From NCBI RefSeq assembly GCF_034531395.1, contig NZ_JARVCO010000010.1, positions 1 to 64,000 on the forward strand: DNA of 64,000 bases, written 5' to 3'. This DNA is from Pontiella agarivorans. GTDB taxonomy: Bacteria; Verrucomicrobiota; Kiritimatiellia; Kiritimatiellales; Pontiellaceae. The stretch's first letter is position 1; every line of letters starts with the position of its first letter. The notes beneath the pieces are model-generated. The model made no database searches. It saw only the letters and a program-made list of their open reading frames with translations, and was not told the origin of the DNA. Below, piece by piece: positions 1 to 64,000 of the stretch. The translations under genes and the position numbers were made by a program.

Positions 1-376
1 CTTTCTTTTTGGCGGCCTTTTTCTTCGTCGCCTTCTTTTTCGCAGGCGCTTTTTTAACAGCCTTCTTCTTGGCGACTTTCTTTTTCGCCGGGGCCTTCTT
101 CACCGCTTTCTTTTTGGCGGCCTTTTTCTTCGTCGCTTTCTTAACGACCTTCTTCTTGGCGACTTTCTTTTTCGCAGGAGCCTTCTTTACCGCTTTCTTT
201 TTGGTGGATTTTTTCTTCGCCGGAGCCTTTTTGGCAATCTTCTTTTTGGCCGGAGCTTTCTTCACCGCTTTTTTCTTAACAGCCTTTTTCTTGGCGACTT
301 TCTTTTTAACCGGTGCCTTTTTAACTGCTTTCTTTTTCACAGCCTTCTTCTTCGCTGCCTTTTTCTTCGCTGCCAT
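1..376 (-). CDS. Histone H1-like Lys/Ala-rich DNA-binding protein (partial)
   Basis: The reading frame runs leftward from an ATG at 376 and leaves the window, so the C-terminus is missing. The visible 125 residues are almost only Lys, Ala, Val and Pro in repeats such as [15 protein letters not shown], giving an extremely basic, disordered chain. This resembles eukaryotic histone H1 tails and the chlamydial Hc1/Hc2 or AlgP-type proteins, which bind and compact DNA. A strong Shine-Dalgarno sequence (AAGGAGG) lies 7 bases upstream of the ATG and fixes the start. No folded domain is visible. A nucleoid role is inferred from composition only. The opposite strand reads as a Phe/Ala-rich open frame, which is a shadow of the repeats. 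Confidence 0.85.
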
Positions 377-812
377 TGTGGCCTCCTTAGTTTTTACTCC
401 TGACCAACGATCATCTCCCCATTCCTGCGTGTCTTGTCCGAGTTACACTTTGTTAAAGATGCTTGAATGATCGTCCTTCTGAAAATGTTTATAAGCACAA
501 TGTTAATTTTATGCAAATGGTTTGAGTTATAAAAACTCATGGTGTCATTGGGGTTACAACAATAAGACCAACGGCCATGAACACTCACGCCCCCCGTGAA
601 GCAGGACATAGCAACAACAGGAAAATGAATCTCGTTACCTGGAACGAATAAACCACTTTACCCAACCCACTGCTTTTTTATGGACGCCGGTCCTTTACGT
701 AACGAAAGAGCCGGACCGCACGTTCAACAGCGCTTTCTGTGTCGTGAAGAAAGGCAACAAATCAATTGGCATGAGAATGATCTATCCTCTCCCGGAAACC
801 TGATCTGTGCAC
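377..812. other. Intergenic region, no gene seen
   Basis: About 435 bases lie between the divergent-looking 5' end of the histone-like gene and the infB terminator. The only structure I see is a short hairpin GAGTT-ATAAA-AACTC near 523-537. The stretch must hold the minus-strand promoter of the histone-like gene, but no convincing -35/-10 pair could be assigned. Confidence 0.5.
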
Positions 813-841
813 AAAAAAACCGTTCGCAGCACGAACGGTTT
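813..841 (-). terminator. Rho-independent terminator after infB
   Basis: On the minus strand an AACCGTTCG stem pairs with CGAACGGTT and is followed by a run of seven T. It starts about 25 bases after the infB stop codon and so closes the nusA-infB unit. Confidence 0.85.
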
Positions 842-865
842 TCGATGAATCTTTCAAGCAGCAGA

Positions 866-3001
866 TCAGAGTTCCTGCGTAATCTTTTCAACGATGTACG
901 CCTGAATTGTATCCCCGGATTCGAAGTTCGTAAAGTTGTCCGGACGAATACCGCACTCCTGACCCTGGCGAACTTCAGAAGCGTCGTTCTGGAAGCGCTT
1001 AAGCGAACCGATGAGCCCTTCGAACAGAATATCTCTGCCGCGTTTAATGCGGATACTTGCTTTAGCTGTAACCCGGCCGCTCATCACCATACAACCGGCG
1101 ATCTTGCTTTTCTTGCTGAGCTCAAATACTTCCCTGATTTCAGCTTCGCCGATCACCTGTTCACGCAGCTCAGGCTCCAGGAGCCCCTTCATCGCGCTTT
1201 CAACATCTTCGATCAGTTCGTAGATGATGCTGTACAGACGGATCTCAACACCCTCGCGTTTCGCCGCAGCGTTGGCTCCGTTTTCTTTCCCGGTGTGGAA
1301 GCCGAGAATAATGGCATCCGATGCACTCGCCAGCATGACATCATTCACCGTAATGTTTCCGACATCGTTGGAGATAATATTGATTTCCACTTTGTCGCTT
1401 TTGATGCCGCTGAGTGAATGCGCAATCGCCTCTACCGAACCTTGCACGTCGGCTTTGATGATTACTTTCAGCTCTTTCTTCTCGCCGCCGACTCCGGCGG
1501 TACCGAACAGATCATCAAGTGACATCTTTTTCGGCGCTGCCGCACCGGCACCGCCCAGCTGATTCTGGCGTTCTTCCGCCTGCAGTTCTTCAGAAATCGC
1601 CCGGGCTTCTTTATCACTGCCCATGGTCTGAAATTCATCACCTGCTCCCGGCGCATTGGTCAGACCGAGAATCTTAACTGCGGTTGAAGGACCGGCCGTA
1701 CGGATCTTTTTCCCCTGATCGGAAATCAGCGCTTTAATGCGACCCCAGTACTGTCCGCAGATGATCGGATCACCGACTTTCAGTGTCCCTTCTTTCACCA
1801 GCACAGACGCCGTCGGTCCCATACCCTGTTCCATCTGAGCCTCAACCACAAAACCATTGGCCGGTTTATTGGGATTGGCTTTCAGCTCCAGCATTTCGGA
1901 TTCAAGCAGAATACGTTCAAGCAAACTGTCAATACCTTCTCCGGTATGCGCACTGACCGGAATACAGCCGATATCGCCGCCCCAGTCCTCCACCATCACT
2001 TCATGTTCCTGAAGCTGCTGTTTTACGCGATCGGGATTAGCCGAACGCAGGTCCATTTTATTCATGGCAATAATCATGCAGACGCCGGCCGCTTTCGCAT
2101 GCCGAAGTGCTTCAAGCGTCTGAGGCATTACACCGTCATCGGCTGCAACCACCAGCACCACGATATCCGTCAGATTTGCCCCGCGGGCACGCATGGCGGT
2201 AAACGCGGCATGGCCCGGTGTATCGAGAAAAGTGATTTTATGATCATTGAGCTCCACCGTATATGCGCCAATGTGCTGGGTAATCCCGCCGGACTCACCG
2301 GCGGTCACCCGCGTGTCGCGAACTTTATCGAGCAGCGACGTTTTACCGTGGTCAACGTGGCCCATAAACGTAACCACCGGCGGGCGCGGAAGCAAAGCAT
2401 CCGGAGTATCCGGAAGCTCCTGCTTCTTCTTGGCCGCCGCTTTCTTTGCGGATGCCTTGGGCTGCTGCGGTGCGGCCTTTTTCTTTTCTTCCTTGCGGAC
2501 CGTAAAGCCGTGTTTCGCACCGATCTCTTTGGCCACCTTCAGATCAATCTCTGCATTGATCGATGCAAAGACGTTCATTTTCATCAGTTCAGCAATGACA
2601 ACATTCGGCTTGAGATCCATCATCTCCGCGAACTCTTTCACAACCACCTTCGGCTTTTTCAGCTCAATCAGGCCAGGCTCTTTCGAGGGTGCAGCCGCCG
2701 GCGCGGCTTCCTCGGCAGGAGCCTGCTTTTCAGCCGGAGCTTCCTGAACGGCCGGTTCGTCGGCAGCCGGAATCTCTTCAGCAGCCGGAGCTTCCTGCTC
2801 CGGTTCCGCTTCGGCCTCGGAATTATCTTCGCGGGCCTCGTCAATGGAAGCATAGCCCAGCTCGTCGCAGACCTGGGCAATCTGTTCATCGTTCAGCTCG
2901 GCATCCGGGCCATCGACAGCAATGTCGATATCGCCCAGAATCTCTATCAGTTCATCGGCAGAAACGCCGACATCTTTTGCAGTTTGTACTACAGTCATCA
3001 T
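866..3001 (-). CDS. infB: Translation initiation factor IF-2
   Basis: Cytosolic GTPase that brings initiator tRNA to the 30S subunit. The protein is 711 residues, close to the short Bacillus-type IF-2 and shorter than the E. coli long form. Order: an N-terminal helical segment (about 1-60), an acidic Ala/Pro/Glu-rich linker (60-110), an IF2_N-type segment (about 115-165), a Lys-rich linker, then the G domain with GHVDHGKT at 214-221, DTPGH at 260-264 and NKMD at 314-317, followed by the IF-2 beta-barrel and C-terminal domains. The ATG overlaps the nusA stop (ATGATGA), implying translational coupling. A second in-frame ATG follows directly. A rho-independent terminator follows the gene. Confidence 0.97.
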
Positions 3002-4185
3002 TCTGAAATCTCACCATGTTCTTTAATGTATTCACCTTCGGCAGCATACCAGATTGATTTGGCCTGCTCGCGGGAAATGCCCTCGATAGAAGAAAGGTCG
3101 TCCATATCGGCCGCCAAAATTCCTTCCAGGGTCAGGAAGCCGGAGAAGACCAGCTTTTCTGAAAATTCGTCGCCGATACCTTCGATCGCCGCCAACTTTG
3201 TGACCGCGACAGCAACGCGTTCCTCAAAGTCCATACTCTCTTCATCCTTCTGGATGTCGACCCGCCAGCCAGTCAGCTTGGAGGTCAGGCGCGCATTCTG
3301 GCCGCGTTTACCGATGGCCAGCGAAAGCTGATCCGGCTCAACCGTAACCTGCACGGTCTGCGTCTCTTCATCGGCATCCACACTTTTCAGACGCGCCGGC
3401 GCAAGCGCATTGGTAATCAAGGTGTGGATATCTTCACTCCAGCGGACAATATCTATTTTTTCGCCGGAGAGTTCGCGCACAATATTTTTGACCCGCATGC
3501 CGCGCATGCCGACGCAGGCCCCAACCGGGTCCACCCGCTCGTCATAGGAAATGACCGCCACTTTGGAGCGGTAGCCCGCTTCTCGGGCAATGCCTTTAAT
3601 CTCCATCGTTCCATCAGAAATTTCCGACACCTCCAGCTCAAACAGACGCCGGACAAAATCAGGATGATTGCGCGAAAGCACAATTTCAGGTCCACGCTCC
3701 CGTTCGCGTACATTCTGGATGATGGCGCGAATACGCTCACCGACTTCATACTCTTCAGTCGGAACACGTTCCTTAGAAGGCATGATGGCCTCGCCGTGCT
3801 CGAGCTCGATCACAACATCCGAACGATCAAAACGGGTAACAGTACCCGTGATGATTTCACCGATACGGTCTTTATACTCTTCGAAGATCAGTTCCTTCTC
3901 GGCATTGCGTATTTTCTGCATGATCACCTGTTTGGCAGTCTGGGCAGCAATACGACCGAGGCGCGGAGGAGTGGTTTCAATTTCAGAACCGTCCGAAAGC
4001 TTCCGGTACGCCTTCTGTTCAAACGTTTTCCGATCAATGGAAATACGCAGGGTGTCGTCTTCCATGCCATTCTTTTCCGCCACGCTCTGAAGCGCCAGCT
4101 CAATGGCACGTACAATCACATCACGCTCAACGCCGCGCTCGCTTTCCATGTACTCGACAACGGCTTTCAGCTCTGCAGGATTCAT
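2998..4185 (-). CDS. nusA: Transcription termination/antitermination factor NusA
   Basis: RNA-polymerase-associated elongation factor that modulates pausing, termination and antitermination. An upstream in-frame GTG exists, but an AAGGAGG site lies between it and the ATG at 4185, so 395 residues is the better start. The NusA N-terminal domain is followed by an S1 domain (about 105-175), KH domains with GACVGMRG (about 222) and AIGKRGQN (about 290), and a single helix-hairpin-helix-like tail. The tail is shorter than the two acidic repeats of E. coli NusA. It is followed directly by infB with a 4-base overlap. No rimP lies upstream, unlike the usual rimP-nusA-infB order. Confidence 0.96.
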   Translation of the reverse strand: MNPAELKAVVEYMESERGVERDVIVRAIELALQSVAEKNGMEDDTLRISIDRKTFEQKAYRKLSDGSEIETTPPRLGRIAAQTAKQVIMQKIRNAEKELIFEEYKDRIGEIITGTVTRFDRSDVVIELEHGEAIMPSKERVPTEEYEVGERIRAIIQNVRERERGPEIVLSRNHPDFVRRLFELEVSEISDGTMEIKGIAREAGYRSKVAVISYDERVDPVGACVGMRGMRVKNIVRELSGEKIDIVRWSEDIHTLITNALAPARLKSVDADEETQTVQVTVEPDQLSLAIGKRGQNARLTSKLTGWRVDIQKDEESMDFEERVAVAVTKLAAIEGIGDEFSEKLVFSGFLTLEGILAADMDDLSSIEGISREQAKSIWYAAEGEYIKEHGEISE

Positions 4186-4239
4186 AACCGCTACCTCCTT
4201 CACTCAACCTTCAATTTCAAATAACCGGCCCCTTTATCG

Positions 4240-4268
4240 AAAAAGAGCGGCCGATGGGGCCACTCTTT
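4240..4268 (-). terminator. Terminator-like hairpin in the nusA leader (possible attenuator)
   Basis: On the minus strand GAGTGGCC pairs with GGCCGCTC around a short loop and is followed by TTTTTC. It lies between the predicted nusA promoter and the nusA ribosome-binding site, so it would be transcribed as part of the leader. Such a placement suggests attenuation, possibly by NusA itself; that role is inference. Confidence 0.6.
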
Positions 4269-4297
4269 ACCAGAGCCAAAATATCAACAAGACGTGG

Positions 4298-4326
4298 AAG
4301 CTACTCCTCCACCCCCGCCCCGTCAA
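4298..4326 (-). promoter_or_regulatory. Predicted promoter of nusA-infB
   Basis: On the minus strand TTGACG and TAGCTT are separated by exactly 17 bases. The start site would fall near 4290, giving a leader of about 105 bases before the nusA ATG. Confidence 0.6.
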
Positions 4327-4513
4327 GGGCCAATCCGGGCAAATCCCGGCCCGCCAAACACAAAAATACGGACCGCACACCGACATACCCGCCCATGACA
4401 GAACATTGATTCATACCCCGCCCACGCGGCTTTTTCCCCTGCAGACTCAGGCAGTTTGTGTGATTAGCCCGATACTTACGAATCCGGTGAAATACAGATG
4501 GGTTGAAGAAAAG

Positions 4514-4589
4514 TGGAGCCAATGATCGGAGTCGAACCGATGACCTATTCATTACGAGTGAATTGCTCTACCAACTGAGCTACATTGGC
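4514..4589 (-). tRNA. tRNA-Thr (anticodon CGU)
   Basis: A 76-base cloverleaf on the minus strand: acceptor GCCAATG paired with CATTGGC, D-arm GCTC-AGTTGGTA-GAGC, anticodon stem ATTCA/TGAAT with loop CTCGTAA (anticodon CGT), and T-arm with TTCGACT. Discriminator T and an encoded CCA end are present. It lies upstream of nusA on the same strand, recalling the tRNA gene metY that precedes nusA-infB in E. coli. Confidence 0.96.
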
Positions 4590-4609
4590 CACTTGAAAGA
4601 AGGCCTGAG

Positions 4610-4638
4610 TGTTTACGAAAATCGGGGGACGGGGTCAA
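4610..4638 (-). promoter_or_regulatory. Predicted promoter of tRNA-Thr
   Basis: On the minus strand TTGACC and TAAACA are 17 bases apart. The -10 box is weak (three of six consensus bases), but the predicted start near 4603 is about 14 bases before the mature tRNA 5' end. Confidence 0.45.
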
Positions 4639-4748
4639 CCCGGATTTACAGCTTTTCACGGTCAGCCGGAAAGCGGATTGAGCGGCACAGGCTGTTTCGG
4701 TACGGTCAGAGAGAACCGAAATGCACCGGATTCATCAGCGGCCCGGTT

Positions 4749-5144
4749 TTATGTGCCCGAAATTGCGGCCTGCCACTCCTCGCTGTCGGGGCCGACCACA
4801 CATTCGTTGTTGACCCGCATGGCAAGGCGTTTTTTACATTTCGACACAACATCGGAAAACTCACCGGCCGGGATGGAGCCCACGGATTCAACCAGCGCCT
4901 GCCAGTGCGGTTCATTCTGTTCCGCCAACTGATAGTAAACCCATTTGCCGGATTTTTTCTGGGCCAGCAGGCCGGCTTTGTAGAGCATTTTCAGATTCCG
5001 GGAGGCATTGTACTGCGTATCGCCGGTCACATCCATGGCTTCGGCCACGGTGATGCATTGGTCCACGTGGATCAGCAACCAGAACAGGCGCAGCCGATGA
5101 GGCTCTGCAAGGGCTTTGAGGGCATCGATATATTCTTCATTCAT
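4749..5144 (-). CDS. ArsR/SmtB-family transcriptional regulator
   Basis: A 131-residue winged-helix repressor of the ArsR family, with the typical start ALAEPHRLRLFWLL, recognition helix region around NASRNLKMLYKAGLL and wing GKWVYYQL. Family members bind promoter DNA and release it on binding metal or metalloid ions. A Cys at about residue 30 (HVDQCITVAEAM) and later Cys residues could be ligands, but no classic ELCVCDL motif is present, so the inducer is unknown. It is last in a three-gene minus-strand operon after a permease, overlaps the preceding small gene by 8 bases and has an AAGGA site. It probably controls the palindrome upstream of the permease. Confidence 0.88.
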   Translation of the reverse strand: MNEEYIDALKALAEPHRLRLFWLLIHVDQCITVAEAMDVTGDTQYNASRNLKMLYKAGLLAQKKSGKWVYYQLAEQNEPHWQALVESVGSIPAGEFSDVVSKCKKRLAMRVNNECVVGPDSEEWQAAISGT

Positions 5145-5466
5145 GACGGTCCTTCTGATTCACTAAACCGGCAATCATGATAGCAATTCCGAGCAAACAT
5201 ACCACTCCGGAATGCATCGCATGAAAGGCCAGTGCCGCCCCCCGCTCTCCGGAAAACAACGCCATCCAGAAAATCGGGCAGCACAACCCCAGCAGGGCCA
5301 TATTCCGACCGGCTTTAACCTGCCCGGACATACTGCCTCCTTTAATAAGGGTGGTAATCACCAGATACAGATAGCGGTATGCACACCATTTGCTCATACA
5401 GGAGATGAGTCGCCTGCCGGACATTCCCTCTTTCTCCTTCGATTGCATATCGGTCGTTTTTTCCAT
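5137..5466 (-). CDS. Small membrane protein between permease and ArsR
   Basis: Unrecognised protein. Two starts are plausible: ATG at 5466 (109 residues, AAGGAG site 9 bases upstream) or ATG at 5331 (64 residues, stronger AAAGGAGG site). The shorter form contains two hydrophobic segments (around MALLGLCCPIFWMALF and SGVVCLLGIAIMIAGLV), so it is a probable two-helix inner-membrane protein. The N-terminal extension of the longer form is basic with scattered Cys. It lies within the permease-ArsR operon and overlaps arsR by 8 bases. A role linked to the permease is inferred from position only. Confidence 0.6.
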   Translation of the reverse strand: MEKTTDMQSKEKEGMSGRRLISCMSKWCAYRYLYLVITTLIKGGSMSGQVKAGRNMALLGLCCPIFWMALFSGERGAALAFHAMHSGVVCLLGIAIMIAGLVNQKDRHE

Positions 5467-5491
5467 TTCGGGAATCTCCTTTAAGGCGCTG

Positions 5492-5525
5492 TTCTCCGCC
5501 GCCGTAATACGCCGGCGGCGGAGAA
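5492..5525. repeat. Strong GC hairpin inside the permease operon
   Basis: Twelve-base perfect arms (TTCTCCGCCGCC and its complement) around a 10-base loop lie between the permease and the next gene. No T-run follows on either strand, so it is more likely an mRNA-stabilising or REP-like hairpin than a terminator. Confidence 0.6.
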
Positions 5526-5543
5526 GACCACGCGGTTACCGGG

Positions 5544-6518
5544 TTAAAGGACGTATTGAACCAGAACACCGCCGCAGACTGCGGTGATCAGGACAATGGT
5601 GATAAATGCGATTACCGCTTTGGGTTTGAGCACGGAGGAGACCAGCGCAATTTCCGGCAGACTGGCACCGGTCCCTCCGATGATCAGGGCAATGGCCGGA
5701 CCGAGGCCCATGCCTTTGGCGATCAGCACCTTGAGCAACGGAACCGCCATTTCAATGCGCAGATACACCGGAACACCGATCACGGCGGAGATGATAATTG
5801 AAAGCAGACTGTCGCCGCCGACATATTTTTCAACAATTTCAGCCGAGAGATAGGCCGCCGACACCCCGCTGATCAAAGCCCCGATCAATACATACGGAAT
5901 AATTTTTTTGAACAGCACCCACGCGAAACGAATGGCCAGCACCGGCTTTTTCGTCTCACCGGAACCTGCAGCAGTACCCGGACAGCAGGTTGGCTGCGGT
6001 TCGGGCTTCGGTTCAGGCTCTGCGCCGCAGCAGGAGACGGGAGCACACCCGGAGTCCGCCTTTTTATCGCCCAGCTCTTCGCCCCGCCTGATCTCATTTT
6101 TCCAAGGGGTTTTCGTAATAAACCAGCCGCCGATAATCGCCGAAATGAAGGTAATCGCAAAATAACTGGCGGTGACCTTGAACCCGAAAACAGCATACAC
6201 CATGGCCAGAACCACAAAGTTGCAAAGCGGAGCCGAAATCAGAAAACTCAGCACCGTACCCAGGTTTACCCCCATCGTGGCCATGCCCATGGTCAACGGA
6301 ACAACGGATGCGCTGCAGAACGGGGTGAGCATCCCCAGAAAGGCTCCCAGCAACGGACCGAACCGCTCATGTTTCGTCAGTTTTTTCTGCAGTTTGTCCT
6401 GCGGAATATATTCCCGCATAAAACCCGTCAGCACCGATACCACGGCGATAACAATAACGAGCGCTCCGCCCACATGAACAAATTCTTCCAATGCAACAGT
6501 CAGTTTTTCAGCATTCAT
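5544..6518 (-). CDS. Permease of the ArsP/YraQ (DUF318) type
   Basis: A 324-residue inner-membrane protein with about eight hydrophobic helices. The first half holds the TPFCSAS motif near residue 67 and SAPLCN, typical of the ArsP/YraQ permease family, some members of which export organoarsenicals. The cytosolic loop around residues 155-190 is unusual: it is rich in Cys, Pro and Glu (SGCAPVSCCG, then PTCCPG) and could bind soft metal ions. First gene of an operon with a small membrane protein and an ArsR regulator. The exact substrate is not shown by the sequence; a metalloid or metal is inferred from the regulator. Confidence 0.85.
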   Translation of the reverse strand: MNAEKLTVALEEFVHVGGALVIVIAVVSVLTGFMREYIPQDKLQKKLTKHERFGPLLGAFLGMLTPFCSASVVPLTMGMATMGVNLGTVLSFLISAPLCNFVVLAMVYAVFGFKVTASYFAITFISAIIGGWFITKTPWKNEIRRGEELGDKKADSGCAPVSCCGAEPEPKPEPQPTCCPGTAAGSGETKKPVLAIRFAWVLFKKIIPYVLIGALISGVSAAYLSAEIVEKYVGGDSLLSIIISAVIGVPVYLRIEMAVPLLKVLIAKGMGLGPAIALIIGGTGASLPEIALVSSVLKPKAVIAFITIVLITAVCGGVLVQYVL

Positions 6519-6566
6519 AATCCTGCCTGGTTAAGGGTTAATTTAAAAACGTCCGCGCATAATTAC

Positions 6567-6590
6567 ATACTTGCACATGTCTGCAAGTAT
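6567..6590. promoter_or_regulatory. Palindromic operator upstream of the permease operon
   Basis: Nine-base perfect arms ATACTTGCA/TGCAAGTAT around six bases lie about 50-70 bases upstream of the permease ATG, in an AT-rich stretch with TTGACA-like and TATGTAAT-like boxes on the minus strand. This is the expected form and place of an ArsR-family operator. Confidence 0.7.
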
Positions 6591-6727
6591 AATGTCAAAA
6601 ATTCGGGGCGAGGCGGTTTTTCGGAAATTTCGGGCCTTCGATCGGGTTTTCTGCAACAGCGGATTCTGTCCGCTCCGCCGACGCCCATATGCCGCACAGC
6701 CTATCGCAGATGAACCGGAAACAGATC

Positions 6728-7552
6728 TCAGTGCATCGAAGAAAGCAGGTTCAGTTGCTCGTTCAAATCCTGCCAAAGTGTATCGGTTGCAAACTCTTCA
6801 TACTGGCCGTTGATGTCGGCCATATCCATAACGGTGACCCACGGGGAGCCGTCAACCCGGAAGGCTTCAAGGCGGAATTTACGAAGTCCCCGGCCGTTGG
6901 CCAGCTTCAGATGCTCGCACTTGAAAATAGTCTGAATGACTTTCCGTTTTATAAAACTGCCGGTTTCAAACCGGAGATTGGCATCGGTGATATAGGCCAC
7001 CTCGCGCCCGTTGGCATCTTTCCAGACCACTTTGGCATCCTCAAGCTGCAGCAGGGTTTTGGCATTGATGGCCTTCGGCGGAAATTTCGGCAGCGAATCA
7101 TCCGCCTTATCCGGCGGGCGGAACCCCACCACCGCCCCGAGCCGACGGCCGATTCCACTGAGAATCAGCGGTTCCCAGTTTCCCGTGTTTGGAACCTGCC
7201 GGAAGGTCATTTCCATATTCCTGATGCTCAACTCGCGTACAAACGGCGTCTCTTTGGAGAAGAAGAACAACCAGTTGAACTTCATCTTCACATCGGGCAT
7301 TTCCACCCCCTGGAAACTCAGCCCCTGAAGATGGAGTCCGCACAGCAGCGTCATCCCCGTTTTCTGGATGGAAATCGGCTGGCGGGTGCCGTTGGACAAC
7401 TTATCGACAATGGCCTGCCGCGTTCCCTCCAGCCGCGAAATAACATGCCCGCCGATATAGAGTATAATCAGAATAATCAGCGTTGTGACGGCATTCCGCT
7501 TGAAACGCTGCCATTTACTTTTTTTCGGCGGTGCTGTTTTTTTCTTAGCCAT
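6728..7552 (-). CDS. Membrane-anchored protein of unknown function
   Basis: A 274-residue protein starting at the ATG at 7552, which overlaps the proC stop by 8 bases; a longer frame upstream is just proC read out of phase. A Lys-rich N-terminus is followed by one transmembrane helix (about residues 19-37, VTTLIILIILYIGGHVI), then a soluble region rich in beta strands. This type-II topology puts the bulk in the periplasm and loosely recalls AsmA-like proteins, but no family motif is clear. It is the downstream partner of proC and ends about 140 bases before the ArsR-operon operator. Confidence 0.7.
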   Translation of the reverse strand: MAKKKTAPPKKSKWQRFKRNAVTTLIILIILYIGGHVISRLEGTRQAIVDKLSNGTRQPISIQKTGMTLLCGLHLQGLSFQGVEMPDVKMKFNWLFFFSKETPFVRELSIRNMEMTFRQVPNTGNWEPLILSGIGRRLGAVVGFRPPDKADDSLPKFPPKAINAKTLLQLEDAKVVWKDANGREVAYITDANLRFETGSFIKRKVIQTIFKCEHLKLANGRGLRKFRLEAFRVDGSPWVTVMDMADINGQYEEFATDTLWQDLNEQLNLLSSMH

Positions 7553-8342
7553 TTGCCAGTTCGATCGACCGCGTCTGCGCCGCTTTGAGCGCCGCCACAA
7601 CGGCATCCTTCACGCCGTGTTCTTCCAGCGTTGAAATGGCGGCATGGGTGGTGCCGCCTTTCGATGTTACTTTTGCACGCAGACCGGCCGCCTCTTCGCC
7701 CGATTCCCTCATCAGTTTAGCCGCTCCGATCACCGTTGAAAGCGCGAGTTCACGGGAAACTCCTTTTTCCAATCCCATCTGTTCCGCCGCTTCAAGCATA
7801 CTTTCGAGCAGATAAAAAACATAGGCCGGACCGCTGCCGCTCAGCGCCGTGACCGCATCGATTTCCTTCTCGTCAACCACAACCGCCACGCCAACCGCAC
7901 CGAGCAGATTGCAGGCAATTTCCACATCCGCTTCAACGGCAAATTCCCCGGCGGCAATCCCCGCAGCCCCTTCTCCGACCAGCGCCGGCGTATTCGGCAT
8001 CACCCTCACCACACGAATCGGTTTTCCATTGGCAATTTTAGCAGAAGGAATTCCGGCCATAATGCTGATCACCAGCGCGTCGGATTTAAGTGCGCGCTCA
8101 ATCTCCGGCCAGACGTCCGGAAAAATCTGCGGTTTAACCGAAAGCACAATGACATCCGCCTGCGCCACCGCCGCCGCGTTATCCGTAGTGCGCCCGACGC
8201 CGTACTGTTCGGTAAAATGGTCCAGCCGCTCTTCGTTAATATCCGTCACGCAGACATCCGCCGCTTCAACCACGTTCTGCTTAATGATCCCCGCAACAAT
8301 GGCTTCCGCCATGTTACCCGCTCCGATAAATGTAATTTTCAT
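7545..8342 (-). CDS. proC: Pyrroline-5-carboxylate reductase
   Basis: Cytosolic enzyme of the last step of proline synthesis, reducing 1-pyrroline-5-carboxylate with NAD(P)H. At 265 residues it has the normal length. The Rossmann start FIGAGNMAEAI, the VMPNTPALVGEGAAG segment and the C-terminal signature SGSGPAYVFYLLESM are all present. The Shine-Dalgarno AAAGGAAAT precedes the ATG. The stop overlaps the start of the downstream membrane-protein gene. Confidence 0.95.
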   Translation of the reverse strand: MKITFIGAGNMAEAIVAGIIKQNVVEAADVCVTDINEERLDHFTEQYGVGRTTDNAAAVAQADVIVLSVKPQIFPDVWPEIERALKSDALVISIMAGIPSAKIANGKPIRVVRVMPNTPALVGEGAAGIAAGEFAVEADVEIACNLLGAVGVAVVVDEKEIDAVTALSGSGPAYVFYLLESMLEAAEQMGLEKGVSRELALSTVIGAAKLMRESGEEAAGLRAKVTSKGGTTHAAISTLEEHGVKDAVVAALKAAQTRSIELANG

Positions 8343-8355
8343 GATGATTTCCTTT

Positions 8356-8445
8356 TACCACAGGGCGCACAGAGTACACAGAGGCTAATTGCTCAATCGC
8401 GCATCCAATCCCTTTTCCCTGTTGGCGGATTTTGATTCATCCGCC
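8356..8445. repeat. ACAGAG-type repeat and hairpin upstream of proC
   Basis: An ACCACAGGGCGCACAGAG element (about 8356-8383) belongs to a class of short intergenic repeats; a related inverted version lies at about 17390-17420. It is followed by a hairpin at 8424-8445 (GGCGGAT/ATCCGCC), which on the minus strand lies just after yggS and may help end its transcript. Confidence 0.5.
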
Positions 8446-8466
8446 GTGCGCTCGGGGGTTAAATCC

Positions 8467-9144
8467 TTATCCTCTCTTCCCAAACAGATCCGTTCCGATG
8501 CGGATCCAGGTGCTGCCCTCTTCAATAGCGACTTCCAGATCGTGCGACATCCCCATGGAAAGTTCGGGCAGCGGCGTACCGGTTTCGTCCTGCAGCTGAT
8601 CGCGCAGTTTCCGAAGGCTGGAAAAATGAACACGCGTTTTTTCCGGATCAGGCGCAAACGGCGGAATGAGCATCAGGCCGTGCACCTCGCACTTGCTCAT
8701 TTGGTTGGCCGCCTCAATGGCCCCCGCCACTTCTTCAGGTTTAAACCCGTATTTTGCGGCTTCCCCGGCAATATTGACCTGCAGCAAAACCGGCAGGGTC
8801 TGGTTGGCATGACTTTCCAGGGTTTGGAGCAGTTTCAGCGAATCCACGGAATGGATCATTTGGAAAAGGTTGGCTGCAACCTTGGCCTTGTTGCTCTGCA
8901 GATGCCCGATCAAATGCCATTCCAGCCCGCCGGGACTCATCGGAATTTTGGACTGCGCTTCCTGCACCTTGTTTTCACCGAAAAGCCGAAGTCCGCAGTC
9001 AACCGCTGCGCGCACCGCTTCCGGCGGTTTCGTTTTTGAGACCGCAAGCAGCGTTACGCTGTCGCGCGCCCGGCCGGCTTTTTCACACGCCGCCTGAATT
9101 CTGTGTTCCACCCGTTCCAGTCGATCTGAAAATGTTTCTTCCAT
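8467..9144 (-). CDS. yggS: YggS/PLPBP-family pyridoxal phosphate homeostasis protein
   Basis: A 225-residue cytosolic single-domain TIM-barrel protein that binds pyridoxal 5'-phosphate and buffers its level. Motifs include LLAVSKTKP with the PLP-lysine, FGENKVQEAQSK, WHLIGHLQSNK, and SMGMSHDLEVAI with the GS/GT phosphate loop near the end. The ATG at 9144 has an AAGGA site at useful distance; an in-frame GTG three codons earlier is too close to it. yggS next to proC is a common pairing in many bacteria. Confidence 0.93.
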   Translation of the reverse strand: MEETFSDRLERVEHRIQAACEKAGRARDSVTLLAVSKTKPPEAVRAAVDCGLRLFGENKVQEAQSKIPMSPGGLEWHLIGHLQSNKAKVAANLFQMIHSVDSLKLLQTLESHANQTLPVLLQVNIAGEAAKYGFKPEEVAGAIEAANQMSKCEVHGLMLIPPFAPDPEKTRVHFSSLRKLRDQLQDETGTPLPELSMGMSHDLEVAIEEGSTWIRIGTDLFGKRG

Positions 9145-9546
9145 ATATTTCACGTCCTTTTCGACCCAACAGCATTACCGATGACCCCGTATCGAATAAA
9201 GAATGAAAACCGCGAATCTCAGTCGCTCAGTAGAGAGCGGTTATTCCCGGGAAAGGCCCTTCCATGAAAACCCCCGATTTGCCGGCCGCATCATTCCCGT
9301 TCATGAGCGCCGGCTGACCCTTGAAGGAACATAACCAAATCCGTACCATTTAAACGTGGTGAGCATCGGGTTCAGCCGGAAACCGCCGGGCCGGTTTTCA
9401 GGAATACGATATTAATCCCGCCCCGGACAACACATTCTAAAACTTTTGCTCCCAATCATTTCGAACACTTCCTTTCAAAGGAACCGTTGTATTATAGGAT
9501 CTGAAAATAGACGTAAACGTTACTCCGTAAAATAAAAGAAAAGCGG
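9145..9546. other. Intergenic region, no gene seen
   Basis: About 400 bases with no supportable gene. A GC hairpin around 9376-9398 (AAACCG/CGGTTT core) may be a transcription stop, and GTAAACGTTAC near 9513-9523 is a short palindrome of the kind bound by LacI-type proteins. The promoter of the next gene is at its right edge. Confidence 0.4.
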
Positions 9547-9575
9547 TTGCAGTCTTATTCCGTTGTTTCTATGCT
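9547..9575 (+). promoter_or_regulatory. Predicted promoter of the surface-repeat protein gene
   Basis: TTGCAG and TATGCT are separated by exactly 17 bases. The start would lie near 9582, about 40 bases upstream of the ATG at 9624, which has an AAGGAGAG ribosome-binding site. Confidence 0.55.
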
Positions 9576-9623
9576 CCCAAACATAAATCACCAGCAACAT
9601 GTAAAACCACAAGGAGAGAAAAC

Positions 9624-10178
9624 ATGAAAAAATTGATGATTGTAGCTGCAGCGTGCGCGCTGACCGCAGGATCTTTTGCTGAAACCGCAGGCTTCCAGCT
9701 TTCGTTGACTCCGGATATCGCCCTCCAGGACCGTGATACTGAAATCAAAGGCGTATCGATCGGGGTATGGAATGAAAACCCCGGTGCACAGTGGCAAATC
9801 GGTTTTGTGAACGGTTCAACCGGCGACAGCAAAGGTTTCGCCTGGCTGCCCTACCTCACATTCTATAACTATGCTGAAAACTTCTCCGGCGTACATTGGG
9901 CTTGGGTGAATAACACCTCCGGTAAATTTGTCGGCTGGCAGAGCGGCATTGTGAACATCGCTCAGGAAGAGTTTGTCGGGCTCCAATCCGCCTGGGTGAA
10001 CTACACCGCAAAAATGCACGGCGTTCAGCTTGGCCTGGTGAACTATGCAAAAACTGTTGATGAATGGGCCTTCCAGCTCGGGCTCGTAAACATCATTGAA
10101 GACAACCCTTGGTTCAGCAACCTCCCAGGAGAACTGGCTCAGGGCATGATCATTGCCAACTGGAGCTTCGGTGATTAA
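9624..10178 (+). CDS. Secreted protein with LA_2272-type surface repeats
   Basis: A 184-residue protein with a signal peptide (MKKLMIVAAACALTAGSFA, cleavage near residue 19). The mature part carries repeats of the pattern G-x-x-x-G-x-V-N (for example GWQSGIVNIA, GLQSAWVNYT, GVQLGLVNYA, FQLGLVNIIE), the hallmark of the LA_2272 surface-repeat family described from Leptospira. Function is unknown; the repeats suggest a beta-solenoid or outer-surface protein. It stands alone, with its own promoter and terminator, which suggests a well-expressed monocistronic gene. Confidence 0.85.
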   Translation: MKKLMIVAAACALTAGSFAETAGFQLSLTPDIALQDRDTEIKGVSIGVWNENPGAQWQIGFVNGSTGDSKGFAWLPYLTFYNYAENFSGVHWAWVNNTSGKFVGWQSGIVNIAQEEFVGLQSAWVNYTAKMHGVQLGLVNYAKTVDEWAFQLGLVNIIEDNPWFSNLPGELAQGMIIANWSFGD

Positions 10179-10210
10179 TTCAACGTGCTGAATTAAACAT
10201 ATCCAAAGCA

Positions 10211-10243
10211 AAGCCGCTCCGATGTTTCAGAGCGGCTTTTTTT
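10211..10243 (+). terminator. Rho-independent terminator
   Basis: AAGCCGCTC pairs with GAGCGGCTT and runs into seven T. It ends the surface-repeat gene 33 bases after its stop. Confidence 0.9.
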
Positions 10244-10410
10244 ACATCCGCATCTGATCACATGAGGATTGACAGCCTTTAAGATCTTGCAGAAAGTGAA
10301 TTTGTTTGATCCCAAGTAGTTTTTTATGAAAGCCATCGATATTACTTCAGAGGATCGATATCGATAAACTGCAACAAAAGTAGGAAGAACCTTTTATTTC
10401 AGGAGAAAGC

Positions 10411-11391
10411 ATGATGAATAAAAAGCTTAGATCTTCGGTTTCCTGCGTCGGCTTCATACTGATCGCCGGCTGTGCAACGGTTGATAAACAGCCGCAGGCG
10501 GTTGAGGCCCCGGTTTCGCGCGAGGCCCAGCTTCAAGCCCAGAAGCAACAGGCTCTTCCCCCGAAACCCCGTTTAAAACGAAAAATTGCGATCGGACGCT
10601 TCAGCAACGAAACCCGATACGGCCGCTCATTACTGCGCGACGATGAAAATGACCCGCTGGGCAAACAGGTTTCAGATATTCTGGCCGGACGGCTGGTGGA
10701 ATCGGATCGTTTCCTGGTTTTTGAACGCCCGGATATCAATAAGCTGAAGACCGAAAGCGAACTGACCGGTCAAACGCTGAACCTTGTCGGCGTGGATACC
10801 ATGATTTTCGGATCGCTGACAGAATTCGGAATGAATACCACCGGCAAAAAAGGCTTTCTCAGCTCCACCAAAAAACAGACGGCGGAGGCTTCGGTGGAGC
10901 TCCGGCTGGTGGATGTTAAAACCGGCCGTATCTTCTTCACCGCCAAAGGCAGCGGCTCGGCCAGTGTTGAATCCGGAGAAATTGCAGGGTACGGCAGCAA
11001 AGCCTCTTATGATGCAACCCTGAGCGATAAAGCCATTGATGCCGCCGTATCCGATGTGCTCAATACGCTGATCCGGAAGCTGGAGGAGAAAACCTGGAAA
11101 ACCTCAATTCTTACGATAGAAAACGGCCAGGTCTACATCAGCGGCGGAGCCCATCAGGGCATCAGCAAGGGCGACACCTTTGCCGTCATGAAACGCGGAA
11201 AGACGGTGAAAAGTCCGCAGACCGGACTCGATATCGAACTTCCGGCTTCAAACGTGGCCTCCATTGAAATCCTTTCACTGTTCGGCGAAGACGAAGCCGG
11301 CGAAGGTTCAATCGCCCGGGTAACAGCAGGCGATCTGTCCGCTTACGATATAAACGACCTCTTCATCACGGAACAGGAGAATGAATCATGA
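10411..11391 (+). CDS. CsgG/HfaB-family lipoprotein
   Basis: A 326-residue lipoprotein with a lipobox at LIAGC and a CsgG-type domain (about residues 60-220: IAIGRFSNETRYG, GVDTMIFGSLTEF, VELRLVDVKTGRIF). CsgG forms an outer-membrane pore in curli export, but many homologues without curli genes have unknown roles. The C-terminal third (about 225-326) is an extra domain with GISKGDTFAVMKRG, recalling FlgT-like folds. First gene of four overlapping lipoprotein genes, in the same combination (CsgG-like, DUF4810, DUF799) known from Neisseria. No curli subunit genes are nearby. Confidence 0.88.
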   Translation: MMNKKLRSSVSCVGFILIAGCATVDKQPQAVEAPVSREAQLQAQKQQALPPKPRLKRKIAIGRFSNETRYGRSLLRDDENDPLGKQVSDILAGRLVESDRFLVFERPDINKLKTESELTGQTLNLVGVDTMIFGSLTEFGMNTTGKKGFLSSTKKQTAEASVELRLVDVKTGRIFFTAKGSGSASVESGEIAGYGSKASYDATLSDKAIDAAVSDVLNTLIRKLEEKTWKTSILTIENGQVYISGGAHQGISKGDTFAVMKRGKTVKSPQTGLDIELPASNVASIEILSLFGEDEAGEGSIARVTAGDLSAYDINDLFITEQENES

Positions 11392-11705
11392 AATGGATTT
11401 TCCTAACAGCAACCCTTCTGACCGCCGGCCTTTTTTCCGGCTGTGCCTATCCGGAAAAAGCGAAAGTGGAGCAGAAAGACGCCCGGCCGACCCTCGGCAT
11501 CGCCGGAGCACCCGCCGGCGCAAAGCTCTTTGTTGACGGCCTCGATATGGGGCCGGCAGCCCGCTTTAATGGAAAAGCAGGCGTTCTGCTCGTCGAAAGC
11601 GGAAAGCACCAAATTGAGGTCCGCAGCCCGAGCGGCGCGGTTCTTTACACCGAGGAAGTTTTCCTGAGTGGAGAAACAACAAAAATCCTGACCTTTAAAC
11701 CATGA
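11388..11705 (+). CDS. Small lipoprotein with PEGA-like domain
   Basis: A 105-residue lipoprotein with lipobox LFSGC. The mature part resembles a PEGA-type beta-sandwich (AKLFVDGLDMG, then KHQIEVRSPSGAVLY). The ATG overlaps the stop of the CsgG-like gene (ATGA), and its own stop overlaps the next start. It is an addition to the usual CsgG/DUF4810/DUF799 set. Function unknown; a role in envelope assembly with its neighbours is inferred from the tight coupling. Confidence 0.75.
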   Translation: MKWIFLTATLLTAGLFSGCAYPEKAKVEQKDARPTLGIAGAPAGAKLFVDGLDMGPAARFNGKAGVLLVESGKHQIEVRSPSGAVLYTEEVFLSGETTKILTFKP

Positions 11706-12091
11706 ACCGAAAACTGCTTCTGTACTGTTGTGCCGTTCCGCTTTTTCTTTCCGGCTGTGCCGCCCCGACCCTTTTCACCTGGGGCAATTACGACCAGTGG
11801 TTGTATGAAAACTATAAAAACCCCAAAAACGATGAAGTGCTTTATGCCGATTTGTCCGCCCTCATTTCGGACTACGAAAGCAGAAAAAATCCGCAGACCA
11901 AACCCCTGGCGCCCGGACTGTATGCCGAATACGGCTTTCTGCTGATGCGGCGGGGGGAAAACAAAAAAGCCATCGAATATTACAACAAAGAAAAAGCACT
12001 CTGGCCGGAATCCGCAGTATTTATGGATCATATGATTCAGGTGGCCTCCATCAACACCGGCACCGCAGACGGGGGAGAAATTCATGAATAA
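11702..12091 (+). CDS. DUF4810-type lipoprotein
   Basis: A 129-residue lipoprotein (lipobox FLSGC) matching the DUF4810 pattern: LFTWGNYDQWLYENYKNP at the start, a Lys/Pro-rich linker, then a TPR-like helical pair (GLYAEYGFLLMRRGENKKAIEYYNKE). The family occurs next to CsgG-like and GNA1162-like lipoprotein genes, as here. Starts at ATGA overlapping the previous stop. Function unknown. Confidence 0.85.
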   Translation: MNRKLLLYCCAVPLFLSGCAAPTLFTWGNYDQWLYENYKNPKNDEVLYADLSALISDYESRKNPQTKPLAPGLYAEYGFLLMRRGENKKAIEYYNKEKALWPESAVFMDHMIQVASINTGTADGGEIHE

Positions 12092-12755
12092 GAACATCAT
12101 TTATTCTCTTTTGCTTTTACTCCCCGTTCTGCTGGCGGGCTGCAGCACCACCCCGCCCGCCGGATATGACTACACCGCGTTCCGTTCAGCAGACCCGCAC
12201 TCCATTCTGATCGTACCGGTGGTCAACAACACCGTCGATGTGGATGCCGCCGATTATTTTCTGTCTGCCATTTCCCAGCCGGTTGCCGAACGGGGCTACT
12301 ACGTCTTTCCGGTCAACATGGTCAAACGCGTAATGGAAGAAGACGGGCTCGCCGATGCCCATATGGTGCACCATGCCGACCCGACCCGCCTGGCCGCCCT
12401 GTTCGGAGCGGATTCGGTTCTTTATATTACGGTGGAACGCTGGGACGCACAATATGCCGTACTCGCCACCACCGTGACGGTTGAATTCAATTATGTGCTG
12501 AAAGACGGCCATACCGGAAACGAACTCTGGAGTACGGCGCAGAAAATTGTCTATCAGCCGCAAAACAGCTCCAGCGGAAATCTGATCGCCGATCTGGTGG
12601 TTGCCGCCGTTCAGGCGGCCGCAACCAAAGCTGCACCCAATTACATGCCTCTTGCACGGCAGGCCAACGGAAAAGCGGTTGTCCAGACGCACTATGGTCT
12701 TCCGGCCGGTCCGTATAACCTCAAAGAATATCAGAACGATATGGATCGATTCTAA
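12084..12755 (+). CDS. GNA1162/DUF799-family lipoprotein
   Basis: A 223-residue lipoprotein (lipobox LLAGC) of the GNA1162 family, first described from meningococci. Typical features are DPHSILIVPVVNNTVDVDA, the region ending PVAERGYYVFPV, and VLYITVERWDAQYAV. The fold resembles TolB N-terminal-like domains, and the product sits at the outer membrane. It overlaps the preceding gene by 8 bases and is last in the operon. Its end overlaps the convergent holA by 4 bases. Confidence 0.88.
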   Translation: MNKNIIYSLLLLLPVLLAGCSTTPPAGYDYTAFRSADPHSILIVPVVNNTVDVDAADYFLSAISQPVAERGYYVFPVNMVKRVMEEDGLADAHMVHHADPTRLAALFGADSVLYITVERWDAQYAVLATTVTVEFNYVLKDGHTGNELWSTAQKIVYQPQNSSSGNLIADLVVAAVQAAATKAAPNYMPLARQANGKAVVQTHYGLPAGPYNLKEYQNDMDRF

Positions 12756-13849
12756 CGCCGGCGCCGCGGTGGGGCACAGAGTTTGGCCAGCAGCGTTTCA
12801 AGCATCAGCTCATGCGGGATCGATCCTTCCGAAATCATCTTTTCGTGGGTATCCACCACCAGCCGCTTGCTCGCCGCCAGGCGGGCGACCGTGTAGGGAG
12901 CCGCCTGGTTGGCAAATTTCGAAGCCCGGAACCAATGCATTTTCCGCGGATCATCTGGCATGGCCGCAAAATAATCATCAATCTCTTCGTCGTTCGCCCA
13001 CTGGATCCGGTTGCCGTTCATGCGAAGCCAGCCGATCTCCATATATTCCCGGAACCGCAGTAGATTCTGAAACAGATTTTCAATCTGGATAATCAGACCG
13101 ATGGCCGTCTGTTTCTGGAAAAGCAGCTGCCGGAAAATCCGGATCGCCTCCCCGAGTTTCCGCTCGGCAATAGCATCCGTAAAGTCCCAGGCCACCGCTT
13201 CATGAGAAGCCGCCGTCATCAGCTGCACATCCTGAAGCTGGATATTTTTATCCTCGCCTTTATAGAGCACCAGCTTCTCCACCTCATTCATGATCTGGCG
13301 GGTTTCAAAACCGGCCCGGTCGATAAACAGGTCCGCCGCATCGGAATCGATGCTGTACCCTTCGCGCTTAAACAACGATTTCGCCCGTTTCAACGCCACC
13401 GGCCGCGCCTCATAGTCGCGTTCGGGAATATCAAACTCCTCGAATTCAACGATATCCTTAATCGCCTTGTAAAAACCCGAAACCTTGTAAATCCCCGGCG
13501 CGGAAACCACCAGAAACTGATCCGGCGAAAGCCCGGCCTTCAGATCATTGGAAAGTTCCGCCAGCAGCCGTTTCACATCGGCATTCTTCATAATGACCTG
13601 ATTTTTCAGAAACGCGGCATCGCGCAGCCAAACCACTTTTTTACCGCCGAAAAGCCCCACGGTCCGGAATGCCGCCACGCACTGATCGATTGCCGCAATG
13701 GCCTCATCCACCTTCGATGCACTGCCGTCGATCACTTCCAGCGAGAGCGACTGCTCCTCCGCAGGGCAGATCTGATCCACCTTTTTCCGCGCATTCGTAC
13801 CCACCAGGTATTCATCATTTCCACAATAAAAATATACGTTATCCGCCAT
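12752..13849 (-). CDS. holA: DNA polymerase III, delta subunit
   Basis: Clamp-loader subunit that opens the sliding clamp during replication. At 365 residues, the ATG at 13849 (GGAAGGAATC upstream) is the right start, since the longer frame adds an unrelated N-terminus. The HolA pattern is present: YFYCGNDEYLVGTNARK at the N-terminus, a KKVVWLRDAAF segment, and a C-terminal helical part with WDFTDAIAERKLGEAI and LIIQIENLFQNLLRFRE. Converges with the lipoprotein operon and is divergent from the HIT gene. Confidence 0.93.
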   Translation of the reverse strand: MADNVYFYCGNDEYLVGTNARKKVDQICPAEEQSLSLEVIDGSASKVDEAIAAIDQCVAAFRTVGLFGGKKVVWLRDAAFLKNQVIMKNADVKRLLAELSNDLKAGLSPDQFLVVSAPGIYKVSGFYKAIKDIVEFEEFDIPERDYEARPVALKRAKSLFKREGYSIDSDAADLFIDRAGFETRQIMNEVEKLVLYKGEDKNIQLQDVQLMTAASHEAVAWDFTDAIAERKLGEAIRIFRQLLFQKQTAIGLIIQIENLFQNLLRFREYMEIGWLRMNGNRIQWANDEEIDDYFAAMPDDPRKMHWFRASKFANQAAPYTVARLAASKRLVVDTHEKMISEGSIPHELMLETLLAKLCAPPRRRR

Positions 13850-13923
13850 GATTCCTTCCAAACTTCCAATCTCCGGAAGATATGATTTAATCCTCTCCTT
13901 TGAAACTGAAAACAGGATCAAGC

Positions 13924-14409
13924 ATGAACAAAACCATCTGGGCGCCGTGGCGCATTGAATACATTCTGGGCGAAAAAGAAGGCGGCTGTTTTCTCTGCCG
14001 CATGTTCGCCGAAAACAACGACCGTGAAAACCTGCTGCTTAAACGCGGAAAAACCTGCGCCGTCGTCATGAACCGCTATCCCTACAATTCCGGACATCTG
14101 ATGGTCACTCCGTACCGCCACCTTGACAATCTTTCCGAACTCACGGCTGAAGAGCGGCTCGAACTGATGGATCTCACCGCCGAAGCCGTGGATATTTTAA
14201 AGGCGGAACTGCATCCGCAAGGCCTCAACCTCGGGTTTAATCTGGGCGAACCCGCCGGAGCCGGACTGAAAGATCATATCCACCAGCACATTGTACCGCG
14301 CTGGACCGGTGATACCAATTTTATGCCCGTTCTCGCCGACACCCGCGTGATGCCGCAGGCCCTGCTCGAACAGTACGATATTCTTCACCCCCTTTTTAAT
14401 CCGGCCTGA
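13924..14409 (+). CDS. HIT-family hydrolase/phosphorylase
   Basis: A 161-residue histidine-triad protein. The catalytic triad motif HIHQHIVPRW is complete near residues 118-127, and the N-terminus IWAPWRIEYI is typical of the Ap4A phosphorylase-like subgroup. A pair of Cys (CFLCRMF) near residue 22 may bind zinc. It would act on nucleoside polyphosphates or AMP conjugates in the cytosol. The ATG at 13924 follows AGGATC. The stop shares a base with the start of the acetyltransferase gene, so three genes (HIT, acetyltransferase, NUDIX) are coupled. Confidence 0.9.
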   Translation: MNKTIWAPWRIEYILGEKEGGCFLCRMFAENNDRENLLLKRGKTCAVVMNRYPYNSGHLMVTPYRHLDNLSELTAEERLELMDLTAEAVDILKAELHPQGLNLGFNLGEPAGAGLKDHIHQHIVPRWTGDTNFMPVLADTRVMPQALLEQYDILHPLFNPA

Positions 14410-14987
14410 TGATGAAATCCGAAAAAGAAAAAATGCTCGCCGGCGAACTCTATTATTCCATGGGCGGCGAACTGGCCGCCGAACGTGAAACGGCCCGATC
14501 GCTGCTGAAAAAAATGAATATCGAGCTGTTCGATGACCCCGAAGGACGCCGGGAAACCCTCCGGCAACTGCTGCCCAACTGCGCGGATGATATTTATGTG
14601 ACCCCGCCCTTCTATTGCGATTACGGCTATAATATTCACTGCGAAGAAAAGGTTTACCTGAATTTCAACTGCGTTTTTCTCGATGTCTGCGAAATCCGCA
14701 TCGGTGCACGGACCCTTTTCGCTCCGAATGTGCAGCTCTACACCGCCGGCCATCCCTTATCCGCCACGCAGCGGGCGGCCGAACTGGAATTCGGCCAACC
14801 CATCACCATCGGCAAAGACTGCTGGCTGGGCGGGAACGTCATTGTCCTTCCGGGCGTCACGATCGGTGACCGCGTGGTAATCGGTGCCGGTTCTGTCGTC
14901 ACAAAAGATATCCCTTCCGATGCATTGGCCGTAGGCAATCCTGCAAAGGTCATCCGGAACATTGAGAAAACCGATGCACCGCAATGA
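14409..14987 (+). CDS. Sugar O-acetyltransferase (maltose/galactoside type)
   Basis: A 192-residue left-handed beta-helix acetyltransferase of the Maa/LacA/NodL group, using acetyl-CoA. Present are the N-terminal cap (KMLAGELYYSM), FNCVFLDVC, FAPNVQLYTAGHP with the catalytic His, and late hexapeptide repeats (IGKDCWLGGNVIVLPGVTIG). Overlaps the HIT gene by one base and the NUDIX gene by 14 bases. The natural substrate cannot be read from the sequence. Confidence 0.93.
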   Translation: MMKSEKEKMLAGELYYSMGGELAAERETARSLLKKMNIELFDDPEGRRETLRQLLPNCADDIYVTPPFYCDYGYNIHCEEKVYLNFNCVFLDVCEIRIGARTLFAPNVQLYTAGHPLSATQRAAELEFGQPITIGKDCWLGGNVIVLPGVTIGDRVVIGAGSVVTKDIPSDALAVGNPAKVIRNIEKTDAPQ

Positions 14988-15519
14988 CCTGCTTTCCAGA
15001 CTCCGGACCTATCGCAAAACGTGGCCGAATGAAAAAGACACAGCGGACCGGCTGATCGGTTTTGTTGAAACCCATCCCGACTGTTTTGAACGCTCCTTGC
15101 AGGTTGGCCATATTACGGGTTCCGCCTGGTTAGTTAATCGAGCCGGGACACACGTGCTTTTGACGCACCACAGAAAACTCGATATGTGGCTGCAGCTCGG
15201 CGGACATGCCGACGGCAACACCGACATCATCGATGCCGCCCGGCAGGAAGCCCTCGAAGAATCCGGAATCCGGAATCTGACCCTGTGGAATCCCGAAATC
15301 TTCGACCTCGATATTCATCGGATTCCTGAGCGTAAAAATGAACCGGCGCATTTTCACCACGATGTCCGCTTTGTGTTCCAATGCCTGGAAAACGAGGACT
15401 ACATCGTATCCGAAGAATCGCACGATCTCCAATGGGTCGACATCCAATCCCTGGAAAAATTTACCCATGAAGAATCCATGCTTCGCATGAAACGGAAGTG
15501 GCTTCAATTGCTGTCATAA
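14974..15519 (+). CDS. NUDIX hydrolase
   Basis: A 181-residue protein with a NUDIX box around residue 80-97 (core RQEALEESGI); the leading part of the box (GHADGNTD) is slightly atypical. The substrate is probably a nucleoside diphosphate derivative, but the sequence does not define it. The ATG at 14974 lies within the end of the acetyltransferase gene. A perfect TTCCARNNNYTGGAA palindrome occurs in frame at 15376-15390 (FQCLEN). Confidence 0.9.
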   Translation: MHRNDLLSRLRTYRKTWPNEKDTADRLIGFVETHPDCFERSLQVGHITGSAWLVNRAGTHVLLTHHRKLDMWLQLGGHADGNTDIIDAARQEALEESGIRNLTLWNPEIFDLDIHRIPERKNEPAHFHHDVRFVFQCLENEDYIVSEESHDLQWVDIQSLEKFTHEESMLRMKRKWLQLLS

Positions 15520-15524
15520 AGAAC

Positions 15525-15552
15525 TTGCGAAATATGTCATATATGACATATT
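15525..15552 (+). promoter_or_regulatory. Promoter with perfect palindromic operator of the toxin-antitoxin pair
   Basis: TTGCGA at 15525-15530 is followed by a perfect 22-base palindrome at 15531-15552 (arms AATATGTCATA and its complement), whose right end supplies a CATATT -10 box with 16-base spacing. The start would fall at or beside the toxin ATG at 15560. This is the usual arrangement for autorepression by an HTH antitoxin. Confidence 0.75.
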
Positions 15553-15559
15553 TATAACC

Positions 15560-15892
15560 ATGAACAAGCACCCCAAACCGCTTGTATGGCTGAAGGGCGA
15601 AATTAAAACGCCACCCCTCAGCAAGGAAGCCCGGATTGAAGCCGGCTGCCTGCTGAGAGATTTGCAGGAAGGAATTCGTCTCTCCCTGCCCCATTCACGC
15701 CCAATGCCCGCAATCGGGAAAAGGTGCCATGAGTTGAGAATCACAGATGAAAATTCGATTTGGAGAATTGTCTACCGCATAGATTCTGATGCGATCGTCA
15801 TTGCTGATGTATTTCAAAAGAAAACACAACAAACACCCAAGCGAGTGGTCGACGAAAGCAAACGCAGGCTCAAACAATACGATCTGATCTAG
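15560..15892 (+). CDS. HigB-like (phage Gp49-type) toxin
   Basis: A 110-residue RelE/ParE-superfamily protein of the phage-derived Gp49/HigB group, an mRNA interferase fold. Typical features are WLKGEIKTPPLSKEARIEAG, LPHSRPMPAIGKRCHELRI and WRIVYRIDSDAIVIADVF, with a basic C-terminal helix. No Shine-Dalgarno sequence precedes the ATG, and the predicted transcription start is next to it, so translation may be leaderless. The HTH antitoxin gene follows 16 bases later. Confidence 0.9.
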   Translation: MNKHPKPLVWLKGEIKTPPLSKEARIEAGCLLRDLQEGIRLSLPHSRPMPAIGKRCHELRITDENSIWRIVYRIDSDAIVIADVFQKKTQQTPKRVVDESKRRLKQYDLI

Positions 15893-15908
15893 ACAGGAGA
15901 AGAGCATC

Positions 15909-16214
15909 ATGAATGCCGAACAAAGAAAAAAACTTGAAGCTGCTGGATTTGCCATAGGAGATACTCAGGAATTTCTGAATCTGAGCGATGAGGAGATGGC
16001 CTATATCGAAATTAAGCGCGCCCTCAGCCAGCACCTTCGTGAAAAACGGAAGTCGAAAAAACTTACCCAGAGCCAGGCCGCTAAACTGATGCACACCAGT
16101 CAGAGCCGTTTCGCGAAGATGGAACACGCCGAAAAAACCGTATCCATCGATCTGCTTGTGCGTGCCAATCTTGCACTCGGAGCAACCCCCGGCGAACTCA
16201 AACACGCCCTCTGA
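15909..16214 (+). CDS. HigA-like XRE antitoxin
   Basis: A 101-residue protein with a C-terminal XRE helix-turn-helix ([21 protein letters not shown]) and an N-terminal helical part. This is the usual HigA-type layout, neutralising the toxin and repressing the operon through the palindrome upstream. Strong ACAGGAGA ribosome-binding site, better than that of the toxin, which would favour antitoxin excess. Confidence 0.92.
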
Positions 16215-16321
16215 ACCCTGCCCTCAAGGGTCGGAGCACTCCAAAACACCGCTTCTCGCTACATGATTTTCCTGTCCTCTTCTTTTCTATCGTCCTGGAT
16301 TCTGCAACGCTCCCCCGCCAT

Positions 16322-17338
16322 ATGAATCAACATTTTACAGCCATCACCCTCAAAGCCACCGGCGCTTCCGCCCTCACCGAATCCGAAGTGATTCAAAACC
16401 TCTGGAGCGGCTACGGAAAAATTGTGCGTGTAGGCCTGGAATATACTATGGAGGGACGACCTCCGTGTCGTCCTGGGACGGTACAGAGCCCGTCCCTCCA
16501 GAGCGTCATCGTCAAACACGTCCAGTGGCCCACCCGGCAGCACCATCCGCGCGGCTGGAACACCGGAAATTCCCACGAACGCAAAGTAAAATCCTATCAG
16601 GTCGAAACCGCATTTTATCGTGATTTTTCCAACCGCTGCGATGATTCGTGCCGCGTTCCGGAATGCTATGCCCTCGAAACCCGCGGCGATGAAGTGTTCA
16701 TGGTGATGGAAGACCTCGATGCATCCGGGTTTCATTTGCGGAAAAGCTATGTGACCGAGGCCGACATCGAAGCCTGCCTTTCGTGGCTCGCCCACTTTCA
16801 CGCCGAGTTTATGCACGAGGAACCTTCCAGTCTTTGGAAAACCGGCACCTACTGGCACCTCGAAACCCGCCCCGATGAATTACAGGAACTCGATGATCTG
16901 AAGCTGAAAAACGCCGCCGCTGCGATCGATCAGCAACTGAAAAATTCGCCCTTCCAGACCTTCGTGCACGGCGACGCCAAACTGGCCAATTTCTGTTTTG
17001 CGGAAAACGGCGAGGTCGCAGCCGTTGATTTTCAATATGTCGGCGGCGGATGCGGCATGAAAGACGTGGCCTATTTTATCAGCAGCTGCCTTTCAGAGGA
17101 TGAATGCGAACAGCAGGAAACCCGGCTGCTTGATGTTTATTTCCAATGCCTGGAAAAGGCGCTCGAAACACGCGGAAAAAACATCGATTTCCAATCATTG
17201 GAAAAAAACTGGCGGTCGCTGTATCCCGTAGCCTGGACCGATTTTTTCCGCTTCCTGCAGGGCTGGAGTCCCGGGCACTGGAAAATCCATGCCTACAGCG
17301 AACGCCTCGCCCGCGAAGTGCTGGAACAATGTAATTAG
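16322..17338 (+). CDS. Ecdysteroid-kinase-like/APH-fold phosphotransferase with in-frame insertion
   Basis: A 338-residue small-molecule kinase of the APH/ecdysteroid-kinase-like superfamily: [13 protein letters not shown] gives the catalytic loop (HGD....N) and [21 protein letters not shown] the metal-binding Asp. The substrate is unknown. Residues about 43-60 ([18 protein letters not shown]) are encoded by a palindromic repeat inserted in frame, interrupting the N-lobe between a strand ending RVGLEYT and [10 protein letters not shown]. Three perfect TTCCA-type palindromes occur further on (16825, 17141, 17189). No clear ribosome-binding site precedes the ATG. Confidence 0.85.
16449..16500. 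repeat. 52-bp REP-like palindrome inserted in the kinase gene
   Basis: Outer arms TGGAGGGACG and CGTCCCTCCA bound the element. Inside, GGACGAC/GTCGTCC (16454-16473) and GGGACG/CGTCCC (16475-16496) can form two smaller hairpins, giving a cruciform-like structure. The length is compatible with the reading frame and the kinase stays open. Confidence 0.85.
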
Positions 17339-17436
17339 ACCATTTGCTAAAACATACTGGTATATTTTTACCACCCTCTCCGCTGGAGGACTCGGAGGAC
17401 ACAGAGTCCTTCCTCCGTGGTGAACCCTCGGAGGTT

Positions 17437-17578
17437 GATAACGTACAAATAGTTTCGCCCATTTGAATAAGAAGTCCTCCGGCGGATACGATCAGCCAGT
17501 GCAACCAAACACATAAGAGGACCAAATGGAAAGAGCAGATCCCCTACGACGAGAAGCACTACCTGAGCATCATTAAAA
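17437..17578. repeat. About 130-bp direct repeat, copy 1
   Basis: This stretch, starting with GATAACGTACAAATAGTTTC, recurs at 25240-25369 in the same orientation with scattered differences. Both copies contain a short plus-strand start after an AGG-rich site (MERADPLRREALPEHH then stop here). An alternative frame reads KWKEQIPYDEKHYLSI. I cannot identify the source; it may be a decayed element. The gene-free stretch 17339-17715 also holds an inverted ACAGAG-type repeat near 17390-17420. Confidence 0.75.
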
Positions 17579-17584
17579 GACGGG

Positions 17585-17694
17585 GCCTCTCAATTTGAAA
17601 AACCATCGCTGATGACCCTGATGATATTAGGCTGAACGGCCCTGTCGAAAGTCAGTTCTTACGTTGACGGAGAACCTAAGATGACTGGTTGGGG
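17585..17694 (-). repeat. attC-like site after the 75-residue gene (family 1, long)
   Basis: On the plus strand it runs from GCCT..AATTT to CTGGTTGGGG and aligns along most of its length with 26937-27038, including a shared core CTGTCGAAAGTCA. It starts about 21 bases after the stop of an unrelated gene. Outer arms contain CCAT and ATG.CTGG as in the other family-1 sites. Best read as a degenerate attC-like recombination site. Confidence 0.5.
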
Positions 17695-17715
17695 CTTTTT
17701 TGTTTCTTGGTAGGC

Positions 17716-17943
17716 CTACTGGTTTTTCTGGAAAACGAATGTTAATCCTTTTTCTTTCAGGTAATCCTTAATTTCCTGAACTTCGTCATACTTCTTCGCA
17801 TTCATGAATTCTAGCCGAATTGAATATTGGTCAATTTCCGAAATGCCGACCTCTTCTTCTAAATAGAGATACCATTCATCTTTCCTGTTATAAAACTCGC
17901 AAACTTTGAGAGGAGGCGTTGCTTTGAATACATTAGAGCTCAT
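17716..17943 (-). CDS. Hypothetical 75-residue protein
   Basis: Unrecognised, AT-rich gene. The product is small, soluble and mixed alpha/beta, with no signal peptide and a Lys-rich C-terminal helix (EVQEIKDYLKEKGLTFVF). An AAGGA site precedes the ATG. It follows the lipoprotein gene by 21 bases with no attC-like site between, so the two probably travel together in one cassette. Confidence 0.6.
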   Translation of the reverse strand: MSSNVFKATPPLKVCEFYNRKDEWYLYLEEEVGISEIDQYSIRLEFMNAKKYDEVQEIKDYLKEKGLTFVFQKNQ

Positions 17944-17964
17944 AGTTTTTGTTCCTTATTTGCA

Positions 17965-18447
17965 TTAGAAATCATTGTTAGGTTTTGCATTCAAATATTC
18001 GACGATGCTTGTTTCAAATGCTTTCAGCTTCGTGTCAATTTGAGAGACTTCGCTTTCGTATAGGGTAGAACTGTGTCGTCCAACTATGCCGTAGTCACTG
18101 AATGTAAATCTGGCTTTGCCTTCTTTAACTTCAATTTTCATTTTGAATTCTGCCTGTAATGCGATGGATGATAATCCAGACTTCAGGATGATATTGGGCA
18201 CAATGCCATTGCAAATTATTATCCCTTTCTCTTTATCCTCATAATCAATCACAGCTTTGGCTGATTTTAAATTCTCAGCTACCCATAACTTCAGGCCAGT
18301 GTAAATATCTTCACTGGAATGATCGGTAAGAGTAACAACGTATTGTAAATCAGCTCGGTCTGTATCCGCTGGACTTATTGATGTTGTTTCACAACCAGAA
18401 AAGAGCAAGGAAGCTATGACAGTTAATGTGATGTATATTTTTTTCAT
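17965..18447 (-). CDS. Lipoprotein with DUF4468-like domain
   Basis: A 160-residue lipoprotein with lipobox LFSGC. The mature part resembles DUF4468 (TBP-like fold): YTGLKLWVAENLKSAKAVIDYEDKEKG is the characteristic helix-strand segment. AT-rich relative to the rest of the window. A strong AAGGAG site lies before the ATG. First of two genes in this cassette-like unit. Function unknown. Confidence 0.75.
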   Translation of the reverse strand: MKKIYITLTVIASLLFSGCETTSISPADTDRADLQYVVTLTDHSSEDIYTGLKLWVAENLKSAKAVIDYEDKEKGIIICNGIVPNIILKSGLSSIALQAEFKMKIEVKEGKARFTFSDYGIVGRHSSTLYESEVSQIDTKLKAFETSIVEYLNAKPNNDF

Positions 18448-18487
18448 TTCATCTGCTCCTTGAAAGGATGTTTTATTTTTCTTCCCC

Positions 18488-18533
18488 AGACCCTATGGCT
18501 GAAGCTCGACTCAGCCACGGTCTCTTTCTTTGT
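18488..18533. repeat. AGACC/GGTCT hairpin, copy 1
   Basis: Arms AGACC..TGGCTGA and TCAGCCA..GGTCT form an imperfect hairpin about 40 bases upstream of the lipoprotein start. A related hairpin with the same flanking CTTTCTT lies at 26540-26574, upstream of an unrelated gene. It may be an attC variant, or a terminator for plus-strand transcription. Confidence 0.5.
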
Positions 18534-18581
18534 TAAAATTGGCGGCGTTTTCACCGTAAAGTCCATGTGCTGGTCGATCAT

Positions 18582-19298
18582 TTATGTGTTCTCACGAATG
18601 CTTTTCAGTTTGGATGGACCAATGCCCTTGAGAGCAAGTAATACCTCATCTGGTGCATTAAGCATTTTAGAAATCGAGCAAAATCCTAGATTTGATAATT
18701 CTTCTAGGTGCTCTAGCTTCAAACCTTTGTGGGATGGAGCTCCAATTTCTTGTAAGACAAATTCTAATATCTGGTTTTTGGTGCCTCCAAATAATTTGTG
18801 CAGGTAATCGTCAGCATTGGATATTTTCGAGTTAGACAATTTTAAAATTTCATTCTGTTTATATAGTGCATCTTGATAGTCAGTTATTTTGGGATCTTGG
18901 GGTTTCTCAATTATTTCCCTTAATGCAATTAGGAAGAGGAGAAAATCACCTCCGTCAGGATCAATGGGACCTACTGAACTTGAGACTGTACGTCCTTCTG
19001 AAAGGAAAGAATACTTGCTTTCTACTTCGGGTAACCAAATGAAATGTGGGCTATCCACTTCCTTTTCTTCATCTGGGATGTTGGGTGAAATTTCTCCGTG
19101 TCTACGTAAATATTTCAAAGGAACGGTAGGTTGGAGTGTTGCAGAGAAACGATATCCTTTCATAACCACAGACGATTGATCTGCAAACTGGTGTACGGTC
19201 ATTTTTAACAACTCTGGATCAACCTTTTGGTCAGGTATTTTGCCTTGAACCTTTGAGTTTTTGTTGTTGCGTAGTTTGTTAATGAATTTTCTTATCAT
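18582..19298 (-). CDS. Hypothetical protein with C-terminal helix-hairpin-helix motif
   Basis: A 238-residue, AT-rich gene with no signal peptide. The N-terminus is Lys/Asn-rich. The C-terminal part (about 180-238) contains a helix-hairpin-helix-like segment (LGFCSISKMLNAPDEVLLALKGIGPSKLKSIRE), a fold that often binds DNA without sequence preference. The central region (FSATLQPTVPLKYLRRHG) is not recognised. The ATG lies 12 bases from the edge of a family-3 repeat and has no Shine-Dalgarno sequence, as is common for cassette genes. Confidence 0.65.
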   Translation of the reverse strand: MIRKFINKLRNNKNSKVQGKIPDQKVDPELLKMTVHQFADQSSVVMKGYRFSATLQPTVPLKYLRRHGEISPNIPDEEKEVDSPHFIWLPEVESKYSFLSEGRTVSSSVGPIDPDGGDFLLFLIALREIIEKPQDPKITDYQDALYKQNEILKLSNSKISNADDYLHKLFGGTKNQILEFVLQEIGAPSHKGLKLEHLEELSNLGFCSISKMLNAPDEVLLALKGIGPSKLKSIRENT

Positions 19299-19309
19299 GA
19301 TTATTTATG

Positions 19310-19562
19310 AACAGTGTGTTAAACGGATGCGATGTATGGGGTATACGTTGCATCGCTGTATGCATTCAGCGGCCCGCGCTGTATATCCCCGATAACCGGT
19401 TACGTCGATGGATGGAATGCAGTGTAGATCAGGCCCATAACAACTTAAAGACTTGGCTTGAAAAAATCTTTTTGCGCCGCATTTACTTTTTCCAGAAAGA
19501 GGAAAAGGGAAGCAAAAACAAAACGGCGTTCCCGACACACTGCCCGCTTCCCGCGGGCTTTC
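19310..19562. repeat. Family-3 island repeat, copy 1
   Basis: One of three copies (also 21263-21478 and 27907-28158) of about 215-250 bases at high identity. Each begins next to the start of an AT-rich minus-strand gene, and sequences diverge exactly at the outer side of AACAG (CTGTT on the minus strand). It contains GCATTCAGCGGCCCGCGCTG, a GCGATG/CATCGC hairpin and an A-rich tail with CCAGAAAGAGGAAAAGG. An open frame through it is conserved but looks incidental. Confidence 0.85.
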
Positions 19563-19602
19563 CGATTGCAGACCTTTTTTCCTAAGTTAAGCGTGTTTCA
19601 AA

Positions 19603-19745
19603 TTGTAGGGCGTGAATGGTCAAAGACCTTCCCGCCGCATTCCAACGGGCTGAAACTACAGTAGAGTCGTTGCAGTTCAAGGGTGCAACCCACTTTACGA
19701 AAGGGGTGGGAAGGTCTCGCAAACTCAACCGTTCCAGCCCTACAA
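19603..19745. repeat. Inverted-repeat element, TTGTAGGGC ends
   Basis: The ends TTGTAGGGC and GCCCTACAA are perfect inverted repeats. Inside them AGACCTTCCC and GGGAAGGTCT form a second inverted pair. This is a MITE-like or double REP-like element of about 143 bases without coding capacity. A short single version lies at 24580-24627. Confidence 0.75.
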
Positions 19746-19746
19746 C

Positions 19747-19775
19747 CCTTAACTTAGGGCCATGGCTGGTTATGC
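19747..19775 (-). repeat. attC-like site (family 1, shortest)
   Basis: Plus strand: CCTTAAC, then TTAGGGCCATGGCTG, then GTTATGC, directly abutting the stop of the gene at 19776. The arms match those of 25632-25671 (CTTAACTTAG.GCCAT and ATGGCTGGTTA.GC), but the loop is lost, leaving 29 bases. This is shorter than functional attC sites, so it may be decayed. Confidence 0.45.
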
Positions 19776-20192
19776 TTATTTTTCAATTATAAATGGAAAA
19801 TCGACTAAGACAGCATCATCTTTCTTTAGTTGTACACGCCACTCGCCGGGGCTTCTTGATGGCATGTTTCCTTTAATCGGTAATGACGTTATCAGAACAG
19901 AATTATTTCCGTATTTGGTGGTGATAGGGCGAGATAGATAGACGCTAGAGTCTGGTTCAATCCACTCCACAATAAATGTTGGAATTGACCATGAAAAATT
20001 TGGCTTGAATACGACGTGTAGAGTCACTTTTTCATCATTTATATTAAAAATGGTTTTAGTATTGGATGACGATGAACCTAACCAATAGTACTCGGCATCA
20101 TCGGATAAATTTGCTGTTTTTACTACTGTTGAGCACCCAGTAAGCAACAAGGCAAATGTTGAGATTAGTGATAGAGATATATTTTTAGTCAT
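19776..20192 (-). CDS. Hypothetical lipoprotein
   Basis: A 138-residue AT-rich lipoprotein with lipobox LLTGC. The mature part is predicted beta-rich (TLHVVFKPNFSWSIPTFIVEW, GEWRVQLKKDDAVLVDFPF), possibly an immunoglobulin-like sandwich. No family recognised. It is flanked on both sides by attC-like sites, with the GTTATGC box about 14 bases upstream of its ATG, so it looks like a single-gene cassette. Confidence 0.65.
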   Translation of the reverse strand: MTKNISLSLISTFALLLTGCSTVVKTANLSDDAEYYWLGSSSSNTKTIFNINDEKVTLHVVFKPNFSWSIPTFIVEWIEPDSSVYLSRPITTKYGNNSVLITSLPIKGNMPSRSPGEWRVQLKKDDAVLVDFPFIIEK

Positions 20193-20205
20193 AATATTTT
20201 TTCCG

Positions 20206-20282
20206 GCATAACGTTACGAGTGACCCGCTTTGGAATCAGACTCTGCTTTCAAAATCGGGCGTTGTTCAAGGTAGGGTTAATG
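20206..20282 (-). repeat. attC-like site (family 2, copy 1)
   Basis: Plus strand from GCATAAC to GGGTTAATG. It shares ACGTTACGAGTGACCCGCTT and the core CAGACTCTGCTTTCAAAATC with the copy at 20651-20738. Compared with that copy it lacks about 11 bases of one arm. It overlaps the stop codon of the gene to its right. Confidence 0.5.
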
Positions 20283-20642
20283 AGCTTGGTTTAACTCATC
20301 AAGGGATTTCTGAGCGGTCATACGTTCTTTCTTGAGCATGTCGATGTCGACGATAATGGACATAATATTTTCTTTTTCCGTCCTTTTAAGGCTCACCTCT
20401 AACTGCTTGATCTGCGAATCTAATGATCGTATTTGATTCTTATAACCTGCCATTCGTCTTTCTCTTTCAAGATCATTTTTCTGACTAGGAGTTAGGCTGT
20501 CATAAAAACTCCGTTGCTTCTCTGACAGGGAGTTGTATTCCTCTTGTGGTATTTCGAAGGGTTTCTGGGACGGGGAGCTACTTATCATGGAGCAACCGTT
20601 GAGACAGATTAGTGCACTGATTGTGATTATTATCTTTTTCAT
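20277..20642 (-). CDS. Coiled-coil lipoprotein
   Basis: A 121-residue AT-rich lipoprotein with lipobox CLNGC. After a Ser/Pro-rich linker the rest is helical with heptad-like Leu/Ile spacing (YKNQIRSLDSQIKQLEVSL), indicating a coiled coil. A GGAGGATAAAT site precedes the ATG. It lies between two copies of the family-2 attC-like site. Function unknown. Confidence 0.7.
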   Translation of the reverse strand: MKKIIITISALICLNGCSMISSSPSQKPFEIPQEEYNSLSEKQRSFYDSLTPSQKNDLERERRMAGYKNQIRSLDSQIKQLEVSLKRTEKENIMSIIVDIDMLKKERMTAQKSLDELNQAH

Positions 20643-20650
20643 ATTTATCC

Positions 20651-20738
20651 TCCGAACGTTACGAGTGACCCGCTTGGGAATCAGACTCTGCTTTCAAAAT
20701 CGGGCGTTGTCCAAGTAGGGTCTACTCGCTGGTTAGCC
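20651..20738 (-). repeat. attC-like site (family 2, copy 2)
   Basis: Plus strand from TCCGAAC to GTTAGCC, 88 bases. The outer arms ACGAGT.GACCC and GGGTC.ACTCGC pair, and CGGGCG/CGCCCG-type inner bases flank a loop. On the minus strand GGCTAAC follows the reading frame that would end the upstream gene, and the next gene starts just after the other end. Confidence 0.55.
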
Positions 20739-20806
20739 GTTGTTATTCTTTTTCATCACATCATCAATAAAGCTCTTAAGGTCATCATATTTTCGTGTCC
20801 CTAAAT

Positions 20807-21241
20807 TCAGGTGTTTCCCCCTGGAGTCCATTGACATAAAAAACTTGGATTTCCCTGGCCGAATACATCGATTCCTTTTTCCAAGGTGTAATAGAGATAT
20901 TCATCATCTGATTTTATCAGCAAGACGTGATAGCACTCTGGAGGTTCTGCGGGTTTCTGAAACGTTATGGTATATGCGTCTTTGTTTTTAACGGGCTGTA
21001 TGGTTAGAGCTTTAGCAAAAGTTGAGTCAACAGACTCTTTTGCGATACCTATCAGTTTTGACTTTGAGCCATTTTCTAAATCAGCAAAGAATCTTCCGTC
21101 AGTTTTAAATAGAAGTGACGGTGTGAGTTTGTGCTGAAATGCATAGATTTTATCATGCCTTGATTGAGCTTCATCTTTCCCTTGAACAATGGGGGTTAAT
21201 AGTGAGATGGAAATAAAGAGAATGATTGATAGATGTTTCAT
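20807..21241 (-). CDS. Secreted hypothetical protein, probably frameshifted
   Basis: The open frame gives 144 residues with a signal peptide (MKHLSIILFISISLLTPIVQG). The last 20 residues look out of frame. If the frame is shifted by one base at the T5 run 20876-20880 (A5 on the coding strand), the reading continues without stops as KFFMSMDSRGKHLNLGTRKY and then DDLKSFIDDVMKKNNNG, ending at a TAA at 20733-20735 inside the attC-like site. That would restore a protein of about 170 residues and the usual gene-to-attC spacing. No family recognised. Confidence 0.6.
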   Translation of the reverse strand: MKHLSIILFISISLLTPIVQGKDEAQSRHDKIYAFQHKLTPSLLFKTDGRFFADLENGSKSKLIGIAKESVDSTFAKALTIQPVKNKDAYTITFQKPAEPPECYHVLLIKSDDEYLYYTLEKGIDVFGQGNPSFLCQWTPGGNT

Positions 21242-21262
21242 AATATTTTTCTTTCCGTGGCT

Positions 21263-21478
21263 AACAGTGTGTTAAACGGATGCGATGTATGGGGTATACG
21301 TTGCATCGCTGTATGCATTCAGCGGCCCGCGCTGTATATCCCCGACAACCGGTTCCGTCGATGGATGGACTGCAGTGTAGATCAGGCCCACAACAACTTA
21401 AAGACTTGGGTTGAAAAATCTTTTTAATCGTATTTCCTTTTTCCAAAAAAAGAAAAGGGAAGCAAAAACAAACCGGCG
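21263..21478. repeat. Family-3 island repeat, copy 2
   Basis: Nearly identical to copy 1 over the first 170 bases, starting AACAGTGTGTTAAACGG, then a more divergent A-rich tail. It lies 22 bases upstream of the minus-strand gene at 21241. The boundary CTGTT|AGCC on the minus strand differs from the other two copies right after GTT. Confidence 0.85.
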
Positions 21479-21569
21479 CACGAAGTACTGCAGCAGCCTG
21501 CTTCATGCCCGCAAATCTATACCTGCTGATTCGTTGCTTTCTATTCATTCGTTGCTACTCTTCTTTCCC

Positions 21570-22412
21570 ATGAAACTGAATGCAAACCACTTGAATTCGC
21601 TGTGCAGTATCGCCATTGAAGCCGCAGAGGCGGCGGGAAAGCATATTGCCGAAACACGGCCGCTGGACATCCGGCAGGATAAAGAAGGCGATAACCTCGC
21701 CTCGCAGGTGCTGACGGAAGTGGACGGCCAGAGTCAGGACATCGTGCTGCGGATACTGGAGCCGACGTTTGCCGAATTTGATCTCGCGCTGCTGACCGAG
21801 GAGAGCCCGGATGACGGCAGCCGGCTGGAAAAGGATTATTTCTGGTGCATTGATCCCATCGATGGAACGCTTCCGTTTATTGAGGCCGTACCGGGCTATT
21901 CGGTTTCGATTGCGCTGGTTTCGAAAGCCGGCGTTCCCGAGATCGGTGTCGTTTATGACCCGGTGGAACACACGCTTTATCATGCCGTCCGGGGCGGCGG
22001 CGCATTTCGGAATTCCAAACCCTGGAAGATCCGCGATCATGGATCGCAGCTGCAGATTATTACCGACCGCAGCGTGGCGGAATTTCCATATTGCGGGCAG
22101 GTTGCCGATGCGCTCGGAGCACGTGTAAAAGCCCAGGGCGGCGGCGTCATGAATGCCGTCTGGTGCCTGGAAAGTCCGCCGGCCTGCTATTTCAAATTTC
22201 CGAAAGAGCAGCCGGGCGGCGGCTGCTTCTGGGATTATGCCGCAACGGCCTGCATGTATACCGAAATCGGGGCGGTCGTTTCCGATATGAGCGGCAATCC
22301 CCTGAATTTTAATGCCGAATACAACCGGTTCAACCGCGTCGGCATTCTGTTTGCAACCGATCCGGAGCTGGCCCGCCGGGTGATTCAACTGAAGGAACAG
22401 ATACAGCCGTGA
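21570..22412 (+). CDS. Inositol-monophosphatase-family phosphatase (CysQ-like)
   Basis: A 280-residue metal-dependent sugar/nucleotide phosphatase. Motifs in order: LLTEESPDD (metal-binding Glu pair), WCIDPIDGTLPFIEAVPGYS (signature DPIDGT) and, near the C-terminus, GCFWDYAATACMYTEIGA (WDYAA). The substrate may be PAP, inositol phosphate or a sugar bisphosphate. The ATG at 21570 is preferred because residues before it come from the adjacent repeat. No clear ribosome-binding site. Composition is normal for the genome, so it is not part of the AT-rich cassettes. Confidence 0.88.
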   Translation: MKLNANHLNSLCSIAIEAAEAAGKHIAETRPLDIRQDKEGDNLASQVLTEVDGQSQDIVLRILEPTFAEFDLALLTEESPDDGSRLEKDYFWCIDPIDGTLPFIEAVPGYSVSIALVSKAGVPEIGVVYDPVEHTLYHAVRGGGAFRNSKPWKIRDHGSQLQIITDRSVAEFPYCGQVADALGARVKAQGGGVMNAVWCLESPPACYFKFPKEQPGGGCFWDYAATACMYTEIGAVVSDMSGNPLNFNAEYNRFNRVGILFATDPELARRVIQLKEQIQP

Positions 22413-22505
22413 ACAGGCGGTTTGCTGACGCGTGATCGCGGCGGCCTGTGGACGGCCTTTTTCAGCAGGCGCAACGCATAACCTATTTTCCAAAGGATCT
22501 GAATA

Positions 22506-24578
22506 ATGATGAAACAACTGACAACGGGACTATTGATCATGACGATGGCTGCAATGGCACAGAATGACCCTTTCCAATGGCTGGAAGAGGTCGACAGCGA
22601 AAAAGCAATGGCGTGGGTGGAGCAGCAGAATGCTGACACCCTCAATGTGCTGACCAACTATCCGAAATATAACGCGGTCTATGAAAAGACGCTGGAAATT
22701 CTGAACTCGCAGGAGCGTATCGCCTATCCCGGAATCCGCGGCAGTCATTTTTATAATTTCTGGCAGGACGCCGAATACCCGCGCGGCGTCTGGCGGCGCA
22801 CCACGCCGACCGAATATGCAAAGAAAAATCCTGAGTGGGAAGTGATGCTCGACGTCGCCGAACTGGCCGAAAAAGAAAACGAAAAATGGTCCTACAAGGG
22901 CGTTGATGTGCTGGCCCCGGACTTTGACGTTGCGCTGGTTAAACTGTCGCGCGGCGGCGGAGATGCCGTTGTGGTGCGCGAATTTGATATGCATAAAAAA
23001 GCCTTCATTGAAAACGGCTTTAAACTCGATGAAGCCAAAACACGCGTCAGCTGGCTGGACCGCGACACCCTGCTGGTCGGCACCGATTTCGGCGAAGGTT
23101 CCCTGACGTCGTCCGGCTATCCGCGCCAGGTGAAAAAGTGGAAACGCGGCACCCCGCTGAGTGAAGCGGAACTGATCTTTGAAGGGGAAACCTCCGACGT
23201 CAGCGTCGGGGCCTATGTGCAGCGGACCGCAGAGCGGAACTATGTGATGGTTTACCGGGGAATTTCATTTTATGAATCGGAATACCGCGCCTATGAAAAC
23301 GGGAAACTGATCCCGCTCGATATTCCGCTGACCGCCGACCTCAGCGGCATCTTTAAAAATCATCTGCTGGTAACCCCGAAAAAAGAGTGGAACGTCGCGG
23401 GAAAAACCGTTGCGGCGGGATCGCTGGTTGCACTGGATTACGAGGCCCTGCTGAAGGGAAAACATGCGGCTTCCATCCTTTTCCAGCCCTCGGAAAAGGA
23501 CAGCCTCGGCGATGTCTCCTCCACGGAAAACCAGCTGATTGTCCGGATCTTCAAAGGCGGCCGTTTCGATGAATTTGAGCGCCATACGTTCAGCAATGGA
23601 AAATGGGCGGCGGAAAAAATCGATGCACCGGAATTCGGCACGCTTTCCGTGGTTTCGGCCGACGATTATTCCGACCGCTTTTTCTTCACCCACGAAAGCG
23701 CTCTGCGGGCACGCGCGCTCTACTTTTCGGAAAAGCCGGGATCCGAAATCGTTAAAATGAAAAGTATGCCGGAATTTTTTGATCCCTCCGGATTCGAAGT
23801 CAAACTGCATGAAGCGGTTTCCAAAGACGGGACCAAAATTCCATATTCCGTCGTTTTTCCAAAGGCTGGAAAAATGGATGGAACCACCCCGACCCTGCTC
23901 TACGGTTACGGCGGATTTGAAGTTTCGCTGCGTCCGTTCTATTCCCCGGTCATGGGGTCCACCTGGCTGGCCAACGGCGGTGCGTTTGCGGTGGCGAATA
24001 TTCGCGGCGGCGGCGAATTCGGCCCGGCCTGGCACGACGCCGCCCGGAAAGAAAACAAGCAGAAATCCTACGACGATTTTATCGCCGTCTCCGAGGACCT
24101 GATCAAACACGGCTATGCCTCGCCGGAAACCCTTGGCATTCAGGGCGGCAGCAACGGCGGACTCCTCGTCGGGGCCGTCACCATGCAGCGGCCCGACCTT
24201 TTCCGCGCCGTCATCTGCGAAGTACCCCTGCTCGATATGAAGCGCTATCACAAACTGCTCGCCGGGGCCAGCTGGATGGCGGAATACGGCGATCCCGACA
24301 ATCCCGATGAATGGGCCTACATCAAAAAATATTCGCCCTACCAGAAGTTGTACAAGGATCGGAAATATCCGAAAGTCTTCTTCAAAACCACCACACGCGA
24401 CGATCGGGTCCATCCGGGCCACGCCCGCAAAATGGCCGCAAAAATGAAATCCATGGGCCACCCCGTTTTCTACTTCGAAAACACCGAGGGCGGCCACGGC
24501 GCCGGCGTCACCAACGAACAGCGCGCCCAATCGACCGCCATCAGCTATGTCTACCTGCTGAAGATGCTGTCGAAGTAG
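22506..24578 (+). CDS. Secreted prolyl oligopeptidase (S9A family)
   Basis: A 690-residue serine peptidase with a signal peptide (MMKQLTTGLLIMTMAAMA). The N-terminus DPFQWLEEVDSEKAMAWVEQ is typical of the family, a beta-propeller follows, then the alpha/beta hydrolase domain with QGGSNGGLLVG (Ser about 549), TTTRDDRVHPGHA (Asp about 633) and EGGHGAG (His about 664). It would cut short proline-containing peptides in the periplasm. Shine-Dalgarno AAAGGATCTG. A REP-like palindrome starts 2 bases after the stop. Two perfect TTCCA-type palindromes lie in frame (22572, 23857). Confidence 0.94.
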   Translation: MMKQLTTGLLIMTMAAMAQNDPFQWLEEVDSEKAMAWVEQQNADTLNVLTNYPKYNAVYEKTLEILNSQERIAYPGIRGSHFYNFWQDAEYPRGVWRRTTPTEYAKKNPEWEVMLDVAELAEKENEKWSYKGVDVLAPDFDVALVKLSRGGGDAVVVREFDMHKKAFIENGFKLDEAKTRVSWLDRDTLLVGTDFGEGSLTSSGYPRQVKKWKRGTPLSEAELIFEGETSDVSVGAYVQRTAERNYVMVYRGISFYESEYRAYENGKLIPLDIPLTADLSGIFKNHLLVTPKKEWNVAGKTVAAGSLVALDYEALLKGKHAASILFQPSEKDSLGDVSSTENQLIVRIFKGGRFDEFERHTFSNGKWAAEKIDAPEFGTLSVVSADDYSDRFFFTHESALRARALYFSEKPGSEIVKMKSMPEFFDPSGFEVKLHEAVSKDGTKIPYSVVFPKAGKMDGTTPTLLYGYGGFEVSLRPFYSPVMGSTWLANGGAFAVANIRGGGEFGPAWHDAARKENKQKSYDDFIAVSEDLIKHGYASPETLGIQGGSNGGLLVGAVTMQRPDLFRAVICEVPLLDMKRYHKLLAGASWMAEYGDPDNPDEWAYIKKYSPYQKLYKDRKYPKVFFKTTTRDDRVHPGHARKMAAKMKSMGHPVFYFENTEGGHGAGVTNEQRAQSTAISYVYLLKMLSK

Positions 24579-24579
24579 G

Positions 24580-24627
24580 TTGCAGGGCGGGAACGGTTGA
24601 GTAAAGCAAACCCTTCCCGCTCTACAA
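24580..24627. repeat. REP-like palindrome after the S9 peptidase gene
   Basis: Arms TTGCAGGGCGGGAA and TTCCCGCTCTACAA surround about 20 bases. The arms match the ends of the element at 19603-19745. Its position right after the stop codon suggests a role in 3'-end formation or mRNA stability. Confidence 0.75.
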
Positions 24628-24663
24628 TGGTTTCCCACGGAACTGCTGCCCGTTTGGGGCAGG

Positions 24664-25110
24664 CTATTTCGTGTTTACCATCCAGCCAGAAAATCCATCG
24701 AGCCAGATCCGGAAATCTTCAAGATGTTGTGCGGGAAAGTTGTGCTGCTCAACGGCGCGATCCAAGACCGTGTTGAAGCATGCCAACCACACGTGTCGCG
24801 CTTCTTCATCAATTCTGAAAGGGATATGGCGGGCCCGCATGCGGGGCGGGCCGTATTTTTCCGCATAGCGGGGTGGTCCGCCAAACAGACTGACGAAAAA
24901 ATCGGCACTTCTTTGAGCCGCTTCTTTCATGTTCGAGGGGAACATATGTCGTATTGAAGATTTTTCGAGCTCCCCATAGAAATCCTCGAGTAATCCATAG
25001 ACATGCTCATCCCCCATTAAATCATAAATCTCCCGGCTCGGTGCCGGTCCCTGCGGAATGCCGCCGGCTGGCGTGTATATCGGTCGATCCATCGTCATCC
25101 TCTGTTCCAT
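24664..25110 (-). CDS. Truncated (group II-like) globin
   Basis: A 148-residue haem protein of the bacterial truncated-globin family: IRHMFPSNMKEAAQRSADFF, then SLFGGPPRYAEKYGPPRMRARH with the proximal His region, and WLACFNTVLDRA. Family members bind O2 or NO, often in detoxification. The start is uncertain: ATG at 25110 or, with an AGAGGA site, ATG at 25092. It sits in the island between two AT-rich runs but has normal composition. Confidence 0.85.
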   Translation of the reverse strand: MEQRMTMDRPIYTPAGGIPQGPAPSREIYDLMGDEHVYGLLEDFYGELEKSSIRHMFPSNMKEAAQRSADFFVSLFGGPPRYAEKYGPPRMRARHIPFRIDEEARHVWLACFNTVLDRAVEQHNFPAQHLEDFRIWLDGFSGWMVNTK

Positions 25111-25239
25111 TGTATAAATTCAGCGTACTCTATCCGGATTTTCGGCACCGGCTCAGAAACTGCGGGCCTGAATACAGCGATTTATTTTCATCCAGACGCG
25201 GGTTCAAAAATACATATTCCATGATCGTGGAACATAATC

Positions 25240-25369
25240 GATAACGTACAAATAGTTTCGCACATTTGAATAAGAGATCCTCCAACTAATACGATCAGCC
25301 GACATAGGAGGACCAAATGGAAAAAACAGATCCCCTACGACGAGATGCACTACCTGAACATCCTCAAAA
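25240..25369. repeat. About 130-bp direct repeat, copy 2
   Basis: Matches 17437-17578 in the same orientation. Here AGGAGGACCAA precedes ATG and an open frame MEKTDPLRRDALPEHPQ runs on to about 25571. Because the frame is not conserved in copy 1, I do not call it a gene. The stretch 25111-25631 holds nothing else I can support. Confidence 0.75.
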
Positions 25370-25631
25370 TCAGGGTGTTCTGATAAACTTCCGGATGCAA
25401 ATCCAGACTCCTTTTTTTGAAGGCTTCCATATACATACTTTGGGCAAAAAGAGCAGGGGTGAAGCTGAAAAGCCTGCTCGTGAACAACGGGCGCTGAAAG
25501 AGAAAAGCCTCTCAGGCCTGGGCGAAGTGAACCGCAATGTATCAAGCGCAGACCGAAACCCTTTCAGTTATTAAGTACCATAACACCAAATGAAAAAGAT
25601 AACCACATAGGGAGAAATATCGTGCAAAACG

Positions 25632-25671
25632 GCTTAACTTAGTGCCATTCATCTCAGATGGCTGGTTAGGC
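25632..25671 (-). repeat. attC-like site (family 1), best match to consensus boxes
   Basis: Plus strand GCTTAAC at 25632-25638 fits RYYYAAC and GTTAGGC at 25665-25671 fits GTTRRRY. Between them TGCCAT (25643-25648) can pair with ATGGC (25658-25662). Forty bases long, it starts 17 bases downstream of the stop of the VOC gene, the spacing expected of an integron cassette. Confidence 0.6.
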
Positions 25672-25688
25672 TTTCTTATTGTTTCTGA

Positions 25689-26039
25689 TTACTCCGACCA
25701 TACTGCATATTCGTTGCCATTCGGGTCTGTAAAATGGAATCTTCGACCTCCCGGAAATGCAAATATTGGTTTTACAATTTCCCCTCCAGCTTTTTCTATT
25801 TTTGATTGAGTGGCTTCTAATTTTTCACTGTACAAAACAATAAGAGCACTACCTTGTTTCGTGGAAGAAATTAATTCTGATTTGAAAAACCCACCGTCTA
25901 ACCCTTCATCAGTAAACGCAACATACTCTGGTCCATAATCTACAAATGACCACCCAAATGCCTCAATAAAGAATGCTTTTGTTTTCTCTATATCTTTTGC
26001 CGGGAACTCAACATAATTTATTTTTTCATGCTTTTTCAT
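25689..26039 (-). CDS. VOC-superfamily (glyoxalase-like) protein
   Basis: A 116-residue vicinal-oxygen-chelate protein: YVEFPAKDIEKTKAFFIEAFGW at the start, GGEIVKPIFAFPGGRRFHFTDPNGNEYAVW at the end. Such single-domain proteins form dimers that bind a metal or small molecule and include resistance proteins and isomerases; the substrate is not evident. AT-rich, no signal peptide. Flanked by two attC-like sites, so it is a typical cassette gene. Confidence 0.88.
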   Translation of the reverse strand: MKKHEKINYVEFPAKDIEKTKAFFIEAFGWSFVDYGPEYVAFTDEGLDGGFFKSELISSTKQGSALIVLYSEKLEATQSKIEKAGGEIVKPIFAFPGGRRFHFTDPNGNEYAVWSE

Positions 26040-26073
26040 AATTCATTCTTGTTGAATTTATATATCCAATTGA

Positions 26074-26139
26074 GCCTAACGGCGCGAGCTTGCGAACGTC
26101 CGGTGACCGTAGGGAGCGAATTTAATGGCTTTGTTATAG
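26074..26139 (-). repeat. attC-like site between the two VOC genes
   Basis: Plus strand GCCTAAC (26074-26080) fits RYYYAAC, so on the minus strand the box is GTTAGGC; the other end is GTTATAG (26133-26139). It lies 16 bases after the stop of one VOC gene and about 35 bases upstream of the next ATG. Internal pairing is weaker than in family 1. It resembles the TATAACAAA..GTTAGGC form of many chromosomal attC sites. Confidence 0.6.
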
Positions 26140-26154
26140 CGTAATTGTTGGGGG

Positions 26155-26505
26155 CTATTCATGCTGAAGAACATTGATTAGTTTCCCGAACGGATCACGA
26201 ACGTAAAACCTACGAACACCCCAAGGTTCTGACACTGGACCGTATTCAATTTTAATATTTTTAGCCTTAACTCTTTCTAATACTGTATCTAGTTCATCAA
26301 CTTCAATGGACAAATCTGGTACAGGAGTCCCTGAGCCCCCCTCAGATGCCACATTGATCTGTGTAGTCATTTCTTCACCTGAGCTATAGGTTTTAATCCA
26401 TCCGTGATTCATGACAAGCTCAAGATCGAAGATAGACTCGTAGAATATCTTGGCATCATTTGGGTTTGATGCTGCGATATTTGAAACTATTCGTTTTATT
26501 TTCAT
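26155..26505 (-). CDS. VOC-superfamily (glyoxalase-like) protein
   Basis: A 116-residue VOC protein only distantly like its neighbour (ASNPNDAKIFYESIFDLELV, DLSIEVDELDTVLERVKAK, WGVRRFYVRDPFGKLINVL). The pattern recalls bleomycin-resistance/dioxygenase-type members, but no substrate can be assigned. AT-rich; cassette-like position with an attC-like site 16 bases after its stop and a repeated hairpin upstream. Confidence 0.88.
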   Translation of the reverse strand: MKIKRIVSNIAASNPNDAKIFYESIFDLELVMNHGWIKTYSSGEEMTTQINVASEGGSGTPVPDLSIEVDELDTVLERVKAKNIKIEYGPVSEPWGVRRFYVRDPFGKLINVLQHE

Positions 26506-26539
26506 TAAGCGAGCCTCAGGGCATATGATTTTGCGCTAT

Positions 26540-26574
26540 AGACCTTATAGCTGAAGCTGATTCAGTTGCGGTCT
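26540..26574. repeat. AGACC/GGTCT hairpin, copy 2
   Basis: Related to 18488-18533: AGACCTTATAGCTGAAGCT then GATTCAG..GGTCT followed by TCTTTCTT. It lies about 35 bases upstream of the VOC gene start. Weaker pairing than copy 1. Confidence 0.45.
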
Positions 26575-26865
26575 TCTTTCTTTTAAATTAAGCGGCGCCC
26601 CGGGAGTCCCCCCGACAGAGGACTCACCCAATAGTTAATTAATAAACACCACAAAGAAAACGCCGTGTAAAAACTAACCATAGGTATCGATGCACATAAA
26701 GTATAAAGCGTATTCATATGGGCTTTTAACAAAATAAAAAACGTTTGTTATATCCGGAAAAGTTTACACCGATCTGAATCGGGCGGGGTGAATCAGACCG
26801 GAAAAAGGGACGGTTCGGAATAGCCCTACGTTAAGAATACTCGAATGAACTTTCCCTTCGGGAGT

Positions 26866-26915
26866 GCAGACGAGCCGTCTGCGGTACAGGTGGGTATCGC
26901 AGGCCGCCGGCCTGC
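26866..26915. repeat. Tandem pair of 17-base hairpins
   Basis: GCAGACG-AGC-CGTCTGC (26866-26882) and GCAGGCC-GCC-GGCCTGC (26899-26915) have 7-base perfect arms and 3-base loops. Such pairs resemble bacterial REP/BIME elements. They lie in the gene-free stretch 26506-27053, which holds no gene I can support. Confidence 0.75.
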
Positions 26916-26936
26916 CCCGTAAAGAGGGTGATGTAC

Positions 26937-27038
26937 GCCTAATTTAGCGCCATTGCGGCCTGATGTCATTAGGCTGAACGGGCCTGTCGAAAGTCAATTT
27001 TTGCGTTAACGGACAACCGCAGATGGCTGGTTCGATGC
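26937..27038 (-). repeat. attC-like site (family 1, long)
   Basis: Plus strand GCCTAATTTAGCGCCATTGCGG pairs with CCGCAGATGGCTGG near the other end (CCAT.GCGG with CCGC.ATGG), with an extended loop. It ends GTTCGATGC and lies 16 bases after the stop of the gene at 27054. Aligns with 17585-17694; the outer arms match the short sites at 19747 and 25632. Confidence 0.55.
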
Positions 27039-27053
27039 CGTTTTATAGTTTTC

Positions 27054-27887
27054 TTATTGAGAGTATAGGTAGACTTGTTTTTCTATGGTTTCCAAATATT
27101 GAAGATCTATAAGGTAGTAGCCATCCGGATTTCCATTGCTTTCCCATATCACGGATGATCCGACCGGTGCATCAAGGTGCCAGTTGGTCACTATAACGTA
27201 ATCTGAGTTTCTTATAGTAACGTCTATAACGGGAATGTCCGGAACGGGATTGCTAGGGGTGCCGTGGCTGTCAAATGCAGACCATTCAATAAGTACGTTG
27301 CCTGTAACAGGAAGATCTCCTGGAGAAGTCAGTCGCCAATCCTTGGCGTATGCATAGGAGCTGAATTCATGAGGGATCTCTACTTTGGCAGGGAGATAGA
27401 AAAACGATTGGTTATTGGTGATGTCAGTGCTTCCTAACCAAGCATGCTGAGCACTATATCCATAGACATTATATAAAGAAGTATTCTGGTCCCAGACAAA
27501 CAACTGGTCTCCGGGGTAGCCATGGGGCCATTCCGAAGCAAGGAGATTGGTATTAGCTCTTAGTGCAATAACATCGGAGGAAGAATAGTATGATGAATTT
27601 TTGCGGGTAATGAGACGAAAGAAGGCATGAGGATGATCATCCGCAGGTAAAATATAACTGTTGGTCGGATTAATTCCGAGGACATTGGTCCCCCCTCCTT
27701 CCTGTCCCCACAATCCTGACATCAGATTTGTTGATGATTGCATCTCATAAAAGGCATTGGAGCTGTTTTCCCATGTAAGCAATACAGTGTTGGAGGCTTG
27801 ATTAAATTCGAAATGAGAAATCTCACCTGGTTGGGCATAGGTAGTTCCAAGAAGTAACAGAGTGAATATCATGAATTTTATTTTCAT
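27054..27887 (-). CDS. Secreted hypothetical protein
   Basis: A 277-residue protein starting at ATG 27887 (AAAAGGGAG upstream), with signal peptide MKIKFMIFTLLLLGTTYA. The frame extends further upstream, but that part comes from the neighbouring repeat. The segment NAFYEMQSSTNLMSGLWG followed by HAFFRLITR is the small beta domain that usually ends Verrucomicrobia-type secreted proteins; here it is near the N-terminus. The rest has no recognised fold. AT-rich cassette-like gene. Confidence 0.7.
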   Translation of the reverse strand: MKIKFMIFTLLLLGTTYAQPGEISHFEFNQASNTVLLTWENSSNAFYEMQSSTNLMSGLWGQEGGGTNVLGINPTNSYILPADDHPHAFFRLITRKNSSYYSSSDVIALRANTNLLASEWPHGYPGDQLFVWDQNTSLYNVYGYSAQHAWLGSTDITNNQSFFYLPAKVEIPHEFSSYAYAKDWRLTSPGDLPVTGNVLIEWSAFDSHGTPSNPVPDIPVIDVTIRNSDYVIVTNWHLDAPVGSSVIWESNGNPDGYYLIDLQYLETIEKQVYLYSQ

Positions 27888-27906
27888 TTCTTTCTCCCTT
27901 TTATCG

Positions 27907-28158
27907 AACAGTCTGTTAAACGGATGCGATGTATGAGTATACGCTGCATCGATGTATGCATTCAGCGGCCCGCGCTGTATATCCCCGATAACCGGTTCCG
28001 TCAATTTATGGACTGCAGTGTAGAGCATGCCCATAACAACTTAAAAGACTTGGCTTTAAAAAATCTTTTTGCGGCGCATTTACTTTTCCCAAAAAGAGGA
28101 AAAAGGAAGCAAAAAAACCGGCATTCCCGCCGTACCCCCGCTTCCCGCAGGCTATTCG
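27907..28158. repeat. Family-3 island repeat, copy 3
   Basis: Starts AACAGTCTGTTAAACGG, 20 bases upstream of the gene start at 27887, with several differences from copies 1 and 2 but the same order of blocks, including the A-rich CCAAAAAGAGGAAAAAGG part and the CTTCCCGC tail shared with copy 1. Confidence 0.85.
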
Positions 28159-28182
28159 GACTTCGTCCGAAAGCCCTGATGT

Positions 28183-29046
28183 TTATTCCAGGCGAAGGCG
28201 GAAAAATGTATGGGGCTGCGCCTGATTCACCGTTTGGGTCATGATTCCGCTGATCCCCGGAATTGCACCGCCCACGCCCGTCCAGTTGGTCAGTGTGGTC
28301 GAGGACTCAAGATAGTAGTCCACGTTGGTGAATCCCGGCCAGGTCAGTGCGGCCGTATGGGTTGATGCGCCGGGGTGGATCATCAAATACGGATTGACGA
28401 ACGGGGCTTCGGTGCTGATCGCCGGAGCGGACAGGATTTCCCAAAGTGTATTGCTGTTGAAAACCGGAGGTGTCGAATGAAAGGTTTCACCCGTATAGGG
28501 CAGCTCGGACATCCCCTGCGAGGGCTGAAGCCACCAGACTTCAATCCCGCTGTAGCTCTCTGCTTCATACAGGGTAATTTCGATGGTGTGATAGCCGGCT
28601 CCCAGATAGCAGTAGGCTTCCTGCCAGTCGTACCACTGCTCTTCGTTATTATCCACCACCATGCGTCCGTCGATCCAGATTTCCGATCCATCATCGGAAA
28701 TGGTCCCGAAACCGTAGGTTCCGCTTTCGGTGATATGGAGATAGCCGCTCCAATGCACGGTGTAATAGCCGCTGCCAATGGGATTCCAGTCATGATACCG
28801 GCTCCCGTTCCAGAAATCGAAGACGGTATTGGTCTGAGTACTCACCAGCGGCAGTCCCTCGAAAACAATGCGATTGCTCACGACGTTGTACCCGGAATAG
28901 TAATGACCCACCAACCCCTCCGCGCCCCGGGTGGAAAGTGTTGCCGATGCCAGCAGCACAGCCCCTGTTTGGATAAAAGTCCGCACCAAAAAAACAGCTG
29001 ATTTTCCGCCCGCATTTCGGGCTGGATTACCGATCTTCATTTTCAT
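28183..29046 (-). CDS. Secreted PA14-domain protein
   Basis: A 287-residue protein with a signal peptide (cleavage near TLSTRGA, residue 42, if the long N-terminus is real). A PA14 domain covers about 45-185 (EGLVGHYYSGYN, TVHWSGYLHITESGTYGFGTISDDGSEIWIDG, GIEVWW), a fold that often binds carbohydrate. The C-terminus (VDYYLESSTTLTNWTGVGG ... HTFFRLRLE) is the small beta domain typical of verrucomicrobial secreted proteins. No catalytic domain. Normal composition, so it marks the right border of the AT-rich island. Confidence 0.85.
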   Translation of the reverse strand: MKMKIGNPARNAGGKSAVFLVRTFIQTGAVLLASATLSTRGAEGLVGHYYSGYNVVSNRIVFEGLPLVSTQTNTVFDFWNGSRYHDWNPIGSGYYTVHWSGYLHITESGTYGFGTISDDGSEIWIDGRMVVDNNEEQWYDWQEAYCYLGAGYHTIEITLYEAESYSGIEVWWLQPSQGMSELPYTGETFHSTPPVFNSNTLWEILSAPAISTEAPFVNPYLMIHPGASTHTAALTWPGFTNVDYYLESSTTLTNWTGVGGAIPGISGIMTQTVNQAQPHTFFRLRLE

Positions 29047-29203
29047 GCCCTCCCGTTGACCGCATTACCGGATAGATGTCGTACAACGACCCTGTTTTAC
29101 ATGAACGGGCGGTGTATGCAATGCTTCACACGGCCTAAAGACTTGATAAATAGACGTACAACGGTGCCCTGTTTTATCGCAACAGCAGCTTTTGTTTCCG
29201 GCC

Positions 29204-31429
29204 TTATTCTTCCAGGGATTGGAAAAAGGCGGAGGCTTTCTGATAGGCGAAGGCGAGGATGAGCAGGAGCAGACCGGTGCCGATGAAGGCTCCGATGCGC
29301 TGGAGGCCGTCGAGTTCGGAGGAGTCGATCAGCAGCACTTTGAGGGAGGCGAGACCGAAGAGAATGAGGCCGAAATAGCGGTGCGGTGCACTGCGGCGTT
29401 TCATGCCGTAGAGAATGAGTGCCAGTGCACTGAGGGCCCAGAGGATGGTAATCCCCATGGCGGCCCAGTCGGTTTTGACCCGGCTGATCTCCAGGCTGAG
29501 CAGGCCGAGGGCGGAGGCGAGCGGCGCAAGATTCATGATCCATGGCAAGGCGGAGAGGGTTTCGAGCATCGGACCGTGCCGTTTTTTGAGTAGGGGCTGT
29601 ATGGAGCCGGCAACCAGCGCAAGCAGAATGAGCTGCAGCCAGATATAGCGGTTGAGAAAGGGTTCCGGTTCGAGGGCAAAATTTTCCACCGCAAGGAAGG
29701 CATCGATCAATAGCATTTTAAGCGGAACCATAAGAAGCAGAACGGTTCCGAGCCACAGGGTGGACGGACGCTGCGGGCCGTACAGTGCCAGCAGCGTTCC
29801 GGCGGCCAGTAAAACAGCCGATGTAAGCAGCCAGCTGGCCGGATGATCCATCCCGGCCGTCCAGAAAATATCCGTGAAGAAAAAGAGAACCGCCGATATC
29901 GCACCGATGAGCCACGCGGCATCAATCCAGGGATCGGGCTCATTTTCATCCGTCAGGCGCGCCGCAAATTTTCCCTGCAGCGCCAGCAGTCCGGCGGAAA
30001 CCAGGCCTACGGCAAACCGGGCGTTCAGGAAAAGGTGCGGCGGCTCGGCGTAGGATTCGAAATCCAGCACCATCACTTTAAAGATGCCGGTCAGGCCGAG
30101 AAAAAAGGCCCCCGCCTGCAGCGTGCGTGATTTTACGCGCAGAGCGAATCCGGCGAGCACCGCGCCCTGAATCCCCCAGCCGAGCGATACCCATTCGCCG
30201 TCGAACTGCACCGGCAGCGCCATGGCGAGGGCAAAAATACCGCCGGAAACAAAGGCCGTGGCTTCGCCGGAAAACCGCGTGAGTATGTTGTGCGAAAGCG
30301 CTGCCACCCCGAATTGCAGCAGCCCGAACAGGGCAAAAGCGATTCCGCAGCCGCTTTTGCCGGTTTCTGAAAAAAGCCAATACGTCATGCCGAGCAGGAA
30401 AACGGAGAGCAGCACCAGCCGGACCAGGTCCGCGGTTCGCCCGTGTACGGCCTGTTCGTGCCGCAGCTTCAGCAGACCGAGGGCGGCAAACTGGAGATAG
30501 AGCACCGTGAAAAAGAGCAGCCCGGGAATAAAGTCGGCAGCGCTGAGCCGATCCATCCAGATCAGCGAGTGAATGACGGTAAAGCCAAACGCCAGATTGT
30601 ACAGCCACTGCCATTTTCGCCGCAGACCGAGCAGAATGACGGGTACATTGATCAGCGCAACATAGACGAGCGGAAAAACACCGGCATCAAGATCGCCTCC
30701 GATCAGAATCGGCGTAACGAAGGCTCCCAGCACGCCAAGCACCGCCACAGCCTGAGAGGCATAAAACATCGCCAGCCCGAACACAGCGGCGGCGGCAATG
30801 AAGAGCCCCGCACCGGCGGTGACGGCACCGATTAACTGATAGAAGGCAAAGGCGGAAAATACGGTGAAATAAAACAGGGCGCTTCCGCCTCCCGTTAAAA
30901 CGCGCGAAAAAATGGTATATTTTTCGTCCATCCGGCTGACGCCGTATCCGGCTCCGACCAGCACCAGACCGGCCGTCAGACCGAATAAAACGCGGGCGCC
31001 GGGCCCGAGCCATGCGTGCTGGATGGCATAGCCGACGAGCAGCGCAATGCCGATGACCAGAATGGCGATTCCGATGAAAGCGGCGGCGCGGCCGCCCATG
31101 AGGAATTCGATGCCCGGTTTCGGAGCGGTGGGTTTTGCCGCGACCGGTCTGATCTCCGCTGGGGATTCGGCGGAAGCGGCCGGACGGGGCGCCGGAGCGG
31201 CCGGTTTCGGTTTTACCGCCGGGCGGGACTTTTCCGGAACAGAAAGCGGAGCGGAAGAGATTGAGCGGGTTTGCGGCGGCTGAATCTGCTCAACCGATTG
31301 ATTTCTGAGTTTGCGCTTCAGCGCATCCAGCTCGTTCCGAAGACTGGAAACTTTGACGAGTGCGATGATAGAAATGATGATCGGTGCGAAAACAACGCCG
31401 AATACAGCAAGTACGATGAGTCCTTCCAT
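29204..31429 (-). CDS. DUF2339 multi-span membrane protein
   Basis: A 741-residue inner-membrane protein. An N-terminal helix and coiled-coil segment (VSSLRNELDALKRKLRNQ) precede a Pro/Ala-rich linker (about 50-105), then about 20 hydrophobic helices starting at GGRAAAFIGIAILVIGIALLVGYA, the DUF2339 pattern. Function unknown. The last codons (FFQSLEE) contain a perfect TTCCA-type palindrome (29210-29224), as if the element created the C-terminus. AAGGGGAT precedes the ATG. Confidence 0.9.
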   Translation of the reverse strand: MEGLIVLAVFGVVFAPIIISIIALVKVSSLRNELDALKRKLRNQSVEQIQPPQTRSISSAPLSVPEKSRPAVKPKPAAPAPRPAASAESPAEIRPVAAKPTAPKPGIEFLMGGRAAAFIGIAILVIGIALLVGYAIQHAWLGPGARVLFGLTAGLVLVGAGYGVSRMDEKYTIFSRVLTGGGSALFYFTVFSAFAFYQLIGAVTAGAGLFIAAAAVFGLAMFYASQAVAVLGVLGAFVTPILIGGDLDAGVFPLVYVALINVPVILLGLRRKWQWLYNLAFGFTVIHSLIWMDRLSAADFIPGLLFFTVLYLQFAALGLLKLRHEQAVHGRTADLVRLVLLSVFLLGMTYWLFSETGKSGCGIAFALFGLLQFGVAALSHNILTRFSGEATAFVSGGIFALAMALPVQFDGEWVSLGWGIQGAVLAGFALRVKSRTLQAGAFFLGLTGIFKVMVLDFESYAEPPHLFLNARFAVGLVSAGLLALQGKFAARLTDENEPDPWIDAAWLIGAISAVLFFFTDIFWTAGMDHPASWLLTSAVLLAAGTLLALYGPQRPSTLWLGTVLLLMVPLKMLLIDAFLAVENFALEPEPFLNRYIWLQLILLALVAGSIQPLLKKRHGPMLETLSALPWIMNLAPLASALGLLSLEISRVKTDWAAMGITILWALSALALILYGMKRRSAPHRYFGLILFGLASLKVLLIDSSELDGLQRIGAFIGTGLLLLILAFAYQKASAFFQSLEE

Positions 31430-31488
31430 GATGATCCCCTTTGCAAAAGGGGCATTATCGGGGAACCGGGGCTCAGGTCAATGCGGGA

Positions 31489-31755
31489 TCAGTCTTCTTC
31501 CTGGCGCAGTTCGAGCGAAATCACAATGGCGGTTTCGTCGACGACCGGTTCCGCCGGTTCGTCTGAATCGCCGCAGCCGGAACAGGTGGAGCAGGATCCC
31601 GCGCATTTCGAGAGTGCATATCGAATGCGGCCGCCGGCTTCGAGCTGGTCCAGCCGCGGCTGCAGCGCTGCGGCTTCCATCTCCAACGAGGAGGCCAGAT
31701 TCCCGACCGACATCATGCGGCGGGGCGTGAGAACATCCATAATCTGATCGAGCAT
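31489..31755 (-). CDS. FeoC-like winged-helix protein with Cys cluster
   Basis: An 88-residue protein. The N-terminal winged-helix half (MLDQIMDVLTPRRMMSVGNLAS then LDQLEAGGRIRYA) and the following cluster CAGSCSTCSGC match FeoC-like regulators, which bind an iron-sulfur cluster and accompany the ferrous-iron transporter FeoB. The C-terminal tail is acidic. No feoA or feoB is in view, which is unusual. Shine-Dalgarno GGAGAAA before the ATG. Confidence 0.8.
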   Translation of the reverse strand: MLDQIMDVLTPRRMMSVGNLASSLEMEAAALQPRLDQLEAGGRIRYALSKCAGSCSTCSGCGDSDEPAEPVVDETAIVISLELRQEED

Positions 31756-31948
31756 TTTTGTTTTTCTCCGGTTGGTCTCTCCTCCAGCCGTTGGATGTTA
31801 TGTACCCCTGCGCTCTCCTGCACACGAGCTTTTTCTGCCGTATTGCGGGCTGTTTAAACACAATCTCAAAAAGCAGGGCTTTTCAATCATCGCCGGGGAA
31901 CTATAGTGTTTTATTGCGCGATGAAGCCCATGCAATACAGGAGTGTAG

Positions 31949-32827
31949 ATGATGAAGATTCAGAGAATCGCAACGTTCTTTTTCACGATGGCCATTACGG
32001 TTCATGCGACCGCACGCCCCGCCTTTGAGCCCGATAAAGACCTGCTGATTGCACAATATGACAGCAAACCGGATCCGGACGATCTGCATGCCCAGGCGGC
32101 GGCAGGCTGCATGCTGAATCATCCGGACTGGCAAAATGTGACTGTTTTTGCTGTGGCCGGCGCCTACGGTATTCAGAAGGGCAAATACATGGATTCCTCC
32201 TCGCTGTTTTCCATGGCATTCGGCGAAAAGAACAAGGGCTGGACCGATGCCCACAAGGATTGGGACGGATCGGTTAAGCGGATAAAATCGCGGGCGGAAG
32301 CCGTACTTAAAAAAGGCGGAAAAGTCTGGGTTGCCGAAGCGGGGCAGTCGAACATTACCGCCGACTGGGTGAAAGCCCTGATCGACGGGGGTATGAATGA
32401 AGCCATTGTGAAAAAGCGCGTTATTGTGGTGCAGCACAGCCTATGGAATGAAAATCAGACCGACCCGGCCGACCTGGATTATGTAAAGAGCAAGACCGAC
32501 TATTTTGCACTCGATGACGGTAATGCCCCGTTTGATGAAACGAGCTGGGGCGACCGCGGTGCCTATTCAACCCCGGAGTATCGAAGCAAAAATGCTGCCT
32601 TCATGAAATCGGCCAAGGCCTCTTCCAACAAAAAAGCCGCCGCCTACTGGACCGAAGCGGAGCGGATTATCGACCATTATTATCCCGAAGGATTCCCGCA
32701 TGAGTGGTCCTTTATCAAACCGGGCGGCGTCGATTTTTCCGATACCGTGGAAATCTGGTGGATTCTCGAAGACGCGGTCGAGGGTAACGGCACCGCCGGA
32801 TTCTGGAAAAAATATGTAACCCCATAA
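31949..32827 (+). CDS. Secreted protein, nucleoside-hydrolase-like
   Basis: A 292-residue protein with a signal peptide (MMKIQRIATFFFTMAITVHATA). LIAQYDSKPDPDDLHAQAA resembles the Asp-rich calcium site of nucleoside hydrolases (D..PD.DD), and VWVAEAGQSNITADWVKALI with VIVVQHSLWNENQ fits an alternating beta/alpha fold. The assignment is by motif only, and the usual substrate-binding His is not clear. Gene ATG follows AGGAGTGTAG. It stands alone between FeoC-like and mdh. Confidence 0.6.
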   Translation: MMKIQRIATFFFTMAITVHATARPAFEPDKDLLIAQYDSKPDPDDLHAQAAAGCMLNHPDWQNVTVFAVAGAYGIQKGKYMDSSSLFSMAFGEKNKGWTDAHKDWDGSVKRIKSRAEAVLKKGGKVWVAEAGQSNITADWVKALIDGGMNEAIVKKRVIVVQHSLWNENQTDPADLDYVKSKTDYFALDDGNAPFDETSWGDRGAYSTPEYRSKNAAFMKSAKASSNKKAAAYWTEAERIIDHYYPEGFPHEWSFIKPGGVDFSDTVEIWWILEDAVEGNGTAGFWKKYVTP

Positions 32828-33051
32828 TCCGACCTGTTTATGCCCGATTTTAAAAGTCGGATAAACCGGGCGGCACACTAACGATAAAAAAATATCGATT
32901 TAAGCTTTCCAAGCTTTGGAGCGATCGGTATACCCCATTCCATATTTTTATATCGATTGCGAAGACCCAAAAGGTGATTATTTTTATCTGCAATTTGTTG
33001 TAGGGCAAAAAATGCAGTGATAGTTTTCGCGGATTATAAATTTCTAACTGA

Positions 33052-34008
<957 letters not shown>

Positions 34009-34026
34009 TCGCTGCACTGCAGTTGT

Positions 34027-34065
34027 GCCATGCCACCCGATCCGGGCGGCATGGCTTTATTGTTT
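34027..34065 (+). terminator. Terminator after mdh
   Basis: GCCATGCCACCCG pairs with CGGGCGGCATGGC, followed by TTTATTGTTTC. It begins 19 bases after the mdh stop. Confidence 0.8.
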
Positions 34066-34095
34066 CATTAACTATTAACCGGGGGATAAAAGGGC

Positions 34096-35712
34096 ATGGG
34101 TGCCTTTCATCAATTGTTAACTGATCAACCGCTGATCACACTTTTTGCGGTCATCGCATCCGGGCTGTTGCTCGGCAATGTAAAAATCAAAGGGCTGAAC
34201 CTTGGAAGCTCCGGCGTCCTGTTCACCGCTCTGCTGGCCGGTCATCTCGGCTACGCCATTCCCGGCGGCGTCGGGAAGCTTGGACTCTTACTGTTTGTCT
34301 ACTGCGTCGGAATCGGAGCCGGCGACCGCTTTTTTGCTTCATTGGCCCGCGAAGGGGCGAATCTGGCGAAACTGGCGGTCCTGATTGTAGGGCTCGGCGC
34401 GCTGGTTACTTATGGCGGCGCCTCCCTGCTTCACCTTCCGCCCGGACTGGCCACCGGTATTTTTGCCGGCGCATTGACCTCCACACCGGCACTGGCGGCC
34501 GCGACTGAAGGACTCGCCATGCAGGGCGGCGGCGATGCGGTTTCGATCGGCTACGGTATTGCCTATCCGTTCGGCGTGATTGGTGTTGTTCTTTTTGTGC
34601 AGGTTCTTCCGCGTATTCTCCGCATCGACCTGGATGCCATTAAAGATGATTCACCGAATGCCAATACAAACCGGGTTCAGACGGTCCTGGTTGAAGTGAC
34701 CAATCCGAACCTTTACGGAACGAAGATTTCTGAATCCGGCGTCACCCAGTTTAATGCCGTGCAGGTGACCCGTGTCCTCAAAGACAACTGCCTCGTCCCC
34801 CTGAGCTACGAAGACGAATTCGAAGAAGGACAGCATGTCCTGATTGTAGGCCGCCAATCCGAAATGAAGATGGCCGTCGAATTTATCGGGGTGAAAAGTG
34901 ACCGAAGAGTCCTTAAGGACGCTGAGAATGAGCGGCAGGACATTGTGGTAACCTCCCCGAGCTTCACCGGCCAGAAACTCGGCGACAAAGCGCCGTTGCG
35001 CAATTACGGCGTGGTCGTCACCCACATCAACCGCCTCGGCCTCGAATTTGTACCCAACGCGGATACCATTCTTGAACGGCATGACCGGTTGAACTGCGTC
35101 GGCCGGGCGGATGATATTAAAGAATTTGCGGTCGCAGTGGGCCACCGCTCTAATGCCATTGATGCCACCGACCTGCTGTCGCTTTCCGTCGGTCTGACCC
35201 TCGGCATCATTGCCGGCCTGATGCCGATCGGATTTCCCGGCGCCACACCGATCACACTCGGCCTCGCCGGCGGTCCGCTGCTGGTTTCATTGATTCTCGG
35301 CCACTTCGGCAAGGTCGGCCGGATTGTCGGCTTCATTCCGCGCCCCACCCGCATGCTGCTGCAGGAACTCGGTCTTGTTTTCTTCCTGGCCAATGCCGGG
35401 GTGAAAGGCGGAGCCCTGCTGGTGCCGACACTGAGAGAACACGGGCTGATCCTGTTCCTGCTCGGTATTGCGGTATCATCGCTCCCGCTGATTGTGGCCT
35501 GGCCGATTGCCACGAAATTCTTCAAAATGAATGCACTGCAGTCGCTCGGCGGCATCTGCGGCGGTATGACCTCCACGCCGGCCCTCGGCGCTATTACCGC
35601 AAAAACCGATTCCACCATCCCGGTGGTCAGCTATGTTTCGGCCTATCCGGTTGCACTGATTATCATGATCATTGCCTCGAAAATCCTGATCAAATTTATC
35701 GGCGCCGGATAA
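34096..35712 (+). CDS. AspT/YidE-type (AAE family) transporter
   Basis: A 538-residue inner-membrane protein with two homologous membrane halves separated by two soluble RCK_C/TrkA-C domains (about 195-270 and 275-355). The duplicated motif ALTSTPALAA and GMTSTPALGA, one per half, is the family signature. AspT exchanges aspartate for alanine; YidE/YbjL homologues have unknown substrates, so the cargo is not assigned. A terminator follows. Confidence 0.92.
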   Translation: MGAFHQLLTDQPLITLFAVIASGLLLGNVKIKGLNLGSSGVLFTALLAGHLGYAIPGGVGKLGLLLFVYCVGIGAGDRFFASLAREGANLAKLAVLIVGLGALVTYGGASLLHLPPGLATGIFAGALTSTPALAAATEGLAMQGGGDAVSIGYGIAYPFGVIGVVLFVQVLPRILRIDLDAIKDDSPNANTNRVQTVLVEVTNPNLYGTKISESGVTQFNAVQVTRVLKDNCLVPLSYEDEFEEGQHVLIVGRQSEMKMAVEFIGVKSDRRVLKDAENERQDIVVTSPSFTGQKLGDKAPLRNYGVVVTHINRLGLEFVPNADTILERHDRLNCVGRADDIKEFAVAVGHRSNAIDATDLLSLSVGLTLGIIAGLMPIGFPGATPITLGLAGGPLLVSLILGHFGKVGRIVGFIPRPTRMLLQELGLVFFLANAGVKGGALLVPTLREHGLILFLLGIAVSSLPLIVAWPIATKFFKMNALQSLGGICGGMTSTPALGAITAKTDSTIPVVSYVSAYPVALIIMIIASKILIKFIGAG

Positions 35713-35718
35713 ACCCGC

Positions 35719-35782
35719 CTCCAAAGGCTGGAATCTTCCAGTCTTCGGAAAAGCGTCCCGACACACCGGGGCGCTTTTTTTA
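35719..35782 (+). terminator. Palindrome pair and terminator after the AAE transporter
   Basis: Two adjacent near-perfect copies of the dispersed palindrome (CTCCAAAGGCTGGAA at 35719-35733, TTCCAGTCTTCGGAA at 35736-35750) are followed by a terminator in which AAGCG.CCCG pairs with CGGGGCGCTT before seven T (35751-35782). Confidence 0.85.
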
Positions 35783-35803
35783 TTTCTTCCGGGCATTGGA
35801 TAT

Positions 35804-37396
35804 TTATTCGCCGTGAACGGTTTCCGGGATTTCGCGATAGAAAAGAATGAGAATGATGGCAATGCCGATCGCTTCCCCCAGAACCGCCTGCGCGGCGGGA
35901 TAGGGACCGGTGTACCAGGCAAACAGCGCAAAAGAGAGCCCGGTCACAGTAATGACCCCGAAAGTGAATGTGGCCGTGATACTGAAAGGATCCTGCCACT
36001 CCTCGCGCAAATGCCGCAGCCAGCCGAAATACTGATAACCCATCAGAATGAACACCGTGTAGGTCAGCCAGGAATAATCCTGAAAGGCATGAACCATCAT
36101 GAACGCATCATAAAATCCATGAACCGCAACGGCAAGCACCAGCGTGGTCAACGCATACTGAATGTCTTCGCCGCGCTGGTAAATCGCACGTGTCAGCGTC
36201 AGGCCGCACATGGCCGTTAATGCAATGTGCAGAAAATTGGCGGTGGCAAAACGGGCAACGGCGCTCAGCCCGGCCGAAGCGCTGAAATAGTTAATGTTTT
36301 CTTCAATGGCAAAACCCAAGCCCACCAGCCCGGCAATCGTTAAAACCGCCAGATCGCTTTTCCGCCGAAGGAACGGAATCAGCGGAACAAAAAGCAGCAG
36401 TTTAAGCACCTCTTCCTTCAATCCGATGGACAGGCAGTACAGCAGTTGACGGTACACGCCCTCCCCGAAACCGAAGTCCATTTGATATTCCTGCCAGAAT
36501 ACCACCAGCAGCGTGGCATGCGCCGAAACCGCCCCGAGCACCAGCGCCGGAAGAATAAATTTCCAAACCTCGGAAAACGATCCGTTGAACCGGATCAGCA
36601 CCGTGGTCCAGATCAGACCGGAAAGGAGCGCCAGAAGGACGGTCGCCGGAAGAATATCCTCATAAGCCGCCGGTATCAGCGTTTTAAAAATCATCGGCCA
36701 GTCGAGTCGGCTCAACGCAATATCCTGCAACACCCAGGCGGTGAAAAAAACGCGATATTCCTCATCGCGCGCCAGCGCATCGAGAATATCGTATTTCTGC
36801 ATATCGAGGTAGATATCCACAATACGCTCCCGCGCATAGTCCGGATTATACCGCTCCACTTCACGGTAAAGCGCGCTGATCTCGCCCTCTTTGTCACCTT
36901 CATTTTCGAGCGCAACGGCAAGGGCAAAGTTGGCATCCGGCGGTGCAGCATTTTCGGCAAGGATCTTCAGCGGTTCAAAATTTTCTTCCGAACAGGCCGT
37001 CACCATCGCCTCGGCAATCGCCTGCTGATGAGGATTCAGATTTCCAATAACGGGAAGCGTTACCGGCGCATCGGGCTCGATATAATAAAAGAGATCGGCG
37101 ATATCCATCATTTTCACATGGAACTCTACATCCGATTTCAGACTCTCCACCAACGCCTGCATGACGCTGTCCGCCGGCACCCGCCCATCGATCAGATCCC
37201 CGTCAACCGCATCGCCAAAGAGCTCAATGGGCATTGATGAGGAAAAAATACTCTGATAGCGGTCGAGCCGCTGCGTATTTAGAAAACTGATCCCGGTCCC
37301 CAGCGCCAGCAGCAGTATCGCCAGCAACGCCGAACTTTTCACCAGAAAAGGCATGCTGCGTGTTTTTTGAAAGAGATCCCGTTTATTCATCATCAT
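35804..37396 (-). CDS. PrsW-family intramembrane protease with N-terminal extension
   Basis: A 530-residue membrane protein. The C-terminal half (about 235-525) has the PrsW glutamic-protease motifs: SIGLKEEVLKLL, GLGFAIEENINYF, NFLHIALTAMCG and AVAVHGFYDAF. PrsW family members cleave membrane proteins such as anti-sigma factors. The N-terminal half has one helix (about 18-38) and a roughly 180-residue soluble region with TPR-like helices (ALENEGDKEGEISALYREVERYNPDYA), probably periplasmic, not found in short PrsW proteins. It may sense or bind a partner. No obvious substrate gene is adjacent. Confidence 0.88.
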   Translation of the reverse strand: MMMNKRDLFQKTRSMPFLVKSSALLAILLLALGTGISFLNTQRLDRYQSIFSSSMPIELFGDAVDGDLIDGRVPADSVMQALVESLKSDVEFHVKMMDIADLFYYIEPDAPVTLPVIGNLNPHQQAIAEAMVTACSEENFEPLKILAENAAPPDANFALAVALENEGDKEGEISALYREVERYNPDYARERIVDIYLDMQKYDILDALARDEEYRVFFTAWVLQDIALSRLDWPMIFKTLIPAAYEDILPATVLLALLSGLIWTTVLIRFNGSFSEVWKFILPALVLGAVSAHATLLVVFWQEYQMDFGFGEGVYRQLLYCLSIGLKEEVLKLLLFVPLIPFLRRKSDLAVLTIAGLVGLGFAIEENINYFSASAGLSAVARFATANFLHIALTAMCGLTLTRAIYQRGEDIQYALTTLVLAVAVHGFYDAFMMVHAFQDYSWLTYTVFILMGYQYFGWLRHLREEWQDPFSITATFTFGVITVTGLSFALFAWYTGPYPAAQAVLGEAIGIAIILILFYREIPETVHGE

Positions 37397-37657
37397 TCCC
37401 GCGGTTCTTCAAGCTGTGGTTATACATACCTTCGTTTCCAATCCTTGGGAAACAAATCAGGAGCCTAAAGTCCTTTTTTCACGTTCTGTTTCTCCCATCA
37501 CCGTACTGTTTTCGCAAACCTATAAATAAAAATCAGATCCCTTTTCGCACGCAAATCAAATAAAAATACAAAAAAATAAATTCCCTTAAAATGCCGTTAT
37601 ACAAGGCGTATTTCGCATTCTATGAGGAATTTATGGCGACCCTACAAAACTAACCCC
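37397..37657. other. Intergenic region between PrsW-like gene and porin
   Basis: An AT-rich divergent region; the only early feature is an imperfect copy of the dispersed palindrome (TTTCCAATCCTTGGGAAA near 37437). No gene seen. The porin promoter follows. Confidence 0.5.
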
Positions 37658-37701
37658 TTGACAGTTTTCGAAAACACTCCTATATGTTTTCGTGAACATA
37701 T
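37658..37701 (+). promoter_or_regulatory. Porin promoter with two CG-centred operators
   Basis: TTGACA (37658-37663) and TATATG (37681-37686) are 17 bases apart. The spacer holds the perfect palindrome GTTTTCGAAAAC (37664-37675). A second palindrome with core GTTTTCGTGAAC (37686-37697) covers the -10 region and the start. Their centres are 22 bases apart, two helical turns. CG-centred palindromes are the usual form of LacI-family operators, and a matching site lies in the lacI promoter. Confidence 0.8.
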
Positions 37702-37713
37702 AAGGAGGACCAG

Positions 37714-39141
37714 ATGACAAACACAACAAGCTATAAAGGGACTACAAAACCTGTTTTCGATAACTTTAAAGCAGTATCCCCCCTGCGGATGCTCCCGTTG
37801 CTGCTGCTTTCCACCTGGCTATCAGGACCGGATGCCACGGCGATGAAAGCCGTACCGATGCAGGAAAATGACGATTATGCCTTTGGAATTTCCGGATATC
37901 TCCGAACCGGAATCGGCACCAGTAAGGGCGGCAACACGCAGGCGGCTTTTCAGGCACCGGGCCCGCAGAACAAATACAGCCTGGGCAATCAGGCCGACAC
38001 CTACGGCGAGCTGGAATTTGACTATGTGCAGTATCTGTTCGATGACAAAAACAAAAATATCGAAGGGGTCTGGATGGTTTCCGGCTGGGAGGCTTTTGAC
38101 AGCGATTCCATGACCTATAACCTGACCGAGCAGCTCTACGGCCGCGCCAACAACCTTTTCGGAAACGAAATCGACCTCTGGATCGGCCGCCGTTTTTTCG
38201 AGCGGCAGGCAATTCACATGCTCGATCGCCAGTGGAACAATCCGGGTCAGGCCGGCGAGGGCCTCGGCATCGAAGGCCTGCTCGGCCATCAGCCCGGCGA
38301 ACACGACCTTAAACTGACCCTGTTTCATTTTAAGGATGACGATGTAATTTCATACGTGAACGGCGAACACAACCGCCTGCACACATATGCCTTCGATGCG
38401 CGCTGGGTGAAATATCCGCTCAATGACCGCTGGGACCTGAATGCCAGCACCACCTACAGCATCCGCATGGAAAACGAGGAGCTGGGCTATCAAACCAAAC
38501 ACGGTTTCGGAGCATCGGCCTGGCTCGACTACCTGAACGGCGATTTTTCCAACCAGGCCGGGCTGGTCGTGCGCCAAGGGGCGAATATTCCGATCAACCA
38601 CTGGAACAGCGCATCGGTGCGTGAAAATCCCGGCACCTTCAACGGCGATCCGGACTATGTGGAAAATGATCTGGATAAGGCCTACAGCATCGAACTGAAC
38701 AACAACTGGCTCTATGATAATCAGGAAAGCTGGGCGCTCAATATCGTCAGCATTCTGCAATACCGGAACCACGGCACCGCACCGTATGAGGAAGGATCGG
38801 CCCCTGCCGCGAACCTCGGCGATGACGAGTTCTGGTTCAGCCTCGGCGGCCGGTTCATCTATTATGTCACCAAACAGTTCCGCCTTTCGATGCAGCTGAG
38901 CAACGACTATGTCGACAACCGCCAGAAAGACATTGCCGGCAACCTGAGTATGATCACGTTCACTCCCGAATTTTCCCTGGCAAAGGGATACTATTCCCGC
39001 CCGGTTCTGCGCCCGTTCGTCACCTATGCCACGTGGAGCGGCGATTTCCGCGGCGAAATCGGAAACGGTCCGGGCAGCGCGCCCTATGGAAACGACACTT
39101 CCGGCCTGACCGCCGGCGTCCAGTTCGAAATCTGGTGGTAA
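37714..39141 (+). CDS. LamB-type maltoporin
   Basis: A 475-residue outer-membrane porin. After a long N-terminus with a hydrophobic stretch (LPLLLLSTWLSGPDATA), the mature part begins with the LamB pattern FGISGYLRTGIGTSKGG and KYSLGNQADTYGELEFDYV. The C-terminus ends in alternating hydrophobic residues and a terminal aromatic (VQFEIWW) as in outer-membrane barrels. It would admit maltodextrins or other alpha-glucosides. The ATG follows AAGGAGG. Heads an operon with GH97 and a sodium symporter under the double operator. Confidence 0.9.
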   Translation: MTNTTSYKGTTKPVFDNFKAVSPLRMLPLLLLSTWLSGPDATAMKAVPMQENDDYAFGISGYLRTGIGTSKGGNTQAAFQAPGPQNKYSLGNQADTYGELEFDYVQYLFDDKNKNIEGVWMVSGWEAFDSDSMTYNLTEQLYGRANNLFGNEIDLWIGRRFFERQAIHMLDRQWNNPGQAGEGLGIEGLLGHQPGEHDLKLTLFHFKDDDVISYVNGEHNRLHTYAFDARWVKYPLNDRWDLNASTTYSIRMENEELGYQTKHGFGASAWLDYLNGDFSNQAGLVVRQGANIPINHWNSASVRENPGTFNGDPDYVENDLDKAYSIELNNNWLYDNQESWALNIVSILQYRNHGTAPYEEGSAPAANLGDDEFWFSLGGRFIYYVTKQFRLSMQLSNDYVDNRQKDIAGNLSMITFTPEFSLAKGYYSRPVLRPFVTYATWSGDFRGEIGNGPGSAPYGNDTSGLTAGVQFEIWW

Positions 39142-39216
39142 TCAAAAAGGAGGAAAACCATGAAAACAGCAACCCGATCCACAGCAACCTTAACGAAATC
39201 AACTCGAGGAAAAACC

Positions 39217-41190
39217 ATGAAAACAACCCTTACAGCACTGATCACCGCCCTCGCCGCTTCCACCCTTGCACAGCAGTATTTCGTGCAATCCCCCGGCGGA
39301 AACAACACCATTGAAGTCTACACCGAAGGCGGACTTGCCTACCAGGTGCGCCATAACAAGGTAATGGTCACCACGCCCTCGCCGATCAGCATCACGATCG
39401 ATGGAAAAAAATATGGCGAAACCGCAGTGGTCACGAACAAGAAAGAACGCAGCGAAGACCGCATCCTCAAACCGGTTGTAAAAGAAAAACGCGCCGAAAT
39501 CCGCGACCGCTACAACGAACTCGAACTGACCTTTGAGAGCGGCTACGGGGTAATTTTCCGCGCATTCGACAACGGTGTGGCCTACCGCCTGTTCACCGAA
39601 CTCGACGGTGAGGTCCTCGTGGAAGCCGAGGAAATTGTCTACAACTTCACCGGCGATCATCCGGCATCCGTCCCGGTTTCCGACGGTTTTTTCTCCCACT
39701 ATGAACGCGGCTACACCAACCTCACCATCAGCGCACTCGGTGATATTATGGCCTGCCTGCCTTCCATGGTAACGCTGGAGCCCAATCTGAAAATCGCCCG
39801 CGAAACCGAAGTGAAGGTCGCCATCACCGAAGCCGATCTCGACAGTTATCCGGGATTTTATCTGGTTAAAGGGGCTGAAAAAAACCAACTCGTTTCCACC
39901 TTCCCCCACTACCCGAAAACCACCTATCAGCCGACCGACCGCGACATCAAAATCGGCGAACGCGAAAACTTTATCGCCCGAACCACCGGCAGCCGCGCAT
40001 TTCCATGGCGCCTGATGGTGATTACTGATGAAGATCGGGAACTCATCAACAACACCCTCGTCTATCAGCTCGGCCCGGAGCAGGCGATTGAAAACACCGA
40101 CTGGATCAAACCCGGAAAAGTCGCCTGGGACTGGTACAACATGAACAACATCGAAGGGGTTGACTTCAAAGCCGGTATCAATACCGAAACCTACAAATAC
40201 TACATCGACTTCGCTTCACAGTACGGCCTTGAATACATCATCCTCGATGAAGGCTGGTACGACATAAAAACCAACGATCTGCTCGATCCGGTTGATGCCG
40301 TCGATGTGCAGGAACTGATTCGCTACGGAAAAAAGAAAAACGTCGGCATCATTCTGTGGGTCACCTGGACCGCCCTCGAGGAAAATGCGGACACCGCCTA
40401 TGAAGCCTTCGCGAAATGGGGCGCCAAAGGGATCAAGGTCGATTTCATGCAGCGCGACGACCAGCCGATGGTCGATTTCTACAGCCGCTGCGCTGCGGAA
40501 GCCGCAAAACACAAACTGCTCGTAGACTTCCACGGCTCCTACAAACCCGCCGGTCTTCGCCGCGCCTACCCGAACGTCATCACCCGCGAAGGCGTCCGGG
40601 GCCTGGAAAACAACAAATGGGAAGGCATGTTCTCCAACCCGGAATACTGTCTGGAAATGCCGTTTCTCCGCATGCTGGCCGGCCCGGTGGATTACACGCC
40701 CGGCGCCATGGCCAATGCTCAGAAGGAAAACTACAACGCCGTCTGGAACCGCCCGATGTCGCTCGGAACCCGCGCCCATCAGTTCGCCATGTATGTGGTT
40801 TACGAAAGCCCGCTGCAGATGCTGGCCGACGCTCCGTCATCCTATCTGAAGGAACCGGAAGTGATGGAATTTCTCGCTCCGGTCCCGAGCGTGTGGGATG
40901 AAACGGTCGTGCTTGATGCAAAATACAGCGACTATGTGGTCATTGCCCGACGCAACGGCGACACCTGGTATGTCGGGGCCATGACCGACTGGACCCCCCG
41001 CGACCTGGACGTTGATTTCTCGTTCCTCCCCAAAGGAAAATACACCATCGATATCTGGCAGGACGGAGCCAATGCCGACAAACGTGCCACCGATTACAAA
41101 AAGGTCTCCACCAAAATCAAAGCCGGCGAAAAAATGAACATTCACCTGGCTCCCGGCGGCGGCTGGGCAGCCATCATTAAACAGAAATAA
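39217..41190 (+). CDS. GH97 glycoside hydrolase (alpha-glucosidase type)
   Basis: A 657-residue secreted enzyme of GH97, the family of SusB. N-terminal beta-sandwich (VQSPGGNNTIEVYTEGG, RYNELELTFESGYGVIFRAF), central barrel (VAWDWYNMNNIEGVDFKAGINT, YIILDEGWYD, GIILWVTWT, GIKVDFMQRDDQ, NVITREGVRG), C-terminal sandwich. It would hydrolyse alpha-linked glucosides in the periplasm. Two starts exist: ATG 39160 with AAGGAGG, and ATG 39217 with GAGG followed at once by a good signal peptide (MKTTLTALITALAASTLA). I prefer 39217. The two start regions resemble each other, as if duplicated. Confidence 0.92.
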   Translation: MKTTLTALITALAASTLAQQYFVQSPGGNNTIEVYTEGGLAYQVRHNKVMVTTPSPISITIDGKKYGETAVVTNKKERSEDRILKPVVKEKRAEIRDRYNELELTFESGYGVIFRAFDNGVAYRLFTELDGEVLVEAEEIVYNFTGDHPASVPVSDGFFSHYERGYTNLTISALGDIMACLPSMVTLEPNLKIARETEVKVAITEADLDSYPGFYLVKGAEKNQLVSTFPHYPKTTYQPTDRDIKIGERENFIARTTGSRAFPWRLMVITDEDRELINNTLVYQLGPEQAIENTDWIKPGKVAWDWYNMNNIEGVDFKAGINTETYKYYIDFASQYGLEYIILDEGWYDIKTNDLLDPVDAVDVQELIRYGKKKNVGIILWVTWTALEENADTAYEAFAKWGAKGIKVDFMQRDDQPMVDFYSRCAAEAAKHKLLVDFHGSYKPAGLRRAYPNVITREGVRGLENNKWEGMFSNPEYCLEMPFLRMLAGPVDYTPGAMANAQKENYNAVWNRPMSLGTRAHQFAMYVVYESPLQMLADAPSSYLKEPEVMEFLAPVPSVWDETVVLDAKYSDYVVIARRNGDTWYVGAMTDWTPRDLDVDFSFLPKGKYTIDIWQDGANADKRATDYKKVSTKIKAGEKMNIHLAPGGGWAAIIKQK

Positions 41191-41210
41191 CCGAATACCT
41201 CGGCATGAAC

Positions 41211-41242
41211 GCCGCCCGGAATTCATCCCGGGCGGCGCTTTG
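41211..41242 (+). terminator. Strong hairpin between GH97 and symporter genes
   Basis: GCCGCCCGG pairs with CCGGGCGGC, then CGCTTTG follows. The T-run is weak, so it may only partly terminate and lower expression of the symporter relative to the porin and GH97. Confidence 0.6.
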
Positions 41243-41275
41243 ATTCCGCACAAAAAAAACTCTAATCTCCCGGCA

Positions 41276-42946
41276 ATGAATCCCACCGTCATACTTTCTT
41301 TCCTGGCCTTCACCGGATTCGTCCTGCTGTACACCCTCTGGAAAATGCGCGGCAGCCGGCGCGACACCAAGGACGGCTATTTTCTGGGCGGGCGCAGCCT
41401 GACCGGAGGCCGGATTGCCGCATCGCTGATTCTGACCAATCTCGGCGCGATCAGCTTTGTCGGTATGAGCGCGCAGTCCTACACCCACAACATGAGCGTC
41501 ATGGGCTGGGAAGTCACCTCCGGCATCACCCTCGTCCTTGTTGCGCTGCTGCTCGTTCCCCGCTATCTCAAACAGGGCATCACCACCATCCCCGATTTTC
41601 TCGAAAGCCGCTACGACTCCGGGGTCAAACGCTTCGTCACCACCCTCTTCCTCTTTCAGTACATCATCAACATCCTGCCCACCACCCTCTATGCCGGAGC
41701 ACGCGTGCTGAACGAAATTTTCAATCTGCAGCAGATGTTCGGCCTTTCCGAATTCACATCCCTCGCCATCATCTCCGCCGCCATCTGCCTGCTCGGCTTC
41801 TTCTACTCCGTCTTCGGCGGCCTCAAAGCCGTGGTGATTGCCGACTCCGTCAACAGCATCGGCCTGCTGATTGGCGGCCTGCTGATTCCAGTCTTTGGAA
41901 TTCTGGCCCTCGGCGACAGCTTTGACGAAGGCCTCAACCACCTGCTCACCGCCGCCCCCGAAAAACTGCAGGGCATCGGCAGCGCAACCGACCCGCTGCC
42001 GTTTTCCACCCTGTTCAGTGGTCTTCTGCTGGTAAATCTCTACTACTGGGGCACGGACCAGTCGATTATTCAGCGCGCCCTCGGCGCAAAAAACCTGGCC
42101 GAAGGGCAGAAAGGCGTGCTGCTCGCCGGCGGCATCAAGGTGTTTACGCCGCTGCTCCTTATAATTCCCGGGGTTATTGCCTTTCATCTCTTCGGGCCCG
42201 ATGCGGGGAATCCGGATTCCATGTATACACGCCTTGTACACACGGTACTGCCGAAGCCGCTTGTCGGTTTTTTCACGGCCGTCATGTTCGGGGCCGTGCT
42301 CAGCACCTTCAACGGCGTACTCAACTCCTCTTCCACCCTCTTTGCGCTGAACGTCTATAAACCGCTGTTCGGCAAAGGGAAAACGGGCCGCCGGCTCGTT
42401 CACGAAGGCCGTTTTTTTGCCATGATCATTGCGGTCATTTCCACCGTCATCGCCCCCTTTATTATGTATGCCCCCGAAGGCCTCTTCCAATATCTGCAGC
42501 TGGTTGCCGGCTTTTTCAGCGTTCCGATTTTCACCATCGTCTTTGTCGGCTATGTCTCAAAACGCGTTCCCGCCGTTGCGGCAAAAATTGCCCTGACCGT
42601 GTTTGTTGCGTCCTATGCCCTGATGCAGCTTGTCTTTAAAACCCCGCTCCATTTCCTCCACCAACTCGGCCTTCTTTTTGCAGGCTGTTCCGCTCTGATG
42701 TTCATCATCGGAGCAATCAAACCGCGCCGCACCGACTACGTACTTCCGCTCCATCACGCGGTCGACATCACCCCCTGGAAACACCGCCGCAGTGCCACTG
42801 CGATCATTCTCTATCTGGTCGGCGGCGCCTACCTTCTGTTTTCAGACCTCGGCCTGCCCGCAGAAAACACACTGCCGCTCAAAATCTACGGCGGTCTCGG
42901 CCTGGTCCTCCTCGGCATTGCTGTTTTACGGAAAATAAAGCGATAG
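41276..42946 (+). CDS. Sodium/solute symporter (SSS family)
   Basis: A 556-residue inner-membrane transporter with about 13-14 helices. SSS features: DGYFLGGRSLTGGRIAASLILTNLGA at the start, the LGFFYSVFGGLKAVVIADSVN segment, and WGTDQSIIQRALGAKNL. It would import a sugar with sodium, probably the glucose or glucoside released by the GH97 enzyme. The ATG at 41276 lacks a clear Shine-Dalgarno sequence; the frame extends to a TTG at 41240 inside the hairpin. A perfect TTCCA-type palindrome lies in frame at 41886. Confidence 0.9.
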   Translation: MNPTVILSFLAFTGFVLLYTLWKMRGSRRDTKDGYFLGGRSLTGGRIAASLILTNLGAISFVGMSAQSYTHNMSVMGWEVTSGITLVLVALLLVPRYLKQGITTIPDFLESRYDSGVKRFVTTLFLFQYIINILPTTLYAGARVLNEIFNLQQMFGLSEFTSLAIISAAICLLGFFYSVFGGLKAVVIADSVNSIGLLIGGLLIPVFGILALGDSFDEGLNHLLTAAPEKLQGIGSATDPLPFSTLFSGLLLVNLYYWGTDQSIIQRALGAKNLAEGQKGVLLAGGIKVFTPLLLIIPGVIAFHLFGPDAGNPDSMYTRLVHTVLPKPLVGFFTAVMFGAVLSTFNGVLNSSSTLFALNVYKPLFGKGKTGRRLVHEGRFFAMIIAVISTVIAPFIMYAPEGLFQYLQLVAGFFSVPIFTIVFVGYVSKRVPAVAAKIALTVFVASYALMQLVFKTPLHFLHQLGLLFAGCSALMFIIGAIKPRRTDYVLPLHHAVDITPWKHRRSATAIILYLVGGAYLLFSDLGLPAENTLPLKIYGGLGLVLLGIAVLRKIKR

Positions 42947-42956
42947 CATCAACCGC

Positions 42957-42985
42957 TTGTTTGCGAAAACAGCACGATCTATACT
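42957..42985 (+). promoter_or_regulatory. lacI-type gene promoter with operator
   Basis: TTGTTT (42957-42962) and TATACT (42980-42985) are 17 bases apart. GTTTGCGAAAAC (42959-42970) overlaps the -35 box and differs at one base from the perfect porin operator GTTTTCGAAAAC, indicating autoregulation. Confidence 0.75.
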
Positions 42986-43029
42986 GCAGAACATTAATTT
43001 TTAAGATCACAATCGATAACCGGAAACAC

Positions 43030-44094
43030 ATGAAAAACAAAGTCACCTTCAAAGATGTTGCCCAACTCGCCGGCGTTTCCACCCAAACCGTATCGCGCGT
43101 CACCAACAACAACGGGTATGTTAACGAAAAGACCCGCGCGAAAGTACAGGCCGCCATCGACAAACTCGGCTATGTGCCCAACAAAAGCGCCCAGCTCATG
43201 GGGCGAAAAAAAGCCGATGTTTTCGGCGTCATCACCCTCGATATCAGTTTTCAGGGGGCCTCACGTATCGTCGAAGGCATCCGAAACGAAAGTAAAAAAG
43301 CCGGATATGCCATTTCACTCGCTGTGCTGGATGATGAACCCGATGCTCTCGAAAATGCTGTCCGGGACATGAAATCGCAACAGGTGAATGCCGTCCTGAT
43401 CAATGCGCCGGTCTCCCGTGAACAGGCGGAACAGCTCGTTCACAAACATGCCCCGCTTCCGTTTATATTCATTGATGCCCCGCCGGATTCACAGGTTGAT
43501 CACGTTATGACCGATCACAGCGCAGGCGGACGGATTGCCGCTCAGCTCATGATACAGCAGGGCCGCACACGTTTTGCCTTTCTGAACGGACCGGAGCACT
43601 CACCGGCCGCCCGGTTACGGCGGGCAGCCTGGCTTACCGTGATTAACGAATCCGGTGCCACACTGATTGCCGAAGAAACGGGGGACTGGTCGGCCCGCAG
43701 CGGTTACCAGGCGGGCTCAGCACTGATCGCCGGCGGACAGGCTTTTGATGCGCTGCTGATTGCCAACGACCAGATGGCGCTCGGTGCGCTGCGCGCCTGC
43801 CGCGAACACCGGATTGATGTCCCCCGCCAGACGGCGGTCATCGGTTTTGACGACACGGCAAACAGCGAATTTTTCTGTCCGCCGTTGACTACGATTCGGC
43901 AGAATTTTCTGGAAATCGGTCACCAGGCGGTCACTGAAGTACTTGCCTGCATGAAAGATCCCGAAAAGGAAGCCGTCCGAGTGGACGTACCTGTTGAACT
44001 GATCGAACGCCAGAGCACAGCCCCCGCTGAAAGCCCGGCAGACAAAGCCGCCCGGTTGGAATCTCTGCTTTCCGAACTGAAACAGGTTTTATAA
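43030..44094 (+). CDS. LacI-family transcriptional regulator
   Basis: A 354-residue repressor starting at the ATG at 43030. N-terminal helix-turn-helix VTFKDVAQLAGVSTQTVSRVTNN with the LacI hinge helix (YVPNKSAQLMGRKK), then a periplasmic-binding-protein-like effector domain (VFGVITLDIS, LLIANDQMALGALRAC, AVIGFDDTANSEFF). It probably binds the CG-centred operators before the porin and itself and responds to an alpha-glucoside or its breakdown product. The effector is inferred from the neighbouring genes. Confidence 0.93.
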   Translation: MKNKVTFKDVAQLAGVSTQTVSRVTNNNGYVNEKTRAKVQAAIDKLGYVPNKSAQLMGRKKADVFGVITLDISFQGASRIVEGIRNESKKAGYAISLAVLDDEPDALENAVRDMKSQQVNAVLINAPVSREQAEQLVHKHAPLPFIFIDAPPDSQVDHVMTDHSAGGRIAAQLMIQQGRTRFAFLNGPEHSPAARLRRAAWLTVINESGATLIAEETGDWSARSGYQAGSALIAGGQAFDALLIANDQMALGALRACREHRIDVPRQTAVIGFDDTANSEFFCPPLTTIRQNFLEIGHQAVTEVLACMKDPEKEAVRVDVPVELIERQSTAPAESPADKAARLESLLSELKQVL

Positions 44095-44400
44095 ATCGTC
44101 CGGCTCCCAGCCGAAACGGCGGAGATCGATCCGGTCGTTGGAAAAGACAATGCCTTCCGCTTCGAGCCGTTCACGCTGCTCTTCATAGCCGAACCCGGGT
44201 TTCAGCGCAATCATACCCCGGCTGTTGACAATCCGCCACCAGGGCAGCTTTTCCTGCTCTGAATATGTGTGCAGCACCCGCACCACCTGCCGCGCCGCCC
44301 GCGGGTTTCCGGCCAGTGCCGCAACCCCGCCATAGGAGCAGACGCTGCCGCGCGGAATTTCGCGGATCACCTCAATCACCTCTTCCGTGAACGGCTGCAT
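44089..44400 (-). CDS. Alkyltransferase-like protein (ATL)
   Basis: A 103-residue protein with the MGMT DNA-binding domain (IPRGSVCSYGGVAALAGNPRAARQV) but the active-site region reads LPWWRIVNS: the reactive Cys of PCHR is replaced by Trp. This makes it an ATL protein, which binds O6-alkylguanine and flags it for nucleotide-excision repair without transferring the alkyl group. Its end overlaps the LacI gene by 6 bases (convergent). Follows the UPF0126 gene by 2 bases. Confidence 0.92.
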   Translation of the reverse strand: MQPFTEEVIEVIREIPRGSVCSYGGVAALAGNPRAARQVVRVLHTYSEQEKLPWWRIVNSRGMIALKPGFGYEEQRERLEAEGIVFSNDRIDLRRFGWEPDDL

Positions 44401-44402
44401 GC

Positions 44403-45062
44403 CTATTTCCGCCCGTTTTCACGATGAGCCCGGGCAATTTCAGAAGGCGATGCGTGCAGCGCCTTTACGCGGGGAAGATTCAGTTTAAACCGCAATGCTA
44501 CAATTCGCGTGATCAGCGTAAAACTGATGGTGATAAAAATCCGCAGCCCTTCCGAACATTGGAACTGGCCGAGCAATACAAACATAAAACCGCCCAGCAG
44601 GGCCGCCGAGGCATAAAAACCGGTGGTCAGAATGGCGGGAATCTCGCGGGAAAGCAGATCGCGGATCACGCCGCCGCCACAGGCGGTAATCATCGCCATC
44701 ATCGCAACCGTCAGCGGAACAGCACCATAAGCCTCGGCCTTGGTGGCACCGATCGCCGCAAAGACACTCAGTCCGACCGCATCAGCCGCCATCAGAACAT
44801 CCCAGCGCCGGGCAATTTTGGGCGCCGCGAAAAAGACCGCCGCCGCGCCGGCCAGACAAATCAGAATATAGCTCGTATCCGTGAGCGCCACCGGCGGCGT
44901 GGCCCCCAGCAGCAGATCACGGATCATACCGCCGCCCACACCGGTGGCCATGGCCAGCACCGCAATACCCAGAATATCCATTTCATATTTTACGGCGCGG
45001 AAGGCACCCGACACCGCAAACGCAAAGGTTCCGGCAATATCCAGAATGTGAATCAGTTCCAT
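44403..45062 (-). CDS. UPF0126/TRIC-type membrane channel
   Basis: A 219-residue inner-membrane protein made of two repeated three-helix units, each ending in the glycine-rich motif GVGGGMIRDLLLG and ACGGGVIRDLLSRE, the signature of the UPF0126/TRIC family (YicG in E. coli). Archaeal and bacterial relatives conduct potassium or glycine-like solutes; the substrate here is unknown. Likely cotranscribed with the ATL gene. Confidence 0.92.
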   Translation of the reverse strand: MELIHILDIAGTFAFAVSGAFRAVKYEMDILGIAVLAMATGVGGGMIRDLLLGATPPVALTDTSYILICLAGAAAVFFAAPKIARRWDVLMAADAVGLSVFAAIGATKAEAYGAVPLTVAMMAMITACGGGVIRDLLSREIPAILTTGFYASAALLGGFMFVLLGQFQCSEGLRIFITISFTLITRIVALRFKLNLPRVKALHASPSEIARAHRENGRK

Positions 45063-45142
45063 ACCACAACAGCTCTCTTCAATTGGACGGCTTTAAACAT
45101 TTTCCCCTGCCTCGCATTTCGGACAGACGGAGCAGAATGCAT

Positions 45143-45241
45143 AAAAAAACAGCGACCGGCAAGGGGGGAGCCGATCGCTGTTCTCGAGGCTTTGCAGCCT
45201 CTCAGGGAGTTGTTGGTATTTTCGTAGACCCGCAGATTCCC
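45143..45241 (-). ncRNA. Candidate structured RNA/leader, copy 1
   Basis: About 95 bases shared with 50988-51089. Read on the minus strand: a conserved GGGTCTAC..AATACCAACAACTCCC start, hairpin GAGGCTGCAAAGCCTC, then AACAGCGA.CGG pairing with CCGGTCGCTGTT and a T-run. The terminator form indicates a short minus-strand transcript or a leader of the downstream UPF0126 gene. The copy sits between divergent genes. No known RNA family recognised. Confidence 0.55.
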
Positions 45242-45323
45242 GGTCCGTTCAAAAAAGGTGTGAAAAAGTTTCCCGCGTTTGGAAACCCGCTCTATTCTGC
45301 CCTTCCAACCTTTGGAAAAAACA

Positions 45324-46247
45324 ATGCTACCTGCTTTTCTAACCACTCTTTTCTGGAGCTACTGCCTGATTCCCGCCCGGCAGTCCGTGGCGCAGCTCGG
45401 CGAAAATGCCGCCAATTTCTGGCGGCTTCTCGCGGGGATGGCCGTTCTGGGACTGCTCGCCCTCTGCGGCGGCATCACACTGAACCACAACGTGTTTTTC
45501 TGGTTGTTTATCAGCGGAATCATCGGTTTCGGGTTTGGCGATATCGGGGTCTGGTTTGCCCTTCCGAGAATTGGAAGCCGTCTGACGTTGCTGATGGTGC
45601 ACTGCATTGCGGCTCCGCTGGCGGGACTGGCCGAGTGGCTCTGGCTGGGCACCACCGTCGGCATCGTTCAGTTGATTTCTCTGGCCATTATTCTCTGCGG
45701 CATTGCCCTGGCGCTTGCACCGGAGCGCGAAGAGGAAAAGAAGGCGGACCACCGCTACGGCTCCGGTATTCTTTTCGGGCTGCTCGCCGCGGCCGGTCAG
45801 GGACTGGGGGCTGTCTGCAGCCGAAAGGCCTTTTCGGTGTTCGATGAATCCGGAATTTCTTCCGTTTCCGACTACATTTTTCTCGGTTCAACTTCCGGAT
45901 TTATCCGACTGACCGGCGGCATACTGATTGCCGGGTTATTCTGGCTGATCAGCCGATGGCACACCCGCTGGCGGAGCCCGCCGGATTCACTTCACCAAAA
46001 CGATCCCCTATCCGGAAAGGTCCGGAACATCCTGCTTTGCGCCCTGGCCGGACCGATTCTGGGCGTCATCTGCTATCAGTGGGCATTGGCCACCACACCC
46101 AGTCTGATCGTTCAACTGATTGTTTCCACTTCGCCGCTTGTTATTCTGCCGATGGCCTGGTTTATCGAACACGACCGACCGTCCGGGCGATCGCTGCTCG
46201 GAACGGTTGTGGCCGTGCTCGGTGTGGTGATTCTGGCCTGTTTTTAA
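45324..46247 (+). CDS. EamA/DMT-family transporter
   Basis: A 307-residue inner-membrane protein with about ten helices in two EamA repeats (ANFWRLLAGMAVLGLLAL...; GSGILFGLLAAAGQGLGAVCSR...). The substrate cannot be inferred. The ATG at 45324 is preceded by a perfect TTCCA-type palindrome (45303-45317) whose GGAAAA end sits where the ribosome-binding site would be. Converges with the GH2 gene, stops 2 bases apart. Confidence 0.88.
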   Translation: MLPAFLTTLFWSYCLIPARQSVAQLGENAANFWRLLAGMAVLGLLALCGGITLNHNVFFWLFISGIIGFGFGDIGVWFALPRIGSRLTLLMVHCIAAPLAGLAEWLWLGTTVGIVQLISLAIILCGIALALAPEREEEKKADHRYGSGILFGLLAAAGQGLGAVCSRKAFSVFDESGISSVSDYIFLGSTSGFIRLTGGILIAGLFWLISRWHTRWRSPPDSLHQNDPLSGKVRNILLCALAGPILGVICYQWALATTPSLIVQLIVSTSPLVILPMAWFIEHDRPSGRSLLGTVVAVLGVVILACF

Positions 46248-46248
46248 T

Positions 46249-49131
46249 CTATTTCCACTCGCTGATTTCGAGCGTATTCAACCAGATACCCCGGCCTTTT
46301 CCGGATGCATCGGAAAAACGGATCATCACCGGGTCGCGGCCGTTGCTTTCGACATGAAACGCAACGGAACCAAACGGTGCTTCGTGCATGGCTTTGCCTT
46401 CCGTCACAACTGTTTCAACCGATTCGCCGGCGGTCTCAATCTTCAGCTTCCGCGCATAAGGCAACTGATGAATGGCCGCATTTTTCTTTTTATCCGGATT
46501 CGGATCCATACTGTCGGAATTGTTACGCGGTGCGTGGTGTCCGGAGGTAATGCGGTATTTACCTTTCCGAAGATTGGAAAGTTCAAGCATCAGCCCGTTT
46601 TCATCCATACAGAGTACACCGTCGCCCCAGGCAAACCCGTTACGGCCCATGACATTCATTTCGCCCAGCCAGCGGAGCAGTTCGGGATTGCTGCACCGCA
46701 ACACGGCCGAGAAACCGCTCAAAGATTCAAAGTCCTGCTTTGAATCCGCATTATCATCGCCCATCCACGGCGTCCAGCCGAACTGCACCAGTTGAGAACG
46801 GCCGCCGATATCAATTTTAACCGACTCGAAATCATAAATCGGTCCGGCATTCGCGGCAATCATATCGGTTTCCGCTTTCACGGTTTCAAACACCGCTTTT
46901 CCGGATTTGAGTCCGTCCACTTCGGCCGTCACCGTGACGGTACCCGGCTCCGTCCCGGCCCGGATCAGCACAGGCGCATGTCCATGGCGTACGTGCGTCG
47001 GATTTGCCCCGATTCCTTTCCTCTCTCCGACAATGGAAGCCGGACCGTTTACCGAAAACGTAACGTTGAACGGTGTATCCGGAATCGGCGTACCGTTTTG
47101 ATCCACCACCTGCGCATAGGCCACAAGAAGATCGGAACCGTCAGCAAGAACAGTACGGCCTTGCGTATCGAGAATCAGCGTCACCGCCGCCGGCTTTTCC
47201 GGCGTCCGGATGGACATGGAGGAAACCATGTTCCCGTTTTCCAGTCCGTTGGCCGTCAGCGTTCCCGGTTTAAAATCATCGATCTCAAAAATAAACGGCG
47301 GCGCATTCAGCAGGCTGTATTTTTCATCCGTCGATGGACCGCTTTTCCGATAGGGTTTCCCGTTAAGCAGCAGTTCCACCTCCTCGGCATTGCTGTAAAC
47401 CTCCAGCGTGCTGACTCCGTTCGTCCAGGCACCTTCAATATATGTGAACGGTTCAGCGGTCAGTTCAGCGCGATACCACATCGTTCCTTTTTTCGGCCAC
47501 CGGAAAACCGTCATCATTCCACCTCGCGCACGATCCTGCGGTGTTTTGGTGGGATGAAAGGTGTAGTAGGCATGGGCCGTCCAGGCAATCAGACCGAGCT
47601 TCAGCGGATCATCCAGATAATGATTCACCGCCTCCGGCCCGCGCCGGCCTTCCATCGCAAGCATCGGTTCTTTGTGGTTCCAGTAATAATCCCCGTAAAT
47701 CATCTGCGCATAAATATCGGTAATGCCCGAATGCTGCGGTCCGGTCCAGCGGCTGCCCTGCGAGGCGGTGAAACGGAATGGATCCTCCTGTTTACAGGCA
47801 TTGTGGATCTGTGCCACCGGACCACGATGATTGATTCCCGCACCCCAGATGATGACCGATGGGTGGTTATAATGATTCCGGATCATGATTCTCGCGGCTT
47901 TTTCCAGATTGGCGTACCACTGTTGATTGGTGGTGATGGTGATCCACGTCGGCGCTTCTTCATAAACCAGAATACCGAGTTCGTCACAGGCTTCGAGAAT
48001 TGCGTTATCCTGCGGATAATGTGCCGTCCGCATAATATTGAAGCCCAGTTCTTTAAACTGAAGCATATCTTTGTAATGCAGCGAATCTGGAAGCGCGTCC
48101 CCGATATACCCGTAGTGCTGATGCCGGTTCATCCCCATCAGTTTGACCGGGTCGCCGTTCAGAATCACCCCTCTGTCGGTAATCTCCACCTTCCGGAAGC
48201 CCATGCGGTTTTCCAGGCCGTCCACCGTTTTTTCTTCATCCAGCACCAGTGAATTCACCCGGTAGAGATAGGGGTGATCGATCCCCCACAGCTGCAGGTT
48301 TTCTTCAATACTTCCGATTTGATTAAAAGTGAAATCGCTTCCCGGTTGAATCAGCTGTGTATCTGCCAGTTTCAGCACCACCAGGCCGTCCGCATCGATC
48401 ACCCGTGTAATCAAAGTGGTTTCCCTGGGAACATCATACGCATTTCTCACTGTGGTTTTCACATTCACCGTGCCGTAAAGATTAACCGGATCAACCGTCG
48501 GCGTCGTAATTTTCACCCCGGCATCCATCGCTTCCCAGTTAAAGGTGATGTGCAGCGGATCTTTCTCCACCAGATAAACATCGCGATAGAGCCCGCCGAA
48601 TTTAATGTAGTCAAACGGGCCGGGATCCGGCGGCGTGGTTTCATTCTTCCGGTTATCAACCCGCAAGGTTACCTGTGCGGTTTTTCCGGGTTCTACTTCA
48701 TCTGTAATATCAAAATGGAACGGAGAATAACCACCAACCGCAAACCGGCCGATGTGCTTTCCGTTGACCCAGCAGTCCGTAATCTGATGCGCCCCTTCAA
48801 ATTCCAGAAAAATACGTTTTCCAGGCGTTGGAGAAATGCGGATATCGCGGCGGTACCAGCCGACCTTTCGCATAAAGGTTTCCTGATATTTATCGTCCTG
48901 ACAGTCATTCAGGCTCATCGAGGTCAATTCCAGCGTATGCGGAACATGAACCGTTTCCCACGATTGATCCTTTGTATCCGGTTTGAAAAATTCTGCATCC
49001 GGATTGCCCAGATGAAATTTCCAGTGCTGATTAATCTTCGTTTTAACGCGCGGCGTTTCCGGATAGCCTTCCGGCAGTGCAAATCCCGATACGCTCAGCC
49101 CCAGCAGCAGTGCAAACAGTGTTTTTTTCAT
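46249..49131 (-). CDS. GH2-family glycoside hydrolase lacking the canonical acid/base
   Basis: A 960-residue secreted protein (signal peptide MKKTLFALLLGLSVSGFA). GH2 order: jelly-roll (WETVHVPHTLEL, ITDCWVNGKHIGRFAVGGYSPF), Ig-like domain, TIM barrel (LMGMNRHQHYGYIGDALP, NIMRTAHYPQD), two Ig-like domains and a C-terminal malectin/DUF4982-like part. The barrel motif reads HPSVIIWGAGINHRGP: where GH2 enzymes have the acid/base Glu of the NE pair, this has His (about residue 435). A nucleophile candidate Glu lies in AMEGRRGP (about 494). GGGGAGAG precedes the start. Confidence 0.9.
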   Translation of the reverse strand: MKKTLFALLLGLSVSGFALPEGYPETPRVKTKINQHWKFHLGNPDAEFFKPDTKDQSWETVHVPHTLELTSMSLNDCQDDKYQETFMRKVGWYRRDIRISPTPGKRIFLEFEGAHQITDCWVNGKHIGRFAVGGYSPFHFDITDEVEPGKTAQVTLRVDNRKNETTPPDPGPFDYIKFGGLYRDVYLVEKDPLHITFNWEAMDAGVKITTPTVDPVNLYGTVNVKTTVRNAYDVPRETTLITRVIDADGLVVLKLADTQLIQPGSDFTFNQIGSIEENLQLWGIDHPYLYRVNSLVLDEEKTVDGLENRMGFRKVEITDRGVILNGDPVKLMGMNRHQHYGYIGDALPDSLHYKDMLQFKELGFNIMRTAHYPQDNAILEACDELGILVYEEAPTWITITTNQQWYANLEKAARIMIRNHYNHPSVIIWGAGINHRGPVAQIHNACKQEDPFRFTASQGSRWTGPQHSGITDIYAQMIYGDYYWNHKEPMLAMEGRRGPEAVNHYLDDPLKLGLIAWTAHAYYTFHPTKTPQDRARGGMMTVFRWPKKGTMWYRAELTAEPFTYIEGAWTNGVSTLEVYSNAEEVELLLNGKPYRKSGPSTDEKYSLLNAPPFIFEIDDFKPGTLTANGLENGNMVSSMSIRTPEKPAAVTLILDTQGRTVLADGSDLLVAYAQVVDQNGTPIPDTPFNVTFSVNGPASIVGERKGIGANPTHVRHGHAPVLIRAGTEPGTVTVTAEVDGLKSGKAVFETVKAETDMIAANAGPIYDFESVKIDIGGRSQLVQFGWTPWMGDDNADSKQDFESLSGFSAVLRCSNPELLRWLGEMNVMGRNGFAWGDGVLCMDENGLMLELSNLRKGKYRITSGHHAPRNNSDSMDPNPDKKKNAAIHQLPYARKLKIETAGESVETVVTEGKAMHEAPFGSVAFHVESNGRDPVMIRFSDASGKGRGIWLNTLEISEWK

Positions 49132-49223
49132 CATCTCTCCCCGTTGTTGATCTGTCATATGTTAACGCACACAGCAACAGAAAACGGACAGAACAGGGAA
49201 AGATGATGCCAATCTTCGTACCC

Positions 49224-50204
49224 TCAGGGCAGCTGTACGCGGAAAAAATGCCCGGCGGTCAGGTTCGTACTGAACGAGGTTTCGGAACCATCGGAGGCGG
49301 TCACGGTTTTGATGACCGAAAAATCGTTGGTCAGGTGATCTGCAGCAAGAATCCGGTACTGCTTACCGGAAACGGAATTCCAGCTGAGCTCAATTTCGCC
49401 AGGAAATGGTGAGCCCGGTCCGCTCATCGACAACCGGAAATAAGAGTTTTTTTCGTTCGGGTCTGTTCCGGTGCGGTATTCCTCGGCATTGGTGAATCCG
49501 TCACCATCCGGATCCTCCCCGGCATCACCCGCAAAATCAGGATTCAGACCATTATCCGTTTCCCAGACATTCGGAAGCCCGTCGTTGTCGCGGTCGGAAG
49601 AACCGTTTCCACCGGAATTTCCGATCCCATTAAACGCCTTCGGTACCTTGACCGGACCGAACGAACCCGGTAAGGCGCGGATCACATCATAGCCGGACTG
49701 AACAGCCCCCTCTGCCTCATCGCTCTCGCTATTGAGCCGGGTGATAATCCAGTCAACCTGCGAAAAGGAGAACGCCACGGTAAAATCGGGGACCTCCATA
49801 TCATGCTGCAGCCGGCTTTGAATCGCGGAAAAACGGCAGCCGGAAAACTCAAGCTGGGTAACAACCGTTGCGGTATTTTCGGCGGAAGGTGTTACCACCT
49901 GCAACGTCAGGTCCAATAAATAACCTTGCTGCAGCGCATCAAAAAGCTCCGCCGTGGAGCTATCCATCGACAACACCAGTTCCGTGTTCATCGGCTCCGG
50001 ATTCCCCCCAGCAGAAGAACCGGATCCAATCTGAACAGCGGTTTCCATGCCGTGGCCGAATGCCTTCACGCGCACCCAGCCGAATTCGTTGCCGGTATCA
50101 ACGGTCTGTCCATCCCGGGTCAGCTTCAGATAGGCTTCAGTGGCTGAAACCGTATGGGCCAACAGCAGACCCGCTGAAAAAAGTGCTATATGCCCGAACT
50201 TCAT
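49224..50204 (-). CDS. Secreted Hcp-like protein with calcium-type repeats
   Basis: A 326-residue protein with a signal peptide (MKFGHIALFSAGLLLAHTVSA). Residues about 20-180 resemble the Hcp/DUF796 beta-barrel (EFGWVRVKAFGHGMETAVQ, STAELFDALQQGYLLDLTLQVV). A Gly/Ser linker leads to a thrombospondin-3-like calcium motif (DRDNDGLPNVWE, EDPDGDGFTNAEEY), and the C-terminus is the small beta domain ending GHFFRVQLP. Its start overlaps the stop of another Hcp-like gene (ATGA). A Sec signal argues against type VI secretion. Confidence 0.8.
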   Translation of the reverse strand: MKFGHIALFSAGLLLAHTVSATEAYLKLTRDGQTVDTGNEFGWVRVKAFGHGMETAVQIGSGSSAGGNPEPMNTELVLSMDSSTAELFDALQQGYLLDLTLQVVTPSAENTATVVTQLEFSGCRFSAIQSRLQHDMEVPDFTVAFSFSQVDWIITRLNSESDEAEGAVQSGYDVIRALPGSFGPVKVPKAFNGIGNSGGNGSSDRDNDGLPNVWETDNGLNPDFAGDAGEDPDGDGFTNAEEYRTGTDPNEKNSYFRLSMSGPGSPFPGEIELSWNSVSGKQYRILAADHLTNDFSVIKTVTASDGSETSFSTNLTAGHFFRVQLP

Positions 50205-50836
50205 GGGCTCACAGTAAACACAGAATCGTTGAGTACAACACTCCACTCCGTCATTCCGACCTCGGAAACCTGACCCGTTTCAGGATCCGGCTGATAGAAA
50301 GTGATTCGGTGCGCTCCGTATTTCAAGACCACCGACTCAATCGGCAGTTCACCGTTGGACGAAGCGTTGGACGTTATAGACTGCACCATCACCAGTTTCA
50401 GCTCGATTTTCATCACCGCATAGGGCCTGCTGACCGATCCACTGAATCCCGGGTTCACCAAAACAATCTCGACATCCTCCCAGTGCGCTCCCGTAACGCA
50501 GGTCTGAAACAGTGCCGCACTGGCACTGTTCACCGCTTTTTCCAGCTCAATATCGTTGAACGACGCCTTGCCGGCTCCGCCGCCCCCCGTCGTGCCCCCA
50601 CCAACAGTGACACTGTTTTCAACACCGAACGAAAGCGACTCCAGCTCAATCCAGCCGGTATCACCCCGATACAGCGGATTCTCCACGTCACCGGTATAGG
50701 TGATGCCTGCCGGTCCGTTTGTGAATTTGGCATATAGCCGCGTCTGCGCTTCACTCGACACGACCGCCATGAGCAGACTCGTGCATACCGCAAACAGCCT
50801 GCGTTTCCCTTTTATCAACTGACGTGATTTCTTCAT
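50201..50836 (-). CDS. Secreted Hcp-like protein
   Basis: A 211-residue protein; ATG 50836 follows GAGGG. Basic N-terminus then signal-like helix (LFAVCTSLLMAVVSSEAQ). The Hcp-like domain is clear: GWIELESLSFGVENSVTVGGG, then KASFNDIELEKAVNSASAALFQ and WEDVEIVLV. Such domains form rings in type VI systems, but no other type VI gene is present, and many PVC bacteria carry Sec-secreted Hcp-like proteins. Translationally coupled to the second Hcp-like gene, so the two products may interact. Confidence 0.8.
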   Translation of the reverse strand: MKKSRQLIKGKRRLFAVCTSLLMAVVSSEAQTRLYAKFTNGPAGITYTGDVENPLYRGDTGWIELESLSFGVENSVTVGGGTTGGGGAGKASFNDIELEKAVNSASAALFQTCVTGAHWEDVEIVLVNPGFSGSVSRPYAVMKIELKLVMVQSITSNASSNGELPIESVVLKYGAHRITFYQPDPETGQVSEVGMTEWSVVLNDSVFTVSP

Positions 50837-50987
50837 CCGGAACCCTCTCATGATATTTTTTCAGCCACTGCGGCCAGCCCGTCGCTCAATTTTCTGAAGA
50901 ATTGGTAACTGCACAGAATCTTTCAACAATAAATATGATCATATTTTACATATTATCTTCTGACACATGGATTCCCGCATCAGACGC

Positions 50988-51089
50988 AAAAAAAACAGCA
51001 ACCGGTAAGGGGGGACCGATTGCTGTTCTCGAGGCTTTGCAGCCTCTCAGGGAGTTGTTGTTGGTATTAAGGTAGACCCGGCGGTTCCG
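50988..51089 (-). ncRNA. Candidate structured RNA/leader, copy 2
   Basis: Second copy of the element at 45143-45241. Hairpin GAGGCTGCAAAGCCTC and terminator stem AACAGCAATCGG/CCGGTTGCTGTT with eight T are kept, with paired changes: C-to-T in one arm and G-to-A in the other preserve the stem. Lies between the divergent Hcp-like operon and guaC. The remaining part of 50837-51217 shows no gene. Confidence 0.55.
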
Positions 51090-51217
51090 AAAACGTTCAA
51101 AACGTTTTTCACATTTCCAATCCCTGTAAATTTCCAAGGATTGGAACCGCTTTTTTGTATGCCCGATGACGCTGTCGGTTTATCGTTCTGCACATTTGTT
51201 ACAAGGAGCAGAAAACC

Positions 51218-52258
51218 ATGCGAATCGAAACCGACCTCAAACTGGGCTTTAAAGACGTCATGTTCCGGCCGAAACGTTCCACCCTGAAAAGCCGTGCTCA
51301 GGTAGACCTGAAACGAACCTTCAGATTGATGCACACCGATACCGAATGGACCGGGATTCCGATTATGGCGGCCAATATGGATACCGTCGGCACCTTCGAA
51401 ATGGCGGCAACGCTGGCGGAACACAACCTGTTCACCGCCATTCACAAACATTACACCGCTGAAGAATGGCGAACCTTTATCGCATCCGCTCCGAAGGGCA
51501 TCGAAAACCATATCGCGGTCAGCACCGGCACCGGCGAAGCCGATTTCAAAAAACTGATCACCATTAAAAATGAAAATCCGCAGCTGCGTTTTATCTGCAT
51601 CGATGTCGCCAACGGCTATTCCGAACATTTTGTGACGTTTCTGAAAAAAACGCGCGAACAGTTTTCCGACAAAGTCATCATCGCCGGCAATGTCGTCACC
51701 GGTGAAATGGTGGAGGAACTGCTGCTGGCCGGTGCGGATATCGTGAAAGTCGGCATCGGTCCCGGCTCCGTCTGCACCACACGCGTAAAAACCGGCGTCG
51801 GCTATCCCCAGCTCTCCGCCATCATTGAATGCGCCGACGCCGCGCACGGTCTCGGCGGGCAGATTATTTCCGACGGCGGCTGCGCCACGCCGGGCGATGT
51901 CTCCAAAGCGTTCGGTGCCGGAGCCGATTTTGTAATGCTCGGCGGTATGCTCGCCGGACATGATGAGTCCGGCGGCGAAACCATCGAACGCGACGGCAAA
52001 ACCTACCGTCAGTTTTACGGCATGAGCTCCTCCACCGCCATGAACAAACATGCCGGCGGCGTGGCCAACTATCGCGCGTCCGAGGGAAAAACCGTGGAAG
52101 TTCCCTATCGCGGAGCCGTGGAACACACGCTCAGCGACATTCTCGGCGGCGTACGCAGCACCTGCACCTATGTCGGCGCGGCTACTCTGAAAGAGCTGAC
52201 CAAACGCACCACCTTCATCCGCGTCGCCGAGCAGGAAAACCGGGTTTACACCCAATAA
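51218..52258 (+). CDS. guaC: GMP reductase
   Basis: A 346-residue enzyme converting GMP to IMP with NADPH in purine salvage. Length and sequence follow the E. coli-type Gua[28 protein letters not shown], the active-site loop [11 protein letters not shown] with Cys186, [25 protein letters not shown] and the [21 protein letters not shown] segment. Shine-Dalgarno AAGGAG. It stands alone, converging with the LemA gene 1 base away. A TTCCA-type palindrome lies upstream at 51132. Confidence 0.96.
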
Positions 52259-52259
52259 A

Positions 52260-52844
52260 TCAGAATTCCACGGTCGGAGCCGCGGCCGCTTCGGGTGCGG
52301 CTTCGAAAGCTTCTTTTTTGTCGAAACCGAACATATTGGCCATCATATTTCCGGGAAAACGGCGAATGCTGACATTATAGGCGGCCACCGCTTCGTTATA
52401 ACGCCGGCGCTCCACCGAAATCCGGTTTTCCGTTCCGGCCAGTTCTTCCTGCAGTGCCAGGAAATTCTGGTTGGCTTTTACATCCGGATATTTTTCAACC
52501 ACCACCATCAGGCGGCCCAGCGCACTTTCGAGCATTCCGGCGGTTTTCACGCTCTGCTCGGTATTTCCGGCGGCTTTGGCCTCGCCCCACTGACTGCGCA
52601 GGCGGGTGACTTCGGTGAGCAGTTCTTTTTCATGATCGGCGAACCCCTTCACCGTATTCACCAGGTTGGGAATCAGGTCGTAGCGGCGCTGCAGCACGGT
52701 TTCCACGTTGGCCCAGGCTTTATCGACATTTTCCTCCTGCGTCACAAAACCGTTATATTTTCCCGCAACACAGCCGCCCATGGACAACACGCCGACGAGC
52801 AGTACTCCGGCCGCGATTAAGGGAATCAGACAACCTTTTTTCAT
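52260..52844 (-). CDS. LemA-family protein
   Basis: A 194-residue membrane-anchored protein with an N-terminal helix/lipobox-like segment (LLVGVLSMGGC) and the LemA helical domain (NVDKAWANVETVLQRRYDLIPNLVNTVKGFADHEKE; ISVERRRYNEAVAAYNVSIRRFPGN). Function is unknown; LemA genes are often next to TPM-domain genes, as here. The start overlaps the stop of the nucleotidyltransferase gene. Third in a TPM/nucleotidyltransferase/LemA gene set. Confidence 0.92.
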   Translation of the reverse strand: MKKGCLIPLIAAGVLLVGVLSMGGCVAGKYNGFVTQEENVDKAWANVETVLQRRYDLIPNLVNTVKGFADHEKELLTEVTRLRSQWGEAKAAGNTEQSVKTAGMLESALGRLMVVVEKYPDVKANQNFLALQEELAGTENRISVERRRYNEAVAAYNVSIRRFPGNMMANMFGFDKKEAFEAAPEAAAAPTVEF

Positions 52845-53560
52845 GATTTTACTCCTTTATGAATTTCTGCATCCACGGCGTCGATGACGCACTCGATGGT
52901 TGTTAAATAGGTATTAAACAAGGTTTCAACATCGCATGATTTTGCTTTTTTTGTTCCGTCTTTCAGCTGCTGAACGGTCTGGAATACCGATGGATCAAAC
53001 GAAAGATGAGCCCCCAGCTTTTCCAGGGCCTGGAACTTTTTCTGCGGAATTTCATCTGCAAACAGGCGAAGCGATGCACGAAACAGCACCAGAAACGTGG
53101 ACAGCGATTCCACCATCAGATCCGCCACGGCTTTAGATTTCCCGCCGGTCAGCAGATAAGCCTGCCGCAGTTTAATCAGGCTGCCGCGCAGTTCGTGCTC
53201 AATTTGAAGGCGCAGATTCTCGGTTCCGATTTCCAGATCCGACACCACATCATCGCCATAGAGAATTTTATGGCATTCGCGAATATCGAGCAGCTCAATG
53301 GGAAACACATCCGTCGCCTGTTTCAGCCGCTCCTGCGTAAACAGCAGCGGTGCGGGATTCCCGGCTTTCGCCCACGCCGTCGCGGTCTTTGAAAAGGCAT
53401 TCAGCGTTTCAACGCCCAGCTCTTCGGCAATCACCAGCACATTATAATCCGAGTTCTTTCCGGCATGGTCGCCTGCCGCCGCAGAGCCGTAAAGCACCAC
53501 CGACTTCAGGCTGCCTGAACCCGCTTTTGTTAATTCTTCTACCAGTTTATCCGGGGTCAT
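52841..53560 (-). CDS. Nucleotidyltransferase-domain protein
   Basis: A 239-residue cytosolic protein. The N-terminus has a minimal nucleotidyltransferase fold (VVLYGSAAAGDHAGKNSDYNVLVIAEEL: GS motif and D-x-N in place of the usual D-x-D). The C-terminal two thirds is helical, HEPN-like (LRGSLIKLRQAYLLTGGKSKAV). The changed second Asp suggests altered or lost catalysis. The substrate is unknown. It sits between TPM and LemA genes with overlapping or close spacing. The in-frame palindrome at 53021 encodes FQALEK. Confidence 0.8.
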   Translation of the reverse strand: MTPDKLVEELTKAGSGSLKSVVLYGSAAAGDHAGKNSDYNVLVIAEELGVETLNAFSKTATAWAKAGNPAPLLFTQERLKQATDVFPIELLDIRECHKILYGDDVVSDLEIGTENLRLQIEHELRGSLIKLRQAYLLTGGKSKAVADLMVESLSTFLVLFRASLRLFADEIPQKKFQALEKLGAHLSFDPSVFQTVQQLKDGTKKAKSCDVETLFNTYLTTIECVIDAVDAEIHKGVKS

Positions 53561-53578
53561 TGTTCTCTCCTTGAAATT

Positions 53579-54349
53579 CTACCAGCCACCGCTGGATCCG
53601 CCGCCGCCCGACATTCCGCCGCCAAAACCGCCGCCGGAAAATCCGCCGCCACCGCCAAACCCGCCTCCCCGGCCTCCTCGGCCGCCGCTCAGCAACAGCA
53701 ACATCGCCAGATGCGGATGACGGATCGCAAAAATCACAAAAATAATGCCCATGATCAGCGGAAGAATCGGATTCTGTTTCCGGTTTTCTGTACGGTGCTG
53801 GACGGGATAGCGGGTTTGCGGAACAGCTCCGCTGAGCTGGACGCCGTATTCCTGCGCCACCTCCTGAGCCAGCGCCGCCACCCCCAGCTCGATGCCTTTT
53901 CCTGGATTTCCGGCTTTAAAATACGGGGTAATCATATCGCGCCGGATGCGCCCGGCCGCGGCATCGGGAATTGCGCCTTCCAGGCCGTAGCCCACTTCGA
54001 TGCGCATTTTCCGGTCCTGCATGGCAGCCAGAAACATCACGCCGTTATCTTTGCCTTTCTGCCCGATCCCCCACTTTTCAAACAGACGGTTGGTGAAATC
54101 ATCAATTTCGCCGCCTTCGAGCGATTTCAGTGTAACCACCGCGATTTCGGCGGAAGTCTTCTGCTCCAGCTCATCGATCATGGATTCAATTTTCGCTTCC
54201 TGAGCGGCTGGAATGACGTTGGCGAAATCGTTAACTGCACGGCCGTATTTCGGCTGCAGTTTCTGCAGCAGCGCATCCGAGGCATGAACAGGAAAAGCGG
54301 CGGCGAAAAGAGCACCGGCCAGAAATAAAATACGTGTTGCTTTCTGCAT
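53579..54349 (-). CDS. TPM-domain membrane protein
   Basis: A 256-residue protein with a signal peptide (MQKATRILFLAGALFAAAFPVHA), a periplasmic TPM domain (VNDFANVIPAAQEAKIESMIDELEQKTSAEIAVVT; GQKGKDNGVMFLAAMQDRKMRIEVGYGLEGAIPD), a membrane helix (LPLIMGIIFVIFAI) and a Gly/Ser-rich tail with FGGGGGFSGGG repeats. TPM proteins are linked to photosystem or envelope maintenance and commonly paired with LemA. The ATG at 54349 follows AGGATAGG. Confidence 0.92.
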   Translation of the reverse strand: MQKATRILFLAGALFAAAFPVHASDALLQKLQPKYGRAVNDFANVIPAAQEAKIESMIDELEQKTSAEIAVVTLKSLEGGEIDDFTNRLFEKWGIGQKGKDNGVMFLAAMQDRKMRIEVGYGLEGAIPDAAAGRIRRDMITPYFKAGNPGKGIELGVAALAQEVAQEYGVQLSGAVPQTRYPVQHRTENRKQNPILPLIMGIIFVIFAIRHPHLAMLLLLSGGRGGRGGGFGGGGGFSGGGFGGGMSGGGGSSGGW

Positions 54350-54421
54350 GGCGCCTATCCTACTGCATGCCGTTTTGGATGCGATTACAAACCTTCTGCT
54401 TTTTTGCAAAGCAGGCTGATT

Positions 54422-55600
54422 CTAGGGAGCGTTTTTTCGATAGTGATCAGCAAAATTTTTGAGCGAAGCGACGGCAACACGCGCATTCAGTGATTCGAGA
54501 TCCACTGCGGAAAGATCGGCCGCCTGCCCGGAGGCATCGATGACGGAAAGCCGGCTGATGCCGTCGCACTCAAATTCTTTGTAGTAGGATTTAAGCCGCT
54601 TTTCATCCACCGGCTGATCCAGAGACAAAAACAGCCATTCCGGGCCGTTCCGGCGGCGGGCCAGCATCGGAAATTCCTGGCAGAAACGGGCGGCTGTTTC
54701 ATTTCCGTTTTCCGGTTTGAAAAGAATGGAACTCGGACTGAAGGTGTCGGAAAGGCCTGCTCCCCATTTACGTTTGAAACGAAAGGTGCCGTCGCCCATG
54801 AAAGCGCGCGTTCCGGTGAAATCAACCACCTCGCATCCCATCTCCTGTGCATACTGGATGCCGAAATAATACACCGCGCTGATCAGCGCACGGGGCGGAT
54901 GCTCAAAACATTCAGGGGCCAGACCGATCCAGAGAAAAAAGAGGGCGTCGTCCTCTTCGAACACAATCCCGCCGGCCAGCATTTTATCGTCTTTCAGTAT
55001 TTTCAGCAGAGCGCCTTTCCGGCCGCGCCGCACAAAATGACCTTTGCGGGCCTTGACCATCGATCCCCCATGTTTACTGCGCATGAACGGCAGATACATC
55101 CGGTCGTAAAAATCGGCGACTTCCTTCGGATCCGAAGTTGTTTCGGAACGATAACCTTCGATGCGGATATACCGCAGGTCCTGCCGGCGGATCGTTTTAT
55201 GAAAAAGCTGTTTGGTTTCCTCCCAGGTTTCTTCGAGAAAAATGGACATATTCACCCAGTCGGGCAGTTCCAGAAAACTGCCGTTGCGGTTGATGAGACC
55301 GTGATAGGGCCAGCCGATGTCGCAGAGCAGCAGATCTGCCTGCGCCCGCAGTTTTTCGGCATGACGGCGTGCGCTGAACAGCGTGGTCCGTTTTTCAATA
55401 ACGGTTTCGAAACGGTCGAAAATCGCCTTTTCGATATATTCCCCGTTATAATAGCGGCCGATGTAGAGCACCTTCACCGGCATTTTTTCGCGGCGGGTGA
55501 TGCCGTCAATAAGCGTGATCCGGCAGCGCGGATCAAAAATCATTTTCATGGCCACGGGAAAATGTTCGCCGTACAGCCGGATAAAGCCGACGACGCGCAT
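54422..55600 (-). CDS. GNAT/FemAB-like acyltransferase-fold protein
   Basis: A 392-residue protein. The N-terminal half is not recognised. The central part (about 135-310) follows the FemAB/BioF2-like GNAT pattern: TIRRQDLRYIRIEGYRSE, DFYDRMYLPFMRSKHGG, MLAGGIVFEEDDALFFLWIGL, EMGCEVVDFTGTRAFMGDGTFRFKRKWG. The product may modify a surface polysaccharide or peptide. The start is uncertain: ATG 55600 (CAGGATC upstream) or ATG 55633 across a TTCCA-type palindrome at 55608-55622. Confidence 0.7.
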   Translation of the reverse strand: MRVVGFIRLYGEHFPVAMKMIFDPRCRITLIDGITRREKMPVKVLYIGRYYNGEYIEKAIFDRFETVIEKRTTLFSARRHAEKLRAQADLLLCDIGWPYHGLINRNGSFLELPDWVNMSIFLEETWEETKQLFHKTIRRQDLRYIRIEGYRSETTSDPKEVADFYDRMYLPFMRSKHGGSMVKARKGHFVRRGRKGALLKILKDDKMLAGGIVFEEDDALFFLWIGLAPECFEHPPRALISAVYYFGIQYAQEMGCEVVDFTGTRAFMGDGTFRFKRKWGAGLSDTFSPSSILFKPENGNETAARFCQEFPMLARRRNGPEWLFLSLDQPVDEKRLKSYYKEFECDGISRLSVIDASGQAADLSAVDLESLNARVAVASLKNFADHYRKNAP

Positions 55601-55633
55601 GATCCTGTTCCAAACTCTGGAAAGGAGCCTCAT

Positions 55634-55987
55634 ATGTCGGATCCGGACTCAGCAACCCCGTAAACTGCCTGTGGAAAAATCATCCCGCATAAAGTAAGTT
55701 TGCCTCTTTAACGTGTCAAGGCCGCCCTGCCCGGGGCTGTACTGAAGTATGCGTTTTTCTCAAAAATCTATACCGCTATTGCACGTTTCCAGAGATAGGA
55801 ACCTTTCGGTTTCCGCATCGGAATCGGCCGGAACATATTCAATCCGTTTATTTTACTTCAGTTTAAATACCCGTTTTGCAAAGCCTCGCAATTCCGGACA
55901 ACGACCGTGCTGAAAATCGCGGTCCTTTACATCCGAACAGCTTTACCGGAACGTAGCGGGTGCTGAAGCTTAAAACAGGAGTTGATT
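55634..55987. other. Intergenic region, no gene seen
   Basis: About 350 bases between divergent genes. It holds an imperfect TTTCCAGAGATAGGAA palindrome near 55788. It must contain both promoters; I could not assign them with confidence. Confidence 0.4.
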
Positions 55988-56467
55988 ATGGATGTAAAAA
56001 TTGAACCGATTACAAAATCTGCATTTGCTGAATACGGCCAGTTGCTGGAAACCCCGCCGGCAGCCGAACCGACCATTGCGGTGCCGACTGTGAACTTCTG
56101 GAAACAACAGGCTGCATTCACGGTGGACGGCGAGCTCGAGGTCGGTTTTCTTAACGTGAAAAAAATGGATATGATATTTGATGATCTGGAAAATCATTTC
56201 AAAACACAGACCGGTCTGATCAGTCTTTCCGGCGACTGGTGCATCGGCGTCGGCACTCCGGGGAATGAGGTTCCGGAGGCTGGAAGTTTGAAAGCATTCC
56301 GTATTCCGAAAGGCCGGCTGGTGGTGCTTCATGAAAAATGCTGGCATACAACGCCCTACCCGGTGGACCACGATGAAAGTGCCATGCTGGTGATGTGCAA
56401 AAAAGATTTTCTGGACGACGATACCGTCTACGAAAAAATCAGTGAAGAAAGCCGGCTGGTCTTTTAA
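55988..56467 (+). CDS. Ureidoglycolate lyase (AllA)-like cupin
   Basis: A 159-residue cytosolic protein. MDVKIEPITKSAFAEYGQLLE and the cupin strands with RIPKGRLVVLHEKCWHTTPYPVDHDESAM resemble the AllA family, which splits ureidoglycolate to glyoxylate and urea in allantoin breakdown. No other allantoin gene is nearby, so the exact reaction is uncertain. The ATG at 55988 follows AGGAG. It overlaps the convergent MFS gene by 4 bases. Confidence 0.7.
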   Translation: MDVKIEPITKSAFAEYGQLLETPPAAEPTIAVPTVNFWKQQAAFTVDGELEVGFLNVKKMDMIFDDLENHFKTQTGLISLSGDWCIGVGTPGNEVPEAGSLKAFRIPKGRLVVLHEKCWHTTPYPVDHDESAMLVMCKKDFLDDDTVYEKISEESRLVF

Positions 56468-57798
56468 GCGGCAGCCGAATTGTCCGGTTCGCTCACATCC
56501 GGAAGGGTTATAATATAAACAACTGCCGCCAGCGACAGCAGACTGAGCAGCAGCACAGTGACTGGAGCTCCGAGCCGCTCGCTGATCAGCCCGATCAGTC
56601 CGCCGAAAAACATCAGAACGCCGATCAGCGTATTGGAAACCGCAACATACGCTGCCCGGTTCTGTCCGGTGGCCATATCGACCAGATAAACTTTCCGGCC
56701 GAGACGCACTCCGCCATGCATCACATTGAGCAGCAGGAAAATCACGGCGAGACCATAGGGATTGAGCACCCAGCCCCATTGCAGCACAACGGCCATAAAG
56801 ATGAACAGGCCGAGCAATCCGGCCCCCGTCGCGGCAATCGCCATGACCTGCCGGCTGGAGCGGTCGCCCATATATCCCCAGAACGGAGCCGATAGCGCAG
56901 CAGCCAGACCGTTGGCAATAATCAGCGATCCCAGACCCAGCAGTTCACCATCGGCAACCTGCTGCGCAATCAATACATAAAACGGCGGAGCCAGTGCCAC
57001 GGAAAGCAGCAGACCGCGGGCAATGACATAACGGCGGAACCCGGTATCGGTTTTAAGCAGCGTCATCTGCTGCAACGCCACAGCCAATGCATTCCCGCCG
57101 CCTTCGGTTGCCCCCGGCTGCTCGGCAATGCCTGAAAAAACGGCCGCAGCAATAATCCATAAAATACCACCGGTCAGCAGCAATCCGGAAAATACACGCG
57201 GGCCGGCATGCACCAGATCAACCGTTCCGATCCAGAGCCCGATCAGCAGCACCGCCACACCGGAAAGACCGGAACTCCAGCCCATCAAAGCGCCTCGCCG
57301 GCTTTTGGATACCGTTTTCCCCAGCACATCTTTCGCCGACACCGAGCAGAGTCCGCGGGAAATACTGAACAAAATCAGCATCAGAATGATTGCACCTCCG
57401 GCGGTACCCCCTTCAAAACCGATGGCGGCACCGGCCATACCAAACAGACTGAGTGCGGAAAACAACGCCCCGATGACCCATACCGTTTTACGAATGGCCA
57501 GTTTCCGAACTGCGGCGGCAACCACCAGCTGCGGCAGCAATACCCCACCCTCACGGATCGGAACCAGAAAACCGGTGAATACCGCCGGCACCCCGAGCAT
57601 CCCGAACAGCCAGGGAATAATCAGTTTGGCACTGCCGATTTCGTCCGCCACCTTGCCAAGCAGATTGGCCGTGAGATAGGCAAAAAAATTGCGGGGCTGA
57701 TCGTTGCAGGCCGCATCCGGAATATCTTTGCAGACGCGGGTATCTTCGTCGCCGGTGATGCGGTTATAGAGATTTTCAATCAGAACCTGTTTATTCAT
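56464..57798 (-). CDS. MFS-family transporter
   Basis: A 444-residue inner-membrane protein with 11-12 helices in two halves and a GYMGDRSSRQVMA cytosolic loop typical of the major facilitator superfamily. A soluble N-terminal extension of about 45 residues (ENLYNRITGDEDTRVCKDIPDAAC) precedes the first helix. The substrate is unknown; similar proteins are annotated only as MFS permeases. Confidence 0.88.
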   Translation of the reverse strand: MNKQVLIENLYNRITGDEDTRVCKDIPDAACNDQPRNFFAYLTANLLGKVADEIGSAKLIIPWLFGMLGVPAVFTGFLVPIREGGVLLPQLVVAAAVRKLAIRKTVWVIGALFSALSLFGMAGAAIGFEGGTAGGAIILMLILFSISRGLCSVSAKDVLGKTVSKSRRGALMGWSSGLSGVAVLLIGLWIGTVDLVHAGPRVFSGLLLTGGILWIIAAAVFSGIAEQPGATEGGGNALAVALQQMTLLKTDTGFRRYVIARGLLLSVALAPPFYVLIAQQVADGELLGLGSLIIANGLAAALSAPFWGYMGDRSSRQVMAIAATGAGLLGLFIFMAVVLQWGWVLNPYGLAVIFLLLNVMHGGVRLGRKVYLVDMATGQNRAAYVAVSNTLIGVLMFFGGLIGLISERLGAPVTVLLLSLLSLAAVVYIITLPDVSEPDNSAAA

Positions 57799-58019
57799 AG
57801 CAAGCAGATTATATACGGCAGCAGCCTGAAACAGGACAGCATTTTACGCCGCAACCGGCGAGCTTATACCCAGCCTGTGCAACTCAGAAAGTTGATCCAT
57901 TGTCCGGCTCCCCGACAATGCTGAACCACCGAAAGATCCTCAGGCATTTTTCCGGTTCCGCTTGACCCATTTGCTCCGGTTGCTTAAAATGTATTCCGCT
58001 TTCCAAAAGCAAATGTGTT

Positions 58020-59972
58020 ATGCGAGATGAAACCACATCATCAGAAACGTCACACCCGGTTCGACCGAATCAGGTTCAGCCCGTTTCTGAATCCCCGGTT
58101 GCGGATCTTCAACAGGAACCTTCCGCCGCTTTATTTGATGCCCTCTATCGGGCAGTTCAGGATGCGGTTCTTATCACCGGCACTTCCGGAAAGCTGGTTT
58201 ATATGAATCCATCGGCCGAGGTTCTTACCGGTTATGACAGGAAGCAACATTCGGAACTTCATTTCCAAACGCTCTTTCCAGAACGATCTGCTGCAGAGCG
58301 TTCACAGACAATGCTCATCCGCTGTGATGGACATCCATGCCCTGTTCAGCTCAGACAGTCCTCTCTCAACCTGCAGGCCCAAACACTTACTCTGTTCTCT
58401 ATCCGGCCGGTAACGGATATAACGGAAACCCCGCTTCACGAAGCCCATTCGGTACAGCTGCTGCTGAAACACCTGATGGATCACCTGCCGGACAACATTT
58501 ATTTCAAGGATATCCAGTCTCGTTTTATCATGGTCAACCGGGCGTTCTGCAGCCATATCGGCATCGAAGCCGCGCAGGTTGTGGGCAAAACCGATGCCGA
58601 TCTTTTCACCAAAACGCATGCCGACCAGGCTCGAAATGATGAAGAACAGATTATCAGCACCGGACTTCCTCTGGTTGATATAGAAGAAAAGGAAACCTGG
58701 GCGGATGGTCACTGTACCTGGGTATCCACCACAAAAATGCCCTTGAAAAGTCCCGACGGAACCGTGGTCGGAACCTTCGGTATTTCCCGCGATATCACCG
58801 CAAAGAAAACCATGGAGCAGGAACGCGCAGCCCGCAAAAAGGCTGAGAAAACCACGGAGGCTAAAACGATTTTCCTGGCCAACATGAGCCACGAAATGCG
58901 CACGCCTCTCAGCGCCATTGTCGGCGTTGGCGACCTGCTGGTGGATACGCTCCTTGATGCCGAACAGAAAGATTATGTGGGAACCATCGAATCCAGCTCC
59001 GAAGCCCTGCTGGATATTGTTAACAGCGTGCTGGATCTTTCAAAAATTGAAGCCGGAAAACTGAACCTCGAAGCTGTTCCGTTTAATGTACGGGAACTGA
59101 TCCGTAAAACAATGGATGTCATCAAACAACCGGCATGTTCCCTGAAAAACACACTTTATTCAGAGATCAACGAGAGTATGCCCGATCTGGTACGCGGAGA
59201 TCCGGTTCGCCTGCGACAGGTTTTGCTGAACCTCCTGAGCAATGCCAACAAATTTACCAGCGGCGGATCGATCACCCTGCGGGTGTCGGCCGAACAGCCT
59301 GACCTCCAGCATGTCCGGCTCTTTTTTGAAGTAACGGATACCGGTATCGGCATGGAACCGGAGCAGATTCCGCGGCTGTTCCAGCCCTATGAGCAGGCCG
59401 ACCGATCCACTACACGAAATTACGGCGGTACAGGGCTCGGGCTGGCCATCTGCAATAAACTTGTAGAACAAATGGGCGGGCAGCTCAGCATTACGAGTCA
59501 GAAAGGCATCGGAACACAGATTCAATTCGCCATTCTGCTCGAATGCTGCGCAAACGATACAGTGATTGAAAAAAATGCAGCCGAAGACCAGAACCGTCAA
59601 CATGTCCTGAGCCGTATTCTGCTGGTGGAAGACAACCGCGTAAACCGGGAGGTTATCCGTCGCATTCTAAAAAAACTCGGCTATGACGCCGATCTGGCTG
59701 CAAACGGAGAAGAAGCCGTTCAGGCTGCGCAAAACCAGGCTTATGATTTAATTCTGATGGATGTCCAGATGCCGGTAATGGACGGGCTGGAAGCTACACG
59801 GATCATTAAACGGGAACATGAGAAAAAAAATTCCTGTAAGCCCCTGATTGTCGGGTTGTCTGCACATGCTTTGAAGGAACACCATGAACAGGCCGCGGAA
59901 GCCGGAATGGATGACTACCTGACCAAACCGGTCCGAATCAGAGACCTGAAACAGCTTTTCAGTAGAATCTGA
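58020..59972 (+). CDS. Hybrid sensor histidine kinase (PAS-PAS-HisKA-HATPase-REC)
   Basis: A 650-residue cytosolic sensor with no membrane helix. Two PAS domains (about 38-135 and 145-262), a short coiled coil, HisKA with MSHEMRTPL (His291), HATPase_c with NLLSNANKFT (about 404), DTGIGM (about 440) and GGTGLGLAI (about 469), then a receiver domain with LMDVQMPVMDG (Asp581) and the conserved Lys in TKPVR. No HPt or separate regulator gene is adjacent, so the output path is unknown. Cytosolic PAS domains suggest sensing of redox state or a small molecule. Confidence 0.95.
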   Translation: MRDETTSSETSHPVRPNQVQPVSESPVADLQQEPSAALFDALYRAVQDAVLITGTSGKLVYMNPSAEVLTGYDRKQHSELHFQTLFPERSAAERSQTMLIRCDGHPCPVQLRQSSLNLQAQTLTLFSIRPVTDITETPLHEAHSVQLLLKHLMDHLPDNIYFKDIQSRFIMVNRAFCSHIGIEAAQVVGKTDADLFTKTHADQARNDEEQIISTGLPLVDIEEKETWADGHCTWVSTTKMPLKSPDGTVVGTFGISRDITAKKTMEQERAARKKAEKTTEAKTIFLANMSHEMRTPLSAIVGVGDLLVDTLLDAEQKDYVGTIESSSEALLDIVNSVLDLSKIEAGKLNLEAVPFNVRELIRKTMDVIKQPACSLKNTLYSEINESMPDLVRGDPVRLRQVLLNLLSNANKFTSGGSITLRVSAEQPDLQHVRLFFEVTDTGIGMEPEQIPRLFQPYEQADRSTTRNYGGTGLGLAICNKLVEQMGGQLSITSQKGIGTQIQFAILLECCANDTVIEKNAAEDQNRQHVLSRILLVEDNRVNREVIRRILKKLGYDADLAANGEEAVQAAQNQAYDLILMDVQMPVMDGLEATRIIKREHEKKNSCKPLIVGLSAHALKEHHEQAAEAGMDDYLTKPVRIRDLKQLFSRI

Positions 59973-59980
59973 TACTCCGG

Positions 59981-60919
59981 TCACTCCTCCGGAACAACAT
60001 TGCACAACAGGAAAACATAATCCTGATAATCCCCGTTCTTTGCCTCCTCAAAACAGATCAGAAACACATTTTTCACCGGCTTTCCGGCACGACGCTGCAC
60101 AGGAAATATCCGCACAGCATGCTTCACATGCTTCGGCTCCAGACGACTGTTCCACACATCCTCCGTATAGGCCACATGACTTGGGCTGGATGTGAAAATA
60201 CCGAATACGGCGTTACCGGGATCAAAACAGGTTGTTCCGCTGGCCAATGAAGGAAACAGGGCATTGTGTTCAGCGCGCGTTCTTGTTTTCAGACCAAGTG
60301 TACCGATGGGATGGAGCTCCGGAGCTTCAAGGGCAGCCGTGGGCAGGAGGAAATTCGGAGAATACCGGGCAACGGGCTCCAGCTTAACATCTCCAGCCGA
60401 TGCTTTTCGGAAACGCTGCTGCCGAATTTCATCGCCCTGCAGGGTCGGCCCGGTATCAGAATGCAATGAATTCCATCCGACATCCAGCTGCAGACCAAGC
60501 GTTTCAACAATCCGCTGAAGGGTTGGCTCCCGGTCACCTTCCACACCGATAGCACTGAGACCGGCCAAGGCCACCGACGTCTTAATTTCGCCGGCACTGT
60601 TAACCACCTGACATTCCGCCTTCAGCACACCCAAACGCCCCTTTGGCGGAACAAAGACCAAATCCGCAGTAATACAGCCGTTCGGTTTCAGGGAAACGGG
60701 ACTTTTTTCCAACGTCTGGAAACAGTCCGCATTTCGACCCGTCAGTTTCAGAGTCAGCCCTTCCAACGCCTCGTCGCTCTGATTCCATAGCGTGAAACCG
60801 CGCGGTTCCGATCGTTTTCCTGCAACGCCGGAAAAAATCAGTTCCCCCTGATCGACCAGCAACGGTTGACTGAAAGACAGCATACACGAACAGATCGACA
60901 TAAATAAAAACACACGCAT
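59981..60919 (-). CDS. Secreted hypothetical protein with Ig-like N-terminal domain
   Basis: A 312-residue protein; ATG 60919 follows AGGAGATTCT. Signal peptide MRVFLFMSICSCMLSFS. The first part (about 30-140) resembles an abnormal-spindle/DUF1573-like immunoglobulin domain (GFTLWNQSDEALEGLTLKLTGRNADCF). The C-terminal part (FGIFTSSPSHVAYTEDVWN, KNVFLICFEEAKNGDYQDYVF) resembles domains seen at the ends of planctomycete and verrucomicrobial surface proteins. Function unknown. The in-frame palindrome at 60707 encodes FQTLEK. Confidence 0.7.
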   Translation of the reverse strand: MRVFLFMSICSCMLSFSQPLLVDQGELIFSGVAGKRSEPRGFTLWNQSDEALEGLTLKLTGRNADCFQTLEKSPVSLKPNGCITADLVFVPPKGRLGVLKAECQVVNSAGEIKTSVALAGLSAIGVEGDREPTLQRIVETLGLQLDVGWNSLHSDTGPTLQGDEIRQQRFRKASAGDVKLEPVARYSPNFLLPTAALEAPELHPIGTLGLKTRTRAEHNALFPSLASGTTCFDPGNAVFGIFTSSPSHVAYTEDVWNSRLEPKHVKHAVRIFPVQRRAGKPVKNVFLICFEEAKNGDYQDYVFLLCNVVPEE

Positions 60920-61254
60920 AGAATCTCCTGATAGGGGCCGGTTGAAGTAAACCGCGGACTGTATACGTACGCGTTCCGCCGCGTCAAACGAATCAGCCAT
61001 AATAAGTCTTTAATTTTTATAAGAATTTCAATCCGAATAAATATCGGCATCCTCACTCGCGCCTTCAGGCGGCTTTTTCTCAATCGATTCCGGCCCGTCT
61101 CTCCGGGCTGGTTACTCGGCCCCTGATTCAGTCCCCTGATGCGAAACGGCATCAAAGCCTTTTCAGAAACCGACCGATCAGCTTGTTTGCATCTCCGCTT
61201 CATAAATCAGAATCGCCATGTTAGCGTGATATGAATTTATCGTGGAGCAACACT
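60920..61254. other. Intergenic region with GC hairpins
   Basis: About 335 bases between divergent genes. CGCCTTCAGGCGG followed by CTTTTTC near 61054-61077 looks like a short terminator on the plus strand, and GCCCG/CGGGC arms near 61095-61112 form another hairpin. No gene seen. The promoters of the flanking genes are not resolved. Confidence 0.4.
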
Positions 61255-62637
61255 ATGGAATCCTTTGACATCATTATTATCGGATCGGGCGGCGGCACCA
61301 AGATTGCGCGCCCGGCGGCGGATCTCGGCTTTAAAGTGGCCATGATTGAAAAAGAGGCGATGGGCGGCACCTGCCTGAACCGCGGTTGTATTCCCTCCAA
61401 AATGGTGATTCATCCGGCGGATCAGATTCACCACATTAAACATTCCCCGAAAATCAATATCGATGCTGATCTCAATCCGCAGATTCGCTTCAAAGAGATG
61501 ATCGAACGGGTAACCGGAACCGTTGATAATATATCTGAGGGTCTGGCCCCGCCCTATGAGGCACATCCCGACATTGAGCTCATTTTCGGGGAAGCCACGT
61601 TCAGCGGCAACCATTCGATTTCCGTCAACGGGCGCGAGCTTTCCGCTGAGCGCATTTTTATTGCCGTTGGTACCCGCCCGCAGATTCCGAACATCCCGGG
61701 ATTGGAAGGCACGCCCTACATGACCAACCGCGAAGCCCTGCGCAATACGGAACTCCCGCCGCGTATGATTGTAATCGGTGCGGGCTACATCGGCTGCGAG
61801 CTCGGCCATGCCTACAGCTCCGCCGGAACGGACGTCCACTTTATCGTCCGCAGTGAGCTGATCCGCCGCGAAGACCGGGAAATTAAGGCGGAATTTAAAA
61901 AGGTATTTTCCGAAAACAACACCCTCCACGAAGGTTATGATGTTGAACAGGTGGAATACGACGGCTCGGTTTTTTCCGTGCAGATTCGTAATAAAGACGG
62001 AGCCTTCCAAACCCTGGAAGCTGAAGCGCTGTTGGTGGCCACCGGCATTGTCCCCAATACCGATTTCCTGGGATTGGAAAATACGGATATCCAATTAGAC
62101 GACCACGGATTTATTCCCGTCGATGGTCAGCTCCAATCATCCGTGCCCGGCGTCTACGCCATGGGCGACTGCAACGGAAACTATTTTTTCCGGCATACGG
62201 TCAACTGGGAGGGCGAATTCCTCATGCGCGTCCTGTTTGAAGATCCGTCCGATGAAACCATCGACTACGGTGCCGTGCCTCACGCCGTTTTCACCTACCC
62301 GCAGGTTGCGGGCGTGGGTAAAACCGAAGATGAACTGATTGCAGACGGCGCAGACTATGTCCGCGGGTTCTGCCGCTATGAAAACACAGCCATGGGCATG
62401 GCGCGGCAGGCCGACCACGGGTTTGTTAAAATTCTCATCGGACGGAAGGACAAAACGATTCTTGGTGCCCACATTATCGGCGACGAAGCCTCGAACATGC
62501 TGCACATGATTGTTGCGCTGATGTATAAAAACGGAACGCTCGATGATCTGCTCAACATGATCTACATCCACCCGGCCCTGCCCGAAGCCGTCCGCGACGC
62601 CGCCCGCGACGCGCGGGATCAGTTAAAAATTGCCTGA
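61255..62637 (+). CDS. FAD-dependent disulfide reductase (dihydrolipoyl dehydrogenase/mycothione reductase type)
   Basis: A 460-residue flavoprotein: FAD fold IIIGSGGGTKIARPAA, redox-active disulfide GGTCLNRGCIPSK, NAD(P) fold VIGAGYIGCELGHAYSSAG, second FAD motif VYAMGDCNG, and the C-terminal catalytic pair IHPALPEAV. The substrate could be lipoamide or a low-molecular thiol disulfide; no 2-oxoacid dehydrogenase genes are nearby, which favours a thiol reductase or stand-alone role. The ATG at 61255 has a GGAG site. Its end overlaps the convergent hydrolase gene by 19 bases. Confidence 0.9.
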   Translation: MESFDIIIIGSGGGTKIARPAADLGFKVAMIEKEAMGGTCLNRGCIPSKMVIHPADQIHHIKHSPKINIDADLNPQIRFKEMIERVTGTVDNISEGLAPPYEAHPDIELIFGEATFSGNHSISVNGRELSAERIFIAVGTRPQIPNIPGLEGTPYMTNREALRNTELPPRMIVIGAGYIGCELGHAYSSAGTDVHFIVRSELIRREDREIKAEFKKVFSENNTLHEGYDVEQVEYDGSVFSVQIRNKDGAFQTLEAEALLVATGIVPNTDFLGLENTDIQLDDHGFIPVDGQLQSSVPGVYAMGDCNGNYFFRHTVNWEGEFLMRVLFEDPSDETIDYGAVPHAVFTYPQVAGVGKTEDELIADGADYVRGFCRYENTAMGMARQADHGFVKILIGRKDKTILGAHIIGDEASNMLHMIVALMYKNGTLDDLLNMIYIHPALPEAVRDAARDARDQLKIA

Positions 62638-63620
62638 TCAAAAACGGTACGGAACCGCTCGAAATCCTCGATCTGCGGCAGGTGGCCGAGATCGGAGAGT
62701 TCATAAAGCGTCATTTCCGGAATACGTTTTTTCATACGTTCACCGAGCAGATCATAGCGTCCAAGTTCGTGGGTTACGCCCGGACGTTTCCATCCCCGCC
62801 CCGGCCCCGTGCGATCGCGCGTGCCCAGAATTAAAACCGTCGGCACCTGCAGATCGGCAAATTCAGTAACAACGGGCTGTGTGAAAATAAGGTCATACGT
62901 CAGCGCATTCACCCGTGCCATAATTTCGCGGTCGGGTCCCTGCGCCCAGCCGATCAGCGGATAGGTCAGCGCTTCATAGCGCGCATTCCAGTCGCCGTCA
63001 TAATAATTTTTCTGCTGATACGAACGGACGCCTTCCGCCGTTTTTTTCAGCTCGTTTTCATAGAAAAAGTTCACATCTTTGTACTGAACAAACTCCAGAT
63101 AGTTTTCCAGTCCGATGGGATTCACCAGAATCAGTTTTTCGGTCTGTTCCGGATACTGCAGGGCAAAGCGCGACGCCAGCATACCGCCCATGGAATGTCC
63201 GACCACCATCGACTGCTGAATATGCAGCGATTCCATCAGCGCCTTCGTATTCGCCGCCAGCGCCGCAAACGAATACTGATACTCCGTCGGCTTCGACGAT
63301 TTACCGAAACCGATCTGATCGGGCATCAAAACATTGAAGCCCTTTTCCTGCAGAAATTTTGCGGTTTCTTCCCAATAGGCCCCGTTAAAGTTTTTGCCGT
63401 GCAGCAACGTCACCCACGGGCGTGTCTCACCGGCTTCCAGAACCATATAGGTCATGTTCAGCGATTTTCCCTGCGATTCAAACGCAAAGGCGTTCACCTC
63501 AAACGGATACTCGTATTCGGAAAGATACTGATCGTACGATAGATCGTTGATTTCCGTCGCCCGGCTGACCAGAACGGCGGACATGCAGCAAACCACCAGC
63601 AGCAGTGAACATTTTTTCAT
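62619..63620 (-). CDS. Secreted alpha/beta hydrolase
   Basis: A 333-residue protein with a signal peptide (MKKCSLLLVVCCMSAVLVSRA). Alpha/beta-hydrolase features: LLHGKNFNGAYWEETAKFL (oxyanion region), nucleophile elbow VVGHSMGGMLA (Ser), VLILGTRDRTGPG (Asp) and LSDLGHLPQIEDFERF (His). It resembles haloperoxidase/epoxide-hydrolase-like esterases; the substrate is unknown. The ATG at 63620 follows GGGAGA. Confidence 0.9.
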   Translation of the reverse strand: MKKCSLLLVVCCMSAVLVSRATEINDLSYDQYLSEYEYPFEVNAFAFESQGKSLNMTYMVLEAGETRPWVTLLHGKNFNGAYWEETAKFLQEKGFNVLMPDQIGFGKSSKPTEYQYSFAALAANTKALMESLHIQQSMVVGHSMGGMLASRFALQYPEQTEKLILVNPIGLENYLEFVQYKDVNFFYENELKKTAEGVRSYQQKNYYDGDWNARYEALTYPLIGWAQGPDREIMARVNALTYDLIFTQPVVTEFADLQVPTVLILGTRDRTGPGRGWKRPGVTHELGRYDLLGERMKKRIPEMTLYELSDLGHLPQIEDFERFRTVFDQAIFN

Positions 63621-63701
63621 GTCGGTTTCTCCCTTCAATTAAATGACGTTGAAACGGAATGGAACGACTGATCCTGATCGGCGTTCAAATATAATACGGT
63701 T

Positions 63702-64000
63702 TTATAGGCTTCCGCTCTGCAGATTCACCAGCACGCGACGTTTCAGGCGCGCATCAAGCATGCCGGTAATTTTTTCATCGAGCTGCTCCAACGCAATCTC
63801 TTCGACCATCTCAGACAGGGCAGCGGGTTTCCAATCCTTGGAAAGCTTTTTCCAGACCCTGGAACGTTGTTCCATCGGGTATTCTGCGGAATCAATACCG
63901 ATCAGCCGCACACCGCGCAGGATGAAAGGAAAAACATTCATCGGCAGATCCGCCGATCCGACCAGTCCGCAGCAGGTAACCGCTCCGCCGTATTTCGCGG
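63702..64000 (-). CDS. acuI: AcuI/YhdH-type zinc-free alcohol dehydrogenase (partial)
   Basis: Only the C-terminal 98 residues are in the window; the gene continues beyond 64000. KYGGAVTCCGLVGSADLP then PFILRGVRLIGIDSAEYP is the signature end of the YhdH/AcuI quinone-oxidoreductase-like family, which reduces acrylyl-CoA with NADPH. Two perfect TTCCA-type palindromes (63829-63843, 63850-63864) lie side by side in frame in the segment WKKLSKDWK. Confidence 0.88.
   Translation of the reverse strand, partial: AKYGGAVTCCGLVGSADLPMNVFPFILRGVRLIGIDSAEYPMEQRSRVWKKLSKDWKPAALSEMVEEIALEQLDEKITGMLDARLKRRVLVNLQSGSL

Follow-up and report, generated by a model that had tools for sequence, protein, structure and literature searches.

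The window, i.e., the whole stretch of 64,000 nucleotides that was analysed (bases 1-64000 of its contig; genome size 4.44 Mb), contains a permease gene together with genes for a small membrane protein and an ArsR-family regulator. This raises the question what the three genes do together. The comparative analysis indicated that the three-gene cassette probably exports a toxic metal or a metal-carbon compound, and showed that distantly related sea bacteria carry it as well.

Organization of the cassette

On the minus strand, the order from 5' to 3' is a promoter-like region (~6557-6592), the permease gene, the gene of the small membrane protein and the regulator gene. The features are as follows (the clade of homologues is defined in the next section):

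6557-6592, minus strand: promoter/operator region with the palindrome ATACTTGCA-N6-TGCAAGTAT at 6567-6590
5544-6518, minus strand: ArsP_1-family permease of 324 amino acids (match to PF03773)
6315-6317, 6309-6311 and 6222-6224, minus strand: key permease codons for C68, A70 and C99, respectively
5925-6074, minus strand: Cys-rich central loop of the permease (codons 149-198), with 2-9 Cys in 30/30 clade members
5494-5523, minus strand: GC-rich perfect hairpin in the gap between the permease gene and the small gene, not followed by a T-run (inverted repeat list and sequence)
5137-5466, minus strand: small membrane protein of 109 amino acids (long form) with an internal ATG at 5331; homologues in 24/30 clade loci
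4749-5144, minus strand: ArsR/SmtB-family regulator of 131 amino acids (NF033788, 58.6 bits)
4836-4838 and 4800-4802, minus strand: regulator codons for Cys103 and Cys115, respectively

The regulator gene and the small gene overlap by 8 nt. A first-pass annotation of the DNA had placed an ArsR operon at 5137-6590. The permease gene, the small gene and the palindrome are indeed included in this interval, but the regulator gene lies outside of it. The broader claim of an operon that links a permease to ArsR was supported, and its operator-like site proved to be conserved. A tRNA-Thr gene (cgt) is located after the cassette at 4514-4589 on the same strand. A viral origin was considered and rejected, as a search of viral_contigs did not retrieve any relative.

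The permease belongs to a clade of its own within the ArsP_1 family

The permease is a member of the ArsP_1 family (PF03773), with a score of 169.8 bits across residues 21-322 and a gathering cut-off of 32.3. The scores remained below the cut-offs of more specific models, namely SO_0444 Cu/Zn efflux (NF033936, 118.2 bits, cut-off 300), SaoE (NF040736, 98.1 bits, cut-off 325) and arsenic_eff (NF037962, 34.1 bits, cut-off 100). Four clade relatives that were scored singly with the SO_0444 model reached 104-133 bits. The SO_0444 and SaoE models matched 27/27 aligned clade members at E <=0.001 (best 7e-41), and SO_0444 was the best NCBIfam relative of the clade permeases. The host genome encodes two further ArsP_1 proteins above the Pfam cut-off. 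One of them (L003) is a true SO_0444 member, which exceeded the cut-off with 323.9 bits, and the other (L001) is an ArsP-type permease within an ars-like cluster. The ArsR of this cluster has a CVC motif and scored above its model cut-off, and thioredoxin-like, ArsG-like, radical SAM and ArsM-like proteins of the cluster matched NCBIfam models below the cut-off.

The clade consists of 30 distinct permeases, i.e., those of 26 genome_contigs loci, of the window, of a relative with 92% identity (L005), and of two loci on plasmids (L084 from Vibrio diabolicus and L085 from Pseudorhodobacter turbinis). The hosts belong to the Kiritimatiellota/Verrucomicrobiota (including Pontiellaceae), the Gammaproteobacteria, the Alphaproteobacteria (e.g., Cohaesibacter) and Desulfuromusa. 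Judged from these homologues, the host of the window is probably a marine member of the Kiritimatiellota. The clade was aligned with 77 other family members, and from the resulting 107 sequences only exact duplicates had been removed, some of the others being near-copies. A tree was built from 83 of the 107 sequences; rows of more than 415 amino acids were dropped (L093 was kept), as well as 11 near-identical L001-type rows. The 30 clade permeases formed one side of a branch with an SH-aLRT of 97, obtained with a quick method. The tree set the clade apart from SO_0444, with a stem of 1.64 changes per column, but the deep placement is unsure because long branches are present. Within the host genus, the permeases of the window and L005 did not pair with L006 and L007, which hints at transfer. 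A relatives search revealed a close permease in 4 of 28 genomes of the host genus, the window's own included.

Cysteines and predicted fold of the permease

Residue 68 is Cys in 107/107 aligned family sequences. Residue 70 is Cys in 77/77 sequences outside of the clade, whereas it is Ala in 30/30 clade members, and the C-x-C motif is thus changed to CSA. Residue 99 is Cys in 30/30 clade members and in 0/77 others. The thiol shift to CSA plus Cys99 is unique to the clade among the 107 sequences compared, and it suggests that one intramembrane thiol was relocated from residue 70 to residue 99, which could change the substrate. The permease hence lacks the C-x-C of the other family members; this motif may be regarded as ArsP-defining on the basis of a set that does not include a characterised ArsP.

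The other conspicuous feature is the central loop. The motifs SGCAPVSCCG and PTCCPG, which had been pointed out at first pass, are present, with AEPEPKPEPQ between them. Residues 149-198 contain 5 Cys in 50 residues, compared with 3 in 274 elsewhere in the permease (Fisher p = 0.003). It had also been claimed that such a loop is absent from ordinary ArsP/YraQ proteins, and in this form the view found no support: many SO_0444-group members and several other ArsP_1 members carry loop Cys, with counts of 0-14 in the former group (some members of which score below the model cut-off) and 2-5 in the latter proteins. In L001-type permeases of the same genus, none of the 24 aligned loop residues is Cys. 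Conservation of the loop Cys in close relatives had been set beforehand as a test at which the proposal could fail; it was passed, with loop Cys present in 30/30 clade members. The clade loops contain 2-9 Cys in 32-80 residues and are conserved in Cys number, not in sequence. C158 and C164 (window numbering) are nearly invariant, while the remaining loop Cys vary in place and number. Cys accounts for 8.0% of the clade loop residues (141/1772) versus 0.84% of the rest (70/8331). In L084, which is encoded on a plasmid, the loop is short and contains 2 Cys only. Pro/Glu-rich loop spacers occur mainly in PVC members.

An AF2 model of the permease (27 sequences) had a mean pLDDT of 78.8 and a pTM of 0.74. 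The pLDDT was below 50 in the loop segments 152-173 and 175-186, which indicates that the central loop is probably disordered. Judged from its K/R-rich flanks and the positive-inside rule, it probably resides on the cytosolic side. When PDB sequences were searched with the profile of the permease, 0 matches were obtained at E <=10, and Foldseek found no PDB match of the model at E <=0.001. The VIA-align rows were dominated by carriers of the IT superfamily (ArsB, DASS, CNT superfamily). Pho90 reached a Z of 14.8 (rmsd 4.0, 271 aligned), NaDC1 a Z of 14.5 and ArsB (10tp) a Z of 12.2 (rmsd 5.3, 264 aligned), but helical models that lack a clear relative likewise attain best Z values of about 14. 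An IT-superfamily fold of the permease is therefore taken as a lead only. ArsP has been placed in the TOG superfamily instead (PMC7176098).

The small membrane protein

The small membrane protein had been described as unassigned, and in agreement with this it had no Pfam or NCBIfam match at E <=1. Its 22 aligned members gave scattered weak Pfam matches, with at most 3 members per family and a best E of 0.0011. A PDB sequence search retrieved one match with an E of 1.6, which allows no assignment, and the AF2 model (mean pLDDT 75.2, pTM 0.53) had no PDB match in Foldseek at E <=0.001. The protein had further been regarded as a two-helix protein with two possible starts. Both starts are plausible, as ATG 5466 and ATG 5331 are each preceded by the Shine-Dalgarno-like sequence AAAGGAG. 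The two helices, on the other hand, were a simplification, because helices were predicted by AF2 at 17-24, 28-42, 46-61, 64-72 and 76-107. The internal Met is kept in 6/22 homologues, while C28 and Y30 upstream of it are identical in 22/22. This conservation favours the upstream start, and the long form would be the likelier gene product. The residues identical in 22/22 aligned sequences are C28, Y30, G53, R54, C63, P64, W67, G73, H82, H85 and S86.

The regulator has a C-terminal Cys pair

In ArsR proteins of type 1 (R773), the DNA-binding domain carries a Cys32/34/37 site (ELCVCDL), and those of type 2 (AfArsR) have three C-terminal Cys. The regulator of the cassette exceeded the cut-off of 55 bits of the ArsR/SmtB model, while its match to the BigR model NF040642 was weak (26 of 155 bits). 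It was verified that it lacks the classic arsenic motif, as had been noted before: ELCVCDL is absent. The Cys site of type 1 is missing, and position 30 is Cys or other residues across the clade. The regulator also differs from type 2 in having two invariant C-terminal Cys, not three. These are C103 and C115, which are invariant in 29/29 aligned regulators with the spacing C-x11-C. The C-terminal tail RCxxRLxMRxxxxCVVGxxSxEW thus holds the only invariant Cys pair of the regulator. The ArsR core could be aligned with PDB chains of CadC, SmtB and ArsR. None of the aligned stretches extended past residue 89 of the profile, which has 131 positions, and both invariant Cys are outside of the region that could be matched to solved ArsR structures.

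The promoter region contains a conserved operator-like site

The palindrome at 6567-6590, ATACTTGCA-CATGTC-TGCAAGTAT, had been called a clear operator. The perfect 9-6-9 repeat exists, but taken as a bare repeat it is only suggestive, and the conservation of the site across loci carries more weight. Perfect inverted repeats of 9 bp occur 2 times in the window when the spacer is 6 nt (0.25 expected) and 23 times with spacers of 0-12 (nested ones counted; 4.65 expected), with the expectation taken from 20 Markov-1 sequences in both cases. The consensus upstream of the 30 clade permeases is ATACTTGCACATTTGTGCATGTGTGCATATATT. It includes a -35-like TTGCAC and a -10-like TATATT, the latter being less clear in the window itself, and it can be read as the inverted repeat ACTTGCACA-N2-TGTGCATGT, in which both elements have the positions of -35 and -10. 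Operators of the 12-2-12 type are known for SmtB/ArsR regulators, and the inverted repeat of the consensus resembles them.

A pattern of the promoter drawn by eye scored 19.6/24 on average in the 30 upstream regions, while 1500 mononucleotide shuffles had a mean of 12.8 and a maximum of 18; 21/30 regions were above this maximum and 9/30 were not, and these scores are circular because the pattern was drawn from the same sequences that were scored. A matrix built without the window provides a less biased test. It was derived from 24 sites of other loci (5 of 29 were dropped; the 92%-identical L005 was included), and it scored 29.9 bits at the site in the window, compared with 8.0 for the next non-overlapping site in the 64 kb. 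The sequence TACTTGCRNANNNRTGCA had a zero-mismatch match in the genome only at the promoter/operator of the cassette. A generic sigma-70 scan did not list the cassette promoter. A regulon beyond the cassette was rejected, as one-mismatch sites were present at 3 places elsewhere in the genome versus 4 for a reversed-pattern control.

Distribution and co-occurrence of the three genes

An ArsR homologue was present at 26/26 genome_contigs loci, at both plasmid loci, in the window and at L005, i.e., at 30/30 loci. The small protein was found in full length at 21/26 genome_contigs loci and, after addition of the window, L005 and L085, at 24/30; L081 has a 53-aa fragment in addition. On plasmids it occurred in one record, that of Pseudorhodobacter. 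It was not found at 5/30 clade loci (L073, L078, L079, L080, L084), and it is therefore not essential to the module. The permease and ArsR genes were adjacent or divergent neighbours at 26/26 genome_contigs loci, 17 of them collinear and 9 divergent, the latter with the order ArsR-small against the permease.

In a sample of 387 genomes of the host phylum, the small-protein profile matched 9 genomes and a close permease (73-92% identity to that of the window) was likewise present in 9. A 48-position profile of the ArsR tail matched 10 genomes, one of which (G026) was marginal with 22 bits and an internal stop. The close permease, the small protein and the ArsR tail were found in the same 9/387 genomes; these come from 4 genera and are therefore not 9 independent events. 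The distances of permease and ArsR were correlated (r = 0.81, 27 loci; 0/2000 permutations as high). The value was r = 0.59 for permease and small protein (22 loci), and the correlation of small protein and ArsR was weak (r = 0.21, 22 loci; 48/2000 permutations as high). When 10 of 192 counted flanking ORFs were scanned, only a class-I glutamine amidotransferase recurred, which adjoins the permease at four loci (L067, L071, L072, L077). As it points to no substrate, guilt by association with neighbouring genes was rejected as an approach.

Discussion

The explanation that fits best, and that is likely though not certain, is that the cassette is an efflux module that controls its own expression and acts on a thiophilic (soft) metal or organometal(loid). 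Transcription would be blocked by ArsR on the palindrome, which overlaps the promoter, and a soft ligand on the thiols of C103 and C115 would release the regulator. Following derepression, the permease, the small protein and ArsR would be made together. The permease would export the substrate with C68 and C99 as intramembrane thiols, and the disordered, probably cytosolic Cys-rich loop might capture the substrate and deliver it to the pore. An accessory subunit for metal binding or assembly could be provided by the small protein, in which C28, C63-P64 and H82/H85 are invariant. In favour of this explanation are the ArsP_1 membership, the neighbouring positions of the permease and ArsR genes, the joint occurrence in the same 9 genomes, the correlated distances of permease and ArsR, the conserved number of loop Cys, the thiol shift, and the precedents of SO_0444 and SpArsR. 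Points against it are the loci without the small protein, the short loop of L084, the 9 upstream regions that did not surpass the shuffles, the missing Foldseek matches, the position of the two ArsR Cys outside of the aligned core, and the weak correlation of small protein and ArsR. A more far-reaching proposal, which is tentative, is that the cassette represents a distinct efflux class, namely a two-component ArsP-type exporter with its own ArsR sensor with a C-x11-C tail, with the thiol moved from 70 to 99, and with the small protein as a dedicated membrane metallochaperone or subunit (C-P and H-x2-H ligands). Among the matches listed from the literature on SO_0444, ArsP, PF03773/DUF318, Sao and ArsR/methylarsenite, no experiment on a clade member was found, and no paper was recognised as describing the cassette.

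Two substrates, an organoarsenical and a metal ion, are versions of the efflux module. They were rated about equal, and each of them taken singly is possible rather than probable. If a trivalent organoarsenical, e.g., MAs(III), is the substrate, the cassette would be a unit of the arsRP type in which the regulator has two thiols and the ArsP is modified. The permease belongs to the family named after ArsP, and two invariant Cys could be enough for the regulator, as two suffice in SpArsR, which responds to MAs(III), not As(III) (PMC11868830; PMC13236881). However, the Cys of SpArsR are adjacent, 101-102 (PMC13236881), and those of the cassette ArsR are 12 residues apart. An ArsM-like protein (~177-204 bits) is encoded in 6/9 cassette genomes, while 61/378 others reach 170 bits (Fisher p = 0.001), and within the host genus in the sample the values are 4/4 vs 1/6 (p = 0.048), but this link is weak and post hoc, with relatedness and genome size as confounding factors. 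Moreover, 0/9 cassette genomes exceed the ArsM cut-off, which 40/387 genomes pass, and the separate ars-like cluster of the host genome has its own ArsR, ArsP-type permease, thioredoxin-like and ArsG-like proteins, and the ArsM-like gene sits there with L001, not with the cassette. A soft transition-metal ion, i.e., Cu(I), Zn, Cd or Hg, would be in line with SO_0444 as the best NCBIfam relative, matching 27/27 members, and with the Cys- or His-rich central loops in many SO_0444-group members. Growth under Zn or Cu stress depends on SO_0444 (PMC3219624), and in Nitratiruptor a gene of this family responds to Cd and Cu by induction (PMC10092412). Against a metal ion stand the score far below the SO_0444 cut-off, the separation in the tree (in spite of its support a quick calculation with long branches), the presence of L003 as a true SO_0444 member in the host genome, and the loss of SO_0444's C-x-C in the clade.

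Two further explanations appear improbable. ArsR might sense reactive sulfur or the redox state via C103 and C115, and the permease might export a sulfur compound, not a metal. The invariant Cys pair could give rise to a disulfide or persulfide, and there is the weak BigR match. In sensors of the BigR/SqrR type, though, the Cys pair spans two core helices, unlike the pair in the C-terminal tail of the cassette ArsR, and a disordered loop with several Cys would fit better to metal capture. It is also doubtful that the loop Cys represent drift in a low-complexity linker and have no role. Loop length and sequence vary freely, and there are other ArsP_1 groups without any loop Cys, which would agree with drift. 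Against it stand the Cys shares given above (8.0% of the clade loop residues versus 0.84% of the rest), and each of the 30 members has at least 2 loop Cys, with C158 and C164 nearly invariant.

With the preferred reading as an efflux module, what began as one odd permease is now a widespread cassette that can be put to the test and that has a diagnostic signature, i.e., a permease with CSA...PLCN, an ArsR tail with C-x11-C, and a small protein of the WCAY type. This would assign a function to proteins annotated (in L084) only as permease and ArsR/SmtB regulator, and it could supply a new metal(loid) sensor for biosensors.

Comparison with known systems

The cassette consists of members of known superfamilies in an arrangement that is named by no library model used. 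As in SO_0444 (NF033936), the ArsP_1 permease consists of two halves with a central loop between them, which is often rich in Cys or His, and the lengths are similar; a metal-type regulator is encoded alongside in Shewanella (PMC3219624). It differs in having CSA plus C99 instead of C-x-C, in forming a separate clade with 118 of 300 bits, and in having ArsR plus the small membrane protein, whereas the Shewanella regulator is ZntR-like. According to a review, SO_0444 also exists as a selenoprotein, which has a UxC motif (PMC13188914). SaoE of the Sec-assisted organometallic system (NF040736) is also an ArsP_1-type efflux permease; the score was 98 of 325 bits, however, and the cassette has three described genes only, while the SAO operon contains six selenoprotein genes (PMC13188914). 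ArsP encoded with ArsR (arsRP) is of the same Pfam family, and the candidate two-thiol site of the cassette ArsR is comparable to that of SpArsR (PMC11868830), but the cassette has the central Cys-rich loop, the lost C-x-C, the added small protein, and a Cys pair that is spaced as C-x11-C and is not adjacent. With the ArsR/SmtB metalloregulators (AfArsR, SpArsR, CadC, SmtB), the regulator has in common the winged-helix core and a palindrome overlapping a promoter-like sequence, and it is set apart from them by a tail with the sole invariant Cys pair and by the lack of ELCVCDL.

Cassette hairpin and related loci

Within the ArsR cassette, one further element was found between the genes of the permease and the small membrane protein:

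5494-5523, strong GC-rich hairpin without a T-run

This hairpin may lead to differential expression within the cassette operon. In four loci of the clade to which the permease belongs, a class-I glutamine amidotransferase (PF00117) is encoded directly downstream of the clade permease:

L067, 5053-5772
L071, 3560-4276
L072, 5182-5889
L077, 5087-5788

These loci, from one alpha- and three gammaproteobacteria, all have the divergent arrangement, with the genes of ArsR and the small protein facing away from the permease gene.

In a further ArsP_1 group (loci L009, L039-L041 and L044-L047), the loop is short and contains CC, and the motif TPFCACST is present. L039, L040, L044, L045 and L047 each encode a second ArsP_1-like permease of about 430 aa. 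The gene content of another contig of the genome to which the window belongs revealed a separate cluster:

L143 (contig C7), 1587-7041, ars-like cluster

It encodes ArsR, thioredoxin-like, ArsG-like, radical SAM and ArsM-like proteins as well as an ArsP-type permease, which is devoid of the loop Cys.

Additional features of the window

Immediately upstream of two ORFs, an inverted repeat is present:

15530-15553, plus strand, perfect palindrome AAATATGTCATATATGACATATTT
15560-15892, plus strand, small ORF, presumably HigB/RelE-like
15909-16214, plus strand, ORF, presumably of the helix-turn-helix, HigA-like type

The ORFs look like a putative toxin-antitoxin pair with the palindrome as its own operator.

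Positions 1-470 are highly repetitive. Translation of the plus-strand ORF 9-470 yielded Phe/Ala/Leu repeats, and therefore the opposite strand would encode a Lys/Ala-rich repeat protein, which we take to resemble histone H1.
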